The position numbers and the translations under genes were made by a program. 64,000 bases of DNA from a bacterium (GTDB lineage: Bacteria > Myxococcota > UBA727 > JAUIJE01), in the NCBI GenBank assembly GCA_030431455.1, contig JAUIJE010000008.1, forward strand, positions 124,001 through 188,000, read 5' to 3'. The notes beneath the pieces are model-generated. The model was given only the letters and a program-made list of their open reading frames with translations. It made no database searches and was not told the DNA's origin. Numbering within the stretch: the first letter of the stretch is position 1; each line of letters opens with the position of its first letter. Below are positions 1 through 64,000 of the stretch, in pieces.

Positions 1-184
1 CGCGGTCGAGGGCGACCTTGCTCTTGCCGATGGGGCTTCCGGCCGGGCCCGGCGCGGGCTTTGCCGTCGAGGCCGCGGCCGACGACGCGACCTTCTCCGT
101 GCCCGCCTGGGCGGGACGGGGACAACCGGTCAAAAGCGACAAGCCGAGGGCGGCCCCGACGACGAGAAGAATGCGTGCAGACAT
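1..184 (-). CDS. lipoprotein N-terminus, cut by window edge
   Basis: The first 61 residues of a minus-strand gene run off the left edge. It starts with ATG and has a classical lipoprotein signal: a short basic n-region (MSAR), a hydrophobic core, and the lipobox LLTGC, so the mature protein would begin at a lipidated Cys. After it comes a low-complexity Ala/Ser/Pro/Lys stretch, as in tethered periplasmic or outer-membrane lipoproteins. No domain is visible in the part present, so no function can be given. It is divergent from the SanA-type gene, with about 77 bases between the starts. Confidence 0.7.
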   Translation of the reverse strand, partial: MSARILLVVGAALGLSLLTGCPRPAQAGTEKVASSAAASTAKPAPGPAGSPIGKSKVALDR

Positions 185-261
185 GGGGTGGGGCTAGCAC
201 GGGGCCCGGCCGCGCCCAATGGGGCCTACCCCCACGCGGGCGGGGGCGGTAGGCCAGAGGC

Positions 262-849
262 ATGCGCAAGTGGGTGTTGTTTTCGATGGCGCTGTGCTCC
301 CCGCTGGTGGGGGCGGAGGTGTGGCTGCGGTCGGAGGCCCAAGCCCACATCGGCCGCGCCCCCGAGCGCGCGCGGCGGTGGGGGATCGTGCTCGGGGCCC
401 CGGCCCAGGACGGCCGGCTCTCCGATGTGCTCGCCGCCCGGCTGGATGCGGCCGCGGCGCTGTGGCGCGCGGGCCTGGTGCGGCAGCTGCTGATCACCGG
501 CGACGACGGACGCTTTGCCACCGACGAGGTGACGGTGATGCGCACGGGTCTTCTCGCCCGGGGGGTCGACGAGGGCGCGCTGGTGGTCGACGGGGGCGCG
601 CCCCGCACCCTCGCGAGCATGGTGCGCGCGCGAGCCTTGTTCGACGTCGAGGACGCGGTGGTCGTGACCAATGCCTTTCACTTGCCGCGGGCGGTGTACC
701 TCGCGCGGCGGTGTGGCATCGACGCCTTCGGGGTCGAGGCCGAGGACCGCGCGGGCTGGGTCAAGCGGACCGGGTGGTGGGTGCGCGAACGGGCCGCGGT
801 GGTGCGCGCGGTCTACGACACCAGCCGCGCCCCCGACGCGCTCGACTGA
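262..849 (+). CDS. SanA/YdcF-type DUF218 membrane-associated protein
   Basis: A 195-residue protein of the ElyC/SanA/YdcF (DUF218) family. An N-terminal hydrophobic signal anchor (about residues 4-18) is followed by the DUF218 fold. Visible family features are the strand plus IVLGA near residue 45, the helix RLDAAAALWRAG, the LLITGDD segment near 80, and VVVTNAFHLPRA near 140, which corresponds to the conserved T-x-x-x-H-x-x-R patch. Escherichia coli SanA (239 residues) influences envelope barrier function and vancomycin exclusion; the chemistry of the family is not settled. The 3' end overlaps the convergent phosphodiesterase gene by 37 bases. Confidence 0.82.
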   Translation: MRKWVLFSMALCSPLVGAEVWLRSEAQAHIGRAPERARRWGIVLGAPAQDGRLSDVLAARLDAAAALWRAGLVRQLLITGDDGRFATDEVTVMRTGLLARGVDEGALVVDGGAPRTLASMVRARALFDVEDAVVVTNAFHLPRAVYLARRCGIDAFGVEAEDRAGWVKRTGWWVRERAAVVRAVYDTSRAPDALD

Positions 850-1628
850 GCGTCGTCCCCGCGCCCAAACGCGGCCCGGACCGCGCGGGGGTCATCGGTC
901 ATGATGCCGTCCGCGCCGACGTCGAGCAGCGCCCGGGCCTCGTCCGCGTCGTTGATGGTCCAAAAATCCACCGCCACGCCCAGCGCATGGCACTTGTCCA
1001 CAAACGCGGTGGTGCCGAACCGAAACGGCCCCGCCCCGGTGGGGATCTGGGCCCGCACGCGGTCTTTGAACACCGGGAACCACCCCAGGGCGAACCGGGG
1101 CAGCGTGGCCAGCCACACGATGTGTCGACGACCGAGCACGATGGTGCCGGGGAAGCCGGCCGCCCGCAGGGCGTGCAACGTGGGGGTGTGAAAACTCGCC
1201 AAGGTCACGCGCTCCTCGGCGTCGTGGGCCCGCAACACCCGGAGCAACGGCCCCACCATGGACGGGGCCGCTTGTTTGACGTCGAGGTTGAAGCGCATAT
1301 CGGGCCAAGCGGTGAGCGCGTCCTCCAGCCGGGGCACACAAAAGCCCTGCCCGGTGAACGGCCGCTGCCCATCGTCGTCGACAAAGCCCCACCCCGCGTC
1401 CCACCCCTGCACGGTGGCGTAGTCGGTCGCGGCGATGGCCTCCTCGTGTCCGGCCATGCGCCGGCCGGTCTCGTCGTGGCTCATCACCACCACCCCGTCG
1501 CGGGTCAGGTGCACGTCGGATTCGATGACGTCCACCCCCAGCGCCACCGCCCGTTCGAACGCAGGCATGGTGTTTTCCGGGAGCTCGGCACAGGCCCCGC
1601 GGTGTCCGTACAGAAGCGGTCCGGTCAC
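813..1628 (-). CDS. glycerophosphodiester phosphodiesterase (GDPD family)
   Basis: A 271-residue GDPD-fold enzyme, which hydrolyses glycerophosphodiesters to glycerol-3-phosphate and an alcohol. Diagnostic motifs are HRGA at residues 9-12, PENTMPAF at 17-24, the metal-binding ESDVHLTRDGVVVMSHD run near 36-52 (Glu-x-Asp and the catalytic His), and WTIND near 230. There is no signal peptide, so a cytoplasmic UgpQ-like role in phospholipid head-group recycling is likely. Its start overlaps the stop of the upstream Ser/Thr kinase gene (1625) by 4 bases, so the two are probably translated together. Confidence 0.92.
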   Translation of the reverse strand: MTGPLLYGHRGACAELPENTMPAFERAVALGVDVIESDVHLTRDGVVVMSHDETGRRMAGHEEAIAATDYATVQGWDAGWGFVDDDGQRPFTGQGFCVPRLEDALTAWPDMRFNLDVKQAAPSMVGPLLRVLRAHDAEERVTLASFHTPTLHALRAAGFPGTIVLGRRHIVWLATLPRFALGWFPVFKDRVRAQIPTGAGPFRFGTTAFVDKCHALGVAVDFWTINDADEARALLDVGADGIMTDDPRAVRAAFGRGDDAQSSASGARLVS

Positions 1629-4600
1629 GACGACAGCCTCGCCAACCCCGCCCCCGCGGGCCGCAGCTGGCGATCGCGCAGGTAGGCGCTTTGGTACCGG
1701 ACCCGGGCCGCGTCCACCGCCCCCTCGCGCTCGGCCAGGGCCGCCCGCAATGTCTCTGCTTTGGCCTGGAGCCGCTCGGTCCGGTCCGACGTGGGCAACC
1801 GCACCAACGCGGCCTCGAGCTCGTCGAGGGCCATGCGGATGTCGGACGCGGGGGCCCCGGCGGCAAACAGCGCGCGGGCCCGCACCGCCAGGGCCGCGAG
1901 CGCATCCTGGCGGCTGGTCATCGCGTCGAGGACCTCGAGGGCCTTGTCCGGCTGCTCGGTGCGCACCAGGGCCGCGGCGTAATAGACCCGGAGCGCGGGG
2001 TTCTTTTTGTGTTTGGCCAGGCTGCGCATCAACCGCGAACGGGCCTTGTCCGCCTTGTCCACGTCGGCGCGCTCCAGGTCGATCAGCGACCAGCCCCAGT
2101 CGCGGGTGAGGCCCGACGCGGCCTTGAACCGGGTGCGGAAGCGCCCCCGGGTGCCCACCGGCGGCATCTCGTAGGACGCGCTGCGGTCTACAAATGCCAA
2201 TGGATCCCGGTCGAGGAGCGCGTCGAGCAGCGCAGGGTCGTCCGGCTCGGCGCTGAGCAGCAACCCGAGCAAGGCGTCGAGCCGTTCGGGGTCGTGGTTG
2301 TGCGCGCGGGCGAAGGCCTCGCGGGCGGCGGCCGGTTTGCCCCCGTCGAGCATCGCCTCGCCGAGCAGGGTCCGGGCCAGCGCGGGGAACTCCGCGTCCG
2401 CTCCCGCGTCGAGGGCGTTCTGGGCCGCGATGTGCGCGGCCTTCTCGTCTTCGGCGCTGAGGGCAAAATCCGCGTCAAGCAAATGGGCCACCGCAAACCG
2501 CGTGCGCCGCGCCTTCAGCGCGGCCAGGGTCGCCTCGCCCTGCTCCACCGACGACGACGCGTGCTCGACCGCGGCCCGGTACGCGGTGAGCAGCGGGGGC
2601 TCCTGGCCCACCGTGGACCGGTCCCGGACCAGCGCGGCGGCTTTTTTCAGGTCCGCGAGGTCGTGGACCGCGATCTGCACCGCCAGCAACCGCAGCCCGG
2701 TGTCGTAGGGCGCGCCGGACAGGTGACGGGCCAGGGTGTCGTAGGCCGCCTCGGGGGCTTGGGCCAGCACCGCGAGCTTGGCTTGCACTTTTAATGCATA
2801 GGCATCGAACGGCTCGATCGCCAGCCGCCGCTCGGCCGCGGCCCGGGCTTTGGGCAGGTCACCGGCCCGAAGGGCGAGCGCGGCCTCGGCCCGGAGCAAG
2901 GCCGGGCTGTTGGGCCACAGCTCGCGCGCCCGCGCCGCCACCCGGGCGGCCGCGTCGCGGTCGTAATCGAGCAACGCCTCCGCCACCAGGCGAAGCTCGT
3001 CGGGGTCACGAAAACTCTCGCCCATGCGCACCAGCTCTTGCGGGCCGATGCCGGACTGGAAAAACCGGCGCGCCACCACCGCCTCGGCCAGGCGCAGGTG
3101 GGCATCCTGGGCGAAGACCTTGCGCGCGCGCCGGACCACGTCGGGGATGTGCTCTTGGGACAGCGCGGCCCGCGCGTCGGGGAGCGCGGCCCGGTTGCGC
3201 ACGTACAATGCCAATGTTTCGGGCTCGGCGGCACCGGCGAGCATAAGCTTCTGCAGCGCCCGGTCCACGCCCCGCCGGTCCTCGTGGCGGCCCCGCGCGA
3301 CCTGCATCGAGAAGTCTTCGCGCCGCGAGGCCTCGACCCCCTCCCCCAGGTTGGGCAGGCCCTTGACCCCCTCCCGCCAGGCTTCGACGGTCTGGTCGTC
3401 GAAGAACCGGGTCAGCGGGGGCGCGGCGTCGGCGGGGTTGTCCCCGCGGACCCGGGACGCCAAGTCCGCGAACCACGCCGGCTGCTCGGTCACCACGTAG
3501 CCCGCGCCCGCCCCCACCCCGAGCAGCACCGCGGCCCAGATCCACGGCCCGCGCCGCGCCCGGCTCGAGCCCTCGACGACGCGGGCGGCCTCGGGGGCTT
3601 TGGACAGAACGTCGGGGGGCCGCACCCCGAGGAACGACATCGCCTGGGCGGGAATCATCGCCCGGCCCGCGATGCCGACTTTGTGGCGGTGGGTGATCTG
3701 CCCGTCGCGGGCCCGCTGGATGAGCTCGTCCTTGCTCAGGCCCTCGTCGCGCTTCCCGTCGGGGTGTTCGACGGTCCAGAGCTCATCGTGGGTGCGCTGC
3801 GGGACCGCACCGTAGCGCTGGTGCCGTCCGCTCACCACCCGCCCGTCGAGGTCGAGCGACGGCCCGTCCGTCACCGCGAGCTCGAGACCGGTGGGGCCCA
3901 GGTCGATCTCCATCTCCCCGGTCACGGGGGTGGCGGCGGGCGTGGGCGGGGCCGCGGTGAAGGGCGGCGGGGTCGAAGCCTGCAGCAGGTTCGCGAGGTG
4001 ACCGAGCACCGCGCCCCCGTCGGCGGGGCGATCGTCTTTGTTCTTCTCGAGGAGGGCGGCGAGCAACTGGGCTTCCGGTTGGGTGATCACCGCCTGGGGA
4101 TGTACCTTTTGGGGGTGGGGCGGCCGCTCCTCGATGTGCCGCATCATGATCTCCACCGACGACCGGCCGGAGAACAGCTGACGTCCGGTGAGCATCTCCC
4201 ACCAAATCACGCCCAGGGCGTAGAGGTCCGCGCGGGCGTCGACGTCAAAGCCATGGATCTGTTCGGGGCTCATGTACCCCGGCGTGCCCATGACCACGTC
4301 CTGTTGGGTGACGCGCTTGCGGTGCATCTCCATGCGGTTCTCTTCCATCACGATGGCGAGGCCGAAGTCGAGGACCTTCACCGTGCGGCTGCCGTCGGGC
4401 CGGGGCACCAGCATGAGGTTTTCGGGCTTGAGGTCGCGGTGCACGACCCCCGCGGCGTGGGCCGCCGCCAACGCCCGCGAGGTCTCGAGCACGATCTGGC
4501 GGGCCTCGTCGGGGGGAATGGTCCCGCGGGTCTGGATCTCGTCGACCACCGTGCTCCCGGTGAGCACCTCCATGGCGATGAACAGCGTGCGATCGGCGCC

Positions 4601-4852
4601 GCGGCCATAGTCGAACACCTCGACGATGTTCGGGTGGCGCAGCTTGAAGATGGTCTCCGCCTCGGTCATGAAGCGGGTGACGGCGACGTTGTTGGTCAAC
4701 AATTCGGGGTGAAGCACCTTGAGCGCGACCGGTTCGCCCCCCTTTCCCCGCGCGCTGTAGACGTAGCCCATGCCCCCGACGCCGAGCACGCCGTCGACGG
4801 TGTAGCGTCCACCGACGGTGGTTCCGATCGCAGGGCCGGTCGCGGTCTGCAG
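1625..4852 (-). CDS. membrane Ser/Thr protein kinase with TPR C-terminal region
   Basis: A Hanks-type kinase of about 1075 residues. Counting from the CTG start proposed here: glycine loop GVGGMGYV near 24-31, catalytic Lys near 45 (VALKVL), HRDLKPEN near 138-145, DFG near 162-164, and [11 protein letters not shown] short Trp-containing domain resembling GYF_2 lies near 358-409, a transmembrane helix near 435-454, and a long Ala-rich TPR-like region follows to the end. The first GTG in frame (4789) falls inside the kinase fold and would remove the strand before the glycine loop. A CTG at 4852, six bases after AGGAGG, restores the usual GRYxVDGVLG lead-in. The SD overlaps the stop codon of the zinc-ribbon gene upstream, so the pair is coupled. 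The choice of CTG is inference; the kinase call is firm. Confidence 0.9.
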
Positions 4853-4858
4853 CGTGCG

Positions 4859-4864
4859 CCTCCT
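4859..4864 (-). promoter_or_regulatory. Shine-Dalgarno AGGAGG overlapping a stop codon
   Basis: AGGAGG on the minus strand shares bases with the TAG stop (4865-4863) of the upstream gene and lies six bases before the CTG proposed as the kinase start. No ATG, GTG or TTG lies in frame at a usable distance, so this site decides the start and implies stop-restart coupling. Confidence 0.6.
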
Positions 4865-7433
4865 AGAAGAGTTTGGGCCGGAGCTTTTTCACCCGGACCA
4901 TCTCTTCCTCGTCGTCTCGTCGCTTGAACCAAGACTTCTTCTCCCCCGGGCCTTTTTGGCGCTGGCCCTCGGCCATGCCGAGGATCTTCCCGAGGTTGTT
5001 CTTGAACGAGAGGTTTCCGGGGGCCAAGTCGCAGGCCATCATGAGGTTCTCCGAGGCGGTGGAGTAGTCCTTCAGGCGGGTCGCCTGCAACACGCCCAAG
5101 CGGTTGTACAGCGGCGCGGCCCGGGGCGAGATGCGAATGGCCTGCTGCAACGCCTCCACCGCCCCCCGGTAGTCCCCTTTCATTTCGAGGGTTTTGGATT
5201 CTTGGAAGAGTCGAACCTCGGGGGCCACGGTGGTCTTCTTCACCGCGTCGGCCGCGTCTGACCACTGGCGGAACAGGGACTTGTAGCGCGCGTTGTTGGG
5301 GTCGTAGATCATCGCCAGCTTGGCGTTCATGCGGGCGCTGGACAGGTTTCCGGCCTCGGCGTCGCGCTCGGCCTGCTCGAAAATCTTCGCCGCCTTGCGG
5401 CTGTGCTCGAACGACACCTCGGCCACCGGTGCGTCACCGTCGTCCGCCGGGTCGTCGCGGGGGGCGAGGTCGGGACCGCCCTCCTCGCTGTCGTCGTCGG
5501 ACAACGCGAGTTCGTCGTCGTCATCGTCCTCGTCGTCATCGTCATCGATCTCGGCCAACACCGCCGCGGCCTCGACCAGCACCCCGGCCTCGAGCGCAGC
5601 GGCATTGTCCACCGGGGGGGCGGGGCCGAGGTCGTCGGGGTCGAAGTCGAGCACGTCCTCGCTCGCCGCGGCTTCGCCCGGCGGGGGCACCCCCATGCCC
5701 GGCAGCGCGGCCACCCCGGCCCCGGGCAAATCCGGCACCGACACCGCACGAGGCACCGGCATCACCGTCGGCTCGTCCGAGTCGTCCATGTCGTCGAGCA
5801 GCTCGTCCGACGGGGTGTCCACCACCTCTTCGGGGTGCACCGACTGCAACGCGCCGCTGGGCAACGACATGGGCTGGAGCTGATCGGTGCCCGGGCCGGC
5901 GGCATCGGCCGCGGCTTCGCCCTCGACCTTTGCCTCGGCGGCGGGCGCGGGTTGCTCGATCAGCGACTCGGCCACATCGACGACCAACGAGAACGTCCCC
6001 GTCCCGTCGACAAAGCCATCCGCGTCGTCGAGCACCCCCGGGGGAACCGCGTCCGCCCCTTCGTCGAACCCGTGGTCGGCGCCCGCGGCCATGCCGTCGT
6101 CGGCGCCATCCTCCACCAGCGGGGAGTCGGTGCCACCCTCGCGCGAGATCTCCAACAGACCCGAGGCCTCGGATTGGGATGGCCACCGGCTGATCAACAC
6201 CCGGGTCTGGGGCTCCTCGATCTCGCTGTGGATCTCCTCGATGTCCGAGGGGGAGACGCTGAGTTCTTCGATGCCCCCGGTGGGCACGTCGCTGTCGTCG
6301 AGGGGGGCGACCTTGCCGGTGGCGGCGTTGTGAATCTCCTCGCCCGGCGCGGCCGAAGGGAGCACCGCCTTGTCACGAATGTCGGTGGGCCGCTGATGAA
6401 TAAACCCGTCGGCGGCGTCGGCGTAACCATCGACGTCGACCTCGGCGCCGTCGCCCCACGGGTTGGCGTCCTCTTCATCCGGGGCGTCCGCCACCGAAGG
6501 CGCCGCGCTCTGCACCGCCAAGGCCGCGGTGGGGTCGTCGGGCCCGAACCCCGGTCCCGGGGCCGGGACCTCCGCCTCCGCGACCGCCGGCTCGACCGGC
6601 GCCGCATCCACGGCCGCCTCGGCCGCGCCGTCCTCAGGCGCTTCGAGGCTGATCGGCCCCTTGCCTTTGAGTCCCGCGGGCAGCGGCGGCCGTCGGCGGC
6701 GCTTCTCCCCCGACGTCGACGGTGGCGCGTCCCCGCCCGCGGCCTCGTCGCGCAGCGCGCTCAACAGCGCCGAGGGGACCATCTCCACCCGGGTCGCATC
6801 CGGGGCCGAGCTCTCCTCCACCTTGCGCTTTTTCCGACGACGGCGCTTCTCCTCGCGCAGCCGATCGCGGCGTTTTTTGCGCGCCGCCGATTTGCGGGCC
6901 TCGTCCACCACCCCGCCGAGGCGGATCGCGCCCTTGTCCGCGAGGGTGGCCAACACCGTGCGGAGCTCGTCGGCGGTCATCCCCGACTTTCGCCGAATGC
7001 GCCCCACCGGCCGTTTGCCGTTCACGAATTCCAGCACGTGGCGCTCGTAGGGATTCAGCCGCATTGCCTCGACATCGAACTCGACGTCCTTGACCGGAAT
7101 CGCGTCCGGCCGAAGCAACGCTTGGGTCGCCCGCCCGACGTAAATGCGCGCCTGGGTGACCTCCCGCTGCACAAAGCCGGTGTCCTCCGCCGCGAAGGAA
7201 TCAAACTCGATGCTCAGGGCGTCGCCGAGGATCAGGTCATCCTCGCCGAACTCGGCCATCAGCGGCGGCTCGGCCGCCTCGTCGGAGACCCCGGCCTTGC
7301 GCAGCCGGTCGTCCCGTTCGTCGTCGGTGATGTCCGCGCCCAAAAAACTCGTGTCGAGGACGTAGTCGCACCCCGGACAGATGACCTCGTCGGTCACCGG
7401 TCGTCCGCATTTCGGGCACTGCGCCTCGCTCAA
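4863..7433 (-). CDS. zinc-ribbon / winged-helix-like / TPR protein
   Basis: About 856 residues. The start chosen is TTG at 7433 because AGGAGG lies exactly seven bases upstream; a GTG at 7451 has no such site. The N-terminus carries a CPKC...CPGC zinc ribbon (Cys 6, 9, 19, 22). A segment near 100-185 (roughly NPYERHVLEF... to ADKGAIRLGG) looks like a small winged-helix or PATAN-type fold, then a basic KKRR patch. About 450 residues of acidic, Ala/Pro-rich disordered linker follow, and a C-terminal TPR block near 680-820. It ends in a basic tail. No enzyme motif is seen. Its stop overlaps the kinase ribosome-binding site, so it may be a partner or substrate of that kinase; this is inferred from context only. 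Confidence 0.75.
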   Translation of the reverse strand: MSEAQCPKCGRPVTDEVICPGCDYVLDTSFLGADITDDERDDRLRKAGVSDEAAEPPLMAEFGEDDLILGDALSIEFDSFAAEDTGFVQREVTQARIYVGRATQALLRPDAIPVKDVEFDVEAMRLNPYERHVLEFVNGKRPVGRIRRKSGMTADELRTVLATLADKGAIRLGGVVDEARKSAARKKRRDRLREEKRRRRKKRKVEESSAPDATRVEMVPSALLSALRDEAAGGDAPPSTSGEKRRRRPPLPAGLKGKGPISLEAPEDGAAEAAVDAAPVEPAVAEAEVPAPGPGFGPDDPTAALAVQSAAPSVADAPDEEDANPWGDGAEVDVDGYADAADGFIHQRPTDIRDKAVLPSAAPGEEIHNAATGKVAPLDDSDVPTGGIEELSVSPSDIEEIHSEIEEPQTRVLISRWPSQSEASGLLEISREGGTDSPLVEDGADDGMAAGADHGFDEGADAVPPGVLDDADGFVDGTGTFSLVVDVAESLIEQPAPAAEAKVEGEAAADAAGPGTDQLQPMSLPSGALQSVHPEEVVDTPSDELLDDMDDSDEPTVMPVPRAVSVPDLPGAGVAALPGMGVPPPGEAAASEDVLDFDPDDLGPAPPVDNAAALEAGVLVEAAAVLAEIDDDDDEDDDDDELALSDDDSEEGGPDLAPRDDPADDGDAPVAEVSFEHSRKAAKIFEQAERDAEAGNLSSARMNAKLAMIYDPNNARYKSLFRQWSDAADAVKKTTVAPEVRLFQESKTLEMKGDYRGAVEALQQAIRISPRAAPLYNRLGVLQATRLKDYSTASENLMMACDLAPGNLSFKNNLGKILGMAEGQRQKGPGEKKSWFKRRDDEEEMVRVKKLRPKLF
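5594..5607 (-). repeat. dispersed CAATG-N3-CTGC motif copy
   Basis: CAATGCCGCTGCGC read on the minus strand, inside the disordered linker of the zinc-ribbon protein. It forces AAT and GCT codons where the gene otherwise uses AAC and GCC. Confidence 0.5.
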
Positions 7434-7523
7434 CGTGGGTCCTCCTCGCACCCCCCGGCCGCCGCCGGGGACGGTCCGCGGATGGGTGAGTGGATGGTAC
7501 CAGGAAACCGGCCGGCGACTCTA

Positions 7524-7536
7524 CCTCCGACGGAGG
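7524..7536. repeat. 13-bp inverted repeat in intergenic region
   Basis: CCTCCGACGGAGG is a perfect 6+1+6 inverted repeat. It lies about 30 bases after the stop of the PEGA-like gene and about 90 bases before the zinc-ribbon gene. No T-run follows it in either direction, so an operator or a weak stem is as likely as a terminator. Confidence 0.4.
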
Positions 7537-7566
7537 AAAATCCCCTAAAGTTTCGCCACCTTACGG

Positions 7567-8523
7567 CTATTCGTAGCGCCCCGGGCTGTCGCCCAGCAAA
7601 AACAACGACAGGCCGCCCACGAGGACCAACGGGCCCAGGGCCGAGACCACGATGCCGGCGGGGAGCAGGCCGAAGTTGACCACGTTCTTTTGCAGGTCGA
7701 GCGCCTCGCGCTCCTCGGCGGTTCGCACCGCTTGCTGGTTGTACGCAGCGATGGCGCTATTCACATAACCCGCGGCGAAGTACGTGCCCACCAGTGTCCC
7801 TGCACCGGCGGCGGTCAGCACCACCCCGAGCCCCATCATCGCCCACGACGTCCCCTGGACCAGCCACGCGGAGAACACGTAGTCGTCGAGATACTCGGGG
7901 GTGGGGGTCAGAGAGAGCTCCACCTCTTGCTCCGCCCCTTCGGCCACCTCGACCAGCCGCGAGACCCCGATGAAGCCCTCCTTCTGGGCATCGAGCCGGT
8001 GTACGCCCGCGGGGACCGGCCCCTCGGCGGTGATGGGGGCGCCGTCCCAGGTGAGCTCGAGGTCGTCTTCTGCGGAGACCACCCGCAATGTGCCTGTACC
8101 CGACCCGTACCCGGACAACAGCGACAGGGCGCACAGCCGGAGGGTCTCGCCCACCAGGCCCGCGCCCGCCACCACCTCGGTGCACTCACGGCTGCCGTCG
8201 TCGACGATGGCCTGGACCGCGACGTGGTGGTCGCCGCCCACCACCTCCACCCGGGGCACCAACAACACCTCGACCCCCAGCCCCCCGGCGAGCTCGCTCA
8301 AGCAGCTCAGGTCGTTCCGGCAGCCGGACAGGTCCTCACCTTCGAACGTGGCCCACAACGCCGGGCCCCCGCGCGGGGCCACCCCCGGTGTGGCCCCCAC
8401 CGCGTCGGCCAAACGCACCGAAAAGTCCGTCTGGTCCGCCGCCGACAAGTGCGGCGCGTCGAGGGGCAAGACCCCCACCGACGGGGCCGCCGCCATCATC
8501 GCCAGGGGCATCAACAGCATCAT
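7567..8523 (-). CDS. signal-peptide protein with PEGA-like domain and two C-terminal membrane helices
   Basis: 318 residues starting at an ATG six bases after AAGGAG. A short hydrophobic signal (about residues 1-14) leads into a domain with the SVGVLPLD...LSAADQTDF pattern, typical of secreted Myxococcota proteins that sum or compare TolB-like values. Two Cys (CRNDLSC) lie near 90. A PEGA-like segment near 145-210 shows the usual GxHxLxxxKxGF pattern. Two hydrophobic helices near 230-255 and 290-312 anchor the C-terminus. PEGA domains are surface or periplasmic beta modules often attached to kinases. The exact role is unknown. It is divergent from the dehydrogenase gene. Confidence 0.75.
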   Translation of the reverse strand: MMLLMPLAMMAAAPSVGVLPLDAPHLSAADQTDFSVRLADAVGATPGVAPRGGPALWATFEGEDLSGCRNDLSCLSELAGGLGVEVLLVPRVEVVGGDHHVAVQAIVDDGSRECTEVVAGAGLVGETLRLCALSLLSGYGSGTGTLRVVSAEDDLELTWDGAPITAEGPVPAGVHRLDAQKEGFIGVSRLVEVAEGAEQEVELSLTPTPEYLDDYVFSAWLVQGTSWAMMGLGVVLTAAGAGTLVGTYFAAGYVNSAIAAYNQQAVRTAEEREALDLQKNVVNFGLLPAGIVVSALGPLVLVGGLSLFLLGDSPGRYE

Positions 8524-8634
8524 GGACGACTCCTTCAGACCCTTCCACGGTAGCCGCGCGGCCTTTGCCAGAGCAACTTTCGGTCACCACTTTCGCCGCG
8601 GCCCAAAGCGGGCTAACGGGAACCGAGGAACGAC

Positions 8635-9669
8635 GTGGACGAGCTGTTCGACACCCTGGCCCGCGAAGACGTGCACCACCTGTTCGTGTGGAGCGACAAG
8701 GCCTCTGGCCTGCAAGCGGTGGCGGTGATCGACGACGTGACCCTCGGCCCCGCCGCCGGCGGCATCCGGACCCAGCCCTACCCGTCGTGGGAGCACGCCA
8801 TCGCCGACGCGGCCCGGCTCGCGCGGGCGATGACCCTCAAGTGCGCCCTCGCCGGGCTCAACGCGGGGGGCGGCAAAATCATCGTCGCCGAGACCCCGCG
8901 CCTGTCCCGCGAGCCCGCGTTCACGACATTGGGCCGCCGCATCGACGACCTCGGGGGCCTGTTCCGGGCCGGAAGCGACCTCGGCACCGGCCGGCGCGAC
9001 CTCGAAGCCGCGGGGGCACAGACCGAGTTTGTGCACACCGACCTCGACGCGACCACCGACGGGGTGGCCCGCGGGGTGGTCAGCGCGTTGACCGCCACCG
9101 TCGAGGAAAAGACCGGGCAGGCCTCGCTGGAGGGCATCAAGATCGCGGTGCAGGGCTGCGGCGCGGTGGGCGAGAGTGTGGCCCGGGCCCTCGCGGCGCG
9201 CGGCGCGACCCTGTGCATCGCCGACGTCGACCGGACCCGGGCTGAGCACCTGGGCGACGAGCTGTCCGCCATCGTGCTCAACGCCGAGGACATCCTCACC
9301 GCCGACGTCGACGTGGTCTCCCCGTGCGCGGTGGGTCGGGTGATCACCGCCACCCGCGCCGACAACATGCGGGCCTGGGCCATCTGCGGCGGGGCCAACA
9401 ACCAGCTCGACGGCGACGACGTGGCCCAGCGCCTGCAGGACCGCGGCGTGCTCTACGTGCCCGACATCATCGCGTCCGCCGGCGGGGTGGTGGACGGCAT
9501 CGGCCGTGACGTCATGGGCCTCGACGACCGGAGCGCGCTCATCGATGCCCTCGGCCCGCTCACCCGAGAGGTTCTGCAACAGGCCCAGGCTGAAGGCACA
9601 ACCACATTGGCGGTGGCCCGGGCCCGCGCGTTGGCCCGTCTCGACCAAGCCCGCCGCGCCCGCGGTTGA
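8635..9669 (+). CDS. Glu/Leu/Phe/Val dehydrogenase (leucine-dehydrogenase type)
   Basis: A 344-residue NAD-dependent amino-acid dehydrogenase that reversibly deaminates branched-chain or aromatic L-amino acids to 2-oxo acids and ammonia. Visible: the substrate-binding AAGGIRT near 40-46, TLKCALAGLNAGGGK (Lys69 and catalytic Lys81), the dehydrogenase segment GSDLGT near 113-118, and the Rossmann loop GCGAVG at 174-179. Length fits leucine and phenylalanine dehydrogenases rather than the ~420-residue glutamate enzymes. Start is GTG with AGGAA four bases upstream. Substrate choice among Leu, Val and Phe cannot be read from the sequence. It ends 19 bases from a convergent gene. Confidence 0.9.
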   Translation: MDELFDTLAREDVHHLFVWSDKASGLQAVAVIDDVTLGPAAGGIRTQPYPSWEHAIADAARLARAMTLKCALAGLNAGGGKIIVAETPRLSREPAFTTLGRRIDDLGGLFRAGSDLGTGRRDLEAAGAQTEFVHTDLDATTDGVARGVVSALTATVEEKTGQASLEGIKIAVQGCGAVGESVARALAARGATLCIADVDRTRAEHLGDELSAIVLNAEDILTADVDVVSPCAVGRVITATRADNMRAWAICGGANNQLDGDDVAQRLQDRGVLYVPDIIASAGGVVDGIGRDVMGLDDRSALIDALGPLTREVLQQAQAEGTTTLAVARARALARLDQARRARG

Positions 9670-9688
9670 TGCCGTCGGTGGAGCGTCG

Positions 9689-10042
9689 CTACTCGACGCC
9701 GGCGAGCTTGACCACGGTCACCGTCGCCACCGTGCTCGCGCCCCCGAGCAGGACCGCGCCGAAGATGGCGGCGGACCCGAAGAACATCCAGTCGGTGTTC
9801 CCCTCGAGGTTGTTGGTGCACCCGAGCACGGGACACCCGAGGTAGGCGAGCCCGGCCCCCGCCGTGGCCCCGGCGGCTCCCCCGACGCCACCGACCACGA
9901 CCACCGCGGCGATGCCGGCCAGGGCCCAGGAGGTGTTCACCTCGGGGGTGGTCTCGGCCGCGGCGACGGGCGAAGCCAGCCCCATCACCAAGAGCACGGC
10001 CGCGAAGCCCGCGGCAAACTGTGACAAGCGGCGGCCCTTCAT
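9689..10042 (-). CDS. small membrane protein coupled to the lytic transglycosylase
   Basis: 117 residues. The ATG at 10042 overlaps the stop of the transglycosylase gene as ATGA, which fixes the start and implies coupling. A signal peptide ends near residue 29 (SPVAAAE). Two hydrophobic Gly/Ala-rich helices (about 40-68 and 88-112) flank a short loop with two Cys (CPVLGC). No family is recognised. Because it is translated with MltF, a role in placing or restraining that enzyme is conceivable, but this is inference. Confidence 0.72.
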   Translation of the reverse strand: MKGRRLSQFAAGFAAVLLVMGLASPVAAAETTPEVNTSWALAGIAAVVVVGGVGGAAGATAGAGLAYLGCPVLGCTNNLEGNTDWMFFGSAAIFGAVLLGGASTVATVTVVKLAGVE

Positions 10043-11586
10043 GGCGAGCTGCTCTCCACCGCCACCGGCTTGCCCGCGTTTTCGTCGGTCATGGCCACGT
10101 AGTTGTCGTAGCGCGATTGGATTTGGGACACGTACTGCACCGGCTCCTCCCCGCGACAGTAGCCATATTTCGCGTCGCGGTAGTATCGGGGCTTGGACAA
10201 CAACCGCAGCGCCCGCTCCACGTGACCGAACCACCGGCCGTCGTCGAGCCCCTCCTTCTCCGCGAGCTTGCGGGCGTCGTCGAGGTGGCCGGGCCCGACG
10301 TTGTAGGCGGCCAACGCGAAGCGAACGCGGTCTTTGAGTTTCATGTCCGGCTTGTCGTACCGGCTCATCAACCAAGCCATGTACTTGGCCCCGCCCTTGA
10401 TCGAGTCCAGCGGGTCGAAGGGATCTTTGACCCCGACCTCGCGCGCGGTGCGCGGCATGATCTGCATCAGGCCTTGGGCCCCGAAGTTGGACTTGGCGTT
10501 GGGGTTGAAGCGGCTCTCTTGGTAGGCCTGGGCCGCCAGCAGGCGCCAGTCGAGGCCGGCCCCCTGCGCCCCCTCTTTGAACGCGTCGTCCCACGGCGAG
10601 ATGCCGCCGCCCTTGTCGATGCGCAGGTCCTCGCTGCGCACCTCTTCAGCCCGTCGCGCGTTCTTGTGGTAGCGGTTGTACAGAATGTTGAACACCGTGC
10701 CGCGGTGGTGCTTTTTCAAAAACGCGTCCGCCGCGGCCAGGAGCTTCACGTCGTCGGGGCGGGTGGCGAACACCGCCTTGACCGTCTCGCCGGGGAGCGT
10801 GAGCGCGATCTCCAGGTCGTCCCGGTGCAACAACTCCACGTCGACCAGCCGCTTGGCCACCACCGTGGCGTCGACTTCCCCCGAGGCCACGAGATCGAGC
10901 ACGTCCTCCGGCTCGAGGGTCTCCTTGGCCGCCCGCAGGTTGATGCCCACGTCGGGGTTCTCGGAGGCGAGGTCGCGCATGCGCTTCATCGCCGACGACG
11001 AAGGCCGCAGGGTGATCGTGGCCTGCCCCAGGTCTTTGATGTCGGCGATGGCGGGCACGCGCCCTTTGCGGGTCACCACCACCAAGGGGCTTTCCAGATA
11101 CGGGCGGGTCACCGCCACCCGATCCACCCGGGGCGCGTCGTCGGGCAAACCCGCGATCACGATGTCGCCCCGCCCCTCGAGCAACCAGGGAATCACGTCC
11201 CGGTTGGCCCGGGGCACGACGATCTCCAGGCGCACGCCGAGCTCATCGGCGAACAGCTTGGCCAGCTCGTAATGAAAACCCGCCTCGGTGCCGCGGTACA
11301 GGAAGTAGCTCGTCGAGTTGTTGCGGGTGATCACGCGCAGCACCTGGCGCTTTTTGATCTCGTCGAGGTCGGCTTCGTAGGTGAGCGCGCGGTGGCCGGT
11401 GAGCGCTTCGGCGAAACGCGCGTCGGGGTCTTCCTCGGGGGCCGGGACCTCGGCGGCGGGGGCTTTGTCGACGGGGGCCGGGGCCGGCTTTTGGGGGGCC
11501 GTGGTCTCGGACTTGGGGCAGCCGCCCAGGAGCAGGGCCACAGCACCGGCGACAGAAACGCCCAACCAACCATGCGCGGTCGACAT
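10039..11586 (-). CDS. mltF: membrane-bound lytic transglycosylase MltF-type lipoprotein
   Basis: 515 residues, close to the 518 of E. coli MltF. The start is set at the ATG of MSTAHGW because it gives a clean lipoprotein signal with lipobox LLLGGC (Cys23); an ATG four codons earlier is also possible. A solute-binding-protein-like domain spans about 75-300 (family 3, regulatory in MltF). The catalytic SLT domain is near 340-480, with Glu357 in QAYQESRFNP followed by GAQGLMQIMP. The enzyme cleaves the MurNAc-GlcNAc bond of peptidoglycan to 1,6-anhydro products at the inner face of the outer membrane. Divergent from the HD-domain gene, with 67 bases between starts. Confidence 0.93.
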   Translation of the reverse strand: MSTAHGWLGVSVAGAVALLLGGCPKSETTAPQKPAPAPVDKAPAAEVPAPEEDPDARFAEALTGHRALTYEADLDEIKKRQVLRVITRNNSTSYFLYRGTEAGFHYELAKLFADELGVRLEIVVPRANRDVIPWLLEGRGDIVIAGLPDDAPRVDRVAVTRPYLESPLVVVTRKGRVPAIADIKDLGQATITLRPSSSAMKRMRDLASENPDVGINLRAAKETLEPEDVLDLVASGEVDATVVAKRLVDVELLHRDDLEIALTLPGETVKAVFATRPDDVKLLAAADAFLKKHHRGTVFNILYNRYHKNARRAEEVRSEDLRIDKGGGISPWDDAFKEGAQGAGLDWRLLAAQAYQESRFNPNAKSNFGAQGLMQIMPRTAREVGVKDPFDPLDSIKGGAKYMAWLMSRYDKPDMKLKDRVRFALAAYNVGPGHLDDARKLAEKEGLDDGRWFGHVERALRLLSKPRYYRDAKYGYCRGEEPVQYVSQIQSRYDNYVAMTDENAGKPVAVESSSP

Positions 11587-11653
11587 CCCGGCAAGCATAC
11601 CGCGAACCCGCCCCGCGCGGGCGGCCCCCTTTCCCTGCCGCCAAAAGCACGGC

Positions 11654-13027
11654 ATGGCCCAGAGCGTGACCCCCACCAGCCGCCCCGCCCTCATCCACAT
11701 CCGGGACCCCATCCACGGCACCATCGCCGTGTCCGTGGACGAGATCCGGCTCATCGACCACCCGATCTTTCAGCGGCTGCGCAACGTCAAGCAGCTCGGC
11801 TTTGCCGACTTGGCGTTCCCCGGGGCGACCCACACCCGCTACAGCCACAGCCTGGGCGCGATGCACGTCGCCACCCGCCTGTTCGATCGGTTGTTCTCCG
11901 CGGGCGAACTGCCCGAGCGGGTGCGCGCGCGTTTTCGCCAGGCGGTGCGCCTGGCCATGTTGTTTCACGACGTGGGTCACGCCCCGCTGTCGCACACCAC
12001 GGAGATGATCATGCCCCCGGTGGGCGAGCTGGGCCTGGGCGCGCTGTCCGGTCCCGACGTCAGCCGACGGGCGAGCCACGAGGACTACACCCTCAAAATG
12101 GTCCTGGATTCCTCGCTGGCCGAGGCCATGGTCCAACGCTTCGCCCCCCTCGACATCGTGCCCTCCGACGTCGCAGAGCTCATCGCGGCCGACCGGGGCA
12201 CCGAGACGGGCCGCTTCCGCCACGGCGGCCTCGACTACACCCCGATCCTGCGTCAGGTGGTGAGCTCGGAATGTGACGCCGACCGGATGGACTACCTCCA
12301 GCGGGATTCGTTTTTCTCGGGGGTGAGCTACGGAAAGTTCGACGCGGATTGGCTCATCGACAACGTCGTCCCCACCGAACACGACGGGGCGGTGTATCTC
12401 GCGATCAACAGCCGCGCGATTTTCTCGTTCGAGGACTTCCTCCTCTCGCGCTACCACATGTTCGCCAGCGTCTACCTGCACTACACGCCGGTGATCTTCG
12501 AGAAGATGCTCGCGCGCTATTTCGAGACCAGCCCCGACGAGTTCGCGCTGTCCGCCGACGTCGAGCGCTATGCCCAGCAGGACGACATGGACCTCTGGCA
12601 GACGCTGCGCAAGAGCAACAACCCCTGGGCCCAACGCATCGTCAAGCGGCGCGCCTACACGCTGCTCGACGAGAAAAACGAGAGCGGCCCCGCCGAAGGC
12701 AAAGGCCGGCACGCCGACCTGGTCGCGGCCTTGTCCGACGCCGGGGTCGAACACATTCACACCCGCTCGCGCAGCGTGCTGTCCAAATACTTTGGCCAGA
12801 CCTCCGCGCCGATCTTTGTGCTCACCAACACCCAAGAGCGCATTCCCCTCGAGCAGTTCACCCCGCTGTACACCCGGTACAAGACCCCGGCGCTGCTGTC
12901 CCGGGTCTACGTCGAGCCCGACCAGCGGTCCCGGGCCCGCGGCATCCTCGCCGACCTCGTCCAACAAGACGACGCGGCCCAGGCCGAAGAGACGTCCGCG
13001 CCCCCCGCGGAGGAGACGCCGGGCTGA
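11654..13027 (+). CDS. HD-domain phosphohydrolase (SAMHD1/dGTPase-like)
   Basis: A 457-residue metal-dependent HD hydrolase. The four metal ligands are visible: His65 in HTRYSHSLG, the HD pair in LFHDVGHAPLSH (105-106), and Asp in ECDADRMDYL near 205. The N-terminal DPIHGTI and FQRLRNVKQLG segments are typical of the SAMHD1/YdhJ branch of deoxynucleotide triphosphohydrolases. The expected activity is dNTP to deoxynucleoside plus triphosphate; specificity is unknown. The ATG at 11654 follows the divergent promoter region. The C-terminus is a Pro/Ala/Glu-rich tail. Confidence 0.85.
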   Translation: MAQSVTPTSRPALIHIRDPIHGTIAVSVDEIRLIDHPIFQRLRNVKQLGFADLAFPGATHTRYSHSLGAMHVATRLFDRLFSAGELPERVRARFRQAVRLAMLFHDVGHAPLSHTTEMIMPPVGELGLGALSGPDVSRRASHEDYTLKMVLDSSLAEAMVQRFAPLDIVPSDVAELIAADRGTETGRFRHGGLDYTPILRQVVSSECDADRMDYLQRDSFFSGVSYGKFDADWLIDNVVPTEHDGAVYLAINSRAIFSFEDFLLSRYHMFASVYLHYTPVIFEKMLARYFETSPDEFALSADVERYAQQDDMDLWQTLRKSNNPWAQRIVKRRAYTLLDEKNESGPAEGKGRHADLVAALSDAGVEHIHTRSRSVLSKYFGQTSAPIFVLTNTQERIPLEQFTPLYTRYKTPALLSRVYVEPDQRSRARGILADLVQQDDAAQAEETSAPPAEETPG

Positions 13028-13030
13028 CGG

Positions 13031-14524
13031 TCAGAACTGCTCGAGATACGGGCTCGACATCACAATGTCACTGGATAAACCCACGGCCACGTCGATGTCG
13101 TTGCGCCAATGGCCAAGGGCCGCCACCGGCCGGGCCACCCGCGCGGCCCGGGCGTACACCGAAAACGGTCCCCACACCGCCACCGCCGCTTCCAGCCCCA
13201 CCTGGGTGGCCGCGGTGGGGGTCAACACCCCGGCCCACGACCACCCCCCGCCGAGCAACGTGCCCACAAAGCCGCGGTGCAACGCCTGCACCCCCACCCG
13301 GGCCCCGGCCCCGCCCACGTCGAGGCGGCCCTGCACGTAGTTGCCCCCGGGGGCCGAATCCAACTGCACCCGGGTCGACGCCCGCAGGTACCGGAGCACC
13401 GCGGCGGACATCCCCGCCCGCAAGCCCAATCCCCCCGGCGCGGGCATCGCCACCCAGCGCGCGCCCTGACCGGTGAGGGCCCGTTCGCGATCGAGCAAAT
13501 ACTGCGGCGAGAACACCCCGTGCCGGTGGTGCTGGCTATCCACCAATCCTTCCAGGTGACCCGACACCGCGACCACCGGCAGTGTCAATGCACCGGACAG
13601 GCCCAGTTGGGCCCCCACCCCCGGCCACCACGACGGGGCCCCATCGCGGCTCAGGCCGTGCAACACCCCCGCGCTCCCGTAGGGCGTCAGTTGCCCCCAC
13701 CCCCCGAGGGGGAACAGCGGCCACTCCGCCCCCACCCGTCCCCCCACCAACGGCCGCGTGCCGGGGCCGGGCAGGCGGACGCCGGCCCAGGTCGGCCCTT
13801 GGCCCGGGTCCGCGAGCACGTCGCCGGCGACCTCGGTGGACACCGCCGCGCGCCGCAACAGCGCCGCCCCCGCCCCGTCGTCAAACATGAACCAGCGCGC
13901 GGGCCGGGCCCGCACCCGGGCCCCGAACATCGTGTGCGGTGCAGTGACATCGGCGATGACCGCCTCGCTCTCGACGCTGTCCCACGGGTCGTGCGCCCGC
14001 AAGGTGAGCCCGACGCGACGCTGTTCCCAAATCGGCGCGGTGTTGACGTCGTCGACCAGGGCCCCCCGCCCCAGCCGCAGCACCTGCGGGCCCACCACCG
14101 CCGAGGCCATGTCCGCCTCAGTCCCGAGCCGAATCTCGTCGACCACCCGGACCAACGACCAAGGATCGAAGCCGCCCTTGTCCGTCACCCACTCGGTGCA
14201 GCGCACCACCCCGCACAGCGGCTGCGGCCCGGGCATCGCGTGCTTGTCCCCGACGTCCCACACCCGCACCGTCACCGGCGCGGTCAGGCGCACCCGGGCC
14301 CAGCGGTGCTCCAGCGCCAACGACAACGACGCCCCCACCACCGGGTCGCGCGCCCACACCCCAGCCTCGGCCTGCGTGCTCCACCACAGACCGGTCACGG
14401 TCTCGTCGGGCACCGCCCGGCTCCGGTCCGCGGGCAGCGGGCCCTCCCACGTCGGTGCCGCCTGCGCCCCGGCGGTCGCCGCCCACAGCACACAGGACAC
14501 CCACAGGACATGGTTCGGCCGCAT
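13031..14524 (-). CDS. secreted barrel-like protein of unknown function
   Basis: 497 residues with a signal peptide ending near AQAAP (residue 23). The rest alternates hydrophobic and polar residues in short strands rich in Gly, Val, Arg and Trp, with turns such as PGPGTRP. This pattern fits an outer-membrane beta-barrel or beta-rich secreted protein, and the chain ends in Phe (LEQF), a common barrel terminus. No named family is recognised. One disulfide candidate (CGVVRC) sits near residue 104. Convergent with the HD gene, only three bases apart. Confidence 0.65.
   Translation of the reverse strand: MRPNHVLWVSCVLWAATAGAQAAPTWEGPLPADRSRAVPDETVTGLWWSTQAEAGVWARDPVVGASLSLALEHRWARVRLTAPVTVRVWDVGDKHAMPGPQPLCGVVRCTEWVTDKGGFDPWSLVRVVDEIRLGTEADMASAVVGPQVLRLGRGALVDDVNTAPIWEQRRVGLTLRAHDPWDSVESEAVIADVTAPHTMFGARVRARPARWFMFDDGAGAALLRRAAVSTEVAGDVLADPGQGPTWAGVRLPGPGTRPLVGGRVGAEWPLFPLGGWGQLTPYGSAGVLHGLSRDGAPSWWPGVGAQLGLSGALTLPVVAVSGHLEGLVDSQHHRHGVFSPQYLLDRERALTGQGARWVAMPAPGGLGLRAGMSAAVLRYLRASTRVQLDSAPGGNYVQGRLDVGGAGARVGVQALHRGFVGTLLGGGWSWAGVLTPTAATQVGLEAAVAVWGPFSVYARAARVARPVAALGHWRNDIDVAVGLSSDIVMSSPYLEQF
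13063..13074 (+). repeat. dispersed CAATG-N3-CTGC motif copy
   Basis: CAATGTCACTGG lies antisense in the barrel gene. The gene strand reads TTA TCC AGT GAC ATT here; TTA, AGT and ATT are codons it otherwise avoids. Confidence 0.55.
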
Positions 14525-14686
14525 GGCGCCATGTTCGCCCCCGGCGCGCCCAGACCCAAAAAAACCGCCGCCCGGCCGCCGCCCACATGGCCCCTAACCA
14601 CCTGATTCATATAGTGAAAGGGGCGTGCACACCGCGTCCCAAAGATCCGCGATACTCATCCTGTACCAGCAGATTCAGGAGCCCTG

Positions 14687-15601
14687 ATGTCCAGCGTCAA
14701 AGAACAACAGCAGCAAAAGCGCATGGAAGCCGAACGCCTGCAAAAGCAGGCCGACAAGCAGATTCGGCAAGAACAGACCAACCAGAAGGGCCGCTCGCAG
14801 TTTCAGAACATGGTCAAGCAGGGCAAGCTCGGCCAAGCCCAGGAGCGCATGGCGCAGATGCGGCAAGGCCAGGCCCGCGACGCCAAGAACCTCAAGAGCC
14901 TGGCCAAAGGGCTCAAACAACAGTCGACAAAGAACGCGCGTCTCGCCCGCCAAGGCGCGGCCCAGACGTCGCGGGCGATGGAACAAGCGCAGTCGTTCCA
15001 CACCAAGCTCGAGGGAAACCAACAGCAGTCCGCCCAGGTGGGCGAGCGCCTGAACAAGAAGGCCGACGAGAGCCGCACCGAAACGAAGTCGGCCACCGAG
15101 GAGCGGGTCAACGATTTTGAGCAGAAGTCGGAGAACAAAAAGGACGCGGCCAAGGCGCAATCAAAAGCCGACGCCGCGGCCAAGGGCCGGGTCAACGGCG
15201 CCATCGACGGGGACACCAAAAAAGGCGACGGCCAGTCCGGGCAGAACGACGGCATGGCCGCCGAGGCCGCGGCCAAGGCCCAACGGGGGGGCGCGGCGGC
15301 GCCGGCGGAGGCCGCCCAAGGCGCGCGGCCGGTGGAGATCCCCGAGGCGGTGATGGACGCGCTGGTCAAGGACATTTACGTGGGTGTCGACGTCAACGGC
15401 GTGTCGATGTTCCATGTCGAGCTCAAGCCCGACGTGTTCGGCGGGGGCTCGCTGCAGGTCAAAGCCCAGGACGGCAAGGTCCAGCTCAGCTTCGGGGGCC
15501 TCGACAAAAACGCCCAGGCGCTGGTGCACAGCTCCCGCGGCGGCCTGATGCGCCGGCTCGAGGCGCGGGGCCTGTCTCTCGACGAGCTGACGTTCACCTG
15601 A
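14687..15601 (+). CDS. FliK/SctP-like needle/hook-length control domain protein
   Basis: 304 residues. The N-terminal 190 are Gln/Lys/Arg/Ala-rich, almost without hydrophobic clusters, and predicted as long helices or coiled coil. The C-terminal 90 residues carry a compact pattern (ELKPDVFGGGSLQVKAQDGKV followed by LSFGG and a MRRLEARGLSLDELTF end). This matches the C-terminal switch domain of FliK and SctP/YscP, where LxPxxLGxVxVxVxxxxGxV is followed by LxxxLxxxGLxLxxVxV. These proteins set needle or hook length and switch export specificity. ATG preceded by AGGAG. The call rests on the C-terminal pattern and the SctQ neighbour 55 bases downstream. Confidence 0.62.
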   Translation: MSSVKEQQQQKRMEAERLQKQADKQIRQEQTNQKGRSQFQNMVKQGKLGQAQERMAQMRQGQARDAKNLKSLAKGLKQQSTKNARLARQGAAQTSRAMEQAQSFHTKLEGNQQQSAQVGERLNKKADESRTETKSATEERVNDFEQKSENKKDAAKAQSKADAAAKGRVNGAIDGDTKKGDGQSGQNDGMAAEAAAKAQRGGAAAPAEAAQGARPVEIPEAVMDALVKDIYVGVDVNGVSMFHVELKPDVFGGGSLQVKAQDGKVQLSFGGLDKNAQALVHSSRGGLMRRLEARGLSLDELTFT

Positions 15602-15656
15602 GGGCGGGCGGCCTCGGCTTCTCATCGGGGCCGCGCCGCGTTAGCTTCGCGCCGCG

Positions 15657-17108
15657 ATGGCGAAGCGACTGCGGCGATACAAATACCCGGGCCTGAAGAA
15701 GGTCTCGAAGACGCAGGCACGGTTGAACAACGCGTTGCTGCGTTATCTGCCCCAGTCGCCGTTTGAGCATGGGTTCAAAGACAAGCTGCGGGCCAGCCTC
15801 GAGCCGTTGGTGCACGTCGACGTCGACCTGTGGCTCGACAATGTCAGCTACGTCGCCGAGGACCATCTCCTCGGGGCGGTCAGCCACCCGCCCTGTGTGG
15901 CGGTGATTTCGCTGTTGCCCAAGCCGGAGAAGGTGCTGATCGAAGTGGACCTGCCCATCGCCCAGCAGGCCATCGACCGCATGCTCGGCGGCGACGCCAC
16001 CGACGTCGACGCCCAGCGGCCGTTGTCGGAGATCGAAGAGGGCGTGCTCTCCTTTCTGTTGCTCAAAGCCCTGTCGGTGCTGCAATCCGAGGTGGGCAAC
16101 GAGCAACAGCTGGCGATGAAACTCGAGCGGGTGGCCGGCGACCTCGAGACCCTCAAGCATCTGTCCGACACCGCTGCTCCCTATTTCGCCTTGTCGTTCA
16201 AGTTGTTCTTCGATGTCGCGGTGGGCTACCTGCGCATCTTTGTGCCCCAGAGCCTCGTCGACAGCGACCTGCCCCAAATCGACCCCGCCCCGGGCCCCGC
16301 GCTGTCGCGTTACCTGATGAGCCTGCAGAACAAAGCCGGCCGGGTGGCGGCGGTGGGCACCGACCTGCACATCACCGTGGGGCAGATTCGCCTCGCCCCC
16401 GACGACCTCGCCGGGCTCGAGGTCGAGGACATCATCCTCGTCGAGAACACCGAGGTGCAGCTCGTCGGGGGGGCCTGCCAAGGGCGGGTCAACTGCACCG
16501 TGGGCGAAGGCAAACACGGCGCGATCTTCGGGAGCCTCATGGTGGGCGAATCCGGGAAATATGAAGTCGCCATCGACGAGATTGTGCAGCTGGAGCAACC
16601 GCCCGACGAGGGCGCGGTGGGCGACGGCGAATACCAACAGGAGGAAGACATGGCCCAGGGAGAAGACGCGGTCCGAATTTCGGCGCCGGGTTTGGGGGCG
16701 CCCCGCCCCCTGGCGCCACGCTTCTTGTCGGGGTCGGCCGACCCGCTGCCCGCGGCGCGCATCGCCCCCGGGGACGAGGTGTCCGGTCAGGAACACAGCG
16801 ACGACGAGTACGAGGCCGAAGGCGACGGCGAGTACGAAGAGGACGGCGGCGAAGAAGGCGATGAAGAACCATTGGCGGAGTCGGCCAACCTCCTGAACGA
16901 CGTCGCGGTGTCGATGGTGGTCGAGCTCGGGCGCGTGGGGGTCTCCGCCGCCGACGTGGTCCAGCTCCGGCCGGGCCAGGTGATCGAGCTTTCGCGTTCG
17001 CCGGGGGACCCGGTGGATCTGGTGGTGGACAACAAGCGCATCGGCCGGGGCGAACTGGTTGAAATTGAAGGCGAATTGGGTGTTCGTATCCTGAGCATCC
17101 GACGCTGA
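15657..17108 (+). CDS. sctQ: type III secretion sorting-platform / C-ring protein SctQ
   Basis: 483 residues. The N-terminal half resembles the SctQ/YscQ N-domain (about 30-220). A first SpoA-like segment lies near 235-320 and a 50-residue acidic linker near 375-405. The C-terminal SpoA domain (about 410-483) has the standard pattern: VELGRVGVSAADVVQLRPG, then IELSR, VDLVVDNKRIGRGELVEIEGELGV. SctQ forms the cytoplasmic sorting platform of type III secretion systems with SctK, SctL and SctN. The lack of a CheC-like CheY-binding motif and the length favour SctQ over FliM/FliN. An internal start at 16650 may give a separate C-terminal product. Confidence 0.85.
   Translation: MAKRLRRYKYPGLKKVSKTQARLNNALLRYLPQSPFEHGFKDKLRASLEPLVHVDVDLWLDNVSYVAEDHLLGAVSHPPCVAVISLLPKPEKVLIEVDLPIAQQAIDRMLGGDATDVDAQRPLSEIEEGVLSFLLLKALSVLQSEVGNEQQLAMKLERVAGDLETLKHLSDTAAPYFALSFKLFFDVAVGYLRIFVPQSLVDSDLPQIDPAPGPALSRYLMSLQNKAGRVAAVGTDLHITVGQIRLAPDDLAGLEVEDIILVENTEVQLVGGACQGRVNCTVGEGKHGAIFGSLMVGESGKYEVAIDEIVQLEQPPDEGAVGDGEYQQEEDMAQGEDAVRISAPGLGAPRPLAPRFLSGSADPLPAARIAPGDEVSGQEHSDDEYEAEGDGEYEEDGGEEGDEEPLAESANLLNDVAVSMVVELGRVGVSAADVVQLRPGQVIELSRSPGDPVDLVVDNKRIGRGELVEIEGELGVRILSIRR
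16639..16644 (+). promoter_or_regulatory. internal Shine-Dalgarno in sctQ
   Basis: A perfect AGGAGG five bases before an in-frame ATG (16650). The bases also encode Gln-Glu-Glu, so chance is possible. The position just before the acidic linker and last SpoA domain is where SpaO and YscQ carry their internal starts. Confidence 0.6.
16650..17108 (+). CDS. candidate SctQ-C short isoform by internal initiation
   Basis: From ATG codon 332 of sctQ this reading gives 152 residues: a short Pro/Gly stretch, the acidic linker and the final SpoA domain. In Salmonella SpaO and Yersinia YscQ the same C-terminal fragment is made from an internal start and is needed to assemble the sorting platform. What is seen here is the perfect SD, a five-base spacing and the correct frame. 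That the product is made is inference. Confidence 0.5.
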   Translation: MAQGEDAVRISAPGLGAPRPLAPRFLSGSADPLPAARIAPGDEVSGQEHSDDEYEAEGDGEYEEDGGEEGDEEPLAESANLLNDVAVSMVVELGRVGVSAADVVQLRPGQVIELSRSPGDPVDLVVDNKRIGRGELVEIEGELGVRILSIRR

Positions 17109-17300
17109 ACCGCAACCGCGCGGCGGGTTTTCCGGAACCAGTCTGAACGTTCACGACCGGGGTCGCGCCGCGCGCGCGGCACGAGAGGGGTGCGCCCAGC
17201 GCGTGCCCGGGGGGCGTGTGTGCGCCCACCCAATGAGGGCGGGGGTGGAGGCGGAACTGTACAGTCCTTACAATTTGCGCGAACCGTGCCAGATCTCGCG

Positions 17301-17314
17301 GTCCAGTCTCATTG
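17301..17314 (-). repeat. dispersed motif copy in an intergenic region
   Basis: CAATGAGACTGGAC on the minus strand, just before the paired direct repeats upstream of the alpha/beta hydrolase. The same first eleven bases occur inside putA (21570) and the cyanophycinase-like gene (43485). Confidence 0.45.
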
Positions 17315-17319
17315 AGATC

Positions 17320-17351
17320 CGCGACCGTTCGCCCGCGGATCGCGACCGTTC
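17320..17351 (+). promoter_or_regulatory. two direct repeats CGCGACCGTTC, 21 bp apart
   Basis: CGCGACCGTTC occurs at 17320-17330 and 17341-17351, start to start 21 bp, which is two helical turns. The pair ends 49 bases before the ATG of the secreted hydrolase. Spacing and placement fit a dimeric activator or repressor site. The rest of the 290-base intergenic region holds an 8-bp palindrome GAACGTTC (17145-17152) and no gene that I can support. Confidence 0.45.
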
Positions 17352-17400
17352 ACCGCCGTGACCACCCGGCGCCCGGCCCTGGGGCCCCTAGGGTCGAGGG

Positions 17401-18264
17401 ATGAACCACGCGCTGACGGCCCCCCTCGCCCTTGTCACTCTTCTCACCTTGCCCTGCGCCATCGTGCAGGCGAACCCGCGGGGCCGGATCGAGCACCGTC
17501 GCATCGGCGAAAGCAGTTCCATTCCCCTGCTGCCCGAGGCCGAGGTCACCGCCCTCGGCCAGGCCTACGTGCTCCAGCGGGGGTTGATCCGATCGGACGA
17601 GGCCGAGCGATTGGAGCCCGCGTTCGCCGCCGGCTATGCACGGTTGTCGCGAGAGTACGGCGACGCACCCTCGGCGCTGTCGCGGTCCCTGCTCGAGGAC
17701 GAGAGCGGCGCGGGGTTTGACGTCATTGAGGTGCACCCGGCGGGCCCGGTCAAAGGCGCGGTGGTGTTCTTGCATGGGTACGCCGGGGCCTTCACCCTGC
17801 TGTGTGCCCAGATGGCCCGGGCGGTCCGGGACCTCGACGTGCTCACGGTGTGCCCGGCCACCACCTACCACGCGAACTGGGCGAGCCGGCAAGGGCGCGC
17901 CATCGTGGACGCGACGTTGCGCGACCTCGAGGGGCGCGGGGTGGGCCCCATCCTGCTCGCGGGACTCTCGTCGGGGGGCGTGGGGGCCACCCTGGTCGCG
18001 CCCCAGTTCGCGGACCGTCTTGCCGGCCTGGTGGCGATCAGCGGGGCGCGGGGGCCCGCGCCCGGGGTGCCCGCCCTCGTGGTGCAGGGCCGGCGGGACC
18101 GATGGGTCAGCGCCCGGGGCGCGCGTCGCTATGCCCAAAAAGCCAAAGCAAGACTGGTGATGCTGGAGACCGACCACTGGGGGTTCTTGCTCGACGAGGA
18201 CGAGGTGGCGCGACCGGTGCACACCTTTGTGGCCGCGCGGCTCAGGTCGGCCCCGAGTCGGTAG
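17401..18264 (+). CDS. secreted alpha/beta hydrolase
   Basis: 287 residues with a signal peptide cleaved near VQANP (about 24). The alpha/beta-hydrolase fold is clear: oxyanion segment VVFLHGYAGA near 121-130, nucleophile elbow GLSSG with Ser190, an acid after VVQGRRDRW near 235, and the catalytic His in ETDHWGF near 263. Serine hydrolases of this type act as esterases, lipases or peptidases; the substrate cannot be read from the sequence. Location is periplasmic or extracellular. A possible operator pair lies just upstream. The 3' end overlaps the convergent shikimate-kinase-like gene by 23 bases. Confidence 0.82.
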   Translation: MNHALTAPLALVTLLTLPCAIVQANPRGRIEHRRIGESSSIPLLPEAEVTALGQAYVLQRGLIRSDEAERLEPAFAAGYARLSREYGDAPSALSRSLLEDESGAGFDVIEVHPAGPVKGAVVFLHGYAGAFTLLCAQMARAVRDLDVLTVCPATTYHANWASRQGRAIVDATLRDLEGRGVGPILLAGLSSGGVGATLVAPQFADRLAGLVAISGARGPAPGVPALVVQGRRDRWVSARGARRYAQKAKARLVMLETDHWGFLLDEDEVARPVHTFVAARLRSAPSR

Positions 18265-18844
18265 CCGGCGCCGCGGGCACGAGCACCTCGCGTTCCAACA
18301 GGGCCCGGCGCATGGCCTCGGACAGGGCGCGCACGGTCTGCTCACCCGACAGGACAATCTGTGCATAGCGGCGCTGGGCGCGCACGCGCTCGAGCAGCCT
18401 CGCCACCCGGGCCTCGCCCAGGGTGCGCGTCGGCGCGTGCCGGCCGATGTCCCGGTGAAAGAGCGGGTCCTGGCGCACCCGGGCCAGCAGGGTGGGCAGG
18501 CCCACGTCGACGAACACCACGCACGCGGGGCGCAGCAGCCGCCGGTGGGCCCAACGGTCGAGGCTGAGGTCGGCGCCGGCCACGAGATGGGGCTGTTCGG
18601 CCAAAGCGGTGCGCAACACCGCGCGCTCCAGCCGGTCCATGCCCCCGGGGCCGAGCGTCCGGGCGACCTCCGTGATGCTCCGCCCGGCCCGGTGCTCAAT
18701 GCCGCGCAGCACCTCGGTGTAGGCGAGCCCGGTGCGCTGCGTGAGCAGCGAGGTCGCGGGCACCGCGTGCGACCCACACGCGCCCACCACGAGCACGTGG
18801 CGGGTCAGGCGAAACGCCGGGTCATACGAGTAGTAACCGCCCAC
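18242..18844 (-). CDS. shikimate-kinase-like protein lacking a Walker A lysine
   Basis: 200 residues with the order of elements found in shikimate kinase: a first strand HVLVVGACGS, a helix carrying AGRSITEVART near 52-62, LERAVLRTAL, a second strand VVFVDVGLPTLLARV, a lid region with DIGRHAPTRTLGEARVARL, and LSGEQTVRAL at the end. The P-loop, however, reads GACGSHAVPATS instead of GxxGxGKS/T, so the phosphate-binding Lys is missing, and the GGG motif is altered. It is therefore probably not an active kinase, or it is a diverged P-loop relative. The GTG start is weakly supported. It follows fhs by 61 bases on the same strand. Confidence 0.6.
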   Translation of the reverse strand: MGGYYSYDPAFRLTRHVLVVGACGSHAVPATSLLTQRTGLAYTEVLRGIEHRAGRSITEVARTLGPGGMDRLERAVLRTALAEQPHLVAGADLSLDRWAHRRLLRPACVVFVDVGLPTLLARVRQDPLFHRDIGRHAPTRTLGEARVARLLERVRAQRRYAQIVLSGEQTVRALSEAMRRALLEREVLVPAAPATDSGPT

Positions 18845-18905
18845 CTGACAAAGATGCCAACGCGGACCGCGCGGTCACACCTCGTGATCCATCGGCGTCG
18901 GACGC

Positions 18906-20555
18906 TCAGCGCAGCCCGACGATGTCGTAGCTGCCGTCGTCGAGGCGTCGGATGTCGACCCCCGCCGCGGCCGGGTGCTTGGGCAGACCGGGCATGGTCA
19001 GGACCGGCCCGCACAGCGCGACCACGAAGCCCGCGCCCGCCGACGGGCGGAACCCGGTGACCTTGAGCGTGAACGGCCCCGGCTTGCCCTGCACCTTTTT
19101 GTCGTCGGAAATGGACAGGTGGGTCTTGGCCAAACACACCGGCAAGCCGGCCAGGCCCATCTTTTCGATCAGGGCGTGATCGGCCTGGGCCTTGTCGGTG
19201 AGGGTCACGCCCTCGGCCCCGAGCACGGTCTGGGCGATCTTCTCGACCTTCTGGGCCGGGGTGTCGGACAGCTCATAGGGGATCTTGAGATCCGGGCTGT
19301 CCTCGTCGTTGAGCTCGAGGTGGTGCATCAGCGCATCCGCGAGCTCGAGCGCACCATCGCCCCCCTTGGCGAAGTACGCCCCCTCGACGGGGTTGGCCCC
19401 ACACTTCTGCACGAACTGTTTGACCAAGGAGAGCTCTTCAGGGCTGTCGTCGGGGAAGCGGTTGATGGAGACCAACACCGGGGGCAGGCCCAGGCGTTTC
19501 ATCGCCTCCAGATGGGCCTGCACGTTCTCCAGGCCCTTGGCCACCGCATCGACATTGGGGCCCGCGGTGTGGTCGGCGCCGCCGTGGTACCGCAGGGCGC
19601 GCACGGTGACGACGAGAACCACCGCCGCAGGCCGGAAGCCCGCGTTGCGGCACTTGAGGTCGACGAACTTGTAGCCGCCGAGGTCGAAGGCGAACCCCGC
19701 CTCGGTGATGACCACGTCCGCGACCTTGCGGCACAGGTTGGTCTGGCTCACCGACGAGGTGCCTTGGGCGATGTTGGCGAAGGGTCCGCCGTGCACAAAC
19801 ACGGGGTTGCCCTCGAGGGTGCGCACGAGGTTGGGCAACATCGCGTCTTTGAGCACCGCGGCCATCGCGCCGTCCGCGCCGAGGTCCTTGGCGGTCACGG
19901 TCTTGCCGTCGGGGGAGAGCCCCACCACGATGCGGCCGATGCGCTCTTTGAGGTCGGCGGTGTCTTTGGACATGCAGAGCACGGCCATGATCTCACTCGC
20001 CGCGGTGATGTCGAAGCGGTCTCGACGGATGGGCCCCTTCTTGGTGGCCGAACCGACCTCTACCTTGCGCAAGGCGCGGTCGTTCATGTCGAGCACGCGG
20101 CCCCAGGTCACGGTGTCGAGGTCGACCTGCGGGTCGTTGCCCGCGTAGAGGTGGTTGTCGAGCAGGGCGGACAACAGGTTGTGCGCCGAGGTCACGGCGT
20201 GGATGTCGCCGGTGAAGTGCATGTTGATTTGGTCAGAGGGAATGACCTTGGCTTCGCCGCCCCCGATGGCGCCGCCTTTGAGACCAAAAAGCGGCCCCAG
20301 CGAAGGTTCGCGCAGGGCGCCCACGGCCTTGACCCCGCGTTTGCACAGCCCGTCGACCAGGCCGATGGAGGTGGTGGTTTTGCCCTCCCCCGCGGGCGTG
20401 GGGGTCATGGCGGTGACGAGGACCACGCGGCCCTTGGACGGCCGATCGGCAAACTTCGCGGGGTTGATCTTGGCGATCTCACGGCCGTAGGGCAGGACCG
20501 CGTCGGCGGGGATGTCCAGGCGTTCGAAAAGGTGGTCGAGTTGGGTCTTGATCAT
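18906..20555 (-). CDS. fhs: formate-tetrahydrofolate ligase
   Basis: 549 residues against a usual ~556. The enzyme condenses formate, ATP and tetrahydrofolate to 10-formyl-THF. The P-loop TPTPAGEGKTTTSIGL at 51-66 and downstream FALREPSLGP-type segment (here ALREPSLGPLFGLKGG) are signature features, as are FVHGGPFANIAQGTSSV and GFAFDLGGYKF. The start is set at the ATG of MIKTQL, preceded by a GGGGGGA tract. It provides C1 units for purine synthesis, or takes them from formate. It lies 76 bases after putA on the same strand. Confidence 0.96.
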   Translation of the reverse strand: MIKTQLDHLFERLDIPADAVLPYGREIAKINPAKFADRPSKGRVVLVTAMTPTPAGEGKTTTSIGLVDGLCKRGVKAVGALREPSLGPLFGLKGGAIGGGEAKVIPSDQINMHFTGDIHAVTSAHNLLSALLDNHLYAGNDPQVDLDTVTWGRVLDMNDRALRKVEVGSATKKGPIRRDRFDITAASEIMAVLCMSKDTADLKERIGRIVVGLSPDGKTVTAKDLGADGAMAAVLKDAMLPNLVRTLEGNPVFVHGGPFANIAQGTSSVSQTNLCRKVADVVITEAGFAFDLGGYKFVDLKCRNAGFRPAAVVLVVTVRALRYHGGADHTAGPNVDAVAKGLENVQAHLEAMKRLGLPPVLVSINRFPDDSPEELSLVKQFVQKCGANPVEGAYFAKGGDGALELADALMHHLELNDEDSPDLKIPYELSDTPAQKVEKIAQTVLGAEGVTLTDKAQADHALIEKMGLAGLPVCLAKTHLSISDDKKVQGKPGPFTLKVTGFRPSAGAGFVVALCGPVLTMPGLPKHPAAAGVDIRRLDDGSYDIVGLR

Positions 20556-20631
20556 CGCGGGTCCCCCCAAGGGTAGGCATCCAGAAACGTTGGGTGCGGC
20601 GTGTGCAAAGAAGTTGAAACAGAAGTTGCGC

Positions 20632-23604
20632 TCAGCCCTCGAGCTCCGGGGTAAAGCCCCGGCGCATGGTGTTCTCGGTGACCACCCGCGGCTGGGCAAA
20701 CTGCAGCAGGTAGTTGGGCCCGCCCGCCTTGGTCCCGATGCCGCTCATCCCGAACCCGCCAAACGGTTGGCGCATCACCAGCGCCCCGGTGGAGCCGCGG
20801 TTGAGGTAGAGGTTGCCCACCCGGAACGCGGTCCGGGCCTGGTCGAGGTGCGCGGGCGAACGCGAGTACACCGCCCCGGTGAGCGCGAACTTCGTCGAGG
20901 TGGCCACCTCGAGCGCGGCCTCGAAGCTGTCCACCCGCATGATCGCGACGATGGGCCCGAAGAACTCCTCGTGCATCAAGCGGTGCGTGGGGTCCTGCAC
21001 CTTGAACACCGCCGGGGGCACAAAGCGCCCGCCCGCCACCGTCTTGCCCACATACAGCCGCTCCGCCCCCTCGCCCGGGGCCTCGATCACCGCGAGCAAC
21101 CGCCGGTGGGCGTCGTCGTCCACCACCGGCCCGAGGCCGTAGCTGGGGTCGTCCGCCGGGCCTTGCTCCAGTGACTTTGTGGCCCCGAGCAGCCGCCCCA
21201 TGAAGTCGTCGTAGGCCGAGCCCACCACCAGCACCCGGCTCGCGGCCGAACACTTCTGGCCCGCGAACCCGAACGCGCTGTCGATGACCCCCTGGACCGC
21301 TTCGTCGATGTCCGCGTCGTCGTCGACGATGATTGCGTTCTTGCCCCCCATCTCGCAGACCACGCGCTTGACTTCGCGCTGGTCTTCCTGGGTGTCGGCC
21401 GCGGCCTTCACGATGGAAAGCCCCACCTGCTTGCTGCCGGTGAACGCGATCTGGGCCACGTCTTTGTGCTCCACGAGCACGGGACCGATGACCTCGCCCA
21501 CCCCGGGGACAAAGCCGACCACATCCGGGGAAAAGCCGACCCCGATCATGTGTTGGTAGAGGGCGTACGCAATGAGACTGGATTGCTCGGCGGGCTTGAG
21601 GATCACGGGGTTGCCCGCCACCAACGCGCCCGCGGCCATGCCGCACAGGATCGCCAACGGGAAGTTCCACGGGGCGATCACCACGGTGGGGCCGCGCCCC
21701 TCGTAAAAGAAACGATTGTCCTCGCCGAACACGTTGCCCTGCTTGCGCTCGGCGAGTTCGGTCAGGGCTTGGCGGGCGTAGTAGCGGCAGAAGTCCACCG
21801 CCTCGGCCACGTCCGCGTCCGACGACGCCCAGGGCTTGCCCACCTCGAACGCCATGATCGCGCTCAGGCGGTCGCGGTCTTGCTCGAGGGCGTCGGCGAG
21901 CTTCTCGAGCATCTCCGCGCGATCGCGCAGCGGGGTGTCGCGCCACGCGGGGAATGCACCGAGGGCGGTCTGCACCGCACGCTCCGCGTCATCCGCCGTC
22001 GAGCTGCTCACCTTGGCCACGTGCAGATTGGTGCGCGAAGGACAAAACCAGTCGAGGGTCTCGCCGGCCATGCGCTCTTCGCCCGCGACCACGGTGGGCA
22101 CCGATTGCGGGAAGGTCTGCTTCACCGTGTCCACCTGCTGCTGAAATGATGCCAAGCGGGCGCGGTCGGTGAAATCGATGAGCGGGCAGTTGACGAAGGG
22201 GGCGTCGAGCCCCGACGGGCCGGGCGCGGCCTGGGCGTCTTTTTGCCCCGTGGGCGCCGGGGGCGCGAGCAGCGCGTCGTGGTCCGCGTCCTCGGCGTGA
22301 GAGAGGCGCAAGAAGCCTTGGTTGGACGTGTTCTCGAGGAGGCGGCGCACGAGATAGGCCATGCCGGGCAACATCTCGCCCACCGGGGCGTAGACCCGGA
22401 CGCGGTGACCGAGGGAGCGGAACACTTTGCGCTCGGGCTCGGCCATGCCGTACAGCATTTGCACTTCGTACGACTTGTCGGGCACGCCTTTGTCTTTGGC
22501 TTTGACCAGGGCGTGGGTCACCGAGCGCAGGTTGTGCGAGCCGAAGGCGGGCAAGAGATGATCGATGTTGTCGAGCATCATGTCGGTGACGCGCTCGTAG
22601 CACACGTCGGTGGCGGCCTTTTCCTGGAACACGGGGATGTCCCAGCCGTGCTGCTTGGCGAGCACGGTCTCGTAGTCCCAATACGCGCCCTTGACGAGGC
22701 GCACGGTGATGGGCGCGCCCCGCGACTTGGCGATGGACAACAGCCGCTCGGTGTCGCGCACCGCGCTCTTGAGATAGGCCTGCACCACGATGCCCACGTG
22801 GGGCCAGTCGCGCAGGGCGGGCTCGGCGAGGATGTCCTCGAACAGGTCGTAGGTGATGTCGTGGACGGCCCATTGCTCGAGGTCCACGTTGAGGAACACG
22901 TTCTTTTCTTTGGCCCGCAAAAAGAGCGGAAGCACGCGCTCCTTGAGCCGGGCCACGCTGCCTTTGGGATCGGTGGCCTCGATTTGCGAGTACATCGCCG
23001 AGACCTTGAGGCTCACGTTGGTGCGCGGAATCGGGCCCAGGTGATTGTGGTCGATGACCTCGTCCGCTTTCCACGATTGGGTCTCGGCGGCGAGATTGTC
23101 GATGAGGTCGAGGTAACGCCGCTGGTACTCGTCGGCTTCGCTCTCGGACACGGTGGCTTCGCCGAGGAGGTCGACGGTGAAGGCGATGCCTTGCTTGTGC
23201 AATTTTTTGAGCACGGAGATCGCGCTCTTGGCTTCGGTGCCGACGATGAACCGCTCGGCCATGTCGGTGACGTTCTTCTTGATCGTCATCGCCGCGAGGC
23301 CGGCGGTCATGCCCCCCGACGCGGCCTTGAGCGCGGCCTTCATCACCGTGGGGAGTTCGCGCCCTTCTTTGAGCAGGTATTCACGGACGTGGGCGGCGAC
23401 CTGGTCTTTGGTGTGCAGCGAGGGGAGCACGTCGACGAAACGGAACATGTCGACCTTGAAGCTCGGGTCCTTCATCGCCCATTCGATGATGCGCCCTTGC
23501 CAGTAGTCCTTGTTGAAAATGCCCGGGGTCTCGCCCTGCATTTTTGTGTATAGCTCGCTGCCCAGACGCTTGATGTCGTCATTGAGGTTCGCGTTCGTGC
23601 TCAC
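20632..23604 (-). CDS. putA: bifunctional proline dehydrogenase / P5C dehydrogenase
   Basis: 990 residues from GTG at 23604, chosen because AGGGG lies eight bases upstream; an ATG nine codons earlier has no such site. The N-terminal ~440 residues form the FAD-dependent proline dehydrogenase barrel (GAYWDYETVLAKQHGW, HNLRSV). The C-terminal ~500 are an NAD-dependent aldehyde dehydrogenase with CEMGGKNAIIV and the nucleophile Cys in GFAGQKCSAASR. Together they oxidise proline to glutamate. There is no ribbon-helix-helix repressor domain at the N-terminus, so it does not self-regulate as E. coli PutA does. The start overlaps the end of the methyltransferase gene. Confidence 0.95.
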   Translation of the reverse strand: MSTNANLNDDIKRLGSELYTKMQGETPGIFNKDYWQGRIIEWAMKDPSFKVDMFRFVDVLPSLHTKDQVAAHVREYLLKEGRELPTVMKAALKAASGGMTAGLAAMTIKKNVTDMAERFIVGTEAKSAISVLKKLHKQGIAFTVDLLGEATVSESEADEYQRRYLDLIDNLAAETQSWKADEVIDHNHLGPIPRTNVSLKVSAMYSQIEATDPKGSVARLKERVLPLFLRAKEKNVFLNVDLEQWAVHDITYDLFEDILAEPALRDWPHVGIVVQAYLKSAVRDTERLLSIAKSRGAPITVRLVKGAYWDYETVLAKQHGWDIPVFQEKAATDVCYERVTDMMLDNIDHLLPAFGSHNLRSVTHALVKAKDKGVPDKSYEVQMLYGMAEPERKVFRSLGHRVRVYAPVGEMLPGMAYLVRRLLENTSNQGFLRLSHAEDADHDALLAPPAPTGQKDAQAAPGPSGLDAPFVNCPLIDFTDRARLASFQQQVDTVKQTFPQSVPTVVAGEERMAGETLDWFCPSRTNLHVAKVSSSTADDAERAVQTALGAFPAWRDTPLRDRAEMLEKLADALEQDRDRLSAIMAFEVGKPWASSDADVAEAVDFCRYYARQALTELAERKQGNVFGEDNRFFYEGRGPTVVIAPWNFPLAILCGMAAGALVAGNPVILKPAEQSSLIAYALYQHMIGVGFSPDVVGFVPGVGEVIGPVLVEHKDVAQIAFTGSKQVGLSIVKAAADTQEDQREVKRVVCEMGGKNAIIVDDDADIDEAVQGVIDSAFGFAGQKCSAASRVLVVGSAYDDFMGRLLGATKSLEQGPADDPSYGLGPVVDDDAHRRLLAVIEAPGEGAERLYVGKTVAGGRFVPPAVFKVQDPTHRLMHEEFFGPIVAIMRVDSFEAALEVATSTKFALTGAVYSRSPAHLDQARTAFRVGNLYLNRGSTGALVMRQPFGGFGMSGIGTKAGGPNYLLQFAQPRVVTENTMRRGFTPELEG
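21570..21583 (+). repeat. dispersed CAATG-N3-CTG motif copy
   Basis: CAATGAGACTGGAT lies antisense in putA. The gene strand reads CAA TCC AGT CTC ATT, a cluster of non-preferred codons in a protein that otherwise uses GC-ending ones. Confidence 0.55.
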
Positions 23605-24769
23605 CAGCTGTCCCCTTTGGCGATCCCGCATCGCCGATGTCCCAGCGACGGAGTGTGACCCGTAGCGGGCCGCTGTAAAGGGACCATTTGCGGCCCGGGG
23701 GCCCGAGACCGAGCAGCCGTTCCGCCCCCGCGTAGAGGGTCAAAAGACACACCCGGGCCCCGTCGACCGCGGCGAGGCGCGCACCGAGCGTGCGGTAGAA
23801 CCCGTCGAGCTGCAGCTGGTTTTTGCTCAGGCGTTCGCCGTACGGGAGGTTGGAAAAAATCGTCGGACGCGGTGCGTCGTAATCGCGTTGCCGCGCGTCC
23901 ACCCGTTCGGGCACGAGCACACCCTCGAGGCCCGCCGCCTGCACGGACTGTTCGGCGAACTGGATCGCCTCGGGGTGCCAATCGGACAAGAAGATCGGCG
24001 CGGGCAGCGCGGTGCGCTCCTCGTCGGCGGCGCGTTCGCGGGCGAGGGCAAAGCCATGGCCGTACCCCATCGCGTCGCCGGGCCAGCGGTCGATGGCGAA
24101 GCGGCGATCCTTGCCCGGGGCCCGGCCCAGGGCCCGCCAGGCCTGTTCGATGGCGAGCGTGCCCGAGCCGCAACAGGGATCGATGAACGGGCGGTTCACG
24201 TCGGCGTGACCGAGGGCGAGCATGGCCGCGGCCAACGACTCGCGCAGGGGGGCTTTGACCTTGCCCGGCCGGTAGCCGCGATGGGACAGGGACTTGCCGG
24301 TGGTGTCGAGCAACAACGTCGCCCGGGTCTTTTCCCAGCGCAGCACGAGCCGGACCGCGGGGGTCTTTTTGTCGACGGTGGGCCGTTCGCGTGAGAGGGA
24401 CACGAAGCGGTCCACGACGACGTCCTTGACCCGTCGCTCGACGTGGAGGCTGTGCGTCAGGGGCGCGTTCTTCAGGTGGGCCCGGATCGCGAACGTACAC
24501 TTCTTGGCGATGAGCTCCTCGAACCGAACCGTGGAGAGCTGCTCGACCAATGCCGCTTCATTGTCCGCGTCAAAGGACGCGAGCTCGACCAACACGCTGT
24601 GCCCAATCCGCGAAAAGACATTGACCGCGCCCACCAAGGACCGGTCGCCCTTGCCGGTGACCGCGCCCTCCCCGCCTTTGACCTCGGACAAGCCGAGGTC
24701 CTTGAGCTCAAACTTCAACGCGCGCTCGGTGCCCTTCGCGCAGGTGACCACAATGTCGACATCCGCCAT
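23579..24769 (-). CDS. THUMP-domain class I SAM methyltransferase (RlmL/Trm-G10-like)
   Basis: 396 residues. An N-terminal THUMP RNA-binding region (about 45-155) is followed by LSHRGYR at 161-167 and the methyltransferase domain, with DPCCGSGTLAIEQA at 197-210. The N-methylating catalytic motif, usually NPPYG, appears as NLPYGERLS at 307-315. This family makes m2G in 23S rRNA (RlmL N-half, position 2445) or tRNA. The Leu within the motif also occurs in other bacterial members. It is first in a minus-strand run with putA and overlaps its start by 26 bases, which suggests co-translation rather than a shared pathway. Confidence 0.88.
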   Translation of the reverse strand: MADVDIVVTCAKGTERALKFELKDLGLSEVKGGEGAVTGKGDRSLVGAVNVFSRIGHSVLVELASFDADNEAALVEQLSTVRFEELIAKKCTFAIRAHLKNAPLTHSLHVERRVKDVVVDRFVSLSRERPTVDKKTPAVRLVLRWEKTRATLLLDTTGKSLSHRGYRPGKVKAPLRESLAAAMLALGHADVNRPFIDPCCGSGTLAIEQAWRALGRAPGKDRRFAIDRWPGDAMGYGHGFALARERAADEERTALPAPIFLSDWHPEAIQFAEQSVQAAGLEGVLVPERVDARQRDYDAPRPTIFSNLPYGERLSKNQLQLDGFYRTLGARLAAVDGARVCLLTLYAGAERLLGLGPPGRKWSLYSGPLRVTLRRWDIGDAGSPKGTAGEHEREPQ

Positions 24770-25008
24770 GCCGCCCGCGTCCCATCAAACAAGGCGCACG
24801 TAAACGCCCCGAGGGCAGACGCCGAAGCGCACCCTGCCGATTCTGCGGTGAAGGCCAAAGTGCCCTCAGCCTTGGTGTGCTTGGACCTCATGCCCGGGTG
24901 TTGGAATCACGTGAGGCGGCCTGGACGCCGAACGAACCGGCCAACATCGAAACCCATATTGTGCGAAGGAGGCCCGGGCTCGAAAGCGCCGCAGCCGATT
25001 TCGACCCG

Positions 25009-25200
25009 CTAAAATCTCATGCCGTTTTTTGCGCGAAACTTGAACCAGTCCCAGCCCAGGTAGCCGCCCGCGATCAGCACCGGCACGCCGATGATCGGGG
25101 TCAGCAGGGTGGCCGCGGCGGCGCCGGCGGCGGTGACCCCGATGGCGAGGTACCGCTTGTTTTTTTCGACCTTTTTTTGTCGCACCACCAAGCTTCCCAT
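25009..25200 (-). CDS. small membrane protein
   Basis: 63 residues starting MGSLVVRQKK. A basic, cytoplasmic-looking N-terminus precedes one long or two short hydrophobic segments (about 18-50, Ala/Gly/Ile-rich) and an aromatic-basic end (WDWFKFRAKNG). No family is recognised. A GGAGGGCAGG stretch precedes the ATG, so it is probably translated. It stands alone, with about 240 bases before the methyltransferase gene, in which I see no other gene. Confidence 0.55.
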   Translation of the reverse strand: MGSLVVRQKKVEKNKRYLAIGVTAAGAAAATLLTPIIGVPVLIAGGYLGWDWFKFRAKNGMRF

Positions 25201-25330
25201 CCTGCCCTCCGGCTCCTAACCGCTGAAAATCTCTCACGGTTGTACCAATTTAAGCACCGCAGCCCCAAGCGCAAAGCGTTCGCGCCAGCGGGGGCACCGG
25301 GGATCGTAGGTCCCTAGATCTCAACGGGTT

Positions 25331-25359
25331 TTGACAGGGCGAACATTCCCACCTACTTC
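25331..25359 (+). promoter_or_regulatory. putative sigma70-type promoter
   Basis: TTGACA at 25331-25336, a 17-base spacer, then TACTTC at 25354-25359. The -35 is perfect and the -10 is poor. It lies in the AT-richer stretch about 45 bases before the Cys-rich lipoprotein ATG. Confidence 0.4.
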
Positions 25360-25401
25360 CTATGGGTTCATGATCATTGAGCGCCGATCCCCGGGAGAGC
25401 C

Positions 25402-26910
25402 ATGTTGACCAGCTCCACACGAATCGTCCTTGCCTGCCTCTGGGCCCTCGGCCTGCTCAGCGGGTGCACCGGCACCGGCCTGACCGACGCGGGCCCCGGC
25501 AGCGATGCCGGCACCGGCGATCCCGACCTCATCGTCTGCACGGAAGACGGCGACTGTCCCAATGACGGCAACAATTGGGTCTGCCAGGGCGTGTGCCGCC
25601 AGACCTGCGGCGACAACCAGGTCTGCCCCCTCACCCACTTTTGCGACGATGGTTTCTGCGAGCGCGGGTGCCGGGACCAATCCGGCTGCGCCGAAGACGA
25701 AGTCTGCCTCGGGGGCGACTGCCGCCCCCGCGACAACCAGACCACCTGCGGCTCGCGCTGCGATTGCGACCCGGGACAAGTGTGCGTCGACGGCGTCTGC
25801 GGCGCCCCCCCCGCCACCTGCAACCTCAAGAGCGACTGCCCGCGCGGCCCCACCGACGACACCTGCGACGACATCCTCTGCAACGGGGTGACCAACACCT
25901 GCGTCTGGCCCAACCCCCCGCCCTGCACCGAGGACGTGGAGTGCGATTTTGTCCAAGGCTGCGAAAATGGGTGCAGCTGCCTCGACAACGGCACCTGCCA
26001 GCCGTCGGCCCCTTGCACGCCCGACGACGAGGCCACGGTGTGCAGCTTTGGTCAGTACTGCGCCGCCAGCGGTTTTTGCGAGAGCACCCCGGCGTGCTCG
26101 ATGTCCGACGACCCCGCGTGCACCGACCTCGGCCTGGTCTGCAACGCGATCACCTCGCGGTGTGAGCGCCTCGATCCCTGCGCCAGCAACGACGAATGCG
26201 ACGCCCCCACGTCCTACTGCAACCTCACCACCGGCGGCTGTGAAGTCCCGAGCTGTCTCAACGGCGCGGTGGAGTGCGGGGCCAACTTCACCTGCAACGA
26301 GAACACCGGGCAATGCCAATTCAACGGCCAGGGCACCGAATGCCAAAGCAACAGCACGTGCTCGCAGGCGACCTGGCCGGACAGCGAGTGGTGTTACATC
26401 CCGCCCGGCTCGCCCACCGGCAACTGCATTCCCGGCTGCCAGAACAACAACTCTTGCCCCACCGGCTGGGTCTGCACCACCGACCCCAGCGGCCAACGCA
26501 TCTGCGTCGACCCCACCCCGGGCGACGGGGACGGGGACGGCGATGGGGACGGCGACGGCGACGGCGACGGGGATGGAGATGGCGATGGCGATGGCGACGG
26601 CGGCCTGGGGACGGAGTGCGATCCCTTCGGCGGCGATTGCTCCCCGGGCTTGTCCTGCGACTTCCTGCTCTTGCCCCCCTCGTTTGTGTGCAGCTACCCC
26701 GACGGCAGCCGCATCGCCAACGAGGCGTGCGAGTACACCGCCGACTGCGTCGACGGCCTCGAGTGCGGGACCTTCACCGGCATCTGCCGGGAAAGCTGCA
26801 GCGACGCCGACGGCAACCCCTGCGCCCCGGGCGTGGACGCCAACTGCTGCGACGTGACCGGCTTTTCGCAGTGCGTGCCCAACCTGTTCGGCAACTACTG
26901 CGAGCCGTAG
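25402..26910 (+). CDS. Cys-rich lipoprotein with EGF/Dickkopf-like modules and an Asp-Gly linker
   Basis: 502 residues. The signal ends in the lipobox LLSGC (Cys22), followed by a Gly/Asp spacer. The body has dozens of Cys in repeating patterns such as C-x5-C-x6-C, C-x3-C and CxDD, like the short EGF/Dickkopf-like modules common in surface proteins of Myxococcota. A tract of about fourteen Asp-Gly pairs (residues near 374-400) separates a last Cys-rich module. A surface adhesive or structural role is likely; no catalytic motif is seen. ATG preceded by GGGAGAG. Confidence 0.82.
   Translation: MLTSSTRIVLACLWALGLLSGCTGTGLTDAGPGSDAGTGDPDLIVCTEDGDCPNDGNNWVCQGVCRQTCGDNQVCPLTHFCDDGFCERGCRDQSGCAEDEVCLGGDCRPRDNQTTCGSRCDCDPGQVCVDGVCGAPPATCNLKSDCPRGPTDDTCDDILCNGVTNTCVWPNPPPCTEDVECDFVQGCENGCSCLDNGTCQPSAPCTPDDEATVCSFGQYCAASGFCESTPACSMSDDPACTDLGLVCNAITSRCERLDPCASNDECDAPTSYCNLTTGGCEVPSCLNGAVECGANFTCNENTGQCQFNGQGTECQSNSTCSQATWPDSEWCYIPPGSPTGNCIPGCQNNNSCPTGWVCTTDPSGQRICVDPTPGDGDGDGDGDGDGDGDGDGDGDGDGDGGLGTECDPFGGDCSPGLSCDFLLLPPSFVCSYPDGSRIANEACEYTADCVDGLECGTFTGICRESCSDADGNPCAPGVDANCCDVTGFSQCVPNLFGNYCEP
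26522..26602 (+). repeat. 6-bp Asp-Gly coding minisatellite
   Basis: About fourteen tandem copies of GAYGGN, encoding Asp-Gly pairs. Third positions vary between C, T, G and A, so copies have drifted and slippage is slower than in a pure repeat. Confidence 0.85.
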
Positions 26911-26969
26911 GCGCGCGTGCCCGGGCCCGGCGGTGGCCTCCGCGGCCTGCGGAAAGCTAGACTTCGCAG

Positions 26970-28541
26970 GTGGCGGACGCGCTGAGCCCTGGGCAAGAAA
27001 TCGGCCCCTACACCATCGTCGCCCCTCTCGGGGAAGGCGCGATGGGGCAGGTCTACCTCGCCGACGACCCCGGGCTCGAACGCCAGGTCGCGATCAAGGT
27101 CCTGCCCATCGGCGCGGCCGATTCCGAAGGGCGCGCGCGGTTTTCGCGGGAGGCCCAAGCGTTGGCCCGGACCGACCACGAAAACGTGGTCCAGGTGTTC
27201 GCGTCGGGCGAGGACCAGGGCGTGTCCTGGATGAGCCTCGAGTACGTGGCCGGCCGGCCCCTGTCGGACCTGGTGGCCCACGGCCCGCTCGACGAGGAGA
27301 CCGCCCTGCTCCTGTGCGCCCAGGCGGCGCGGGGGCTCGCCGCGGTGCACGCGGTGGGGGTCGTGCACCGCGACGTCAAACCCGCGAACCTCCTGCTCGA
27401 CGAGAGCGGCACCGTCCGGGTCAGTGACTTTGGGGTCGCGCTGTTCTTGGATGTCGCCGGCAAGGGGGGCTTCACCACCCAAAAGGGCATCGCGGTGGGC
27501 ACGCCCCACTTCATGTCGCCCGAACAAGCGCGCGGCGAGACCGTCGATGGACGCGCGGACACATGGGCATTGGGTTGTACGCTGTTCATGCTGCTCACCG
27601 GGCGGCCCCCGTTTTACGCCGGGGACGACGAGTCAGACCTCGACATCCTCGCCCGGGTCTTGCGGGAGGCCGCCCCCGACCTGCGGGAGGTCGCGCCGGC
27701 GGCCAGCCGCGGCACCGCCCGCTTGCTCGCGGCGATGCTCGCCCGGGACCGCGACGAGCGCCCCGACGACCTCGACGACCTCGCCGACGCGCTGGAGGAC
27801 CAAGCCGCCGCCCTCGCCGACGAGAACGACGAGAACGACGATGGGGACAGCGACCGGCCCGCGGACCGCGCCGCCGCGCCCGCCCCCGAGGCCGCGCCCC
27901 CAGGCGCGGTTCCGGTCCCGGCCGCCCCCCCCTCCCGGGCCGCGGGGGTGTTGCTCGCGTCGGCGGGGGTGTTGCTGGTGGCCCTCGCCGCGCTGTTGCT
28001 GTGGGTGGGTCCGGCCGACCAGGACCCCGGTGGCGCCGGCCCGCGGGCGCCTGACCCCACGCCCCCCGGCGAGGCCGCCCCCCCGGGCGACGACCCGTTG
28101 CGCATCGGCGCCCCCGACGCGCCCCCCGCGACCCCGCCGGACGCCCCGCCCCCCGATGACGGGTCGACGCCCGATCGTTGGGTCGCCGCGATCCAGCGCG
28201 GCGGACCCGCGGCCGACGCCGCGGTGGTGCAGCTGCTCGCCCGGGAGGACGACGCGGCCAAGAACGCGGTGTTGCAGTTGGTCGACGACGACCGCACCGC
28301 CGCGTTCGTGGTGCGCAACATCGGCGCCGGCCTGGTCACCGCGCACTTCGAGGCCTTGGTGAAGGCGGTGCAGGAGCCCGACGTCGGCACCGCCCAGGCC
28401 GCGGTGCGCGCCTTGGGGCGCTTCCGGACCATTCGCGCGCACGAGGTGCTCAGCCGCACGGCCGAGACCCACCCCGACAAGGCCGTGCGCGACGCCGCCC
28501 AGCAAGCCCGCAAAGCCATCTTCTCCGTCGAGGGCGAATGA
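26970..28541 (+). CDS. membrane Ser/Thr protein kinase with HEAT-like C-terminal region
   Basis: 523 residues. Kinase domain: GEGAMGQVYL at 21-30, Lys43, HRDVKPAN at 133-140, DFG at 153-155, GTPHFMSPEQ, and RADTWALGC. All catalytic residues are present. An Asp/Glu/Pro linker precedes a transmembrane helix near 320-342. The outer part has a Pro-rich stalk and a C-terminal helical repeat (about 425-520, AVVQLLAREDDAAKNAVLQLV and following) that looks like HEAT or PBS lyase-like repeats. GTG start. Its stop overlaps the ADP-ribosylglycohydrolase start as ATGA, the first link of a three-gene coupled operon. Confidence 0.9.
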   Translation: MADALSPGQEIGPYTIVAPLGEGAMGQVYLADDPGLERQVAIKVLPIGAADSEGRARFSREAQALARTDHENVVQVFASGEDQGVSWMSLEYVAGRPLSDLVAHGPLDEETALLLCAQAARGLAAVHAVGVVHRDVKPANLLLDESGTVRVSDFGVALFLDVAGKGGFTTQKGIAVGTPHFMSPEQARGETVDGRADTWALGCTLFMLLTGRPPFYAGDDESDLDILARVLREAAPDLREVAPAASRGTARLLAAMLARDRDERPDDLDDLADALEDQAAALADENDENDDGDSDRPADRAAAPAPEAAPPGAVPVPAAPPSRAAGVLLASAGVLLVALAALLLWVGPADQDPGGAGPRAPDPTPPGEAAPPGDDPLRIGAPDAPPATPPDAPPPDDGSTPDRWVAAIQRGGPAADAAVVQLLAREDDAAKNAVLQLVDDDRTAAFVVRNIGAGLVTAHFEALVKAVQEPDVGTAQAAVRALGRFRTIRAHEVLSRTAETHPDKAVRDAAQQARKAIFSVEGE

Positions 28542-29455
28542 GCCCGGCCGATGGGCTCGCGCGGGCGCGCCGGGCGTTGCTCGGCTGCGCGGTGGGCGAC
28601 GCCTTCGGCGAGACTTTTTTCCGGCGACTGGATGAGCTGGTGCGGCCGCTGATCGCACAGCGGGTGCTCCAGGAGGGCGATTGGCCGGTCACCGACGACA
28701 GCATGCTCAGCCTCGCGGTGTTCGAACAGTTGGCCGAGCGCGGGGACATCGACCCGGACGACCTCGCCCGCCGCATGCAGTGGCATTATCAAGCGGACCC
28801 GGGCCGCGGCTACGGGGGGGGCATGCACGACCTGTTCGGGCGCGGCGCGGTCGGGGCCGGGGACGCGGCCGCGTTGTTCGGCGGCACCGGGAGCTATGGC
28901 AACGGGGGCGCGATGCGGGTGGCGGTGGCCGGCGCGTACTTCGCCGACGACCCCGCCGCCCTCGTCGACCAAGCCGCGCGGAGTGCCCGGGCCACCCACA
29001 CCCACCCCGAGGGGGTGGCGGGGGCGGTGGCGTTCGCCGCCGCCACCGGGGCTTTGGTGCAGGGCGCGCGCGGCGCGAATGTCATCGCCGCGGCCCGGGG
29101 CCCCGTCGAGCACGGACCGGTGGCCGACGGGCTAGAGGCCGCGGCCGCCCTCTACCCCCGGGGCGTGTCCGCGGGCAAAGCTGCAGCGACATTGGGCAAC
29201 GGGGCCCGGGTCAGCGCCGCCGACACCGTGCCCCTGTGCGTGTACATCCTCGCCACCGCCGGCGACGCGCCCTTCGACGAGGTCTTGTGGCGGACGGTGG
29301 CGTGCCTCGGGGACCGGGACACCACCTGCGCGATGGTCGGCGCGGGGTTGGCCGCGGCGGGCTGGTCCGTGACCCCGGCGTGGATCCCGCGGGTGGAGAT
29401 GCCGGAACCGCTCCGCCGGGCCCTCGCCCCGCTGGTCGACGAGGCCGCGGCATGA
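28538..29455 (+). CDS. ADP-ribosylglycohydrolase (DraG/ARH family)
   Basis: 305 residues of the ADP-ribosylglycohydrolase fold. Metal and ADP-ribose ligands are visible: GDAFGE at 20-25, the TDDS motif at 52-55, SYGNGGAMRV near 118-127, THTHPEG near 150, and GDRDTTCAMVGAG near 275. Known members remove ADP-ribose from Arg or Ser on proteins, or process related ADP-ribosyl compounds. Target unknown here. The start is fixed by ATGA overlap with the kinase stop and the stop overlaps the next start in the same way. The neighbouring kinase suggests joined control by phosphorylation and ADP-ribosylation. Confidence 0.92.
   Translation: MSPADGLARARRALLGCAVGDAFGETFFRRLDELVRPLIAQRVLQEGDWPVTDDSMLSLAVFEQLAERGDIDPDDLARRMQWHYQADPGRGYGGGMHDLFGRGAVGAGDAAALFGGTGSYGNGGAMRVAVAGAYFADDPAALVDQAARSARATHTHPEGVAGAVAFAAATGALVQGARGANVIAAARGPVEHGPVADGLEAAAALYPRGVSAGKAAATLGNGARVSAADTVPLCVYILATAGDAPFDEVLWRTVACLGDRDTTCAMVGAGLAAAGWSVTPAWIPRVEMPEPLRRALAPLVDEAAA
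28775..28788 (-). repeat. dispersed motif copy, full-length
   Basis: TAATGCCACTGCAT on the minus strand, antisense in the ADP-ribosylglycohydrolase. The gene strand reads ATG CAG TGG CAT TAT CAA, with CAT, TAT and CAA all non-preferred. Confidence 0.55.
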
Positions 29456-30504
29456 GCGATGCGATGGTGCGGTGGGTGGTGGCCGCGGCCGACCGGGCCG
29501 GGTTGCGGTTGTCGCGCCGGGGACCGTTGGTGTTGGACGTGACCCGGGGCGACGGCCGGCGGGGGGCCTTGTTCGCCGCCGCCGACGAGGACTCGAGCAG
29601 CGGGATGATCGCGTTGCGGGCGGAGGACGAACAAGCCCCGCCCGCCCGGATGGCCGGCGCCCCCCTCGAGGGGCGCGGCTACACGTTGCGGTGCGCGCCC
29701 CCCATCGCGGCGGCGCCGATGGAGCGAACCTTGGACATGTTGTCCGAGTACGCCCCCGGCCCCTACAATGTCACTGCTACGCCGCGGCTTTTTTGTTTCT
29801 CGGGGCAGACCCGGGCCCCGGAGGCGCCGTTGGTGTTCGCGGCGTTGGCCGATTGCTGGGTGCTCGGCCAACCGTGGCAGCGCGACGCGGTGGACCCGCG
29901 GCATCCCCGGCTCGACGCGGCCGCGGTGCAGGCGTTCGCCCGGGGCCTCGCCGGGCCCGCTGACGACGAGAACAAACGTTGGGAAGCGGCCCCGCCCGCG
30001 CCGGTGTCCGAACGGTTGTTGCAGTGGACCCGCCACAGCCTCGCCCACACCGACGCGGTGGCCGAGCGGCGCGGGGACGGGGTCGAGGTGAGATGGCGCG
30101 CGGAGGCGGGACGGCTCTTTGTCGTGCCGATGCCGGGCGATGGCACGGTGTCGATCGCGGCGTTTGTGCCGGGGCTGTCCGCCGGGCTCCGCTTGTCACT
30201 GCAGCGGGAGATCGGATGGCTGGGCGCGGTGTTCGCGTGGTTTGAAACCCCGATCGACGACGCGGAGCTCGACCGCGCGTATGTGGTGAAGGCCAACCCC
30301 GCGGGGGTGCAGTTCGCGACCGCCCACCGCGACCATCTGCTGGCCCTGGCCCCGTTCCACTTGCAGCTGCGCCTCGACGACGAGGGGCTTCGCTTGCGCC
30401 TGCACGTCCACCAAAGCCAGGCCGCGCTGCGTCTGTGTATGCACCCGCTCACCCTCTTTCTCGAACAGTTGATGCCGGCGGCGCAGCCCGCGCCCCTGCG
30501 GTGA
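29452..30504 (+). CDS. unknown protein, third gene of the kinase/ADP-ribosylglycohydrolase operon
   Basis: 350 residues, start fixed by ATGA overlap with the ADP-ribosylglycohydrolase. No signal peptide or membrane helix. The sequence is an even mix of alpha and beta, rich in Arg, Ala and Leu, with features such as SEYAPGPYNV near 100, FSGQTRAPEAPLVFAALADCWVLG near 118-140, and a C-terminal HLQLRLDDEGLRLRLHVHQSQAALRLC run. I recognise no family or catalytic motif. It is probably a cytoplasmic effector or substrate-recognition partner of the two upstream signalling enzymes; that is inferred from coupling alone. Confidence 0.75.
   Translation: MSDAMVRWVVAAADRAGLRLSRRGPLVLDVTRGDGRRGALFAAADEDSSSGMIALRAEDEQAPPARMAGAPLEGRGYTLRCAPPIAAAPMERTLDMLSEYAPGPYNVTATPRLFCFSGQTRAPEAPLVFAALADCWVLGQPWQRDAVDPRHPRLDAAAVQAFARGLAGPADDENKRWEAAPPAPVSERLLQWTRHSLAHTDAVAERRGDGVEVRWRAEAGRLFVVPMPGDGTVSIAAFVPGLSAGLRLSLQREIGWLGAVFAWFETPIDDAELDRAYVVKANPAGVQFATAHRDHLLALAPFHLQLRLDDEGLRLRLHVHQSQAALRLCMHPLTLFLEQLMPAAQPAPLR
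29766..29777 (+). repeat. dispersed CAATG-N3-CTGC motif copy
   Basis: CAATGTCACTGC in sense with the unknown gene, read as AAT GTC ACT GCT. Three of four codons are unusual in this gene. The first eleven bases match the copy at 13063. Confidence 0.55.
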
Positions 30505-30536
30505 GACCGAAGCGATATCCTGGGCCGGGGGTTCGC

Positions 30537-30884
30537 GTGCACACGAAGACGAGATGGGCTGCGCTGGGGCTGCTGTGTTTTTGGGGTTGCGGGACGGGGG
30601 CGGGAGACCCGGTGGTGGCGGACGGTCACGACGCCGGGCCGGCGGTCACGACGTGCGCGGACCTCACCGAGCGGGCCGCGTGCCGGGGCCAAGAGGGCTG
30701 CGTCTGGCAAGCGCCCACCGACGAGACGGCCTTTTGTGAACAGCGGGTCGCGTGCACCGGCGACGAGGACTGCTCCGCCGACCGGGTGTGTGGGGACGCG
30801 TCGTGCCAGGGCCCCGGTCCGATCCCGGACTGTTGTTTTCCCTTTTGCGGGGGCCCGGGGGGCGGCACCTGCCTGGCGCCCTAG
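30537..30884 (+). CDS. small Cys-rich lipoprotein
   Basis: 115 residues from GTG at 30537, with a GGGG tract five bases upstream. The signal peptide ends in a lipobox-like LLCFWGC. The mature part has about 14 Cys in C-x4-C and C-x5-C patterns, ending CCFPFCGGPGGGTC, typical of small disulfide-rich surface lipoproteins. It resembles single modules of the larger Cys-rich lipoprotein at 25402. Function unknown. It lies 32 bases after the signalling operon and 13 bases before a convergent small gene. Confidence 0.68.
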   Translation: MHTKTRWAALGLLCFWGCGTGAGDPVVADGHDAGPAVTTCADLTERAACRGQEGCVWQAPTDETAFCEQRVACTGDEDCSADRVCGDASCQGPGPIPDCCFPFCGGPGGGTCLAP

Positions 30885-30897
30885 CCGCGCGCACCGG

Positions 30898-31191
30898 TCA
30901 CCAGGGAAAATCGTCGTCGAGGACGGTGTTCGGTCCGCCCGGTCCTGAACCGCCGGCGGGGAAGTCCACCTCGGCGAACAGCAACGTGTGACACCGGCGC
31001 AGGACATCGAGGGAGAGGTTGCGCCGGTGGCGCTCCCGCAGGAACACCGAGGTCAAGTAGGTCAGCCGCTCCTGGGCCGAGGCCCGCGACCCCAACACCA
31101 CGCGGCTGCGGGCGAGCAGGCTGCGCGCGGAGCGGTCGGTGGCGTCCGGGGCGCGGGGGGTGGGGGTCGGTGGGGTGGCAAGCAGCATCAT
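30898..31191 (-). CDS. small hypothetical protein
   Basis: 97 residues starting at an ATG seven bases after GAGGA. There is a short hydrophobic start (MMLLATPP), then an Arg-rich helical stretch (about 20-75) and an acidic end (DDDFPW). No family recognised. Codon use and the ribosome site make it a plausible gene, but it could be spurious. The 200 bases upstream hold no other gene that I can support. Confidence 0.5.
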   Translation of the reverse strand: MMLLATPPTPTPRAPDATDRSARSLLARSRVVLGSRASAQERLTYLTSVFLRERHRRNLSLDVLRRCHTLLFAEVDFPAGGSGPGGPNTVLDDDFPW

Positions 31192-31389
31192 TGTGAAGTC
31201 CTCAGCGAAAAAGCGGTGACCCCGCCCCCGGATGGGGGTGGGGACGGGGCCACCTGGGTCAGCCGGTGATGAAGGTGTGGGCCATGGGTCCTGCTCGGCG
31301 CGGCCAAACCGCGCCCTCTCTCCCCCCTACGGCCCCGGCCGCGGGGCCCGATCCCACCGCCCCGGGAAAGGGAATTTCCCTATATTTAT

Positions 31390-31403
31390 TAGATACTTAT
31401 CTA
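31390..31403. terminator. AT-rich inverted repeat after the caspase operon
   Basis: TAGATA-CT-TATCTA, immediately after the last stop codon of the caspase operon (TGA at 31408-31406), in a 40-base AT-rich patch that also holds AGGGAA-T-TTCCCT. Such composition is rare in this window. Likely a transcript end or RNA-processing site, but the stem is weak. Confidence 0.4.
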
Positions 31404-31405
31404 GA

Positions 31406-32989
31406 TCAGAGACCGAGCAGATCCGCGCGCAGGAGCGACAGCAGCGCGCTCAGCTCCGGCCCCACCCCATCGCAGCCCTGGACATCCACCGACTCGTCCA
31501 CCGGCACCCCGTTGACCGTGATGTGGCGGGTCAAGGTGGTCTCCACCGCGGCATCCGGGCGCGGCTGGGGACACAGGGGGTCGTCCCCCGCAAACAACGT
31601 GTCCGCCTCGGTGCTCATCGCCAGCGTGACCAGCTCGTCATAGTCCGCGAACCCGAGCCCCACCGAAAGGGGAATGGCCAGGTCGAGCACCACCGTCATC
31701 TGCTGGTCGCTGGACACGCTGGTCGTGGTTTCGCACGCCAACAACAAACACGGATCGCGCACCACCAACTCGTCGATGCGCACGAACAGCCGCACGTCCT
31801 CGACGACATCGCTGCAGTCGATCATCACCGCTTTGTCGATCACCACCGCGAGAAGCTCGCCGGTGACCTCGACCACGTCAAACACGAACCCGCCGCACCA
31901 CTTCTCCGCGTCCCGGCTCACCTCGATGGTGCCGACGTGCGCGCCCACCTCGAGGCTGTAGTCAAACGCCACGCTGGCCTGCCCTTGGGCCGGGGCCATC
32001 ATGGTCTCACCGAGCAACGTCACCGCCACCGTCTCGTCGCCGTCGAGGCCGGTGACGGTCAACCGCGCATCGACCTCCAGCTCTCCACAATAGGTCAGCG
32101 TGGCCTTGTCCAGGGTCACCCCCACCGGCATCTCCGGCACCACCGCGGTGATGATAAAATCGCCACACCATCGTTGCGGGCCGCGCTCGACGACCACCGA
32201 CCCGTCGTACGCGCCTGGGGCCAAGGCGTACATGAACGCCGCGGTGTCCAGCCCGTCCGCGGGCCGCTGCTGGACTTCGCCACCGACATCGACGGTGACC
32301 GCCTCATCGCCGTCCAGGCCGGTCACCGAGACCACCACCTCCACCTCCGTCACCGGGGTGCAGTCGGCCAGCCCGGGCTTGGCCACCAAAAACTCCGTGG
32401 TCGGCGCGCCCGCCGGCACCACCACGTCGAACATCCCGCACCATCGCTGGGCCCCATCCTGAACCGTCACCGACAGGGGATAGGTGCCGGGGGCTTGGGT
32501 GTACACCAGCCGAACCTCGGCGCTGCCGGCCGCGGGCGCGGTCCGGGACGCCCCGTCGAGTACCACCTCGATGCTCTCGGTCCCGTCGAGCCCGTCGACC
32601 ACGACCACGAGGTTGTCCAAAAGCGGCTCGGGGTCGCGGCAGTCGGCCAAACCCGCGCGGTCGACGCTGGTGGTGGCCCGGCCGCTTCCGCCTTGCACCT
32701 CGAGGGAGAAACTGCCGCACCACCGGCCGTCCCCCTCGATCACGAGTCGTCCGGTGTTGGTGCCGTTTTCGAGCTGGAAGTAGAACCGCATCTCCCGTTC
32801 GCCGGCGGCGTCGACCTCGCGGGTCTCTCCGGCGAGGTCGACGGTGAGCCGTTCGGTCCCGGTGAGGCCGGTGACGACGAGCTCGGCGTTGGTCTCGGCG
32901 ATGACGATGCTCGACGGCCCGATCGGGCAGTTGGCGCCCCCGATGAGCACGGCCGCGCACAGCACCAGGAGGAGACGGCGCGCGCTCAT
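31406..32989 (-). CDS. secreted protein of four tandem ~91-residue Trp-Cys-Gly repeats
   Basis: 527 residues with a signal peptide (SARRLLLVLCAAVLIGG). Four repeats follow. Each opens with V-x-GL-x-G-x-E-x-x-x-V and a beta-rich stretch, then has R/K-WCG-x-F at 90-92, 183-185, 274-276 and 364-366. A second Cys lies 26-27 residues after each WCG Cys (117, 210, 301, 392), so one disulfide per repeat is likely. A diverged tail of about 130 residues has extra Cys. The fold looks immunoglobulin- or PEGA-like, but I recognise no family. Start ATG seven bases after AGGAGG, overlapping the caspase stop as ATGA. It is the last gene of the sigma/caspase operon. Confidence 0.8.
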   Translation of the reverse strand: MSARRLLLVLCAAVLIGGANCPIGPSSIVIAETNAELVVTGLTGTERLTVDLAGETREVDAAGEREMRFYFQLENGTNTGRLVIEGDGRWCGSFSLEVQGGSGRATTSVDRAGLADCRDPEPLLDNLVVVVDGLDGTESIEVVLDGASRTAPAAGSAEVRLVYTQAPGTYPLSVTVQDGAQRWCGMFDVVVPAGAPTTEFLVAKPGLADCTPVTEVEVVVSVTGLDGDEAVTVDVGGEVQQRPADGLDTAAFMYALAPGAYDGSVVVERGPQRWCGDFIITAVVPEMPVGVTLDKATLTYCGELEVDARLTVTGLDGDETVAVTLLGETMMAPAQGQASVAFDYSLEVGAHVGTIEVSRDAEKWCGGFVFDVVEVTGELLAVVIDKAVMIDCSDVVEDVRLFVRIDELVVRDPCLLLACETTTSVSSDQQMTVVLDLAIPLSVGLGFADYDELVTLAMSTEADTLFAGDDPLCPQPRPDAAVETTLTRHITVNGVPVDESVDVQGCDGVGPELSALLSLLRADLLGL

Positions 32990-34527
32990 GGCGTGTCCTC
33001 CTCTTGCAAAGCCATGAACATCAAGCCCCCCGACGCCACCAGGGCGACCAGGCTCGCGGCCCCCGCCGCCCCCGCGGCGGTGAGCCAGGCGTCGGTCATG
33101 AACGCGAGGTCGCCGTCGAAGGTCCCGGTCTGCTCGTAGCGGGTGCGCAGCGCGGCCAAACTCAGGCCGTTGCCGACGACGCAGATCGCGGCCGCGGCCG
33201 CGAGCAGCGAGGCGGTGCCGAGGCCGGTGGCGGTGAACGTCCACCAGGGCACCCGCCAGGCGGGGGCGGCCTCGGGGGCGAACGCGGGGGTGAACGGCCC
33301 CCGGGTGAGCGGGCTCGGCAAATGTTGCTGCGCGGTGAAGCCGCTCAGGTACGCGGGGCCAAAGCCGGCGGCGAACAGGCCCTCGAACACGTCGAGCTGC
33401 ATGGCGCGTGACACCGGCGCGGGGTTGAAGTCCAGAGCGCTCAATGCATAGGCACCCGGCGAGCGCGGGTGCCAGATCGCCTCCCGGTCGCCGACCCGGA
33501 CCACGTACGACGACGAGCCGGCCAAGGTGAGCAGCACCGGCTCGGTCTTTTCCCGGTGAAAGGCCACCAGCGGCAAGCCCTGCCCGTCGAGGATCTCGAC
33601 CGGCGCGGGGGTGTTGATGTCGACGTACAGGAAGTGCTCGGCCGCGGTCTGGGTCAAGTCCATGAGCGGGGCGTGCGGACGTTGGGCGGGGGGGCGCGCG
33701 TACACGTCGAGATGGGCGCGGGTGTCCTTGACCGTTTGGTTGGCGGCGGTGACGAAGGCGGCGCCCTCGGTGTACTCGATGACGGCGTCGCCGTTGGTGT
33801 CGGCGGCCCCGGACAGCGCCGAGCGCAACAGGAACGAAAACAGCCCGCCGCCGATGGACGCGCTCTCGTGCACCTGGGCCGCGGTCGAGGTGGACACGAA
33901 GTAGCCCACCCGGGGGTTGTCGGTCGCGGCCGGGGCCTCGAGGGCCTGGCGCATTTTTTCCGTGAGCTTGACCGGAGGGGCCTCGGCGCTCCCCCGCGGG
34001 ACCATGAAGAACGACGCGCAGGCGTCGATGACCACGTGGGTCACATCGGCGGGCGACGGGCCCGTGACCTGGGCCGCGAGCTCGGCCCGGGTGAGCGCGC
34101 CGTCACCGAGAATGAGCCGGCCCTCGCCCCCGGGGTCGACGTCGCCGTGCCCGGCAAAAAAGAACCACAGCTCGGTGGGGCGACCTTGGTCGCGGGCTTC
34201 GCGCACCGCCCAAAACGCTTCGCCGATGGTGCGGGACAGCTCGTCCTTGGCCGGGGCGCGGGCCTGTTCGCTCAGTCGCCCGTAGTTGAACGCAGACTCA
34301 TTGTCGAAGGTGGTGTGCAACCAGGCGCGCTCTACGCTGGGCGACAACAACTGGTACATCCGCGCGGCGTCGTCGTCGGCGAACGCCAACCGCGGGTAGG
34401 CGGCCGTCCCCGGCCCGTTGTCCCCCACCACGATGGCAAACCGCGCAGGGCCGGCCGGGGCCGCGGTGGGCGCCGGGGGGGGCACCGCCGACGAGAGCGC
34501 ACACAGGACGAGCAGGGTGGCGGTCAT
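32986..34527 (-). CDS. caspase-fold (peptidase C14) protein with signal peptide and membrane anchor
   Basis: 513 residues. A signal peptide ends near 25 (TAAPAGPA). The caspase/metacaspase fold starts at RFAIVVGDNG. The catalytic dyad is visible as His127 in FFFAGHGDVD and Cys170 in HVVIDACASFF. The domain continues to about 260, with GGLFSFLLRSAL and an EF-hand-like DTNGDAVI segment. A linker leads to two C-terminal hydrophobic helices (about 425-450 and 478-502). If the signal is cleaved, the protease acts in the periplasm, held by the C-terminus. Both ends overlap neighbours as ATGA. Bacterial caspase-like proteins often act in signalling or death pathways. Confidence 0.9.
   Translation of the reverse strand: MTATLLVLCALSSAVPPPAPTAAPAGPARFAIVVGDNGPGTAAYPRLAFADDDAARMYQLLSPSVERAWLHTTFDNESAFNYGRLSEQARAPAKDELSRTIGEAFWAVREARDQGRPTELWFFFAGHGDVDPGGEGRLILGDGALTRAELAAQVTGPSPADVTHVVIDACASFFMVPRGSAEAPPVKLTEKMRQALEAPAATDNPRVGYFVSTSTAAQVHESASIGGGLFSFLLRSALSGAADTNGDAVIEYTEGAAFVTAANQTVKDTRAHLDVYARPPAQRPHAPLMDLTQTAAEHFLYVDINTPAPVEILDGQGLPLVAFHREKTEPVLLTLAGSSSYVVRVGDREAIWHPRSPGAYALSALDFNPAPVSRAMQLDVFEGLFAAGFGPAYLSGFTAQQHLPSPLTRGPFTPAFAPEAAPAWRVPWWTFTATGLGTASLLAAAAAICVVGNGLSLAALRTRYEQTGTFDGDLAFMTDAWLTAAGAAGAASLVALVASGGLMFMALQEEDTP
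34290..34303 (-). repeat. dispersed CAATG-N3-CTGC motif copy
   Basis: CAATGAGTCTGCGT, in sense with the caspase gene, read as AAT GAG TCT GCG. AAT and TCT are rare here. Confidence 0.5.
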
Positions 34528-35249
34528 CCCCCGCCCTCCTCGGGGGGCGCCTGGACGGTCAGATACAGTGACATGCCGGCGCCATCGGGGGTGCGGACCA
34601 CCGCGGTCAGGGTCGTGGGCACGTCCTCCACCGGCCAGCCGGTGGGCACCGCCACCGAGGCGTGGGGGGTGAGCGCGAAGTCATCGACCCAGGTCGCGAC
34701 CTCCCCGCGACGTGGCCCGCGCAAGCTGAGCGTGGCCGCCGCCTCTTGGTGGGCCTCGGCGGTGACCCCGACCAGCCCCCCGAGCGGACAGGACAGCACC
34801 GCGCCGGTCTCGCGCCGGCCAAAGGAGGCCCGGTCGAGGGCCGCGCCGCTCGGGGCCAAACACGTCGCGACCACCTCGACCACGTCCTGCGGCCCGCCGC
34901 GCGGACGCCAGCCGTCGTCGGGGTCGGGCCCGGTCTGGAGCACGAACAGAACCGCCACCGCCCCGGCCGCGGCCATGGCCGGCACCCACCAGCCGGTGCG
35001 CGTGGGGGGGGCGGACGCGGGCGGCGGCAGGGCTTGTTCGATCGCCGCCCACATGCGTTCTTTTTGGCCGGCCGTGGCCACGCTCGACGAGGGCGTGGCC
35101 GATTGTTCGGCCGCGCGCAGTTCGGCCCGGATCGCGCCCCAGGCCGGGTCTCGGTCGGCGCGGGCGAGCACCCGCCGGCCCCACCACGACGAGGGCGCGC
35201 TCATGGCGCGGCTCATCAACTGCAGGCGAAACTGATTCAGCGGGCTCAT
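34524..35249 (-). CDS. single-pass membrane protein, probable anti-sigma factor
   Basis: 241 residues. A helical, charged N-terminal part of about 85 residues precedes one transmembrane helix (about 88-105, VPAMAAAGAVAVLFVLQ). A beta-rich outer domain of about 130 residues follows, with two Cys. This is the topology of membrane anti-sigma factors, and the start overlaps the sigma-factor stop as ATGA, the usual arrangement for an ECF sigma/anti-sigma pair. No classical zinc-binding H-x3-C-x2-C motif is seen, so the call rests on topology and context. The stop overlaps the caspase start in the same way. Confidence 0.68.
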   Translation of the reverse strand: MSPLNQFRLQLMSRAMSAPSSWWGRRVLARADRDPAWGAIRAELRAAEQSATPSSSVATAGQKERMWAAIEQALPPPASAPPTRTGWWVPAMAAAGAVAVLFVLQTGPDPDDGWRPRGGPQDVVEVVATCLAPSGAALDRASFGRRETGAVLSCPLGGLVGVTAEAHQEAAATLSLRGPRRGEVATWVDDFALTPHASVAVPTGWPVEDVPTTLTAVVRTPDGAGMSLYLTVQAPPEEGGG

Positions 35250-35908
35250 TCCTGTGCCCCATTCTTACGCGGCAAGAACCGGCGTCCGATCGCCACCGCC
35301 GCGTTTTGCAAAAACCCGTGCTTTCGCAGGTGGTTGAGCAGATCCAACCGCAGCCGCGCGTCGATGCGCCGCACCTTGCCCACCCCCAACGACAGGGCCG
35401 CGGCCGCGCGGTCCAGGCTCAGCCCATCGCCGTAGCGGACCCGGAACACGTCGGAGTCGGGCGGGGTCAACCCCTCGACGAACCCGTCGACCAGCCGGAC
35501 CAGCTCCCCGGCCTCTTGCACCTCGTCCGCGGGCGCGTCGGGGCCCGCGACCCGGTCCAGCTCGATGCCGCGCACTTCGTGTTTGCGCTCTTTGGCCAGC
35601 CGCCGCCCGCGGTCGATGACCAGGTTGCGCGCCACCGTCGACAAATACGCCCCATAGGGGCGCAGCCCGTCGTAGCTCTGCCGGGCCTTGTCGGAGAACG
35701 CCTTGATGAACGTCTCCTGCACCAGGGCCTCGACCTCGTCGTCCCCGATGTCCTGGCCGAGCCGCACCAGCCCCGCGTCGGTCTGGACCCGCACCCCGCT
35801 GCGCACCACCACGAGCACATCGTCGACGAAGGCCTCGTACACCGCCCGCAGCGCGTCTCGATCCCCCCGTCGGAATCGGTCGAGCAGCGCGCGGTTTTCG
35901 TGCAACAT
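35246..35908 (-). CDS. ECF-type RNA polymerase sigma factor
   Basis: 220 residues from the ATG of MLHENRALL; a GTG-type extension upstream is less likely. Region 2 is clear: DEVEALVQETFIKAFSDKARQ, then GAYLSTVARNLVIDRGRRLAKE. Region 4 has the helix-turn-helix pattern PPDSDVFRVRYGDGLSLDRAAAALSLGVGKVRRI. The 40-residue insert in region 2 (FVDDVLVVVRSGVRVQTDAGLVRLGQDI) is longer than in most ECF factors. First gene of a four-gene operon held together by ATGA overlaps, so it probably controls its own operon. Divergent from the SRPBCC gene, with only 47 bases between starts. Confidence 0.9.
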   Translation of the reverse strand: MLHENRALLDRFRRGDRDALRAVYEAFVDDVLVVVRSGVRVQTDAGLVRLGQDIGDDEVEALVQETFIKAFSDKARQSYDGLRPYGAYLSTVARNLVIDRGRRLAKERKHEVRGIELDRVAGPDAPADEVQEAGELVRLVDGFVEGLTPPDSDVFRVRYGDGLSLDRAAAALSLGVGKVRRIDARLRLDLLNHLRKHGFLQNAAVAIGRRFLPRKNGAQE

Positions 35909-35955
35909 GGGCCCGGTGATAGCGCGCTGGCGCCCACACCGCACGAGGAGCCCAC

Positions 35956-36483
35956 ATGAAGATCGAAGCCGACTCCACCATGGCCTTCCCCCGCGCGGTG
36001 TGTTTTTCCACCTACCGCGACCGGCTGCCCGAGCTGGTGCCCCACCTGCCCAACGTCACCGCCATCGACGTGCTCGAACGCGAAGAGCTCGGGGACAAAC
36101 GCACCCGCCTGTTGAACCAATGGCGCGCAGTCAGTGACATTCCGGCGGTGGCCAAGGCCTTCATCAAGCCGGAGATGCTCTCCTGGCTCGATCACGCAGA
36201 GTGGAACGAAGGGGCGTGGACCTGTGACTGGCGCATCGAGACCGGCTTTTTCAAAGACCGCATCCAGTGCCGCGGACACAACCAGTTTGTCGACGAGGGC
36301 GACCGCTGCACGCTGCGCATCCGCGGCGATCTCCACATCGATCTCAAGGGCCTCCCCGGTGTCCCCCGCCTGCTCGCGGGCAAGGCGGGGGCCGCGGTGG
36401 AGAAGTTCGTGGTCACCCTCTTAACGCCGAACCTCACCAGCGTGTCCCAGGGCGTTGAAGCGTTTTTGCGCACCAAGGCTTGA
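35956..36483 (+). CDS. SRPBCC (START-like) domain protein
   Basis: 175 residues that make one SRPBCC/Bet v1-like fold: an N-terminal strand (KIEADSTMAFPRAVCFSTYRD), a long antiparallel sheet with WNEGAWTCDWRIETGFF near 82-98, and a C-terminal helix (AGAAVEKFVVTLLTPNL). These proteins bind lipids or hydrophobic ligands, or act as small cyclases and hydrolases. No signal peptide. ATG preceded by GAGGAG. It shares a 47-base divergent promoter region with the ECF sigma factor, so it could be a further target of that factor; this is inferred from position. Confidence 0.75.
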   Translation: MKIEADSTMAFPRAVCFSTYRDRLPELVPHLPNVTAIDVLEREELGDKRTRLLNQWRAVSDIPAVAKAFIKPEMLSWLDHAEWNEGAWTCDWRIETGFFKDRIQCRGHNQFVDEGDRCTLRIRGDLHIDLKGLPGVPRLLAGKAGAAVEKFVVTLLTPNLTSVSQGVEAFLRTKA

Positions 36484-36489
36484 CGCGCC

Positions 36490-38430
36490 TCAGCGCGTCA
36501 ACACCACCGCGGTGTAGGGCGCGAGAGACAGCGCCACCCGGTGCGGCATGTCGTCCATGCCCGCGCCCCCCGCGTTCACCGAAGCGTGGGTGCCCGCCCC
36601 GGCGAACCCATAGGCGGTGTCGTCGCTGGAGAACGCCACCTCCCAGGTGCCGCCGTAGGGCGCGCCGACCTCGTAGACCGGAAACGCGGTGTTGCTGAAG
36701 TTCATCACCACCAACACGTCGTCGTCGCCCCCGCCCTGGCCCCATCGCTGAAACGCGATCACCTTGGCGCCGTCGTTGACGTGGTGGACCTTGACCCCGC
36801 CCCCCTTGAGGCCCGGCAACGACCGCCGCAGGCCGATGAGATCACGGTACAGCGACACAATGCCGCTGTAGGCATCCAGCTTGTCCCAATCGAGCGGGTC
36901 GGTGTCGCGGAACCATTCGTCTTCGAGCATCTCTTGGCCCTGGAAGATCATGGGAATGCCCGGGCTGGTCATCACCAACGCCGCGCCCAGGGTCGAGCGT
37001 TTCTGCGCCCAAAAGCTCCCCGGATCGCCGGGGTCGATCATCGAGGGGATGCGTTGCCGGCCATTCGCCACCTCGTCGTGGCTCTCGGTGTAGATCACCC
37101 GCGCGTCGCTGCGCCCGCTGTAGCCGGCGAGGATCGCGTCCCGGACCGCGTACATCGAGCGGCCCCCGTCGTCGGGGCGGATGATCGCGTCGTTGACGGG
37201 GTGAAAAAACTGCGCGTCCCATTGGCTGTCGAACCCGGCGCCGCCGATGTCCCGCCCGTGGGTCAACCACTCGTTGTTCTGGAGGTCCTCGGCGATGAGC
37301 AGCTTGTTCGGCAGGCTGTCCGCCACCGCGTTCATGTCCTGCATCAACCACCAGGCCTCGGGAATCTCGCCCCCGCCGCCGATGCGCATGCCCACGGTCG
37401 AATCCACCCGGAGACCGTCGAGGCCATAGGTGGAGAGCCAATACCAGGTGTTGTCGGTGATCATCGCGCGCACCGGGGCCCGGCCGTAGTCGGGCCGGGG
37501 ACCCCAGCCGCTTTCTTTGCGGTCGTCGGTGTAAAAATAGACCCCGCCGTTGCCGTCGCCGAGGCATTCCCCGTCGAAGCACCACATCGACAGGTCACTG
37601 GGCCCGTAGTGATTGTGCACCACGTCGAGAAGCACCGCGATGCCCCGGGCGTGGCACGCGTCCACAAAGGACTTGAAGCCATCGGTGCCGCCGTAGGCGG
37701 CGTCGGGCGCAAATGGATAGGCGTTGTTGTAGCCCCAGGAAAAGTCACCCGCGAACTCCCCCACCGGCATGACCTCCACGGCGTTGATGCCAAGGTCGAC
37801 CAGGTGGTCGAGCCGCTCGATGGCCGAGGCAAACGTTCCCGGACCACCCTCGGGCGCGTCGTTGTAGGTCCCGATGTGCATCTCGTAGATCACCAACTCA
37901 TTGTTGGCCGGCATCTCGAACTCGTCCGCCGTCCATGCATATTCATTGTGATCGATCAGCACCGACTCCGCGCCCGAGTGCACCATCTCGCCCGCGCGGG
38001 GGTCGGCCTTGGTGAAGGTCTCGCCCCCGTGGGTGATCGAGAACAGGTACCGGTCGAGGTGCTCGGCCTCGGCGATGACCCCGGTCCAGAACTCCCCGTC
38101 CGCGGCCAGGGGGTTGGTGGCCGGGTCCCAGTCGTTGAAGTCGCCGATCACCGACACCGCGTCGGCGTGCGGGGCCCAGACCCGAAACGAAAACCCGCCG
38201 CCCGCGTCGTCGTCCACCGCGCGGGCCCCGATGTTGGTGGCCCCCTCACCCGGGTCGAGACGCACGTAGTCCGGCTCGTCCTCGGCGCCGCCTGGCGGAA
38301 TCGAGACCGGCAACGGCGCATCGTCCGGGGTGGCGTCCGGTGGTGGGCCCCCGTCCGGCCGGTCGCCGCACGCGGCGAGCAGCACCATGACGGGGAGGAA
38401 GGACAGCGGGCGAGAGAGGAGGCGTTTCAT
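36490..38430 (-). CDS. lipoprotein GH13 alpha-glucanase / branching-enzyme-like
   Basis: 646 residues. Lipobox VLLAAC (Cys21), then an acidic Pro linker and a CBM48/early-set domain near 75-165 (FSFRVWAPHADAVSVIGDFNDWDP). The GH13 barrel spans about 175-540, with EMHIGTY, DVVHNHYGP, the nucleophile Asp in DGLRVDSTVGM, the acid Glu in LLIAEDLQ, and the third acid in YTESHDE. The C-terminal sheet ends APYTAVVL. The domain order is that of glycogen branching enzymes and trehalohydrolases, normally cytoplasmic. As a lipoprotein this copy must act on glucans outside the inner membrane. Exact bond specificity is open. Confidence 0.88.
   Translation of the reverse strand: MKRLLSRPLSFLPVMVLLAACGDRPDGGPPPDATPDDAPLPVSIPPGGAEDEPDYVRLDPGEGATNIGARAVDDDAGGGFSFRVWAPHADAVSVIGDFNDWDPATNPLAADGEFWTGVIAEAEHLDRYLFSITHGGETFTKADPRAGEMVHSGAESVLIDHNEYAWTADEFEMPANNELVIYEMHIGTYNDAPEGGPGTFASAIERLDHLVDLGINAVEVMPVGEFAGDFSWGYNNAYPFAPDAAYGGTDGFKSFVDACHARGIAVLLDVVHNHYGPSDLSMWCFDGECLGDGNGGVYFYTDDRKESGWGPRPDYGRAPVRAMITDNTWYWLSTYGLDGLRVDSTVGMRIGGGGEIPEAWWLMQDMNAVADSLPNKLLIAEDLQNNEWLTHGRDIGGAGFDSQWDAQFFHPVNDAIIRPDDGGRSMYAVRDAILAGYSGRSDARVIYTESHDEVANGRQRIPSMIDPGDPGSFWAQKRSTLGAALVMTSPGIPMIFQGQEMLEDEWFRDTDPLDWDKLDAYSGIVSLYRDLIGLRRSLPGLKGGGVKVHHVNDGAKVIAFQRWGQGGGDDDVLVVMNFSNTAFPVYEVGAPYGGTWEVAFSSDDTAYGFAGAGTHASVNAGGAGMDDMPHRVALSLAPYTAVVLTR
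36858..36869 (+). repeat. dispersed CAATG-N3-CTG motif copy
   Basis: CAATGCCGCTGT, antisense in the GH13 gene; an unusual ATT codon results. GCATCC follows four bases later. Confidence 0.45.
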
Positions 38431-38565
38431 GCCCGCCCTCTACGCATGTCCCGTGCCGGCCGCGGGAGCGCATTCCCATGCGGGATCGGCCGGTGGGGCG
38501 GCGCTTTGTGCCCATCGGTCAAGTGACCCATTGGGGGGCCCGGCCCGCGCCTTACGCTGTGCGTC

Positions 38566-40212
38566 ATGTTCGCTTACGTCGACAAACCGCGCCCTGATGA
38601 GCTCATCCGCCCCCTGTCCGCCGAGGACATGCCCGAGGCGGTGTTCCTGCTCAGTGGAGAAAAACTCGCCATCGTCGGCGGCAACCACGAGGCGGGGTTC
38701 CGCGGCTTTTCGCCCGACCAACTGCTCGCCATGCGCTTCGCCGACCTGGTGCCCGGGGCCAGCCTGGAACTGTTGCAACAGTGCGCGCGGGGCGAACACG
38801 ATCCGCACCCCACCGCCCCGCTGCGGTTGCGCGTGCGCGACGCCCAGGACGCGTCCGCCCCCGTCGACATTCGTGTCCAGCTTCGCCCCGATGGCCGGTT
38901 GGTGGCGAGCCTGCGGGTGCGCAGCGAACAGGCCTACATCGACGAGCGCGAGCTGGTGGAAATCGTCTGCCACGTGCCGGTGGCGATCGCGACCTGGCAC
39001 CCCCAAGGGCAGGTCGTGTCTTGGAACCCGGCCGCCCGCGCGCTGTTCCAACGCGAAAACCTCATCGGGGACGACATTCTCAAGGTCGTGCCCCGCGCCG
39101 ACCGGCCGGCGTTCATGCGCGCCTGCCGGGTGGTGACCGAAACCGGCGAGCCCGAGGTGCACAACGTGATGCGCATCCTCGGCGACGGGACCGAGATCGA
39201 AATCGAAGAGTCCATCTTCCTCGTGCGCGACCCCGCGGGCCAACCGCGTCGGTTGTGCGGCGCGTGGCGCGACCGGGCCGAGGTCGCGGTCTGGCGCCGC
39301 CGTGCAGAAGCATTGCAGCCCCCCGCCCCCGCAGGCGACGGCCTCACCGTCGATGAAGCCGCGCGGCTCGCGGCCCAGGACGACAAAGCCACCGTGCTGC
39401 TGCTGGGCGAGACCGGCGTGGGCAAGAGCACCCTCGCCCGGTGGATTCACGCCCACAGCCCGCGCAAGGCGGGGCCGTTGCTTGAGATCAACTGCGCCGG
39501 GCTCAGCGCCGAGCTCGCCGAGAGCGAACTGTTCGGGCACGAACGCGGGGCGTTCACCGGCGCGCACTCCCAAAAACGCGGCCTGGTCGAGGCCGCCCAC
39601 GGGGGCACGCTGTTGCTCGACGAGGTGGCGGAGCTGCCGCTGTCGGTGCAGGCCAAGCTGCTCACGTTCCTCGACGACGGCGCGTTCCGCCGGGTGGGCG
39701 GCGTCGGTCCTCTGCGCAGCGACGTGCGGCTGATCGCGGCCACCAACCGCGACCTCGCCGGCCTCGTCGAACAAGGCGTGTTCCGCGAGGACCTGTACTA
39801 CCGCTTGCAGGTGGTGCCGCTCGAGCTGCGCCCGCTCCGCGAACGGCCCGACGACATCGAGGACATCGCCCGCGCCATGCTCGAGAACCTCTGCCAAAGC
39901 CGCGGCCGCGCCGTGCCCGCCCTGACCCCGTCCGCGCGCAGCACCCTGCGGCACGCCCGCTGGCCGGGCAACTTCCGCGAGCTCAAGAACACCCTCGAGC
40001 GCGCCCTGGTGGTCAGCGACGGCGGCCCCATCGACGCGGGTCATTTCAGCCTCGACGCCCCCGCGGCCGGGGGCGACACCCTCGACGAGGTCGTGGTCCG
40101 GCACATCGAGCGTGTGCTCGACGAGGAAGGCGGCAACCGCACCCGGGCCGCGGCCCGCTTGGGCATCGATCGCACGACCCTGCGCCGGCGCTTGGCGGCG
40201 AAAAAGGCCTGA
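38566..40212 (+). CDS. PAS-type sigma54-dependent transcriptional activator
   Basis: 548 residues. Two PAS-like sensor domains (about 15-115 and 125-235, the second with [19 protein letters not shown]). The AAA+ domain has Walker [25 protein letters not shown] with the sigma54-contacting GAFTGA, Walker [10 protein letters not shown], and [10 protein letters not shown]. The C-terminal Fis-type helix-turn-helix reads [22 protein letters not shown]. It activates sigma54 promoters in response to a signal sensed by PAS, probably small-molecule or redox. No receiver domain is present. The divergent 135-base gap to the GH13 gene holds no clear -24/-12 element. Confidence 0.93.
39302..39315 (-). repeat. 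dispersed motif copy, full-length
   Basis: CAATGCTTCTGCAC on the minus strand, antisense in the sigma54 activator. The gene strand reads GCA GAA GCA TTG, a run of four non-preferred codons. Confidence 0.55.
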
Positions 40213-40325
40213 GCCGCGCCGGCCCTCCCGCGCCGGGACGCGGCCGGACAGCGCCTTTACTCTGCCCCCGCCCGGCGTTAACCGTTCGTGGAGCGATCCC
40301 ACGTGGCCACCGGCCAGGAGCCCCC

Positions 40326-41993
40326 ATGAGCGACCTTCTTCCCGACGACCGTCCCACTCCGTTCTCCGCCACCCCCGACCCGGAAAAGTTCGGTCCTGCC
40401 TGGTCCGAGCACGGGCTCGAGATGCACAACCTGCACAACGTGGGCAACCAAATGTGGAACTTGCCCACCGCCGCGTTGTACGAGCGCGCGGTGCGCTACG
40501 GCGAAGGCACCCCCGTTCACCTCGGGCCGCTGGTGGTGCGCACCGGCAAACACACCGGCCGCGCGGCCAAAGACAAGTACATTGTCAAAGAGCCGTCGAG
40601 CGAAAACGACATCGACTGGGGCGACATCAACAAGCCCATGGACGACGACAAGTTCTACTGGCTCAACAAAAAAGTGAACGCCTACTTCCAGAACCGCGAC
40701 GTCTACGTGATGGACGTGTGGGCCGGCGCTGACGAGCGGTACCGCATGCCCGTGCGGGTGATCACCGAGAACGCGCGCCACGCGCTGTTCTGCCGGGCGA
40801 TGTTCATCCGGCCCACCGACGAGGAACTCAAGGTGCACAAGCCGGCGTTCACCGTGCTGCACGCGCCCGGGCTCATCGCCAACCCCAAGCACGACGGGGT
40901 GCGCTCCGAGACCTTCATCGCCATGCACTTCGGCAAACGCCGGGTGCTCATCGGCGGGACCTTCTACGCGGGCGAGATCAAGAAGTCCGTGTTCTCGGCG
41001 ATGAACTACTACCTGCCCGGCGAGGGCGTGCTCTCGATGCACGCCTCGGCCAACATCTCGCAGGGCGGCCCGAACAAAGGCAAGAGCGCGATCTTCTTCG
41101 GCCTGTCCGGCACCGGCAAGACCACGCTCTCGGCGGACACCTCCCGCAAGCTCATCGGCGACGATGAGCACGGCTGGTCCGACGACGGCGTGTTCAACAT
41201 CGAGGGTGGCTGCTACGCGAAAGTGATTCGCCTTTCGCGCGAATCCGAGCCCGAGATTTGGGACACCACCCGCCGCTTCGGCACCCTCCTCGAGAACGTC
41301 GCGTTCGACCCCGCCACCCGGCGGCTCGATCTCTCGGACAGCAGCCTGACCGAGAACACCCGCGCCGCCTACCCCATCCACTACATCCCCAACTACGAGC
41401 CCACCGGCAAAGGCGCGCACCCGAGCCACGTGGTCATGCTCACCGCCGACGCCTTCGGGGTGCTCCCCCCCGTGGCCAAGCTCACCAAGGAGCAGGCGAT
41501 GTACTGGTTCATGCTCGGCTACACCGCCAAGGTGGCGGGCACCGAGATGGGCGTGACCGAACCCGAGGCCACCTTCAGCCCCTGCTTCGGCGCGCCGTTC
41601 ATGCCTCGGTCGCCCACGGTGTACGCGAAGATGCTCGGGGAGAAGCTCGAGAAGCACAATGTGGGTGCATGGCTGATCAACACCGGCTGGACCGGCGGCC
41701 CCTACGGCACGGGCAAGCGCATCTCCATCGAGCACACCCGCGCGATCCTGCACGCGGTGCTCGACAGCAAGCTCGACGACGTGGCCACGGTCGAGCACCC
41801 GGTGTTTGGCCTCCAGGTGCCCACCGCGTGTCCGGGCGTGCCCGACGACGTGCTCGACCCGAAGAAGACCTGGAAAGACGGCGCGGCCTACGACAAGACC
41901 GCCAAGGACCTCGCCAAGTCCTTCGTCGAGACGTTCAAGGCGTTCGCGCCCCAGGTCGACGACGCGGTCAAGAACGCCGGTCCGCGGCTCTAG
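40326..41993 (+). CDS. pckA: phosphoenolpyruvate carboxykinase (ATP)
   Basis: 555 residues, the usual size for the ATP-dependent enzyme. It converts oxaloacetate and ATP to PEP, CO2 and ADP, the first step of gluconeogenesis from C4 acids. Visible: RTGKHTGRAAKDKYIV near 72-87, the metal and substrate segment GGTFYAGEIKKS near 210-221, the kinase-1a P-loop GLSGTGKTTLSAD near 258-270, and NIEGGCYAK. ATG six bases after AGGAG. Together with FumC in this window it lies at the C4/C3 node. Confidence 0.97.
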   Translation: MSDLLPDDRPTPFSATPDPEKFGPAWSEHGLEMHNLHNVGNQMWNLPTAALYERAVRYGEGTPVHLGPLVVRTGKHTGRAAKDKYIVKEPSSENDIDWGDINKPMDDDKFYWLNKKVNAYFQNRDVYVMDVWAGADERYRMPVRVITENARHALFCRAMFIRPTDEELKVHKPAFTVLHAPGLIANPKHDGVRSETFIAMHFGKRRVLIGGTFYAGEIKKSVFSAMNYYLPGEGVLSMHASANISQGGPNKGKSAIFFGLSGTGKTTLSADTSRKLIGDDEHGWSDDGVFNIEGGCYAKVIRLSRESEPEIWDTTRRFGTLLENVAFDPATRRLDLSDSSLTENTRAAYPIHYIPNYEPTGKGAHPSHVVMLTADAFGVLPPVAKLTKEQAMYWFMLGYTAKVAGTEMGVTEPEATFSPCFGAPFMPRSPTVYAKMLGEKLEKHNVGAWLINTGWTGGPYGTGKRISIEHTRAILHAVLDSKLDDVATVEHPVFGLQVPTACPGVPDDVLDPKKTWKDGAAYDKTAKDLAKSFVETFKAFAPQVDDAVKNAGPRL

Positions 41994-41998
41994 GCCCA

Positions 41999-42391
41999 GT
42001 GACCGGCGAGGCCCGCACCGAACCGGTCGGGGTGCCCGGCACCCAGACCGCGCCGCGCAAGCCACGGGCGGACGTTCCGTTGCGAACGCCGCCCAAGCGC
42101 CTGTCGCGGGCCAAGCTCAAAAAGCGCGTGACCAGGGCGGAGCAGGACCTCGAGCGGGCGCTCACCGAGGGACGCCGGCTCAAGTGGTTCGCGGTGTTGA
42201 TGTTCACCACGTGGCCCATCGGGCTCATCTGGGGCCCGTGGTGGGCGGCGTACATCGCGGTGGGGTGGTTCTGTTTTTGGGCGGTGGGCCACTACCTCAA
42301 CTTTTTCCACCGCCGCAACGCGCGCATCCGCCTCGAGGAAGCCCGCGAAGACCTCGCGTTGGCCCCCGACGACCCACCCACGGACACTTAG
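41999..42391 (+). CDS. small two-helix membrane protein
   Basis: 130 residues. A basic N-terminal half with a helix (about 38-65, KKRVTRAEQDLERALTEG) precedes two membrane helices (about 67-85 and 88-106, Trp/Phe-rich). A charged cytoplasmic tail (NARIRLEEAREDLAL) follows. This resembles 2TM-domain proteins of unknown function. GTG start five bases after the pckA stop, with no strong ribosome site; a second in-frame GTG at 42032 is possible. It probably shares the pckA transcript. Confidence 0.6.
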   Translation: MTGEARTEPVGVPGTQTAPRKPRADVPLRTPPKRLSRAKLKKRVTRAEQDLERALTEGRRLKWFAVLMFTTWPIGLIWGPWWAAYIAVGWFCFWAVGHYLNFFHRRNARIRLEEAREDLALAPDDPPTDT

Positions 42392-42399
42392 CCGCGATC

Positions 42400-43524
42400 A
42401 TGCCCCGGCATCTGCTGTGCTTTGTCGCCCTGCTCGGCGCCGGCTGCCCCACAACCGCCGGTCCCGACGCGGGCGCGCAAGACGCGGGCGCGCAAGACGC
42501 GGGCGCGCAAGACGCGGGCGCGCAAGACGCGGGCGCGCAAGACGCGGGCGCGCAAGACGCGGGCGGTGTCGATGCCGGTCCGGTGCAATGCCCCGCGGTG
42601 GATGACGCGGTGGCGCTCGGCAGCCTCGGTGCCGACGAGGACACCGTGGCGAGCGCCGTGCGGCGGGTGGTGCTCATGGGCGGCAGCGTCGAGGTCGACC
42701 CCGCGTCGACCGAATTTGTCGACGGGGCCGCGGGGGGCGACGTGCTCGTGCTGCGCGCGAGCGGAAGCGTGAACAGCTACACGCCCTACTTTTATGAAGA
42801 GCTGCCCACCGACGTGGCCCCCGCGTCGGTGACCACCTTGCGCATCGAGGACGCGGCCCCCTCCGCCGACCCCGGCGTGCTCTGTCGTGTGCAAGCCGCC
42901 GAGGCGCTGTGGCTCGCGGGGGGCGATCAATACGCATACCTCGGGATTTGGCGCAGCGCGCTCCACGACGAGATCGCGGCCCTGGCCACGCGGGGGGCGG
43001 CCATCGGGGGCACGTCGGCGGGGGCGATGGCCCTCGGGGCGTTCGCGTTCGACGCCGCACAAGGTTCGGTCAGCTCCGCCGAGGCGTTGGCGGACCCGTT
43101 CGACCCCCTGGTGTCGGTGGTGGTCTCGCCCCTGGCCCAACCGGAGCTGTTGGCCACGGTGGTGGACACGCATTTTTCCGCCCGCGATCGCGAGGGCCGC
43201 TTGCTCACCTTCATGGCCCGGGCCAAGGACGCGGCCCCGGGCCTCGACGAAGTCTGGGGCGTCGGGCTCGACGAGCGCGCGGCGCTGGTGATCGAAGACG
43301 GGCAGTTCGTGGTGCACACCGGGGCCCCCGATCGCCGGGTTTGGCTTTACCGCTACACCGGCACCCCCACGCTCAACGCCGGCGTGTCCCTCGAGCTCGA
43401 GGGTGTGCAACGCCTCGCGTTCGCCGCCGGCGCCACCGGATTTTGGCCTGTGGGGGAAGCAGCCTGGGCAGATGCAGTCTCATTGACGGTGGTGGGCGGG
43501 GTGGTCAGCGAAGTCGCGCCCTGA
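42400..43524 (+). CDS. cyanophycinase-like (S51) lipoprotein
   Basis: 374 residues. The lipobox LLGAGC is followed by a six-fold DAGAQ repeat that acts as a spacer from the membrane. The S51 fold starts near residue 60. The nucleophile elbow is GGTSAGAMALG near 205-215, matching the GTSAGA of cyanophycinase and peptidase E. A preceding LWLAGGDQYAYL segment supplies the oxyanion strand, and VVDTHFSARDREGRL fits the region around the catalytic His. Such enzymes cleave beta-Asp-Arg or Asp-x dipeptide bonds. Being surface-tethered suggests digestion of outside polymers. ATG eight bases after the upstream stop, without a clear SD. Confidence 0.85.
   Translation: MPRHLLCFVALLGAGCPTTAGPDAGAQDAGAQDAGAQDAGAQDAGAQDAGAQDAGGVDAGPVQCPAVDDAVALGSLGADEDTVASAVRRVVLMGGSVEVDPASTEFVDGAAGGDVLVLRASGSVNSYTPYFYEELPTDVAPASVTTLRIEDAAPSADPGVLCRVQAAEALWLAGGDQYAYLGIWRSALHDEIAALATRGAAIGGTSAGAMALGAFAFDAAQGSVSSAEALADPFDPLVSVVVSPLAQPELLATVVDTHFSARDREGRLLTFMARAKDAAPGLDEVWGVGLDERAALVIEDGQFVVHTGAPDRRVWLYRYTGTPTLNAGVSLELEGVQRLAFAAGATGFWPVGEAAWADAVSLTVVGGVVSEVAP
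42466..42570 (+). repeat. six perfect 15-bp repeats plus a partial copy
   Basis: GACGCGGGCGCGCAA repeated six times without any base change (42466-42555), then a diverged partial copy. It encodes DAGAQ repeats in a lipoprotein spacer. Perfect identity, third positions included, points to recent slippage. Units of 15 bp keep the reading frame, so copy number can vary without breaking the gene. Confidence 0.95.
43472..43485 (-). repeat. dispersed motif copy, full-length
   Basis: CAATGAGACTGCAT on the minus strand near the 3' end of the cyanophycinase-like gene. The gene strand reads GCA GAT GCA GTC TCA TTG, five of six codons non-preferred. Confidence 0.6.
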
Positions 43525-43577
43525 GCGCGTCCCGCGGTGGACTCCCCCTCGCGGGGCGGACGTCGTAGGATGCGGCC

Positions 43578-44336
43578 ATGCAAGCGTTCGATCCTTATGA
43601 AGCCCTCGGGGTGCGGTTCGCCGACCAGAACCTCGCCCGCTGTGTGCGGGCCACCGCTCTGCTCGACCCCCAGCACGTCCACACCCTGAAGTGTTTCCAG
43701 TGCGAAATCGAAGACCTCCGCGGCATCGAGCAGCTGGTCAACCTCCTCACCCTCGACCTGCACTTCAACCACATCTCGGATGGTCGTCCCCTTCGCAAGC
43801 TGAAGCGCATCGAGGAGCTCCACCTCGGCCTCAACCAATGCAATGACATTTCGTTCCTGCAGAAGATGACCTCGCTGCAGAGCCTGACCCTCTACGAGAA
43901 CGAGATCGAAGACTGCAGCCCGGTGGCCGGTCTCACCCGCCTCCACACCCTGCATCTGCGCTTCAATCCCATCGACGACCTCAGCCCCCTCACCGGCCTC
44001 ACCGGCCTGGTGGAGTTTTCCATCTCGTCCGCGATGGTCGACGACCTCTCGGCCCTCGCCCCCCTCGGCAACCTCGAGGTGTTCAACTTCTTCAACAACT
44101 TCGTCGAGGACATCTCGGTGCTGCAGCACATGCCCAAGCTGCGGGAGGTCTACCTCGGCCGCAATCCGGTGCGGGACTTCACCCCCCTGTTCGGCCTTCA
44201 CAATCTCATCGAGTGCCGGGTCGACGGCACCGAAGCCCCCGACTCCCACCGCGACCACCTGCAGAAACATTTGGCGGCCAACCGCGCGCGGCTCGGCATC
44301 GAAGGCACCGCCGAGATCGCGAAGTTCGGGCGCTGA
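43578..44336 (+). CDS. cytoplasmic leucine-rich-repeat protein
   Basis: 252 residues with about eight SDS22/internalin-type repeats of 21-22 residues (LxxLxxLxLxxNxIxDxxPLxxL) from about 50 to 215, capped by helices at both ends. No signal peptide, so it probably acts inside the cell as a protein-binding scaffold. Unusually for this window it uses many N/F/I residues. AGGA eight bases before the ATG. A strong hairpin follows the stop. No partner can be inferred. Confidence 0.85.
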   Translation: MQAFDPYEALGVRFADQNLARCVRATALLDPQHVHTLKCFQCEIEDLRGIEQLVNLLTLDLHFNHISDGRPLRKLKRIEELHLGLNQCNDISFLQKMTSLQSLTLYENEIEDCSPVAGLTRLHTLHLRFNPIDDLSPLTGLTGLVEFSISSAMVDDLSALAPLGNLEVFNFFNNFVEDISVLQHMPKLREVYLGRNPVRDFTPLFGLHNLIECRVDGTEAPDSHRDHLQKHLAANRARLGIEGTAEIAKFGR

Positions 44337-44371
44337 CCCACCGGGCGGACCGGCGCGTCACCAACGACACA

Positions 44372-44403
44372 ACCCGCCCTCGCCAGGGGTGGCGAGCGCG
44401 GGT
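44372..44403. terminator. strong bidirectional hairpin between convergent genes
   Basis: ACCCGC-c-CTCGCCA, loop GGGG, TGGCGAG-c-GCGGGT: 13 paired bases with one 1x1 mismatch. It lies between the stops of the LRR gene and rpsN. A T-rich tail (TCGTTTGTTCG) follows on the plus strand, so termination of the LRR transcript is better supported than that of rpsN. Confidence 0.7.
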
Positions 44404-44449
44404 CGTTTGTTCGTCGTTGTGGAAGTCACGCCGCGAACGCGGCGCGGGC

Positions 44450-44755
44450 TCACCAGGAAGCTTTGGTCACGCCGGGCAAGCTGCCCTCGAGCGCCATCTT
44501 CCGGAAGCTGATGCGGTTGAGCTTGAACTTCCGGTACACCGCGCGGGACACACCGGTCCGCTGGCACCGACGGGTGAGGCGGGTCTTGCTGCCGTCGCGG
44601 GGCATGGCGGCCAGCTTGAACATCGCGTCGCGCCGGTCCTCTTCGGAGGTCTCGGGGTCGATGATCTTCTTCTTGAGCGCGGCACGCTTGTCCGAGTGGA
44701 TCACATTCAATTTTTCCCGCTTCGCTTCGCGGGCCAACTGGGATTTCTTCGCCAT
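44450..44755 (-). CDS. rpsN: 30S ribosomal protein S14, zinc-free type
   Basis: 101 residues, the long S14 form without the CxxC...CxxC zinc ribbon. Signature C-terminal pattern [39 protein letters not shown] region. It binds 16S rRNA in the small-subunit head. Normally S14 sits in the spc operon; this copy stands alone. In many bacteria a lone C-minus S14 is a zinc-sparing paralogue under Zur control, but a second copy cannot be checked here and in proteobacteria the long form may be the only one. It has a leader of up to 470 bases with several hairpins. Confidence 0.95.
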
Positions 44756-45224
44756 GTGGTTCGGGTCCTTTGGGCGCGGGGCGCCGGATCAAAATCAACC
44801 TGGGTTCTTTAGAGGGTTGGCGCCCAGGTCTCAACCACCTTTGCGTACATGGCGGCGTTTCTTGGTGCGCCTGGCGGGCTGGGTACCGGCTGGTTTCCAG
44901 ATGCAGGCCCACCCACTGTGGGTGGGTCGGATTCTCGCCGAGACGCCTGCCGGCGCTCGGCGAGTCTCTTGGCAGTTTGCTCCGCAAACGTGCTTGGATC
45001 CGGCCACCCCCGCCGCCTCGCCGGGCATACCCCCGCCGTGCCGCATTGCCTGCCGCTTGAAATGTGTGAACGCGTCTTTCACAACATCCGGACCCGGCCC
45101 CTTTCAGTTGCGGCAACCCCATCCAACCCCTTGAAAAATCGAAGAGATCACCCCGATCTCGCGCCCCGCCCCGCTTGACGCAGGGCGCCGGATGCAGTGA
45201 TTTGCCCGCCAAACAGGAGCAAAC
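44756..45224. other. 469-base divergent intergenic region with several hairpins
   Basis: No supported gene. It holds ACCTGGG/CCCAGGT arms at 44799-44805 and 44824-44830; a perfect 9+1+9 inverted repeat at 44908-44926; CTCGCCGAG/CTCGGCGAG at 44934-44942 and 44956-44964; GTTTGC-TCC-GCAAAC at 44975-44989; and GAGATC/GATCTC at 45144-45160. Read toward rpsN the last one is followed, five bases on, by TTTTT. The density of stems suggests an rpsN leader with regulatory RNA structure, or a small RNA. fumC has AGGAG five bases before its ATG. Confidence 0.5.
45065..45083. promoter_or_regulatory. inverted repeat TGTGAA-N7-TTCACA
   Basis: Six-base arms with seven bases between them, about 140 bases before fumC and 310 before rpsN. 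Half-sites look like CRP/FNR, but the spacing is three bases too long for CRP, so it is only a candidate operator. Confidence 0.35.
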
Positions 45225-46619
<1,395 letters not shown>

Positions 46620-46622
46620 TGC

Positions 46623-47021
46623 GTGTCGTCCGGGAGCGCTTTGACCGGGGTGCTCATGGCCGGGGGCGCGGCGGTGTTCGGCGCGCTTTTGGTGTGGCTG
46701 GTCCCGCCCAACCGGCGGGCGCTGGCCTCGGTGTGGACCCCGCCGCTCGGCTCGGGTCCCCCCGGCGGCCACCGCTTGAGCGTGATCGCGTGGAGCATGT
46801 CGTTGGGCGCGATGTTCGCCGGGCCGGTGGCGGTGCTGCTGGTGCCCGCGGTGCTCGCGGTGGCGCGGGCCGGTCGCCGGCGGGTGGTCAGCGTGCAGTA
46901 CCCCGATCCCGAGGACCTGCACCTGTTGGCCACCGCCCGGCGCAACGCGGCCGCGTCGCTGGCGATGTTGGTTTTCGTGGCTGGCTGGGTGTTCGCGCTA
47001 TATGTGTTCGTCGATGGCTGA
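46623..47021 (+). CDS. small membrane protein
   Basis: 132 residues with three hydrophobic segments (about 7-28, 52-80 and 108-130) and a basic loop between the second and third (ARAGRRRVVSVQYPDPEDL). No family recognised. GTG start three bases after fumC, with GGTGG seven bases upstream. The end overlaps the following enoyl-reductase-like gene by eight bases. It is probably co-transcribed with both; role unknown. Confidence 0.65.
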   Translation: MSSGSALTGVLMAGGAAVFGALLVWLVPPNRRALASVWTPPLGSGPPGGHRLSVIAWSMSLGAMFAGPVAVLLVPAVLAVARAGRRRVVSVQYPDPEDLHLLATARRNAAASLAMLVFVAGWVFALYVFVDG

Positions 47022-48075
47022 CAAGAAGTTCCTGATCTACGGCGCCAACGGATACACCGGCAAGCTCTGCGTGGAGCGGGCCCGGGAGGTGGGCGTGCCT
47101 TTTGTCCTCGGCGGTCGTCGTCGCGCCCCCCTCGATGAGATGTCCCAAGGCGAAGACGTCGTGACCTGCGACCTGTCCGATGCATCGGCATTGGACAAGG
47201 CGCTGGACGGCGTCGAGTGTGTCTTGCATTGCGCCGGTCCCTTCTTTCGCACCGCCAAGCCCATGATCGACGCGTGCCTGCGCACGGGTACCCACTATTT
47301 GGACATCACGGGGGAGATCGCGGTGTTCGAGCAGGTCTTCGCCAAAGACCGCGAGGCCCAGGACCGGGGCGTGTCCCTCATCCCCGGGGTCGGCTTCGAT
47401 GTCGTGCCCACCGATTGCATCGCGGCCATGCTCAAAGAGGCGCTCCCCGACGCCGACCGGCTCGAGCTCGCGTTCATGTCGACGGTGGGCCCGAGCCGGG
47501 GCACGGCCAAGACCGCCATCCTCGGCGCCGGCTACGGCGGCGCGGTCCGGGAGAACGGCCGCATCAAGTCGATCAAAGGCACCCCCGAGACCAAAGAGAT
47601 CGAGTTTCCCTCCGGCCGAATGGGCGCGGCGTGTATCCCCTGGGGCGACGTGTCCACCGCCTACCGGTCGACGGGCATCCCCAACATCAAGGTGTTCATG
47701 GGGCTGCCGCCCGCCCAGTTGCGCGGCATGAAGAACGCGTCCCGGTTCGCGTTCTTTTTGCGGCGTTCGCTGGTGCAGAAGTTCCTGGAGCGACAGATCG
47801 ACAAGCGCATCCCCGGGCCCCCCGCCCACCGCCGCGAACGCGGCCGGTCCGAGGTGGTGGGCTTCGTCAAGAACGCCAATGGCGAAACGCGCCGCGCCAC
47901 CGCGGTGACCCCCGACGGCTATACCCTCACCGCGCTCACCGGCGTGGAGGCGGCCAAGCGCCTGCTCGAGGACGACGGTCTTCGCCGGGGGGCGGTGACG
48001 CCGTCGATGGTGTTCGGCGCAAAGTTCCTGCAAGAGTTTGAGGGCGTGGAGGTCAACGCCCCCTGGATCAAATGA
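47014..48075 (+). CDS. saccharopine-dehydrogenase-like / trans-acting enoyl reductase family protein
   Basis: 353 residues from the ATG of MADKKFLIYG. The N-terminal Rossmann motif is IYGANGYTGKL, followed by LGGRRRAPL, CDLSD and VLHCAGPFFRTAKPMIDACLRTGTHYLDITGE. This run is characteristic of the saccharopine-dehydrogenase-like family that includes mycobacterial trans-acting enoyl reductases. The middle GVGFDVVPTDCIA also fits. Likely NAD(P)-dependent reduction of a lipid or polyketide intermediate; substrate unknown. It overlaps the AlkD-like start as ATGA. Confidence 0.85.
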   Translation: MADKKFLIYGANGYTGKLCVERAREVGVPFVLGGRRRAPLDEMSQGEDVVTCDLSDASALDKALDGVECVLHCAGPFFRTAKPMIDACLRTGTHYLDITGEIAVFEQVFAKDREAQDRGVSLIPGVGFDVVPTDCIAAMLKEALPDADRLELAFMSTVGPSRGTAKTAILGAGYGGAVRENGRIKSIKGTPETKEIEFPSGRMGAACIPWGDVSTAYRSTGIPNIKVFMGLPPAQLRGMKNASRFAFFLRRSLVQKFLERQIDKRIPGPPAHRRERGRSEVVGFVKNANGETRRATAVTPDGYTLTALTGVEAAKRLLEDDGLRRGAVTPSMVFGAKFLQEFEGVEVNAPWIK

Positions 48076-48761
48076 GCGGCCGGTCCCCGCCGGGTCTGGT
48101 CAAATTGGTGCAAAGCGAGCTTCGAGCCCGGGCCGACCCCGACCGGGTCGAGCCCATGCAGCGGTACATGAAGACCACCATGCCGTTTTATGGGGTCCAG
48201 GCCACGCCGCGCAAAGACGTGCTGCGGGCGGTGAAGGCCGCGTACCGGCCCACCGATATCGAGCAATACGGGGCGGTGGTGGACACCCTGTGGGCCCTGC
48301 CCCACCGCGAAGAGAAGTACCTCGCCCTCGACTATGCCACTGCATACAAGAAGTTCGTGATCGACCGGGCCAACCTCCCGCGGTTCGAACGCATGGTGCG
48401 CGAGGGCGGATGGTGGGATTTTGTCGACCTCATCGCCGCCCGGCTCATCGGGCGGATGTGGGCCGCCCACCGCGCCGCGCTCAACCCCGTCATCGACGCC
48501 TACGTGGCCGACGAGGACATGTGGATCCGGCGCACGTCCTTGCTCGCGCACCTTGGGCACAAGCAAGACACGGACGAGGAGCGGTTGTACGCGACGATCT
48601 TGCAGCTCGCGCCCGAAAAGGAGTTCTTCATCCGCAAGGCCATCGGGTGGGTGCTGCGCGAATACAGCAAGACCCGCCCCGAGCGGGTGCGGGCCTTCGT
48701 GGACAAAAACGCGTCAAGCTTGTCCGGCCTCAGTTTGCGCGAGGCCCGCAAGTACCTCTAG
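48072..48761 (+). CDS. AlkD-like DNA alkylation repair protein
   Basis: 229 residues of the HEAT-like-repeat DNA glycosylase family. The N-terminal YMKTTMPFYGVQATPRKDVLR and the central WWDFVDLIAARLIG segment with its Trp-Trp-Asp match AlkD, in which Trp and Asp residues line the lesion site for 3- and 7-alkylpurines. IRRTSLLAHLGHK and FIRKAIGWVLREYSKT are conserved repeat helices. Start fixed by ATGA overlap. Its coupling to a lipid-type reductase is probably incidental. Convergent with the third kinase, 14 bases apart. Confidence 0.9.
   Translation: MSGRSPPGLVKLVQSELRARADPDRVEPMQRYMKTTMPFYGVQATPRKDVLRAVKAAYRPTDIEQYGAVVDTLWALPHREEKYLALDYATAYKKFVIDRANLPRFERMVREGGWWDFVDLIAARLIGRMWAAHRAALNPVIDAYVADEDMWIRRTSLLAHLGHKQDTDEERLYATILQLAPEKEFFIRKAIGWVLREYSKTRPERVRAFVDKNASSLSGLSLREARKYL
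48333..48346 (+). repeat. dispersed motif copy, full-length
   Basis: CTATGCCACTGCAT in the AlkD-like gene, read as TAT GCC ACT GCA TAC. TAT, ACT and GCA are non-preferred. One base differs from the copy at 28775 within the last twelve. Confidence 0.55.
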
Positions 48762-48775
48762 GCCGCGAACCGCGT

Positions 48776-50812
48776 TCAGCTCTTGGGCGGCGTGAACACG
48801 CACTTGCCGTTGATGGGCAGACACTCTTTGAACTTCACGCGCGGCTTGAGCTTGGCCGGCGCCCCCGCGTTGTCGAACGCGGGGAACGTCCACTTCCGCA
48901 CCGAGCGGAGCACGCACTGCCCAATCTTGCTGGAGTTCGCCTCGGCCGAGGTGAACCTCGCGGTCATGACTTTGCCGTCCTCGCCGATCTCCAACGACAG
49001 CCGCTGGTTGGGCGAGATCTCTTGGTAGGACGGGCAGTGGTCGACGAGCAGACCGGTCTGTTCGTTGGGGTGCTCGCCGATCACGGTGTTGGTGCACTCG
49101 GTGGCTTTGCCCATTTGGGACTGGAGGGCCTTCATCAAGAACGACGAGGTCAACTTGGGCTTGCCCGCGGGCGCCGCCTCGGCTTCGTCTTCTTCGGCCG
49201 CCTTGCGCGCGGTCTTGCGGCTGGTGTCCTTCTTTTCGCTGGACCGCGCCGACCGCTTCTTGCTCTCGCGGTCGGGGTCCCGGTCGCTCTTGCGCTCGAC
49301 CTTCTTGCGGCGCTTGCTGCGGCGCTTGGCACGTTTGGTCTCGTCCTCGTCCTCGTCTTCATCGAGGGCAGGATCGTCCTCGTCCCCGTCGTCGGCGGGC
49401 GAGGCCGCGACGGGGTCGTCGTCGCCGCGAGCCGGCCCCGGCCCCTCGGTGGCCAGCGCCAGCGCGACCTTGGGCGGGTCCGCGGCGGCCCCCGGCGCCT
49501 CCGCGGCCGCGGCCGCGGTGGGCATCGGGTCGGGCATGGCCTGGGGACCGGCGGACTGCTGCCCGAGGACAAACGCGCCCACCACCACCCCGGAGATGAT
49601 CAACCCCAGGGCCAGCGCCCCCACCGCGACCCACCCCACCCGGCTCGGCGGCGGGGGGTAGGCGCCCGAGAGCATCTGGGTGGACATGCCCTGCTGGCCG
49701 GTGGCGTACCCGCCGGTGACAGGGGTGCGCGGGCTGTCGACCCCCACCACGTGGGTTTGGCTTTGGGTGGCGGCGTTTGGGGGCAGCGACAGCGCGGCCG
49801 GCGGGGCCGAGGTCGCGTCCTGCCCGGTGACCGGGGCCTGGCCCGCCAAGCTTCCCAATGGCATTGTGCCCTGGACCCCGGCGTGGGGGGTCGGGGTGGG
49901 CGACGCGAACGCGCCAAGATCCACCGGGGGCATGCCCGCGACCTGGCCGATGCGGTCGATCATCTCGACCAGGACCTGGGCGGTGGCGGGGCGCTTTTGG
50001 GGGTCGCGCTCGAGGAGCGCGTACAGCACCTTTTCGACCTCTACGGGGATGCCGCGCTCGGGCACCGCGTCGACGAGGCGGGGGGGCGGGTTGTTGGCCT
50101 GGGCCACCAGCATCGCGGCCGGGGTCTGGGTCTTGTAGATGCGCCGGCCCATCAACATTTCCAGCCACACCAGGCCCAACGCGTAGAGGTCACTGGCCAA
50201 CGTCTGCGGCGCTTCGTCGGTCAGGGTCTCGGGGGCCATGTACCCCGGGGTGCCGAGCAGAATCCCGCTCCCGGTGAGGTGGGTCTGGCCGCCGGCGTCG
50301 GCGAGCTTGGCCACCCCGAAGTCGAGGACCTTGACCAGCTGCGCATCGGCCACGGTGGTGACCATGATGTTGTCCGGCTTGAGGTCGCGGTGCACGATGC
50401 CGACCTGATGGGCTGCGTGCAGGGCCGAAGCCGCTTGCCGGATGACGCCCAACGTTTGCGGCCAGGGCAGCGGGCCGGTGGCCTGGAGCTGGCTGAGGTT
50501 CTGCCCGACCAGGTACTCCATCGCGATGAACAGGCCGCCGTCTTCGAGGCGCCCAAAGTCGTGCACGGTCACGATGTTCGGGTGTTTGAGCTGGGCGACG
50601 ACCTTCGCCTCCCGCACAAACCGCGCGACCGCCTCCGGCTCGTCCGCGAACCGGCGTTTGATCACCTTGATCGCCACCTGCCGGCCGAGGGCCTCCTGCT
50701 CGGCGAGGTAGACCTCGCCCATGCCGCCGCTGCCGATGACAGCGAGGACCCGATACCTGCCAGCAATGGTGGAGCCGATCACGTGTTCACCCCGGGGCGC
50801 GACATCGTCCAT
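48776..50812 (-). CDS. membrane Ser/Thr protein kinase with charged linker and Cys-containing outer domain
   Basis: 678 residues. Kinase domain: GSGGMGEVYLAE at 27-38, Lys49, HRDLKPDN at 141-148, DFG at 164-166, GTPGYMAPE. A Pro/Thr linker leads to a transmembrane helix near 425-452. About 100 residues of alternating acidic and very basic stretches follow. The C-terminal 125 residues have six Cys and the pattern IGQCVLRSVRKWTFPAF, as in the GltJ/AgmX/PglI-type C-terminal domain of myxobacterial envelope proteins. The outer domain may bind a partner or sense the envelope. ATG directly after GAGGAGG is tight spacing, so GTG ten codons later is an alternative. Confidence 0.88.
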   Translation of the reverse strand: MDDVAPRGEHVIGSTIAGRYRVLAVIGSGGMGEVYLAEQEALGRQVAIKVIKRRFADEPEAVARFVREAKVVAQLKHPNIVTVHDFGRLEDGGLFIAMEYLVGQNLSQLQATGPLPWPQTLGVIRQAASALHAAHQVGIVHRDLKPDNIMVTTVADAQLVKVLDFGVAKLADAGGQTHLTGSGILLGTPGYMAPETLTDEAPQTLASDLYALGLVWLEMLMGRRIYKTQTPAAMLVAQANNPPPRLVDAVPERGIPVEVEKVLYALLERDPQKRPATAQVLVEMIDRIGQVAGMPPVDLGAFASPTPTPHAGVQGTMPLGSLAGQAPVTGQDATSAPPAALSLPPNAATQSQTHVVGVDSPRTPVTGGYATGQQGMSTQMLSGAYPPPPSRVGWVAVGALALGLIISGVVVGAFVLGQQSAGPQAMPDPMPTAAAAAEAPGAAADPPKVALALATEGPGPARGDDDPVAASPADDGDEDDPALDEDEDEDETKRAKRRSKRRKKVERKSDRDPDRESKKRSARSSEKKDTSRKTARKAAEEDEAEAAPAGKPKLTSSFLMKALQSQMGKATECTNTVIGEHPNEQTGLLVDHCPSYQEISPNQRLSLEIGEDGKVMTARFTSAEANSSKIGQCVLRSVRKWTFPAFDNAGAPAKLKPRVKFKECLPINGKCVFTPPKS

Positions 50813-50958
50813 GCCTCCTCTACGGCCGCATTGTGCACCCTGTGACACCGATCTGAGAAGTCCATGGCTGTCGGTTCGGCCCCTACATGTCAGGGCGCGG
50901 CCGCACCCCCTGCCCACCGTACGGGAGGGGGATCGAACACGTTCGGGGCGGGGCGAGA

Positions 50959-52041
50959 TCAGGCCAGGGCCATGCGGCCCACCGCGATCTCCCGGTAGAA
51001 CACCGCGCGGTCGTCGCGCTGCATCTGCGCCGAGGTCGGCGCGTCGTAGCCGAGGTGCGACTTGATCGCGTCCGCGAGCACGGTCTTGCCGTTGATGCTG
51101 CGCAGGAGCATCGCCCCCCCCGCGGCCAGCGTCTGGGAGGCTTGTTTGAGCACCCCGTGCACTTCGCGCAGCGGCAACAGGTCGGTCACGCTCGAGAGCT
51201 GAATCAGGTCGTACCCTTGCGCGGGGGCGCGCTCGGTCAGGGCGGTGCGCACGTCCCCGACATGCAGGTGCAGCTTGCGTGTGCTCAGCTGCAGCTCCTC
51301 GGCCGGGGCCGCGAGGTGGGCGGGGGCGAGCACCGGGGCGGCGGTGGCGGTGAGCGCGTCCTCGAGCACGGGGCTTTCGCCCTGGTGCCCGCCGAAGCGG
51401 CGCAGGGCGGACGCAAACTGATGGGAGAAGTGGGACGCGAACGACCGGGTGGCGGCGTACCCCACCGCCGCGGCCCCGAGCACGTCGCTCACCCGGGCGC
51501 GGTCGAACACCTCCGAAAAGGCGTGCTGCCATCCCGAGTGCCCCAATGCTTGTGCAGGCCGGGCCAAAGGATCGAGCCCCGCGGCCACCAACCGGCTGCG
51601 CAACTCATCGAGCAGGCGCTCGAACACCCCGATGCGCAGCACCCCGGCCGCGACCGAATCCATATGCATGGTCCAGAACCGCAGCGCGGCCTCATCGAGC
51701 CCGGGGGCGACCTCCTCGAACATCTGGCGGCGTTGCGCGCCGGTGGCGTCCAGCCCCCCGAGGAACATCAGCTGTTGGCCCGCGTCCAGCCGCAACGCCG
51801 CCGCGCGCTTGAGCGCGACCAGGTGCACCTGGGCCGGGTTGACGTCGACCGCGTCCACCCGGCCGGTGCCCGGGTGCGCGGCCATGGCCAACGCGGAGTC
51901 CCCCGCCGAGGCGATGCACAACACGTTGAGGGGACGACGACGCTCCGCGCTGAGGTCATCCAACAGTTGGGTTTCGTGGGTCGTGTCCTCGCGCGTTTGC
52001 GAAAACACCACACCGCAGGACGAAGGGAGGAGTCGGGTCAT
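50959..52041 (-). CDS. DUF3419 / BtaA-like aminocarboxypropyl transferase
   Basis: 360 residues. The N-terminal methyltransferase-like fold has NVLCIASAGDSALAMAA near 38-54 and VDAVDVNPAQVHLVALKRAA near 61-80. This is the D-x-NP-x-Q-x-x-L-x-x-LK signature of BtaA/DUF3419. BtaA transfers the 3-amino-3-carboxypropyl group of S-adenosylmethionine to diacylglycerol, the first step of betaine-lipid synthesis. The C-terminal half holds DLIQLSSVTDLLP and RDDRAVFYRE, also conserved. No BtaB-type methyltransferase lies next to it, so the final product is uncertain. ATG five bases after GAGG. Confidence 0.8.
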   Translation of the reverse strand: MTRLLPSSCGVVFSQTREDTTHETQLLDDLSAERRRPLNVLCIASAGDSALAMAAHPGTGRVDAVDVNPAQVHLVALKRAAALRLDAGQQLMFLGGLDATGAQRRQMFEEVAPGLDEAALRFWTMHMDSVAAGVLRIGVFERLLDELRSRLVAAGLDPLARPAQALGHSGWQHAFSEVFDRARVSDVLGAAAVGYAATRSFASHFSHQFASALRRFGGHQGESPVLEDALTATAAPVLAPAHLAAPAEELQLSTRKLHLHVGDVRTALTERAPAQGYDLIQLSSVTDLLPLREVHGVLKQASQTLAAGGAMLLRSINGKTVLADAIKSHLGYDAPTSAQMQRDDRAVFYREIAVGRMALA

Positions 52042-52219
52042 ATCCACCTCACGCTTGGTCGCGTCGCATTCGTTGTGCCAACGCTAGTGCGACAGGCCTC
52101 GAAAGGCCAACCGCCCATCGACGGAGGGGGCTTCACACCCCCGTCACACCCGAGACAGGGGCGCAGCACACCGCGTCAGCGCGCGATGAGGTGTGCGAGC
52201 GAGATCGGGACGCGGTGCG

Positions 52220-53239
52220 TCAGCAGTTCGGGTCGTTGCCGCTGATGTCCGCGTTGACCCCGAGATCGTCGGCCAGGTCGTCGGCCTCACACTCGGGCAA
52301 GTCATCGTTGTTGACCACGGTGAGGCGGCCGCCGACGTCGCTGAGCGACGACAGCCCGCCCAGGCTGGAGAGCAACCGGTTGTTGGTGATGACCACGTCG
52401 TCGCCCACGGTGGTGAGATTGCCCAGGCCCTGCAAGGTGAAGAGCGCGTCGTTGTTGTCGATCTCGAGGTCGTTGCCGATGGTCTCGAGCCCGTTGAGAC
52501 CCGCGCAGCTTGTGAGCCCGCCGTTGTCGATGAGGCGCAGGTCGCCGTCGATGTTCTCGAGGTCGGCGAGGGCGGCGAGGTCGGACAGAATGTCGTTGTT
52601 CTCCAGGACGAGGTTGCCGCGCAGGTCCTGCAGGCCACCGAGCCCGGTGAGGCCGAGCAAGGACTCGTTGCCTGAGATGATCACGTCGTCGAGGGTGTTG
52701 TCCCCCGACGAGTCGATGCCGGCGAGGAACGCCACGCTGTCGAGGTCGCGGTTGCCTTCGATCCGCACGTCGCGCACCACCCGCGTCAACGCGGACAGGC
52801 CGGCCAGGTCTTGCAGGGCGCGGTTGTCGCGCACGATGAGGTCAGCCCCCACGATGCCGAGGTTGGCCGCGGTGAGGGTGGTGAGGGTCTCGGTGTCCTC
52901 GATGATCAACGACCCCTCGACCGCGGTGAGCGCGGGGAAGTCCACGCTGGTGAGCCCGGCCACGCGGATGAGGAGATCGCCGGACACGCTGCGCACGGTG
53001 GACATGAACTGCACGTCAAACGCGTTCAGCACTTGAAAGCTGCCGTCCACCTCGGTGACGTTGCCGCCGCCTTCGGCGACGTCCACGATCACCTCCGTCC
53101 CGTCCGGGCAGGAGAGCGTCGCGGTGCCGTCTCCGTTGTCCGCCACCGTACACGGCTCGCCCGGCTCCCCTTGGGGCCCCGGACAGCCCGACCACGCCAC
53201 GCCCAGCACCCACACCCCAAACGCCAGCCAACGCTTCAT
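52220..53239 (-). CDS. lipoprotein with receptor-L-domain-like repeats
   Basis: 339 residues. Lipobox VAWSGC, a short collagen-like GPQGEPGEP, one Cys-rich strand pair, then about ten repeats of 22-25 residues (GDLLIxxNxxLxxLxxLxxLxxV) of the kind seen in receptor L-domains and right-handed beta-solenoids. It ends in a Cys pair (CEADDL...NDPNC). A surface binding role is likely. The ATG overlaps the stop of ileS as ATGA, so this surface lipoprotein is translationally coupled to a housekeeping synthetase. Confidence 0.82.
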   Translation of the reverse strand: MKRWLAFGVWVLGVAWSGCPGPQGEPGEPCTVADNGDGTATLSCPDGTEVIVDVAEGGGNVTEVDGSFQVLNAFDVQFMSTVRSVSGDLLIRVAGLTSVDFPALTAVEGSLIIEDTETLTTLTAANLGIVGADLIVRDNRALQDLAGLSALTRVVRDVRIEGNRDLDSVAFLAGIDSSGDNTLDDVIISGNESLLGLTGLGGLQDLRGNLVLENNDILSDLAALADLENIDGDLRLIDNGGLTSCAGLNGLETIGNDLEIDNNDALFTLQGLGNLTTVGDDVVITNNRLLSSLGGLSSLSDVGGRLTVVNNDDLPECEADDLADDLGVNADISGNDPNC

Positions 53240-56200
53240 GCCAATTTCTCCATGTAGACCTGCAACACCCGACCGTCCACGTCCACGTTTACCGCGTCGC
53301 CGCCCCCGGCGCCAAACGCGATGGAGGTGGCCAACACTTCTTCCGCCACGCGCGCTTCAAACGCTTGGACCGCGCTGCGCATGGCATCGTCATCGGTGAC
53401 CAGGGCGAGGCTCACCCGGTCGGTGATGTCCAAGCCAATGTCTTTGCGCACGCGCTGCAGCTTGCTCACCACTTCGCGCATCAGCCCCTCCTGGCGCAGG
53501 TCGTCGTCCAGGCGGGTGTCGAGGGCCACGGTGAGCTCGCCTTCGCTTTCGATCACCACGTCACCCTTGGGGGTGCGGGTCACGATCACATCCTCGAGGG
53601 TGAGCGCCTCGCCCTGCACCTCGATGCTGCCGCCCCCCACCAAGGTGTCGAACGCGGCGCGATCGAGGCCCGCCACATCCGCGGCGCAGGCTTTCATCCT
53701 CTTGCCCATGCGCTTGCCCAGGGTCTTGTAGTTGGGCTTGAGCGAGACCTCCGCGAGGTCGGCGTCGTCGTGTCGAACCTGCACTTCGCGCACGTTCAGC
53801 TCTTCACAGATGAGCTCGGCGTGGGCCTCCACCGCCGCGCGCACCGCGTCATCGTGGGTCACCACCATCACGTGCCGCAACGGTTGGCGGGTGCGCAGGT
53901 CGTGGGTCTGCCGCAACGCGCGGCCCAAGCCCACCACCGTGCGGGTCACGGCCATGTTCTGTTCCAGGGCCGCGTCGATGCGGTCCTCGAGGGGGGCGGG
54001 ATAGTCCCGCAGGTGCACGCTGTCGTCGGTCTTGCCCGCGGGCTCGGACACGAGGTTTTGGTACATGCTCTCGGTCAAGAACGGCAGCACCGGGGCCATC
54101 AGCTCGGCAAAGGTGACAAGCACTTCGTACAGGGTGGCGTAGGCGCTGCTCTTGTCCTCCCGCCCGGCTTCGTCCTCGGCCTGGCGCCAGAAGCGGCGCC
54201 GGCTGCGGCGGATGTACCAGTTGGTGAGGTGGTCGATGAACCCGAGCAAGGGCGGGATGACCTTGTACAGGTAATAGCCATCCATCTGCTCGTTCACCTC
54301 GCGGACGAGGGACTGCAGCATGGACAGGATCCACCGGTCGAGCTCAGGCCGGTCCGCGGCGGCGGGGGCCTGGGCCACCTGGTCGGGGCTCCACCCGTCG
54401 ACGTTGGCGTACTGCACAAAGAACGACCACGCGTTCTTCAGGGGGATGAGCACCGAGCGCACCACCTCGCGGACCCCCGCCTCCGAGAAGCGCAACGGCT
54501 CGGCCCGCACCACCGGGGAGTTGATGAGGTACGCGCGCAATGCATCTGCACCGTACTCGTCGAGCACCTTGTGGGGGTCGGGGTAGTTCTTTTTGGACTT
54601 GCTCATCTTCTGGCCGTCCTCGGCGAGGACCAACCCGTTGACGACCACGTTCTCGAAGGGGGCCTTGTCGAACAGCGACGCCGACAGCACCAGCAAGGTG
54701 TAGAACCAGCCCCGGGTCTGGTCGAGCCCCTCGGCGATGAACTGCGCGGGGAAGCCACCTTCGAACTTCGCTTTGTTCTCGAACGGATAATGCAACTGCG
54801 CGTACGGCATCGAGCCGGACTCGAACCAGCAGTCGAACACCTCGGGGATGCGCCGCATCTCGGCCTGGCATTTGTCACAGGCGAACGTGAGGTGGTCGAT
54901 CTTGTGCGGGTGCAGGTCGGTGACATCGGCCCCGCTGCGTTGGGCCAAATCCGCGGCCGAACCGATGCACACCGCGTGGTCGCACGACGCGCATTGCCAC
55001 ACCGGGATCGGCGTTCCCCAGAACCGGTTGCGGGAGATGGCCCAGTCGCGGGCCTCGCTCAGCCAGTTGCCGAAGCGCTTTTGCCCCACCGCCTCGGGCA
55101 CCCAGTGGATGCCTTCGTTGATCGCGGCCATGCGGTCCCGCAGGTCCTCGACCTTCACGAACCACACCGGCACGGTCTTGTAGATGAGCGGCGTGCCCGA
55201 GCGCCAACAGAACGGGTAGCTGTGGCGGTAGGTGTCGTGCCGAATGAGGGCGCCGTCGTCCTTGAGCCGGCGGATGATGGGCTTGTCCGCCTCTTTGATG
55301 TTCTGGCCTTTGTAGTCGACCACCGGTTCGGTGAAGCGACCCTCCTCGTCGACGGGGTCCACCGGGTCGATGCCGATTTTTTGGCACGCGGCGAAGTCGT
55401 CCTCACCGAAGGCGGGTGCCATATGCACCAAACCCGTGCCCGACTCGGTGGAGACGTGGCCCGAGGCCATGACCACAAACGCGCCGGTGGCTTTTTTGTC
55501 CGCGTAGTAGGGAAACAATGGGGCATAGCGTTTGCCCACCAGGTCTTGGCCGGTGAGCTGGCCGAGCACCTCGTGATCGTCGCCGAGCACCTTGCCGGCC
55601 AGGGCCTCGGCCACGTAGTACACCGCGCCGTCCTCTTTCCGGCGGGCCTTGACGTACGCCATGTCACTGCCGACGGCGACGCCCAGGTTGGCGGGGAGCG
55701 TCCAGGGGGTGGTGGTCCAGATCAGGAGGTAGGCGTCCTCGTCGTCGAGCTTGAGCCGGACGGTGATCGCGGGGTCGTCCACGTCCCGGTAGTCGGAGTT
55801 GGCCTCAAAGTTGGACAGGGCGGTGGACAGCCGCCACGAGAACGGCATCACCCGCACGCCCTTGTAGACGCGCTTTTTGTCCCAAAGCTGTTGGAACACC
55901 CACCACACGCTCTCCATGAACGACAGGTCCATGGTCTTGTAGTCGTCGTCGAAATCGACCCACCGCCCCATCCGGGTGATGGTGCGCCGCCACTGTTCGG
56001 TGTAGCGCAACACGTTGGCCCGGCAGGCCTCGTTGAATTTGTCGACCCCGTACTCGCGGATGCTCGTCGGCCCCGACAGCCCGAGCTCCTTTTCCATCTC
56101 CATCTCGATGGGCAGCCCGTGGGTGTCCCAGCCGAAGCGCCGCTCGACCCGCTTTTTCTTCATCGCCCAGTAGCGCGGCACCACGTCCTTCAGCGTCGAG

Positions 56201-56394
56201 GCCACCAGGTGGCCGTAGTGGGGCAGCCCCGTGGCGAAGGGGGGGCCGTCGTAGAACACGTAGTGGTTCTCGACGTTCTCTTCGCGTTGGGTCACCGACC
56301 GGGCAAAAGTGTCCGTCTTGGCCCAGTGGGCCAACACGCGTTCTTCTTCCTCGGCCAGCGAAGCCTCGAGGGATACAGGGCGAAAACTCGACAT
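53236..56394 (-). CDS. ileS: isoleucyl-tRNA synthetase
   Basis: 1052 residues, the length of the eukaryote-like (type 2) IleRS rather than the ~940-residue common bacterial form. The HIGH motif appears as HYGH in GLPHYGHLVAST, and KMSKS in DGQKMSKSKKNYPDP. WDTHGLPIE, the editing-domain WTTTPWTLPANLG, and a CxxC zinc site (CDKCQ) are present. Type 2 enzymes are the ones often resistant to mupirocin; that is family knowledge, not shown here. ATG after GGAGAG. Confidence 0.97.
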   Translation of the reverse strand: MSSFRPVSLEASLAEEEERVLAHWAKTDTFARSVTQREENVENHYVFYDGPPFATGLPHYGHLVASTLKDVVPRYWAMKKKRVERRFGWDTHGLPIEMEMEKELGLSGPTSIREYGVDKFNEACRANVLRYTEQWRRTITRMGRWVDFDDDYKTMDLSFMESVWWVFQQLWDKKRVYKGVRVMPFSWRLSTALSNFEANSDYRDVDDPAITVRLKLDDEDAYLLIWTTTPWTLPANLGVAVGSDMAYVKARRKEDGAVYYVAEALAGKVLGDDHEVLGQLTGQDLVGKRYAPLFPYYADKKATGAFVVMASGHVSTESGTGLVHMAPAFGEDDFAACQKIGIDPVDPVDEEGRFTEPVVDYKGQNIKEADKPIIRRLKDDGALIRHDTYRHSYPFCWRSGTPLIYKTVPVWFVKVEDLRDRMAAINEGIHWVPEAVGQKRFGNWLSEARDWAISRNRFWGTPIPVWQCASCDHAVCIGSAADLAQRSGADVTDLHPHKIDHLTFACDKCQAEMRRIPEVFDCWFESGSMPYAQLHYPFENKAKFEGGFPAQFIAEGLDQTRGWFYTLLVLSASLFDKAPFENVVVNGLVLAEDGQKMSKSKKNYPDPHKVLDEYGADALRAYLINSPVVRAEPLRFSEAGVREVVRSVLIPLKNAWSFFVQYANVDGWSPDQVAQAPAAADRPELDRWILSMLQSLVREVNEQMDGYYLYKVIPPLLGFIDHLTNWYIRRSRRRFWRQAEDEAGREDKSSAYATLYEVLVTFAELMAPVLPFLTESMYQNLVSEPAGKTDDSVHLRDYPAPLEDRIDAALEQNMAVTRTVVGLGRALRQTHDLRTRQPLRHVMVVTHDDAVRAAVEAHAELICEELNVREVQVRHDDADLAEVSLKPNYKTLGKRMGKRMKACAADVAGLDRAAFDTLVGGGSIEVQGEALTLEDVIVTRTPKGDVVIESEGELTVALDTRLDDDLRQEGLMREVVSKLQRVRKDIGLDITDRVSLALVTDDDAMRSAVQAFEARVAEEVLATSIAFGAGGGDAVNVDVDGRVLQVYMEKLA
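54538..54551 (+). repeat. dispersed motif copy, full-length
   Basis: CAATGCATCTGCAC, antisense in ileS. The gene strand reads GGT GCA GAT GCA TTG within the conserved YGADALRAYL, five non-preferred codons in a row. A second related copy, TAATGCAACTGCG, lies at 54788-54800. Confidence 0.6.
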
Positions 56395-56456
56395 GGTCTC
56401 TCCGACGGATGACGAGGTGGTCTAGCCCATCGGCGCCCAACCTTCGACCCCCGCCG

Positions 56457-56576
56457 TCAGCCCCCCGGGCCGCGGACCACCGCCCACAGAAGCCAGAGCG
56501 AGACCGCGAACGCGGACGCGCCCAGCGCCCCCAAGAGCCAGCGCACCGCCCGCACCGTCCGCCCGTCGTCGACCAT
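56457..56576 (-). CDS. very small single-pass membrane protein upstream of ileS
   Basis: 39 residues: a charged start (MVDDGRTVRAVR), one hydrophobic helix (about 13-34), and a short RGPGG end. ATG start with only a weak ribosome site. It lies 62 bases before ileS on the same strand and antisense to nothing recognised. It may be real, but its shortness leaves doubt. Confidence 0.42.
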   Translation of the reverse strand: MVDDGRTVRAVRWLLGALGASAFAVSLWLLWAVVRGPGG

Positions 56577-56597
56577 GCCCGATGCTACGCTCCGGGG

Positions 56598-57122
56598 GTG
56601 GGTCGCGCGAGCCGCCTTCTGCTCCTCATGCTCGGGCTTTGCGCCCCCGGGCCCAGCGGCTGCGTGGCCCCGGTGATGCGCGGGCCGGCGGCGCCGCCTT
56701 CTCGGCATCGCTTCGTGGGCGCCCACGGCGTGCCCAACGCCTACGGCGACGGGGTCTGCGTGCTGCGCGCCCCCCACACCCACAGCTACCCGCCGACCCC
56801 CGCGGCCGCGTTCGCCGACACCGCGGACGGCGCCCGCGACACCCGGCCCCGGTATTCCTATTTCGGGCCCCACGCCCACCACGGCCGGAGCTGTTTCCGC
56901 TCGGCCTGGCACATGCACCTCGAGCCGCCGCTTGTGGACCTCAAGGTGTTGCGCGGCCTGGGCGCCTATTCGGAGATGGGGGAGGACCCACTGGTGCCCT
57001 TTGCCGGGCGCCACCCGCCGCGGCCGTGCGACGCGGTGGTCTGCGTGTTCGACAAGCCCCACGGGCACCGGCCCTGCCCGCGCTCGTCGACGACGGACCG
57101 GTCAGAACAGGATGCGGAGTAG
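56598..57122 (+). CDS. His-rich lipoprotein of unknown function
   Basis: 174 residues from GTG at 56598. The hydrophobic signal (LLLLMLGL) ends at GPSGC, a lipobox-like site. The mature part is rich in His and Pro (HTHSYPP, GPHAHHG, WHMHLEPPLVDLK) with several single Cys, which suggests metal binding. No known family. The ribosome site is weak. The last 21 bases overlap the convergent barrel-like gene. Confidence 0.6.
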   Translation: MGRASRLLLLMLGLCAPGPSGCVAPVMRGPAAPPSRHRFVGAHGVPNAYGDGVCVLRAPHTHSYPPTPAAAFADTADGARDTRPRYSYFGPHAHHGRSCFRSAWHMHLEPPLVDLKVLRGLGAYSEMGEDPLVPFAGRHPPRPCDAVVCVFDKPHGHRPCPRSSTTDRSEQDAE

Positions 57123-58082
57123 AAATCCCGCGCTGGGCAACAGCACAAACCCAATGCTTCTGTCTTGGGCAAAGGTGGACGCCGCCGGCGTCCCAAAGTC
57201 ACTGCGCTCGACCCCGATCCCGCCCTCGATCGCCTCCAGGGTCAGGCGCAGGCTCAGCTCCTCGAGGAGGTGGACCTCGGCCGCGCCGCCGAGCGACGCG
57301 GTCCCGGACAACAACAGGCTGCCCACCGTGGTCTCGCTGGGGTCGCCGGCGGTGCCGAGCAGCCGGCTGACGGTGCTGGTCACCCCCCGCCCCAAGGTCC
57401 CGCGCACCCACATCAGGGGCGAGAGCTCGACGCGCTCACCAAACCGAAAGCCGTAGCGCACGCCCAGGCCGGCCCGCAGGCCGAAGGTGAACTGCTCGGT
57501 CAGGGTCTGGTTGAGCGGCCCGCCCCCCGTGCCCGTCGACGTCAAAAGCTCGCCACCTTCTTGCAACAACCGCCCGCCCCCCGACGCCATCAACCACAGG
57601 TCGGCCACCGGCCGGGCCTCGATGACCACCTCGGCCCCGCCCGCGCCCGACGACAGCGCCAAGCCCGCCCCCACCGACCAACTCGGCGCCGGGCTGAGCG
57701 GGGGAATCGTGGGGTGAATAAACGCCGGGGCCCGGGGCCGCTCCAACGTGACCGGCTCGACCGCGAGCTCTTCGGGCTCGTCGCCCACCGTCTCCGGGCC
57801 GGCGTCCTCGTCGTCGAGCGCGTCCGCGCCGGGGTCGTCCTCGTCGTCAAACCGCGCCGAATCGTCCCCCGCCGCCGCGGGGTCACCAGGGTCCGCTTCG
57901 GGTTCGATCACCGCGTCGGGCGGGGGCGGCGGATCCCGCACCTCCTCGATGGGCGGGACCACCGCGTCCCCGTCGACGGCCGCCGCCTCCCCGCCCGGGG
58001 CGGGCGGGGGCGCGGCCGCAGGGGACTGGGCCATCGCCGGCGTGGCGAGGAGCAACACACCGGCGAGGGCTCGACTCCACAT
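57102..58082 (-). CDS. outer-membrane-type protein with acidic linker
   Basis: 326 residues. The signal peptide ends at AMAQS (19). An Ala/Pro/Asp/Glu-rich disordered linker runs to about 125. The C-terminal 200 residues alternate in short beta strands (SWSVGAGLALSS, FTFGLRAGLGVRYGFRFG, LSPLMWVRGTLGRG) and end in LLRILF with a terminal Phe. This fits an outer-membrane beta-barrel with a periplasmic linker. It starts 20 bases after etfA on the same strand. Confidence 0.72.
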   Translation of the reverse strand: MWSRALAGVLLLATPAMAQSPAAAPPPAPGGEAAAVDGDAVVPPIEEVRDPPPPPDAVIEPEADPGDPAAAGDDSARFDDEDDPGADALDDEDAGPETVGDEPEELAVEPVTLERPRAPAFIHPTIPPLSPAPSWSVGAGLALSSGAGGAEVVIEARPVADLWLMASGGGRLLQEGGELLTSTGTGGGPLNQTLTEQFTFGLRAGLGVRYGFRFGERVELSPLMWVRGTLGRGVTSTVSRLLGTAGDPSETTVGSLLLSGTASLGGAAEVHLLEELSLRLTLEAIEGGIGVERSDFGTPAASTFAQDRSIGFVLLPSAGFLLRILF

Positions 58083-58102
58083 GGGCCTGGCGGTGGGCCG
58101 GC

Positions 58103-59050
58103 TCAGCCTTTGATCTCTTTGATCTTGCCGGTCAGCTCGGGGCACACCTTGAACAGGTCCGCCACCAGCCCGTAGTCCGCGACCTGGAAGATGGGCGCTT
58201 CCTCGTCCTTGTTGATGGCGACGATGGTCTTGCTGCCCTTCATCCCGGCCACGTGCTGGATCGCGCCGGAGATGCCCACCGCGATGTACAGGTCGGGGGC
58301 CACGACCTTGCCGGTCTGGCCGACCTGCCAGTCGTTGGGCACCCAGCCCGCGTCGCACACCGCGCGGCTCGCGCCGATGGCGGCGCCGAGCGCGTCGGCC
58401 AGCGGCTCGATCACGTCCTTGAACCCTTCGGGCCCTTTGACGCCCCGGCCGCCCGAGACCACGACGTCGGCGTCGCCGAGTTGTGGCCGATCGGACTGCA
58501 CCGCGTCGAAGCCGACGAAGCTCATCTTGCTCTCCCCGGGATCGGCCGCGAACGCGCTCACCGACCCGCCGGCGCCTTCGGCCTTGGGCTCGAACTCGGT
58601 GGGCCGCACGGTGATGACCTTCTTGGCCGAGGTCACCTCGATGGTGCCGATGACGTTGCCGGCCCACATCGGGCGCTTGAACGTCTTGTCGTCGACGACC
58701 TCCTGGATGTCCGAGGCCATGCCCGCGTCGAGGCGCGCGGCCACCCGGGGCATCAGGTCTTTGCCCGCGGCGGTGGCGCCGGCCCACACGTGGGTGGCGC
58801 TGATGCTGGCCGCGCAGTCGGCGATGACCTTGGCGTAGGGCTGGGCGAGTTGGTGGGCGAGGCCTTCGTGCTCGGCGTGGTGCACGGTGCCGACGTATTT
58901 GGCCATGGCTTCGGCCACCGCGGCGGTGCCTTGGCCGAGCACAATGCCGTGTACATCGCCGCCGGCTTTGTCCGCGGCGGTGATGGCGCACAGGGTGGCC
59001 TTGGTGAGGGTTCCGTTGTTGTGTTCAGCGACGACGAGATGGGTAGCCAT
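58103..59050 (-). CDS. etfA: electron transfer flavoprotein subunit alpha
   Basis: 315 residues. The C-terminal FAD-binding domain is complete: [52 protein letters not shown], and [17 protein letters not shown]. EtfA with EtfB carries electrons from acyl-CoA and other flavin dehydrogenases to the quinone pool. ATG after AGGA. It follows etfB by 35 bases, an operon. PutA-type proline use and amino-acid catabolism in this window would feed such a system. Confidence 0.97.
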
Positions 59051-59085
59051 GTCGAGGTCCTTTCATGAAGAGGTGCAGAGGTCGC

Positions 59086-59835
59086 TCAGAGCGCCTTGGC
59101 TTCGTTTTGCAGCTTGTCCACGAGGGTGGCGACGTCGGGTACGATTTGGCCGGCGCTTTTTTGCGGCGGCTCCTCGAGGCCTTTGACCACCACCTGGAGC
59201 GCGAGGTCGACGCCGAGGTCAGCGGGGCTGACCTCTTTGAGCGGCTTGCGCTTGGCTTTCATGATCCCGGGCAACGATGCATAGCGGGGCTCGTTGAGCC
59301 GGAGGTCGGTGGTGACCACCGCGGGCAGCGTGCAAGACACGGTCTCGAGGCCGCCGTCGGCTTCGCGGATCACGGTGACCTTGCCGTCCTCGACGGTCAC
59401 GGTGTTGGCGAAGGTGGCTTGGCCCCAGCCCAAACGCTCGGCGAGCATCTGGGCCGCTTGGTTGGAGTCCCCGTCGATGGCTTGTTTGCCCATGATCACC
59501 ATGTCCGGCGACTCTTCGGCCACGAGCTTCTCGAGGATTTTCGCGACCCCGGCGGAGTCGAGCTCGGCGTCGTTGCTGGTCACGAGCACACCGCGATCGG
59601 CGCCCATGGCCAGCGCGCTGCGAATCTGTTGGGTCGCGTCCTTGTCGCCGATGGACACCACGACCACTTCGCCGCCGTGCTTTTCCTTGAGGCGCAGGGC
59701 CTCCTCGACGCCGATTTCATCGAAGGGGTTGACGATCATGTTGACGCCATCGGTCACGATGCCGCTCTTGTCGGCCTTGACTTTGATCTTGGCCTCGTAG
59801 TCGGTCACGCGCTTGACGGTCACGAGAAACTTCAT
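59086..59835 (-). CDS. etfB: electron transfer flavoprotein subunit beta
   Basis: 249 residues from the ATG of MKFLVTVKRV, seven bases after AAGGAG. AMP-binding features and the family pattern are present: NPFDEIGVEEALRLKE, ALAMGADRGVLV, GKQAIDGDSNQAAQMLAE, and AVVTTDLRLNEPRYASLPGIMKAKRKP, the beta-subunit signature containing the recognition loop. Partner of etfA. The 127-base gap to the PilZ gene upstream probably holds the promoter. Confidence 0.97.
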   Translation of the reverse strand: MKFLVTVKRVTDYEAKIKVKADKSGIVTDGVNMIVNPFDEIGVEEALRLKEKHGGEVVVVSIGDKDATQQIRSALAMGADRGVLVTSNDAELDSAGVAKILEKLVAEESPDMVIMGKQAIDGDSNQAAQMLAERLGWGQATFANTVTVEDGKVTVIREADGGLETVSCTLPAVVTTDLRLNEPRYASLPGIMKAKRKPLKEVSPADLGVDLALQVVVKGLEEPPQKSAGQIVPDVATLVDKLQNEAKAL

Positions 59836-59962
59836 GCTGCACTCCTTGCCCCGCGAGCGTGCGGGCCCCGCTCCGCCGTCGACGAACGTTCGCGCCGATC
59901 GCCGGAGTCGGACCGCTCTAGCCTTTTTGTTCCGAGCAAACAAGCCTGGGTTGTGCGGTGCG

Positions 59963-60691
59963 TCAGCTGGGCTCGTCCGAGGGGCGCGGGGGCCGCGGGA
60001 CCCGGACCAGCAACTCATCGATGGCCTTGCTCTTGATCTCCGCCACCAGCCGCTCCACCCGCGCCTTCTTTTTCGCGCTGTCGAACAAGAACTCAAGCCC
60101 GACCCCATCACCCCGGGTCCACGCCACCCGGGCCCGCAGGCCGATGCCGAACAGCTTCCCCGGCGTCTTCAGCACCACGTCGATGACCTGATCGACCGCG
60201 AACGCGGCCTGCAGCAACACGAACGCGCCGCCCTCGCTGACGTCGTCGGTGGTGCCGTGGGCGGTGCCCGCCGGCCCCTTGGCCTTGACCGGAATTGCGG
60301 CCGGGAAGCGCCGCGACCCGCGGTGCACCATCGTGACCTCTTTGCCCATCGCGTAGTCGAGCAGAAGCTTGCGGGTGCCGTTGTCTTCGGCCACGAACTC
60401 GATGCCCACCCCGGGGGGCAAGGCCTTGCTCGACCCGCGCGAGCGGCGCCAGCGCACCTCGCCGCGGATGCGGAAATGCATGTGCTCCTCGAGGAAGTTC
60501 ACCTCGAGGTCGATCTCGTCGCCGAGGTCGAGCCCGACCATCCCCGCGATGAACAGGCCGCCGATGCCGGCCTTCTCAAAATACATGTCGAGGAAGTGGG
60601 CCCGGTTTTTCACCGGGACCATCAGGGTGGTTCTGCTGCCGCGTGCGGTGATGCGCGCCTGAGGCCGATCGCCGCCCGGTTGCTCGTCCAC
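59963..60691 (-). CDS. PilZ-domain protein, two PilZ-like halves
   Basis: 242 residues. The C-terminal half (about 120-225) has the c-di-GMP-binding pattern: RGSRRF (R-x3-R) near 126-131 and DVSEGGAF (D-x-S-x-x-G) near 153-160. The N-terminal half (about 12-115) has a similar strand order, with RGSRTTLMVPVKN and AGIGGLFIAG, but lacks the binding residues; it resembles YcgR-N. Binding c-di-GMP at the junction would alter partner contacts, for example in motility. GTG four bases after GGAGG, 27 bases after the Cys-rich secreted protein gene. Confidence 0.85.
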   Translation of the reverse strand: MDEQPGGDRPQARITARGSRTTLMVPVKNRAHFLDMYFEKAGIGGLFIAGMVGLDLGDEIDLEVNFLEEHMHFRIRGEVRWRRSRGSSKALPPGVGIEFVAEDNGTRKLLLDYAMGKEVTMVHRGSRRFPAAIPVKAKGPAGTAHGTTDDVSEGGAFVLLQAAFAVDQVIDVVLKTPGKLFGIGLRARVAWTRGDGVGLEFLFDSAKKKARVERLVAEIKSKAIDELLVRVPRPPRPSDEPS

Positions 60692-60718
60692 CCCGCCTCC
60701 CCCCGTCGGCGACGCCGC

Positions 60719-62704
60719 TCAGGGCACGTTGCGCGACAGCAGCGTCAACCGGGGGCGCTCGATGCCGCGGGCGTCGAGCTCGGCCTTGACGCTGATGACG
60801 TAGGCCGCCCCGTCGTCGATGACCATGTCCGTATAGAAGCCCTGGGCCCCCTCGTCGAGCAAAACCTCCGGGGTCCAGGCCGCGCCGTTGCTGGCCGCGA
60901 ACTTCAGATCCAATGTCGACGCATCCTGGTAGGCGACCACGACCTCGTTGCCGGCGATGAGGGCCTTGGCCCCCGCGCCGACGAAGCGCGAACCGGGCAC
61001 CCCCGGCACCGAGCCCACGTCGACGACCTGCACGGTGCCGGCGGCGCCGAGCTGTCCTTGCCAGGCCTTGAGCTTGTGCCGGGAGAAGTCCGTGTACACG
61101 ATCACGTAGTCCGCGCCGCGGCGGTCAATGGACGGGAACCGCCCGATGTCGCCGTCTTCGCGACCGGATTGACCATCCCCGCTCACGAGGTGGGTCTCGA
61201 TGTTGCCGCCCGCGGTGAGCTTGGCCGCGTACAGGTCGCCGTCGATGGAATCGTAGTAGGCCATGACGAGGTCGACGCTGTCGTAGCGAATCGAGGGGTG
61301 CAGGCCGCGCGCCCGGGGGAAGCCGGGGTGGGCGGTGGGCAACGGCGGGCCCGCGCACCCGGTGGTGTTCCCGTCGGGGTCGGGCGCGGAGAGGATCACG
61401 CAGGTTTCTTTTTCGCTGCAGGTGTCGGGGCAGGTCGCGGCGATGTTGCGGCAGGCGACGTCGCCGTCGAGCACACAGACTTGGTTGCCCGCGCAGGTGC
61501 CGTCACAGGGGTCGACCTTGGCCCGGGCGTCGATGACGTAGAAGTCCCAGTCCGCTTGCGACGCGGGGGTGCCGACCCGGGAGCGGGCGACCTTGAGCGC
61601 GCTGCCCGGTCCCGCCACCCCCGGCAATCCCGTCACATTGTGCACGAGGTAGGCGATGGCGATCTCGCCGGTGGGCGGGTTGACCGTCACCTCGTTGAAC
61701 ACCCCGACGGTGCCGCCCTCGGTGGGGGTGTCGAGGGTGTAGGTCTCAAAGGTCCCGTTGGTCTGTTGGATCGCGACCTTGAGGGATTTGTTGTCGACGT
61801 CGTGGTAGGCGATGCGGGCGTGACCCTGCGCGTTGGTCCCGATGCCGGTGTGGGTGCCCACGTTGGGGCCGGGCTCGGTCACCCCCCCGCGCGGCCCGGT
61901 GGCGAGGGCGCGCACTTCGCCCGCCGCGGGCACACCGTCGACGTAGTCCACGCGGGTGATCTGCCCGCCGACCTTGGCGTAGTGGACGAGCACGGCGTCG
62001 CCGTACTCGGCATCGTAGGCCGACACCAACACCTCGTTGGGGGTCTTGGCGATGGCCGCGTACCGCCCGAACCGGGTGGGCACGATGGGGGGCAGCGCCT
62101 TGCATTGGCATAGGGCCGGGCAACACATCTCGCCGCTCATGCCGTCGGGGTCTTGCAGCACCAACAACCCGTCGCAGGTGCCGGTGCAGCCTTGGGCGCC
62201 GGGCCCGACCGGGGCGCAGGTGCCGGTGATGACGTCGCACACTTCACCGTCGGCGCAGCCTCCGCCGCAGGGCGCGTCCTTCACGCACACGCTCGAAAAG
62301 CAGGTCCGGCCCTCGCCGCAGTCCGCGTCGCCGTCGCAGCGCTCGTACGAGCAGGTGAGCACGGGATCGCGATCGCCGATCACGGTCTCGAGGCAACGCT
62401 GGGCGGGATCGTCGCAGTCGTCGTCGGTGTCGCAATCGTTGTCGAACTGTTTGGGCCAGCAGATGCCGAAGTCCTCGCGGCACCGGTGCCCCGGGCAGCA
62501 GTCCCCGTCGGTCTCGCAGCTGTCCTCGACGCACTCGCCGAACCGGCGGACCGTGCCCGCGCCGCACGGCTCGGTGGCGGAACACACCGGCGGGGGCTCG
62601 GGGATGGGATTGAGGACCTCGCCGCAATCACATGCCTGTTGGGCGCTGAGGCCGAAGAAGGCAAAGGTGATCACCAACGCGCCGCGGGTCAGCGCAAAGG
62701 CCAT
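60719..62704 (-). CDS. Cys-rich secreted protein with beta-propeller-like region
   Basis: 661 residues from the ATG of MAFALTRG. An ATG eleven codons earlier is in frame, but the codons between (ACT GGT CAT GTT GAT GAA) are unlike the gene and look like leader DNA. A signal peptide ends near AQQAC. About 160 residues with over 25 Cys (DxDC, C-x5-C-x6-C) follow. The rest has repeats of HIGxNAQGHARIAYHDV type (YAKVGGQITR, RIAYHDVDNKSLKVA, VDLVMAYYDSIDGDLYAAKL), which suggest a sialidase-like or other propeller. A second Cys patch lies near 410-460. Probably a surface binding protein. Confidence 0.8.
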   Translation of the reverse strand: MAFALTRGALVITFAFFGLSAQQACDCGEVLNPIPEPPPVCSATEPCGAGTVRRFGECVEDSCETDGDCCPGHRCREDFGICWPKQFDNDCDTDDDCDDPAQRCLETVIGDRDPVLTCSYERCDGDADCGEGRTCFSSVCVKDAPCGGGCADGEVCDVITGTCAPVGPGAQGCTGTCDGLLVLQDPDGMSGEMCCPALCQCKALPPIVPTRFGRYAAIAKTPNEVLVSAYDAEYGDAVLVHYAKVGGQITRVDYVDGVPAAGEVRALATGPRGGVTEPGPNVGTHTGIGTNAQGHARIAYHDVDNKSLKVAIQQTNGTFETYTLDTPTEGGTVGVFNEVTVNPPTGEIAIAYLVHNVTGLPGVAGPGSALKVARSRVGTPASQADWDFYVIDARAKVDPCDGTCAGNQVCVLDGDVACRNIAATCPDTCSEKETCVILSAPDPDGNTTGCAGPPLPTAHPGFPRARGLHPSIRYDSVDLVMAYYDSIDGDLYAAKLTAGGNIETHLVSGDGQSGREDGDIGRFPSIDRRGADYVIVYTDFSRHKLKAWQGQLGAAGTVQVVDVGSVPGVPGSRFVGAGAKALIAGNEVVVAYQDASTLDLKFAASNGAAWTPEVLLDEGAQGFYTDMVIDDGAAYVISVKAELDARGIERPRLTLLSRNVP

Positions 62705-62724
62705 GGCCCCGCGCGGTTCATCAA

Positions 62725-62738
62725 CATGACCAGTCATG
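62725..62738. promoter_or_regulatory. inverted repeat CATGAC-N2-GTCATG
   Basis: Perfect six-base arms about 21 bases upstream of the chosen start of the Cys-rich secreted protein. An operator is possible. The surrounding bases are AT-rich for this window. Confidence 0.35.
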
Positions 62739-62857
62739 CAGCAAGTCTAGCGCGTGCGCGGGCAATTGCCTGGTCCGTCGTGCCCCCGCGGCCGGCCCGG
62801 GGCCGAGGCGGTCCGGACCCGTCAAAATTCCGTAATATTTTTAAGCACTTAGACCAC

Positions 62858-64000
62858 CTAAGGGCGCGGCCCGAACGCGCTCTGCAGCGCCGCGGGTTCG
62901 ATGGGCTGGCCCTCGAGCTCCTCGAGCGCGGCCAACACCCAGCTGTCGCGCATCGCGGCCCGGCCGTCGAGCACCGTCGAGCCGCGGGGGGGCGGCAAAA
63001 ACCGGTGCGGGGACAACCCGTCTTTGGGCAGCGGCTCGCCGTCGGCGCCCAAGTACCGGGCGGTGGTCACGAACAACACGCCTTTGTCGGGCAACGGGAT
63101 CTGCCGCTGCACGGTGCCCTTGCCCGTGGTTTGGCCCCCGAGCACGATGGCGCGGCCCCGGTCCTTGAGCACCAACGACACGAGCTCGGCCGCGCTGGCG
63201 GTGCCGCTGTCGACGAGCACGACCAGCGGGGTCTTGACGTCGCTGCCTTGGTAGCGGGCCTTGTATTCTTCCTGCGGGCGGCCGGGGCGGCCTTTGACCC
63301 CGCCGATGGCCCCGTCGGACAAGAACAGGTCGAGCAGCGCGATGCCCTCTTCGATGCGCCCGCCCCCGTTGTGGCGCAGGTCGAGGATGGTGCCGCGGGT
63401 GCCGGGGTATTCGCGCACCGCGAGCTCGGCTTCGCGGGCGCAGCCTTGTTCGAACCGGGCCACGCGCAAGTAAAGAACATTGCCCGGCAACCGCTCGGCC
63501 GCGATGCGCGACTCGGGCAACAAGGTGCGCACCGCGATGACCATGCGCGGGGTGTCCTCGCCGGTCTGGACCTTGAGCCGCACGGGGGTGCCGGCGGGTC
63601 CGATCAGCCGCAGCGTGCTCTCTTGGTAGGTCAGGCTCTCGGTGGGGATGCCGTCGATGGACAGGATGTGATCGCCGGGCTGCACGCCCCGGCGCTCGGC
63701 GTCGGACCCGTGCCGCACACTTTTGACCTCGGAGGGCTCGTAGGGCTGCAGGGAGATGCCGGGGTTGGCCACGCGCGCTTTCATGTTGGTCGACAACCGC
63801 GCGACCTCGGCCGGGGGCACGTAGTTGGTGTAGGGATCGTCGAGGCTGATGGCGAGCGCGCGGGCCACGCTCTCGACGGTGGCGGCGGGCACGCGGTCGC
63901 CTTTGTGGGTGACGCTCAAGGCTTGGATCAACACGTCGGCCACGTCGCGCCCCCGGCGCGGCGGATACACATCGATCTCGACGCTGCGGCGGCCACAACG
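62858..64000 (-). CDS. S41 C-terminal processing peptidase, cut by window edge
   Basis: At least 380 residues; the frame stays open to the window edge, so the N-terminus is outside. A PDZ domain spans about 95-180 of the visible part (VQPGDHILSIDGIPTESL). The tail-specific protease domain has GTILDLRHNGGG, the catalytic Ser in DSGTASAAELV and the Lys in GGQTTGKGTVQ. CtpA/Prc enzymes degrade or trim periplasmic proteins from the C-terminus and often regulate cell-wall hydrolases. No signal sequence can be seen, as that end is missing. The 150 bases after it hold an AT-rich patch and no gene. Confidence 0.93.
   Translation of the reverse strand, partial: RCGRRSVEIDVYPPRRGRDVADVLIQALSVTHKGDRVPAATVESVARALAISLDDPYTNYVPPAEVARLSTNMKARVANPGISLQPYEPSEVKSVRHGSDAERRGVQPGDHILSIDGIPTESLTYQESTLRLIGPAGTPVRLKVQTGEDTPRMVIAVRTLLPESRIAAERLPGNVLYLRVARFEQGCAREAELAVREYPGTRGTILDLRHNGGGRIEEGIALLDLFLSDGAIGGVKGRPGRPQEEYKARYQGSDVKTPLVVLVDSGTASAAELVSLVLKDRGRAIVLGGQTTGKGTVQRQIPLPDKGVLFVTTARYLGADGEPLPKDGLSPHRFLPPPRGSTVLDGRAAMRDSWVLAALEELEGQPIEPAALQSAFGPRP

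Follow-up and report, generated by a model that had tools for sequence, protein, structure and literature searches.

A conserved sigma factor, anti-sigma and caspase gene module in Myxococcota and a predicted site-1 protease role for the exported caspase

Why would a gene for a caspase-fold protease overlap that of a membrane protein which itself overlaps a sigma factor gene? The question is posed by four consecutive open reading frames in the window, by which we mean the whole stretch of 64,000 nucleotides analysed here. All four, and every feature described below, lie on the minus strand. They encode an ECF sigma factor of 220 amino acids (35908-35246), a single-TM anti-sigma-type protein of 241 amino acids (35249-34524), a predicted exported and membrane-anchored caspase-fold protease of 513 amino acids (34527-32986) and an exported WCG-repeat protein, probably a lipoprotein with Cys21 as its lipidated residue (32989-31406). 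Neighbouring genes share ATGA overlaps at all three junctions (35246-35249, 34524-34527 and 32986-32989), exactly where the first-pass annotation had placed them. That annotation also read the four genes as a single unit, which holds for the order of the first three, kept throughout the phylum, but not for the WCG gene, whose relatives were detected at just three loci (L036, L043 and L045), all from close relatives.

Among 118 distinct caspase loci in Myxococcota, a sigma factor gene lies no more than four genes away in 89, an adjacent single-TM protein is encoded in 102, and both are present in 83. The same-strand arrangement is seen at 80 loci, and 48 of these have an overlap of 4 bases or 1 base. 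The order in the window is thus more than chance, because it recurs across Myxococcota, often with the same 4-base overlaps, and the conserved core consists of three genes, not four: ECF sigma factor, single-TM anti-sigma and exported caspase. Within ten genomes, a caspase gene was located within 3 kb for 59 of the 68 full-length anti-sigma relatives, compared with 2 of 23 matches to the N-terminal anti-sigma domain alone; some caspases of the family in these genomes have no anti-sigma gene nearby. The linkage is kept whether the genes are arranged on the same strand or divergently, and genomes have it in several paralogues each. The distance matrices of the three proteins correlate (Spearman 0.42-0.57, against permuted maxima of 0.16-0.24), and shared ancestry contributes to this correlation. 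A search of viral contigs found no caspase relative.

The arrangement had at first been taken as one not recognised from earlier work. Operons of sigma-70 and metacaspase genes were, however, reported in 2012 for Myxococcus, Anaeromyxobacter, Haliangium and Sorangium, M. xanthus having four of its five metacaspases in such operons (Asplund-Samuelsson, PMC3501461), and these are very likely the same as the caspase operons described here. Sigma-metacaspase operons are present in the laboratory strain M. xanthus DK1622. The passages of that survey that deal with them concern sigma co-occurrence only, and do not extend to an anti-sigma protein, topology, specificity or a cleavage site.

The fourth protein carries WCG repeats of about 90 residues at positions 90, 183, 274 and 364; in every repeat a second Cys comes 26-27 residues later. 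The repeats are visible only at the protein level, and a tandem-repeat search of the DNA of this gene returned nothing. The slot that it holds is variable across loci and enriched in lipoproteins, so that the WCG protein, initially suggested to be a partner of the module, is a lineage-specific occupant outside the conserved core. It may serve as a lineage-specific sensor or output.

The first protein is an ECF sigma factor, having only sigma-70 regions 2 and 4 and scoring above the curated cut-off of TIGR02937 (E = 3.9e-15; 55.9 bits against 42.9). It also matches PF07638 (30.1 against 21.1) and, again above cut-off, PF04542. Upstream of the sigma genes, standard ECF promoter patterns showed no enrichment over shuffles. 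Where the layout is divergent, a promoter-like TTGTC-N15-TGGAT is conserved ahead of the caspase gene.

The anti-sigma-type protein gave no family match when searched alone. It aligns with a family in which 15 of 42 members match zf-HC2 and the majority have the N-terminal zinc motif HxxxCxxC. The window copy has lost this motif, with R, D and W at its three positions, and is therefore assigned here only as an anti-sigma-type member of that family. Its lack of zinc ligands speaks against the signalling model proposed below. The other marks of class I anti-sigma factors are present, namely a helical N-terminal domain, a single TM segment and a gene adjoining that of the ECF sigma factor, and the protein probably restrains this sigma factor. 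An AF2 model predicts, with modest confidence, a cytoplasmic domain of four helices (aa 3-73; 35031..35243), which is followed by a predicted transmembrane helix (aa 89-105; 34935..34985), also indicated by the sequence, a disordered juxtamembrane linker (aa 107-120, pLDDT < 50; 34890..34931) and a beta-rich domain predicted to be extracytoplasmic (aa 124-216; 34602..34880). Structural matches of the latter are weak, the best being RhoGDI (Z = 5.6, r.m.s.d. = 3.4 over 105 residues), and are regarded as uninformative.

For the third protein, no Pfam match was obtained up to an E-value of 1, PF00656 included, although 21 of 38 relatives match this family. The caspase domain (aa 28-290; 33658..34446) is modelled by AF2 with pLDDT values mostly above 90, and the model resembles AtMCA4 (VIA Z = 20.1, r.m.s.d. 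= 2.9 over 219 residues), while MALT1 ranks first in Foldseek. The protein thus models as a metacaspase/paracaspase. The dyad of His127 (34147..34149) and Cys170, named already in the first-pass annotation, is invariant in relatives, with each residue present in 141 of 141 sigma-linked caspases, and gives the His-Cys pair in a caspase fold that is characteristic of peptidase C14. The hydrophobic segments noted earlier at both ends were likewise found: a putative signal peptide (aa 1-25; 34453..34527), its hydrophobic N-terminus being shared, by a crude test, with 80 of 95 relatives, and two C-terminal membrane helices (aa 428-508; 33004..33246) at about 428-467 and 474-508, predicted from the sequence and the AF2 model.

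Three acidic residues, assigned by sequence position, are predicted to line the S1 pocket in the manner of metacaspases and paracaspases, one each on α1, L4 and L5. Asp53 on helix α1 (34369..34371) is Asp in 140 of 141 sigma-linked caspases and Glu in one, and would be equivalent to D365 of MALT1 and D95 of TbMCA2. Asp168, which together with Cys170 spans 34018..34026, and Glu221 in loop L5 (33865..33867), the likely counterpart of MALT1 E500, are each found in 141 of 141. The P1-Arg pocket of MALT1 is formed by D365, D462 and E500 (PMC4357240); the three acids appear to match it, and cleavage after Arg or Lys is predicted. The loop following Cys170 contains a candidate self-processing site, R178/G179 (MVPR/GS; 33991..33996), with R in 75 and K in 20 of 95 relatives at position 178 and G in 87 at position 179. 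As this R/G also occurs in caspases not paired in our analysis, it may be structural. An EF-hand-like loop, DTNGDAVIEYTE (aa 243-254; 33766..33801), was recognised by profile matches to EF-hand proteins in the PDB; its end residues D243 and E254 are near-invariant in sigma-linked caspases, and 15 of 38 relatives match EF-hand_5.

If the caspase cuts after Arg or Lys, a candidate substrate is offered by the adjacent gene. Conservation in the anti-sigma protein peaks at a basic position in the linker (R in 70, K in 24 and V in one of 95 clusters, thus R/K in 94), and the column after it is G in 78 and S in 9. The pair, R117/G118 in the window (WRPR/GG; 34896..34901), is placed by the AF2 model in the disordered stretch just outside the membrane, and is our candidate site-1 cleavage site. 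A linker motif score of at least 3 was reached by 90 of 95 caspase-linked clusters, compared with 4 of 22 caspase-free zinc anti-sigmas (Fisher 3e-13). The consensus, F/W/L at P4, A/S/P/V at P2, R/K at P1 and G>S>A at P1', resembles the measured preference of MALT1, for which LVSR and LVPR are the best substrates and P1' is Gly, with some Ser and little Ala (PMC6207715). A distant second caspase subfamily has K/G at two places, its own loop and the linker of its anti-sigma. This switch between R and K amounts to roughly a single evolutionary event, and inside each subfamily the cut-site residues did not covary significantly (p about 0.3). At least two motif-bearing anti-sigma relatives (L245 and L274) have no caspase seen nearby. 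Because the anti-sigma proteins share a common ancestry, the site might be conserved for a different role. Two counts were set aside in favour of the controlled tests: [RK][GSA] anywhere after the TM segment (101 of 101) was too permissive, and R or K in every pair follows from the way the motif finder is built.

We propose that sigma factor, anti-sigma and caspase constitute a signalling module across Myxococcota, in which the exported caspase likely acts as site-1 protease of the anti-sigma. The anti-sigma protein would tether the ECF sigma factor to the inner membrane. Export of the caspase and anchoring through its C-terminal helices would place its catalytic domain in the periplasm, where the linker and ectodomain of the anti-sigma would also lie. 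When a signal arrives, the caspase would cut the linker at R117/G118, and both calcium at the EF-hand-like loop and self-cleavage at R178/G179 may gate this step. Release of the sigma factor would then fall to a site-2 protease of the M50/RseP type, a kind encoded in the genome, and to cytoplasmic proteases. The idea that an envelope-located caspase makes the cut gains strong though indirect support from the conserved synteny, from the conserved basic-Gly linker site that most caspase-free controls lack and from the matching S1 pocket. Whether Myxococcota have, throughout the phylum and in multiple copies, envelope-facing paracaspases that act in this way, with MALT1-like R/K-G specificity, a built-in loop for calcium and a self-processing site matching that sequence type, we regard as evenly balanced.

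The logic could also be reversed, with the caspase as output. Another protease or a conformational signal would free the sigma factor, which would induce the operon, and the caspase would cut envelope proteins or kill the cell, the linker R/K-G serving a different protease or a structural role. Autoregulated output genes are also co-transcribed with sigma factors, the promoter-like element ahead of divergent caspase genes would suit such induction, and a cell-death role for Myxococcus metacaspases was suggested in the 2012 survey (PMC3501461). Yet we judge this unlikely, as it leaves unexplained why the R/K-G site marks caspase-linked anti-sigmas and is missing from most caspase-free ones, why this site is so like paracaspase specificity, and why the caspase and anti-sigma genes are tightly coupled with translational overlap.

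Alternatively, the linker might bind uncut, as inhibitor or pseudosubstrate of a caspase that activates or matures a partner lipoprotein or its own C-terminal part. Caspase inhibitors often fill the S1 pocket, and a bound peptide would suit the predicted acidic pocket equally; Gly or Ser at P1' is, however, typical of cut sites, and structure comparison found no inhibitor fold in the ectodomain, whose best match is the weak one given above, which makes this reading very improbable. Slightly less credible still, in our estimate, is that the three genes only travel together by ancestry while the caspase has unrelated substrates. Caspases without a nearby anti-sigma, and the converse, would fit such a history, but the coupling is kept in both layouts and in several paralogues per genome, and the distance matrices correlate, albeit partly through shared ancestry.

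Cleavage of the anti-sigma by the caspase would mean that Myxococcota, bacteria of soil and water, may relay signals from the cell surface to their genes by means of a caspase. Homologues of caspases are common in bacteria, a substrate is known for few of them, and in multicellular species they are mostly treated as death enzymes. The anti-sigma is a candidate for such a physiological substrate, and its predicted scissile bond recurs at many loci. If the model is correct, a new protease class is added to anti-sigma control, and caspase-fold proteolysis becomes a routine step of transmembrane signalling. Paracaspase-like Arg-Gly cutting that relieves inhibition of transcription, as by MALT1 in NF-kappaB signalling, would then also have arisen in bacteria.

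Site-1 enzymes of known anti-sigma systems are DegS-type serine proteases, PrsW and signal peptidase; no caspase-fold enzyme was found among them in the literature. A search of open-access literature found no direct report of a caspase as site-1 protease of anti-sigma factors, nor an earlier report of the topology and cut site of this pair. The closest parallel in the order of steps is DegS-RseA-RseP, in which a single-TM anti-sigma is cut in the periplasm near the membrane before a site-2 protease acts. In CalpL-CalpT-CalpS, too, an ECF sigma factor is set free when a protease cleaves its anti-sigma. The first-pass annotation cited this system as a caspase example, but CalpL is a cytoplasmic SAVED-Lon protease, whereas the present enzyme has a caspase fold and predicted export, and profile search found no SAVED or Lon domain in it. 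The appropriate caspase-fold comparison is Csx29-Csx30-CASP-sigma, where the target of the protease is a protein that inhibits an ECF-type sigma factor (PMC10028731). Csx29 is a cytoplasmic TPR-CHAT protease of another caspase subfamily, activated by CRISPR RNA (PMC10028731) and partnered with CRISPR-Cas7-11, and its system, unlike the present module, lacks signal peptide, membrane anchor and zinc anti-sigma; the window caspase matched no TPR or CHAT family in profile searches and has an export signal and membrane helices instead. ECF sigma genes also lie beside caspase-fold genes in ECF54, with CHAT proteins, and in EACC2-caspase-ECF systems (PMC8999054, PMC8195603). Unlike the present module, ECF54 has been proposed to need no anti-sigma for its control, and EACC2 systems have other partner domains. 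With MALT1, a eukaryotic cytosolic immune protease, the caspase shares its fold, equivalent S1 acids and a predicted preference for Arg at P1 and Gly at P1', to which the bacterial family would add Lys at P1, an EF-hand-like loop, a signal peptide and membrane helices.

The four minus-strand genes between 35908 and 31406 are joined by three ATGA overlaps, as the first-pass annotation stated. A family search identified the product of the first gene (35908-35246) as an ECF sigma factor, gave no match for the second (35249-34524), encoding the anti-sigma-type protein, and returned nothing noteworthy for the fourth (32989-31406), encoding the exported WCG protein; the third (34527-32986), the caspase gene, had no Pfam match up to E = 1. 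Downstream of the operon lies a 97-aa open reading frame without a family match (30901-31191, minus strand). Three plus-strand genes flank this region: a Ser/Thr kinase gene with HEAT repeats (26970-28538), directly followed by an ADP-ribosylglycohydrolase gene (28538-29452), and an NtrC-type sigma-54 activator with a PAS domain (38566-40209), which is close to the operon yet separate.

The caspase model is good (pLDDT 84.8, and above 90 for the caspase domain). Foldseek ranked MALT1 first (E = 2.7e-7), and a VIA comparison with Arabidopsis metacaspase 4 gave Z = 20.1 and an r.m.s.d. of 2.9 for 219 residues, with legumain following closely. Across 141 sigma-linked caspases, some of which are near-duplicates, H127, D168, C170, E221 and E254 never vary, and D53 and D243 hardly do. 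The P1-arginine pocket of MALT1 consists of D365 (α-1), D462 (L4, two residues before the Cys) and E500 (L5), with D95 and D211 as counterparts in TbMCA2 (PMC4357240); judged by sequence position and secondary structure, their equivalents in the present caspase are D53, D168 and E221. The 12-residue loop D243-E254 is EF-hand-like: profile comparison relates it to EF-hand proteins, suggesting a calcium site within the protease.

By descent, the second protein belongs to the zinc class of anti-sigma factors. In most of its relatives the N-terminal domain bears HxxxCxxC, and zf-HC2 is matched by 15 of 42; the zinc ligands are lost in the window copy. The model of the window protein, of modest quality (mean pLDDT 67), places four helices at the N terminus, ahead of a membrane-spanning one at 89-105, a disordered segment (107-120) and a β-rich ectodomain.

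Conservation of the operon was assessed in 60 fetched regions and 80 named loci, the latter including Plesiocystis, Enhygromyxa, Hyalangium, Archangium, Pyxidicoccus, Corallococcus and Myxococcus; genes at fetched loci were called with an uncurated in-house codon-composition script. Of 146 related genomes, 112 contain caspase relatives, frequently more than one. At the 118 distinct caspase loci, a sigma gene lies within four genes of the caspase in 89, a single-TM protein adjoins the caspase in 102, and 83 have both. The single-TM gene lies on the caspase strand in 80 cases, including 48 in which there is an overlap of 4 or 1 bases; it is divergent in 22. When both profiles were searched in ten genomes, 59 of 68 full-length anti-sigma relatives lay less than 3 kb from a caspase, compared with 2 of the 23 matches that covered the anti-sigma domain alone. 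The window's own genome encodes ten caspases of the operon type, nearly all with sigma or anti-sigma neighbours; at one family caspase (L038, contig C21) neither was called. The sigma, anti-sigma and caspase genes stand as a conserved unit of three; WCG relatives were found, among the fetched loci, only in L036, L043 and L045.

The genes 3′ of the caspase vary, with FN3/FG-GAP, Ig-like, thrombospondin-3, DUF7151 with EF-hand or LRR matches, or WCG repeats. Of 62 genes immediately downstream, 18 passed a crude lipobox test, the background being 10% (p = 3e-4). The WCG protein itself, with its weak lipobox at Cys21 and its four repeats containing cysteine pairs, could act as a sensor or as an output. 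Where the layout is divergent, the caspase is followed by a conserved protein of ~250 aa that has one or two TM helices predicted at its C terminus (L047 7210-7980, L049 7200-7958, L129 7173-7919); these caspases have no C-terminal helices of their own, and the protein may anchor them in the membrane.

In the anti-sigma protein, the column with the strongest conservation overall is a basic residue immediately beyond the membrane (R44 K6, n = 50, in the first alignment). Over 95 clusters, defined below about 60% identity, it reads R70 K24 V1, and the neighbouring column G78 S9. A scored linker motif (threshold 3) was present in 90/95 caspase-linked anti-sigmas versus 4/22 controls (Fisher 3e-13), the latter being zinc anti-sigmas from related genomes that adjoin sigma genes without a caspase; its background was 27% in shuffled linkers and 18% in the following 40 residues of these caspase-linked proteins. 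An independent regular expression matched 92/101 and 8/25, respectively. Since the score was devised after the family had been viewed, more weight falls on the alignment column and on the comparison with controls than on the score itself, and since the controls have other ectodomains, shared ancestry is a possible reason for the conservation. Two anti-sigma relatives, L245 and L274, carry the motif (FGVR|S and RIK|G) with no caspase seen nearby, where a caspase could possibly act in trans.

The linker consensus, in which P1 is basic by construction, has F/W/L at P4, A/S/P/V at P2, R/K at P1, G>S>A at P1′ and G/A at P2′. For MALT1 the preferred residues are Leu (P4), Ser/Pro (P2) and Arg (P1), and P1′ is Gly almost exclusively, Ser being accepted to some extent and Ala little (PMC6207715), so that by this comparison the site appears to fit the protease. 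A linker-type site also follows the catalytic Cys in the caspase (R75 K20 at 178, G87 at 179, n = 95); the window sequences are MVPR|GS in this loop and WRPR|GG in the linker. In a distant caspase subfamily, 16 of 17 tabulated members have K|G in the loop, and by eye their linkers are also K|G. The R/K type of loop and linker is associated across all pairs (Fisher 1.7e-5), with no further covariation within subfamilies, which amounts to about one evolutionary switch. Because caspases not paired here with an anti-sigma have this loop site too, self-processing is only a suggestion.

We favour a mechanism in which the caspase would cleave the R117|G118 bond of the linker from the periplasmic side, after which a site-2 protease, for which M50 genes in the genome are candidates, and cytoplasmic proteases would complete sigma release. 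Inference in this scheme extends to the cut and the calcium step, and also to self-processing, topology and signal. The rival readings are that the caspase is an output of the sigma factor, that the linker inhibits the caspase, or that the genes are linked without function. Between divergent sigma and caspase genes in Myxococcaceae there is a conserved promoter-like pair, TTGTC-N15-TGGAT (L047, L048, L050, L061, L129, L140, L156, L159, L160, L169), possibly the sigma factor's own promoter.

Parts of this arrangement have precedents. A 2012 report describes M. xanthus metacaspase operons with sigma-70 genes (PMC3501461), and ECF genes adjoining CHAT or caspase genes are already in the literature (PMC8999054, PMC8195603). 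CalpL, which the first-pass annotation took as a caspase-to-sigma precedent, is a Lon protease; the known caspase-fold release of a sigma factor is that by the cytoplasmic Csx29 (PMC10028731). As searchable open-access papers, covering part of the literature, yielded no description of a caspase as site-1 protease, we rate the caspase module as a new variant within the regulated proteolysis of anti-sigma factors.
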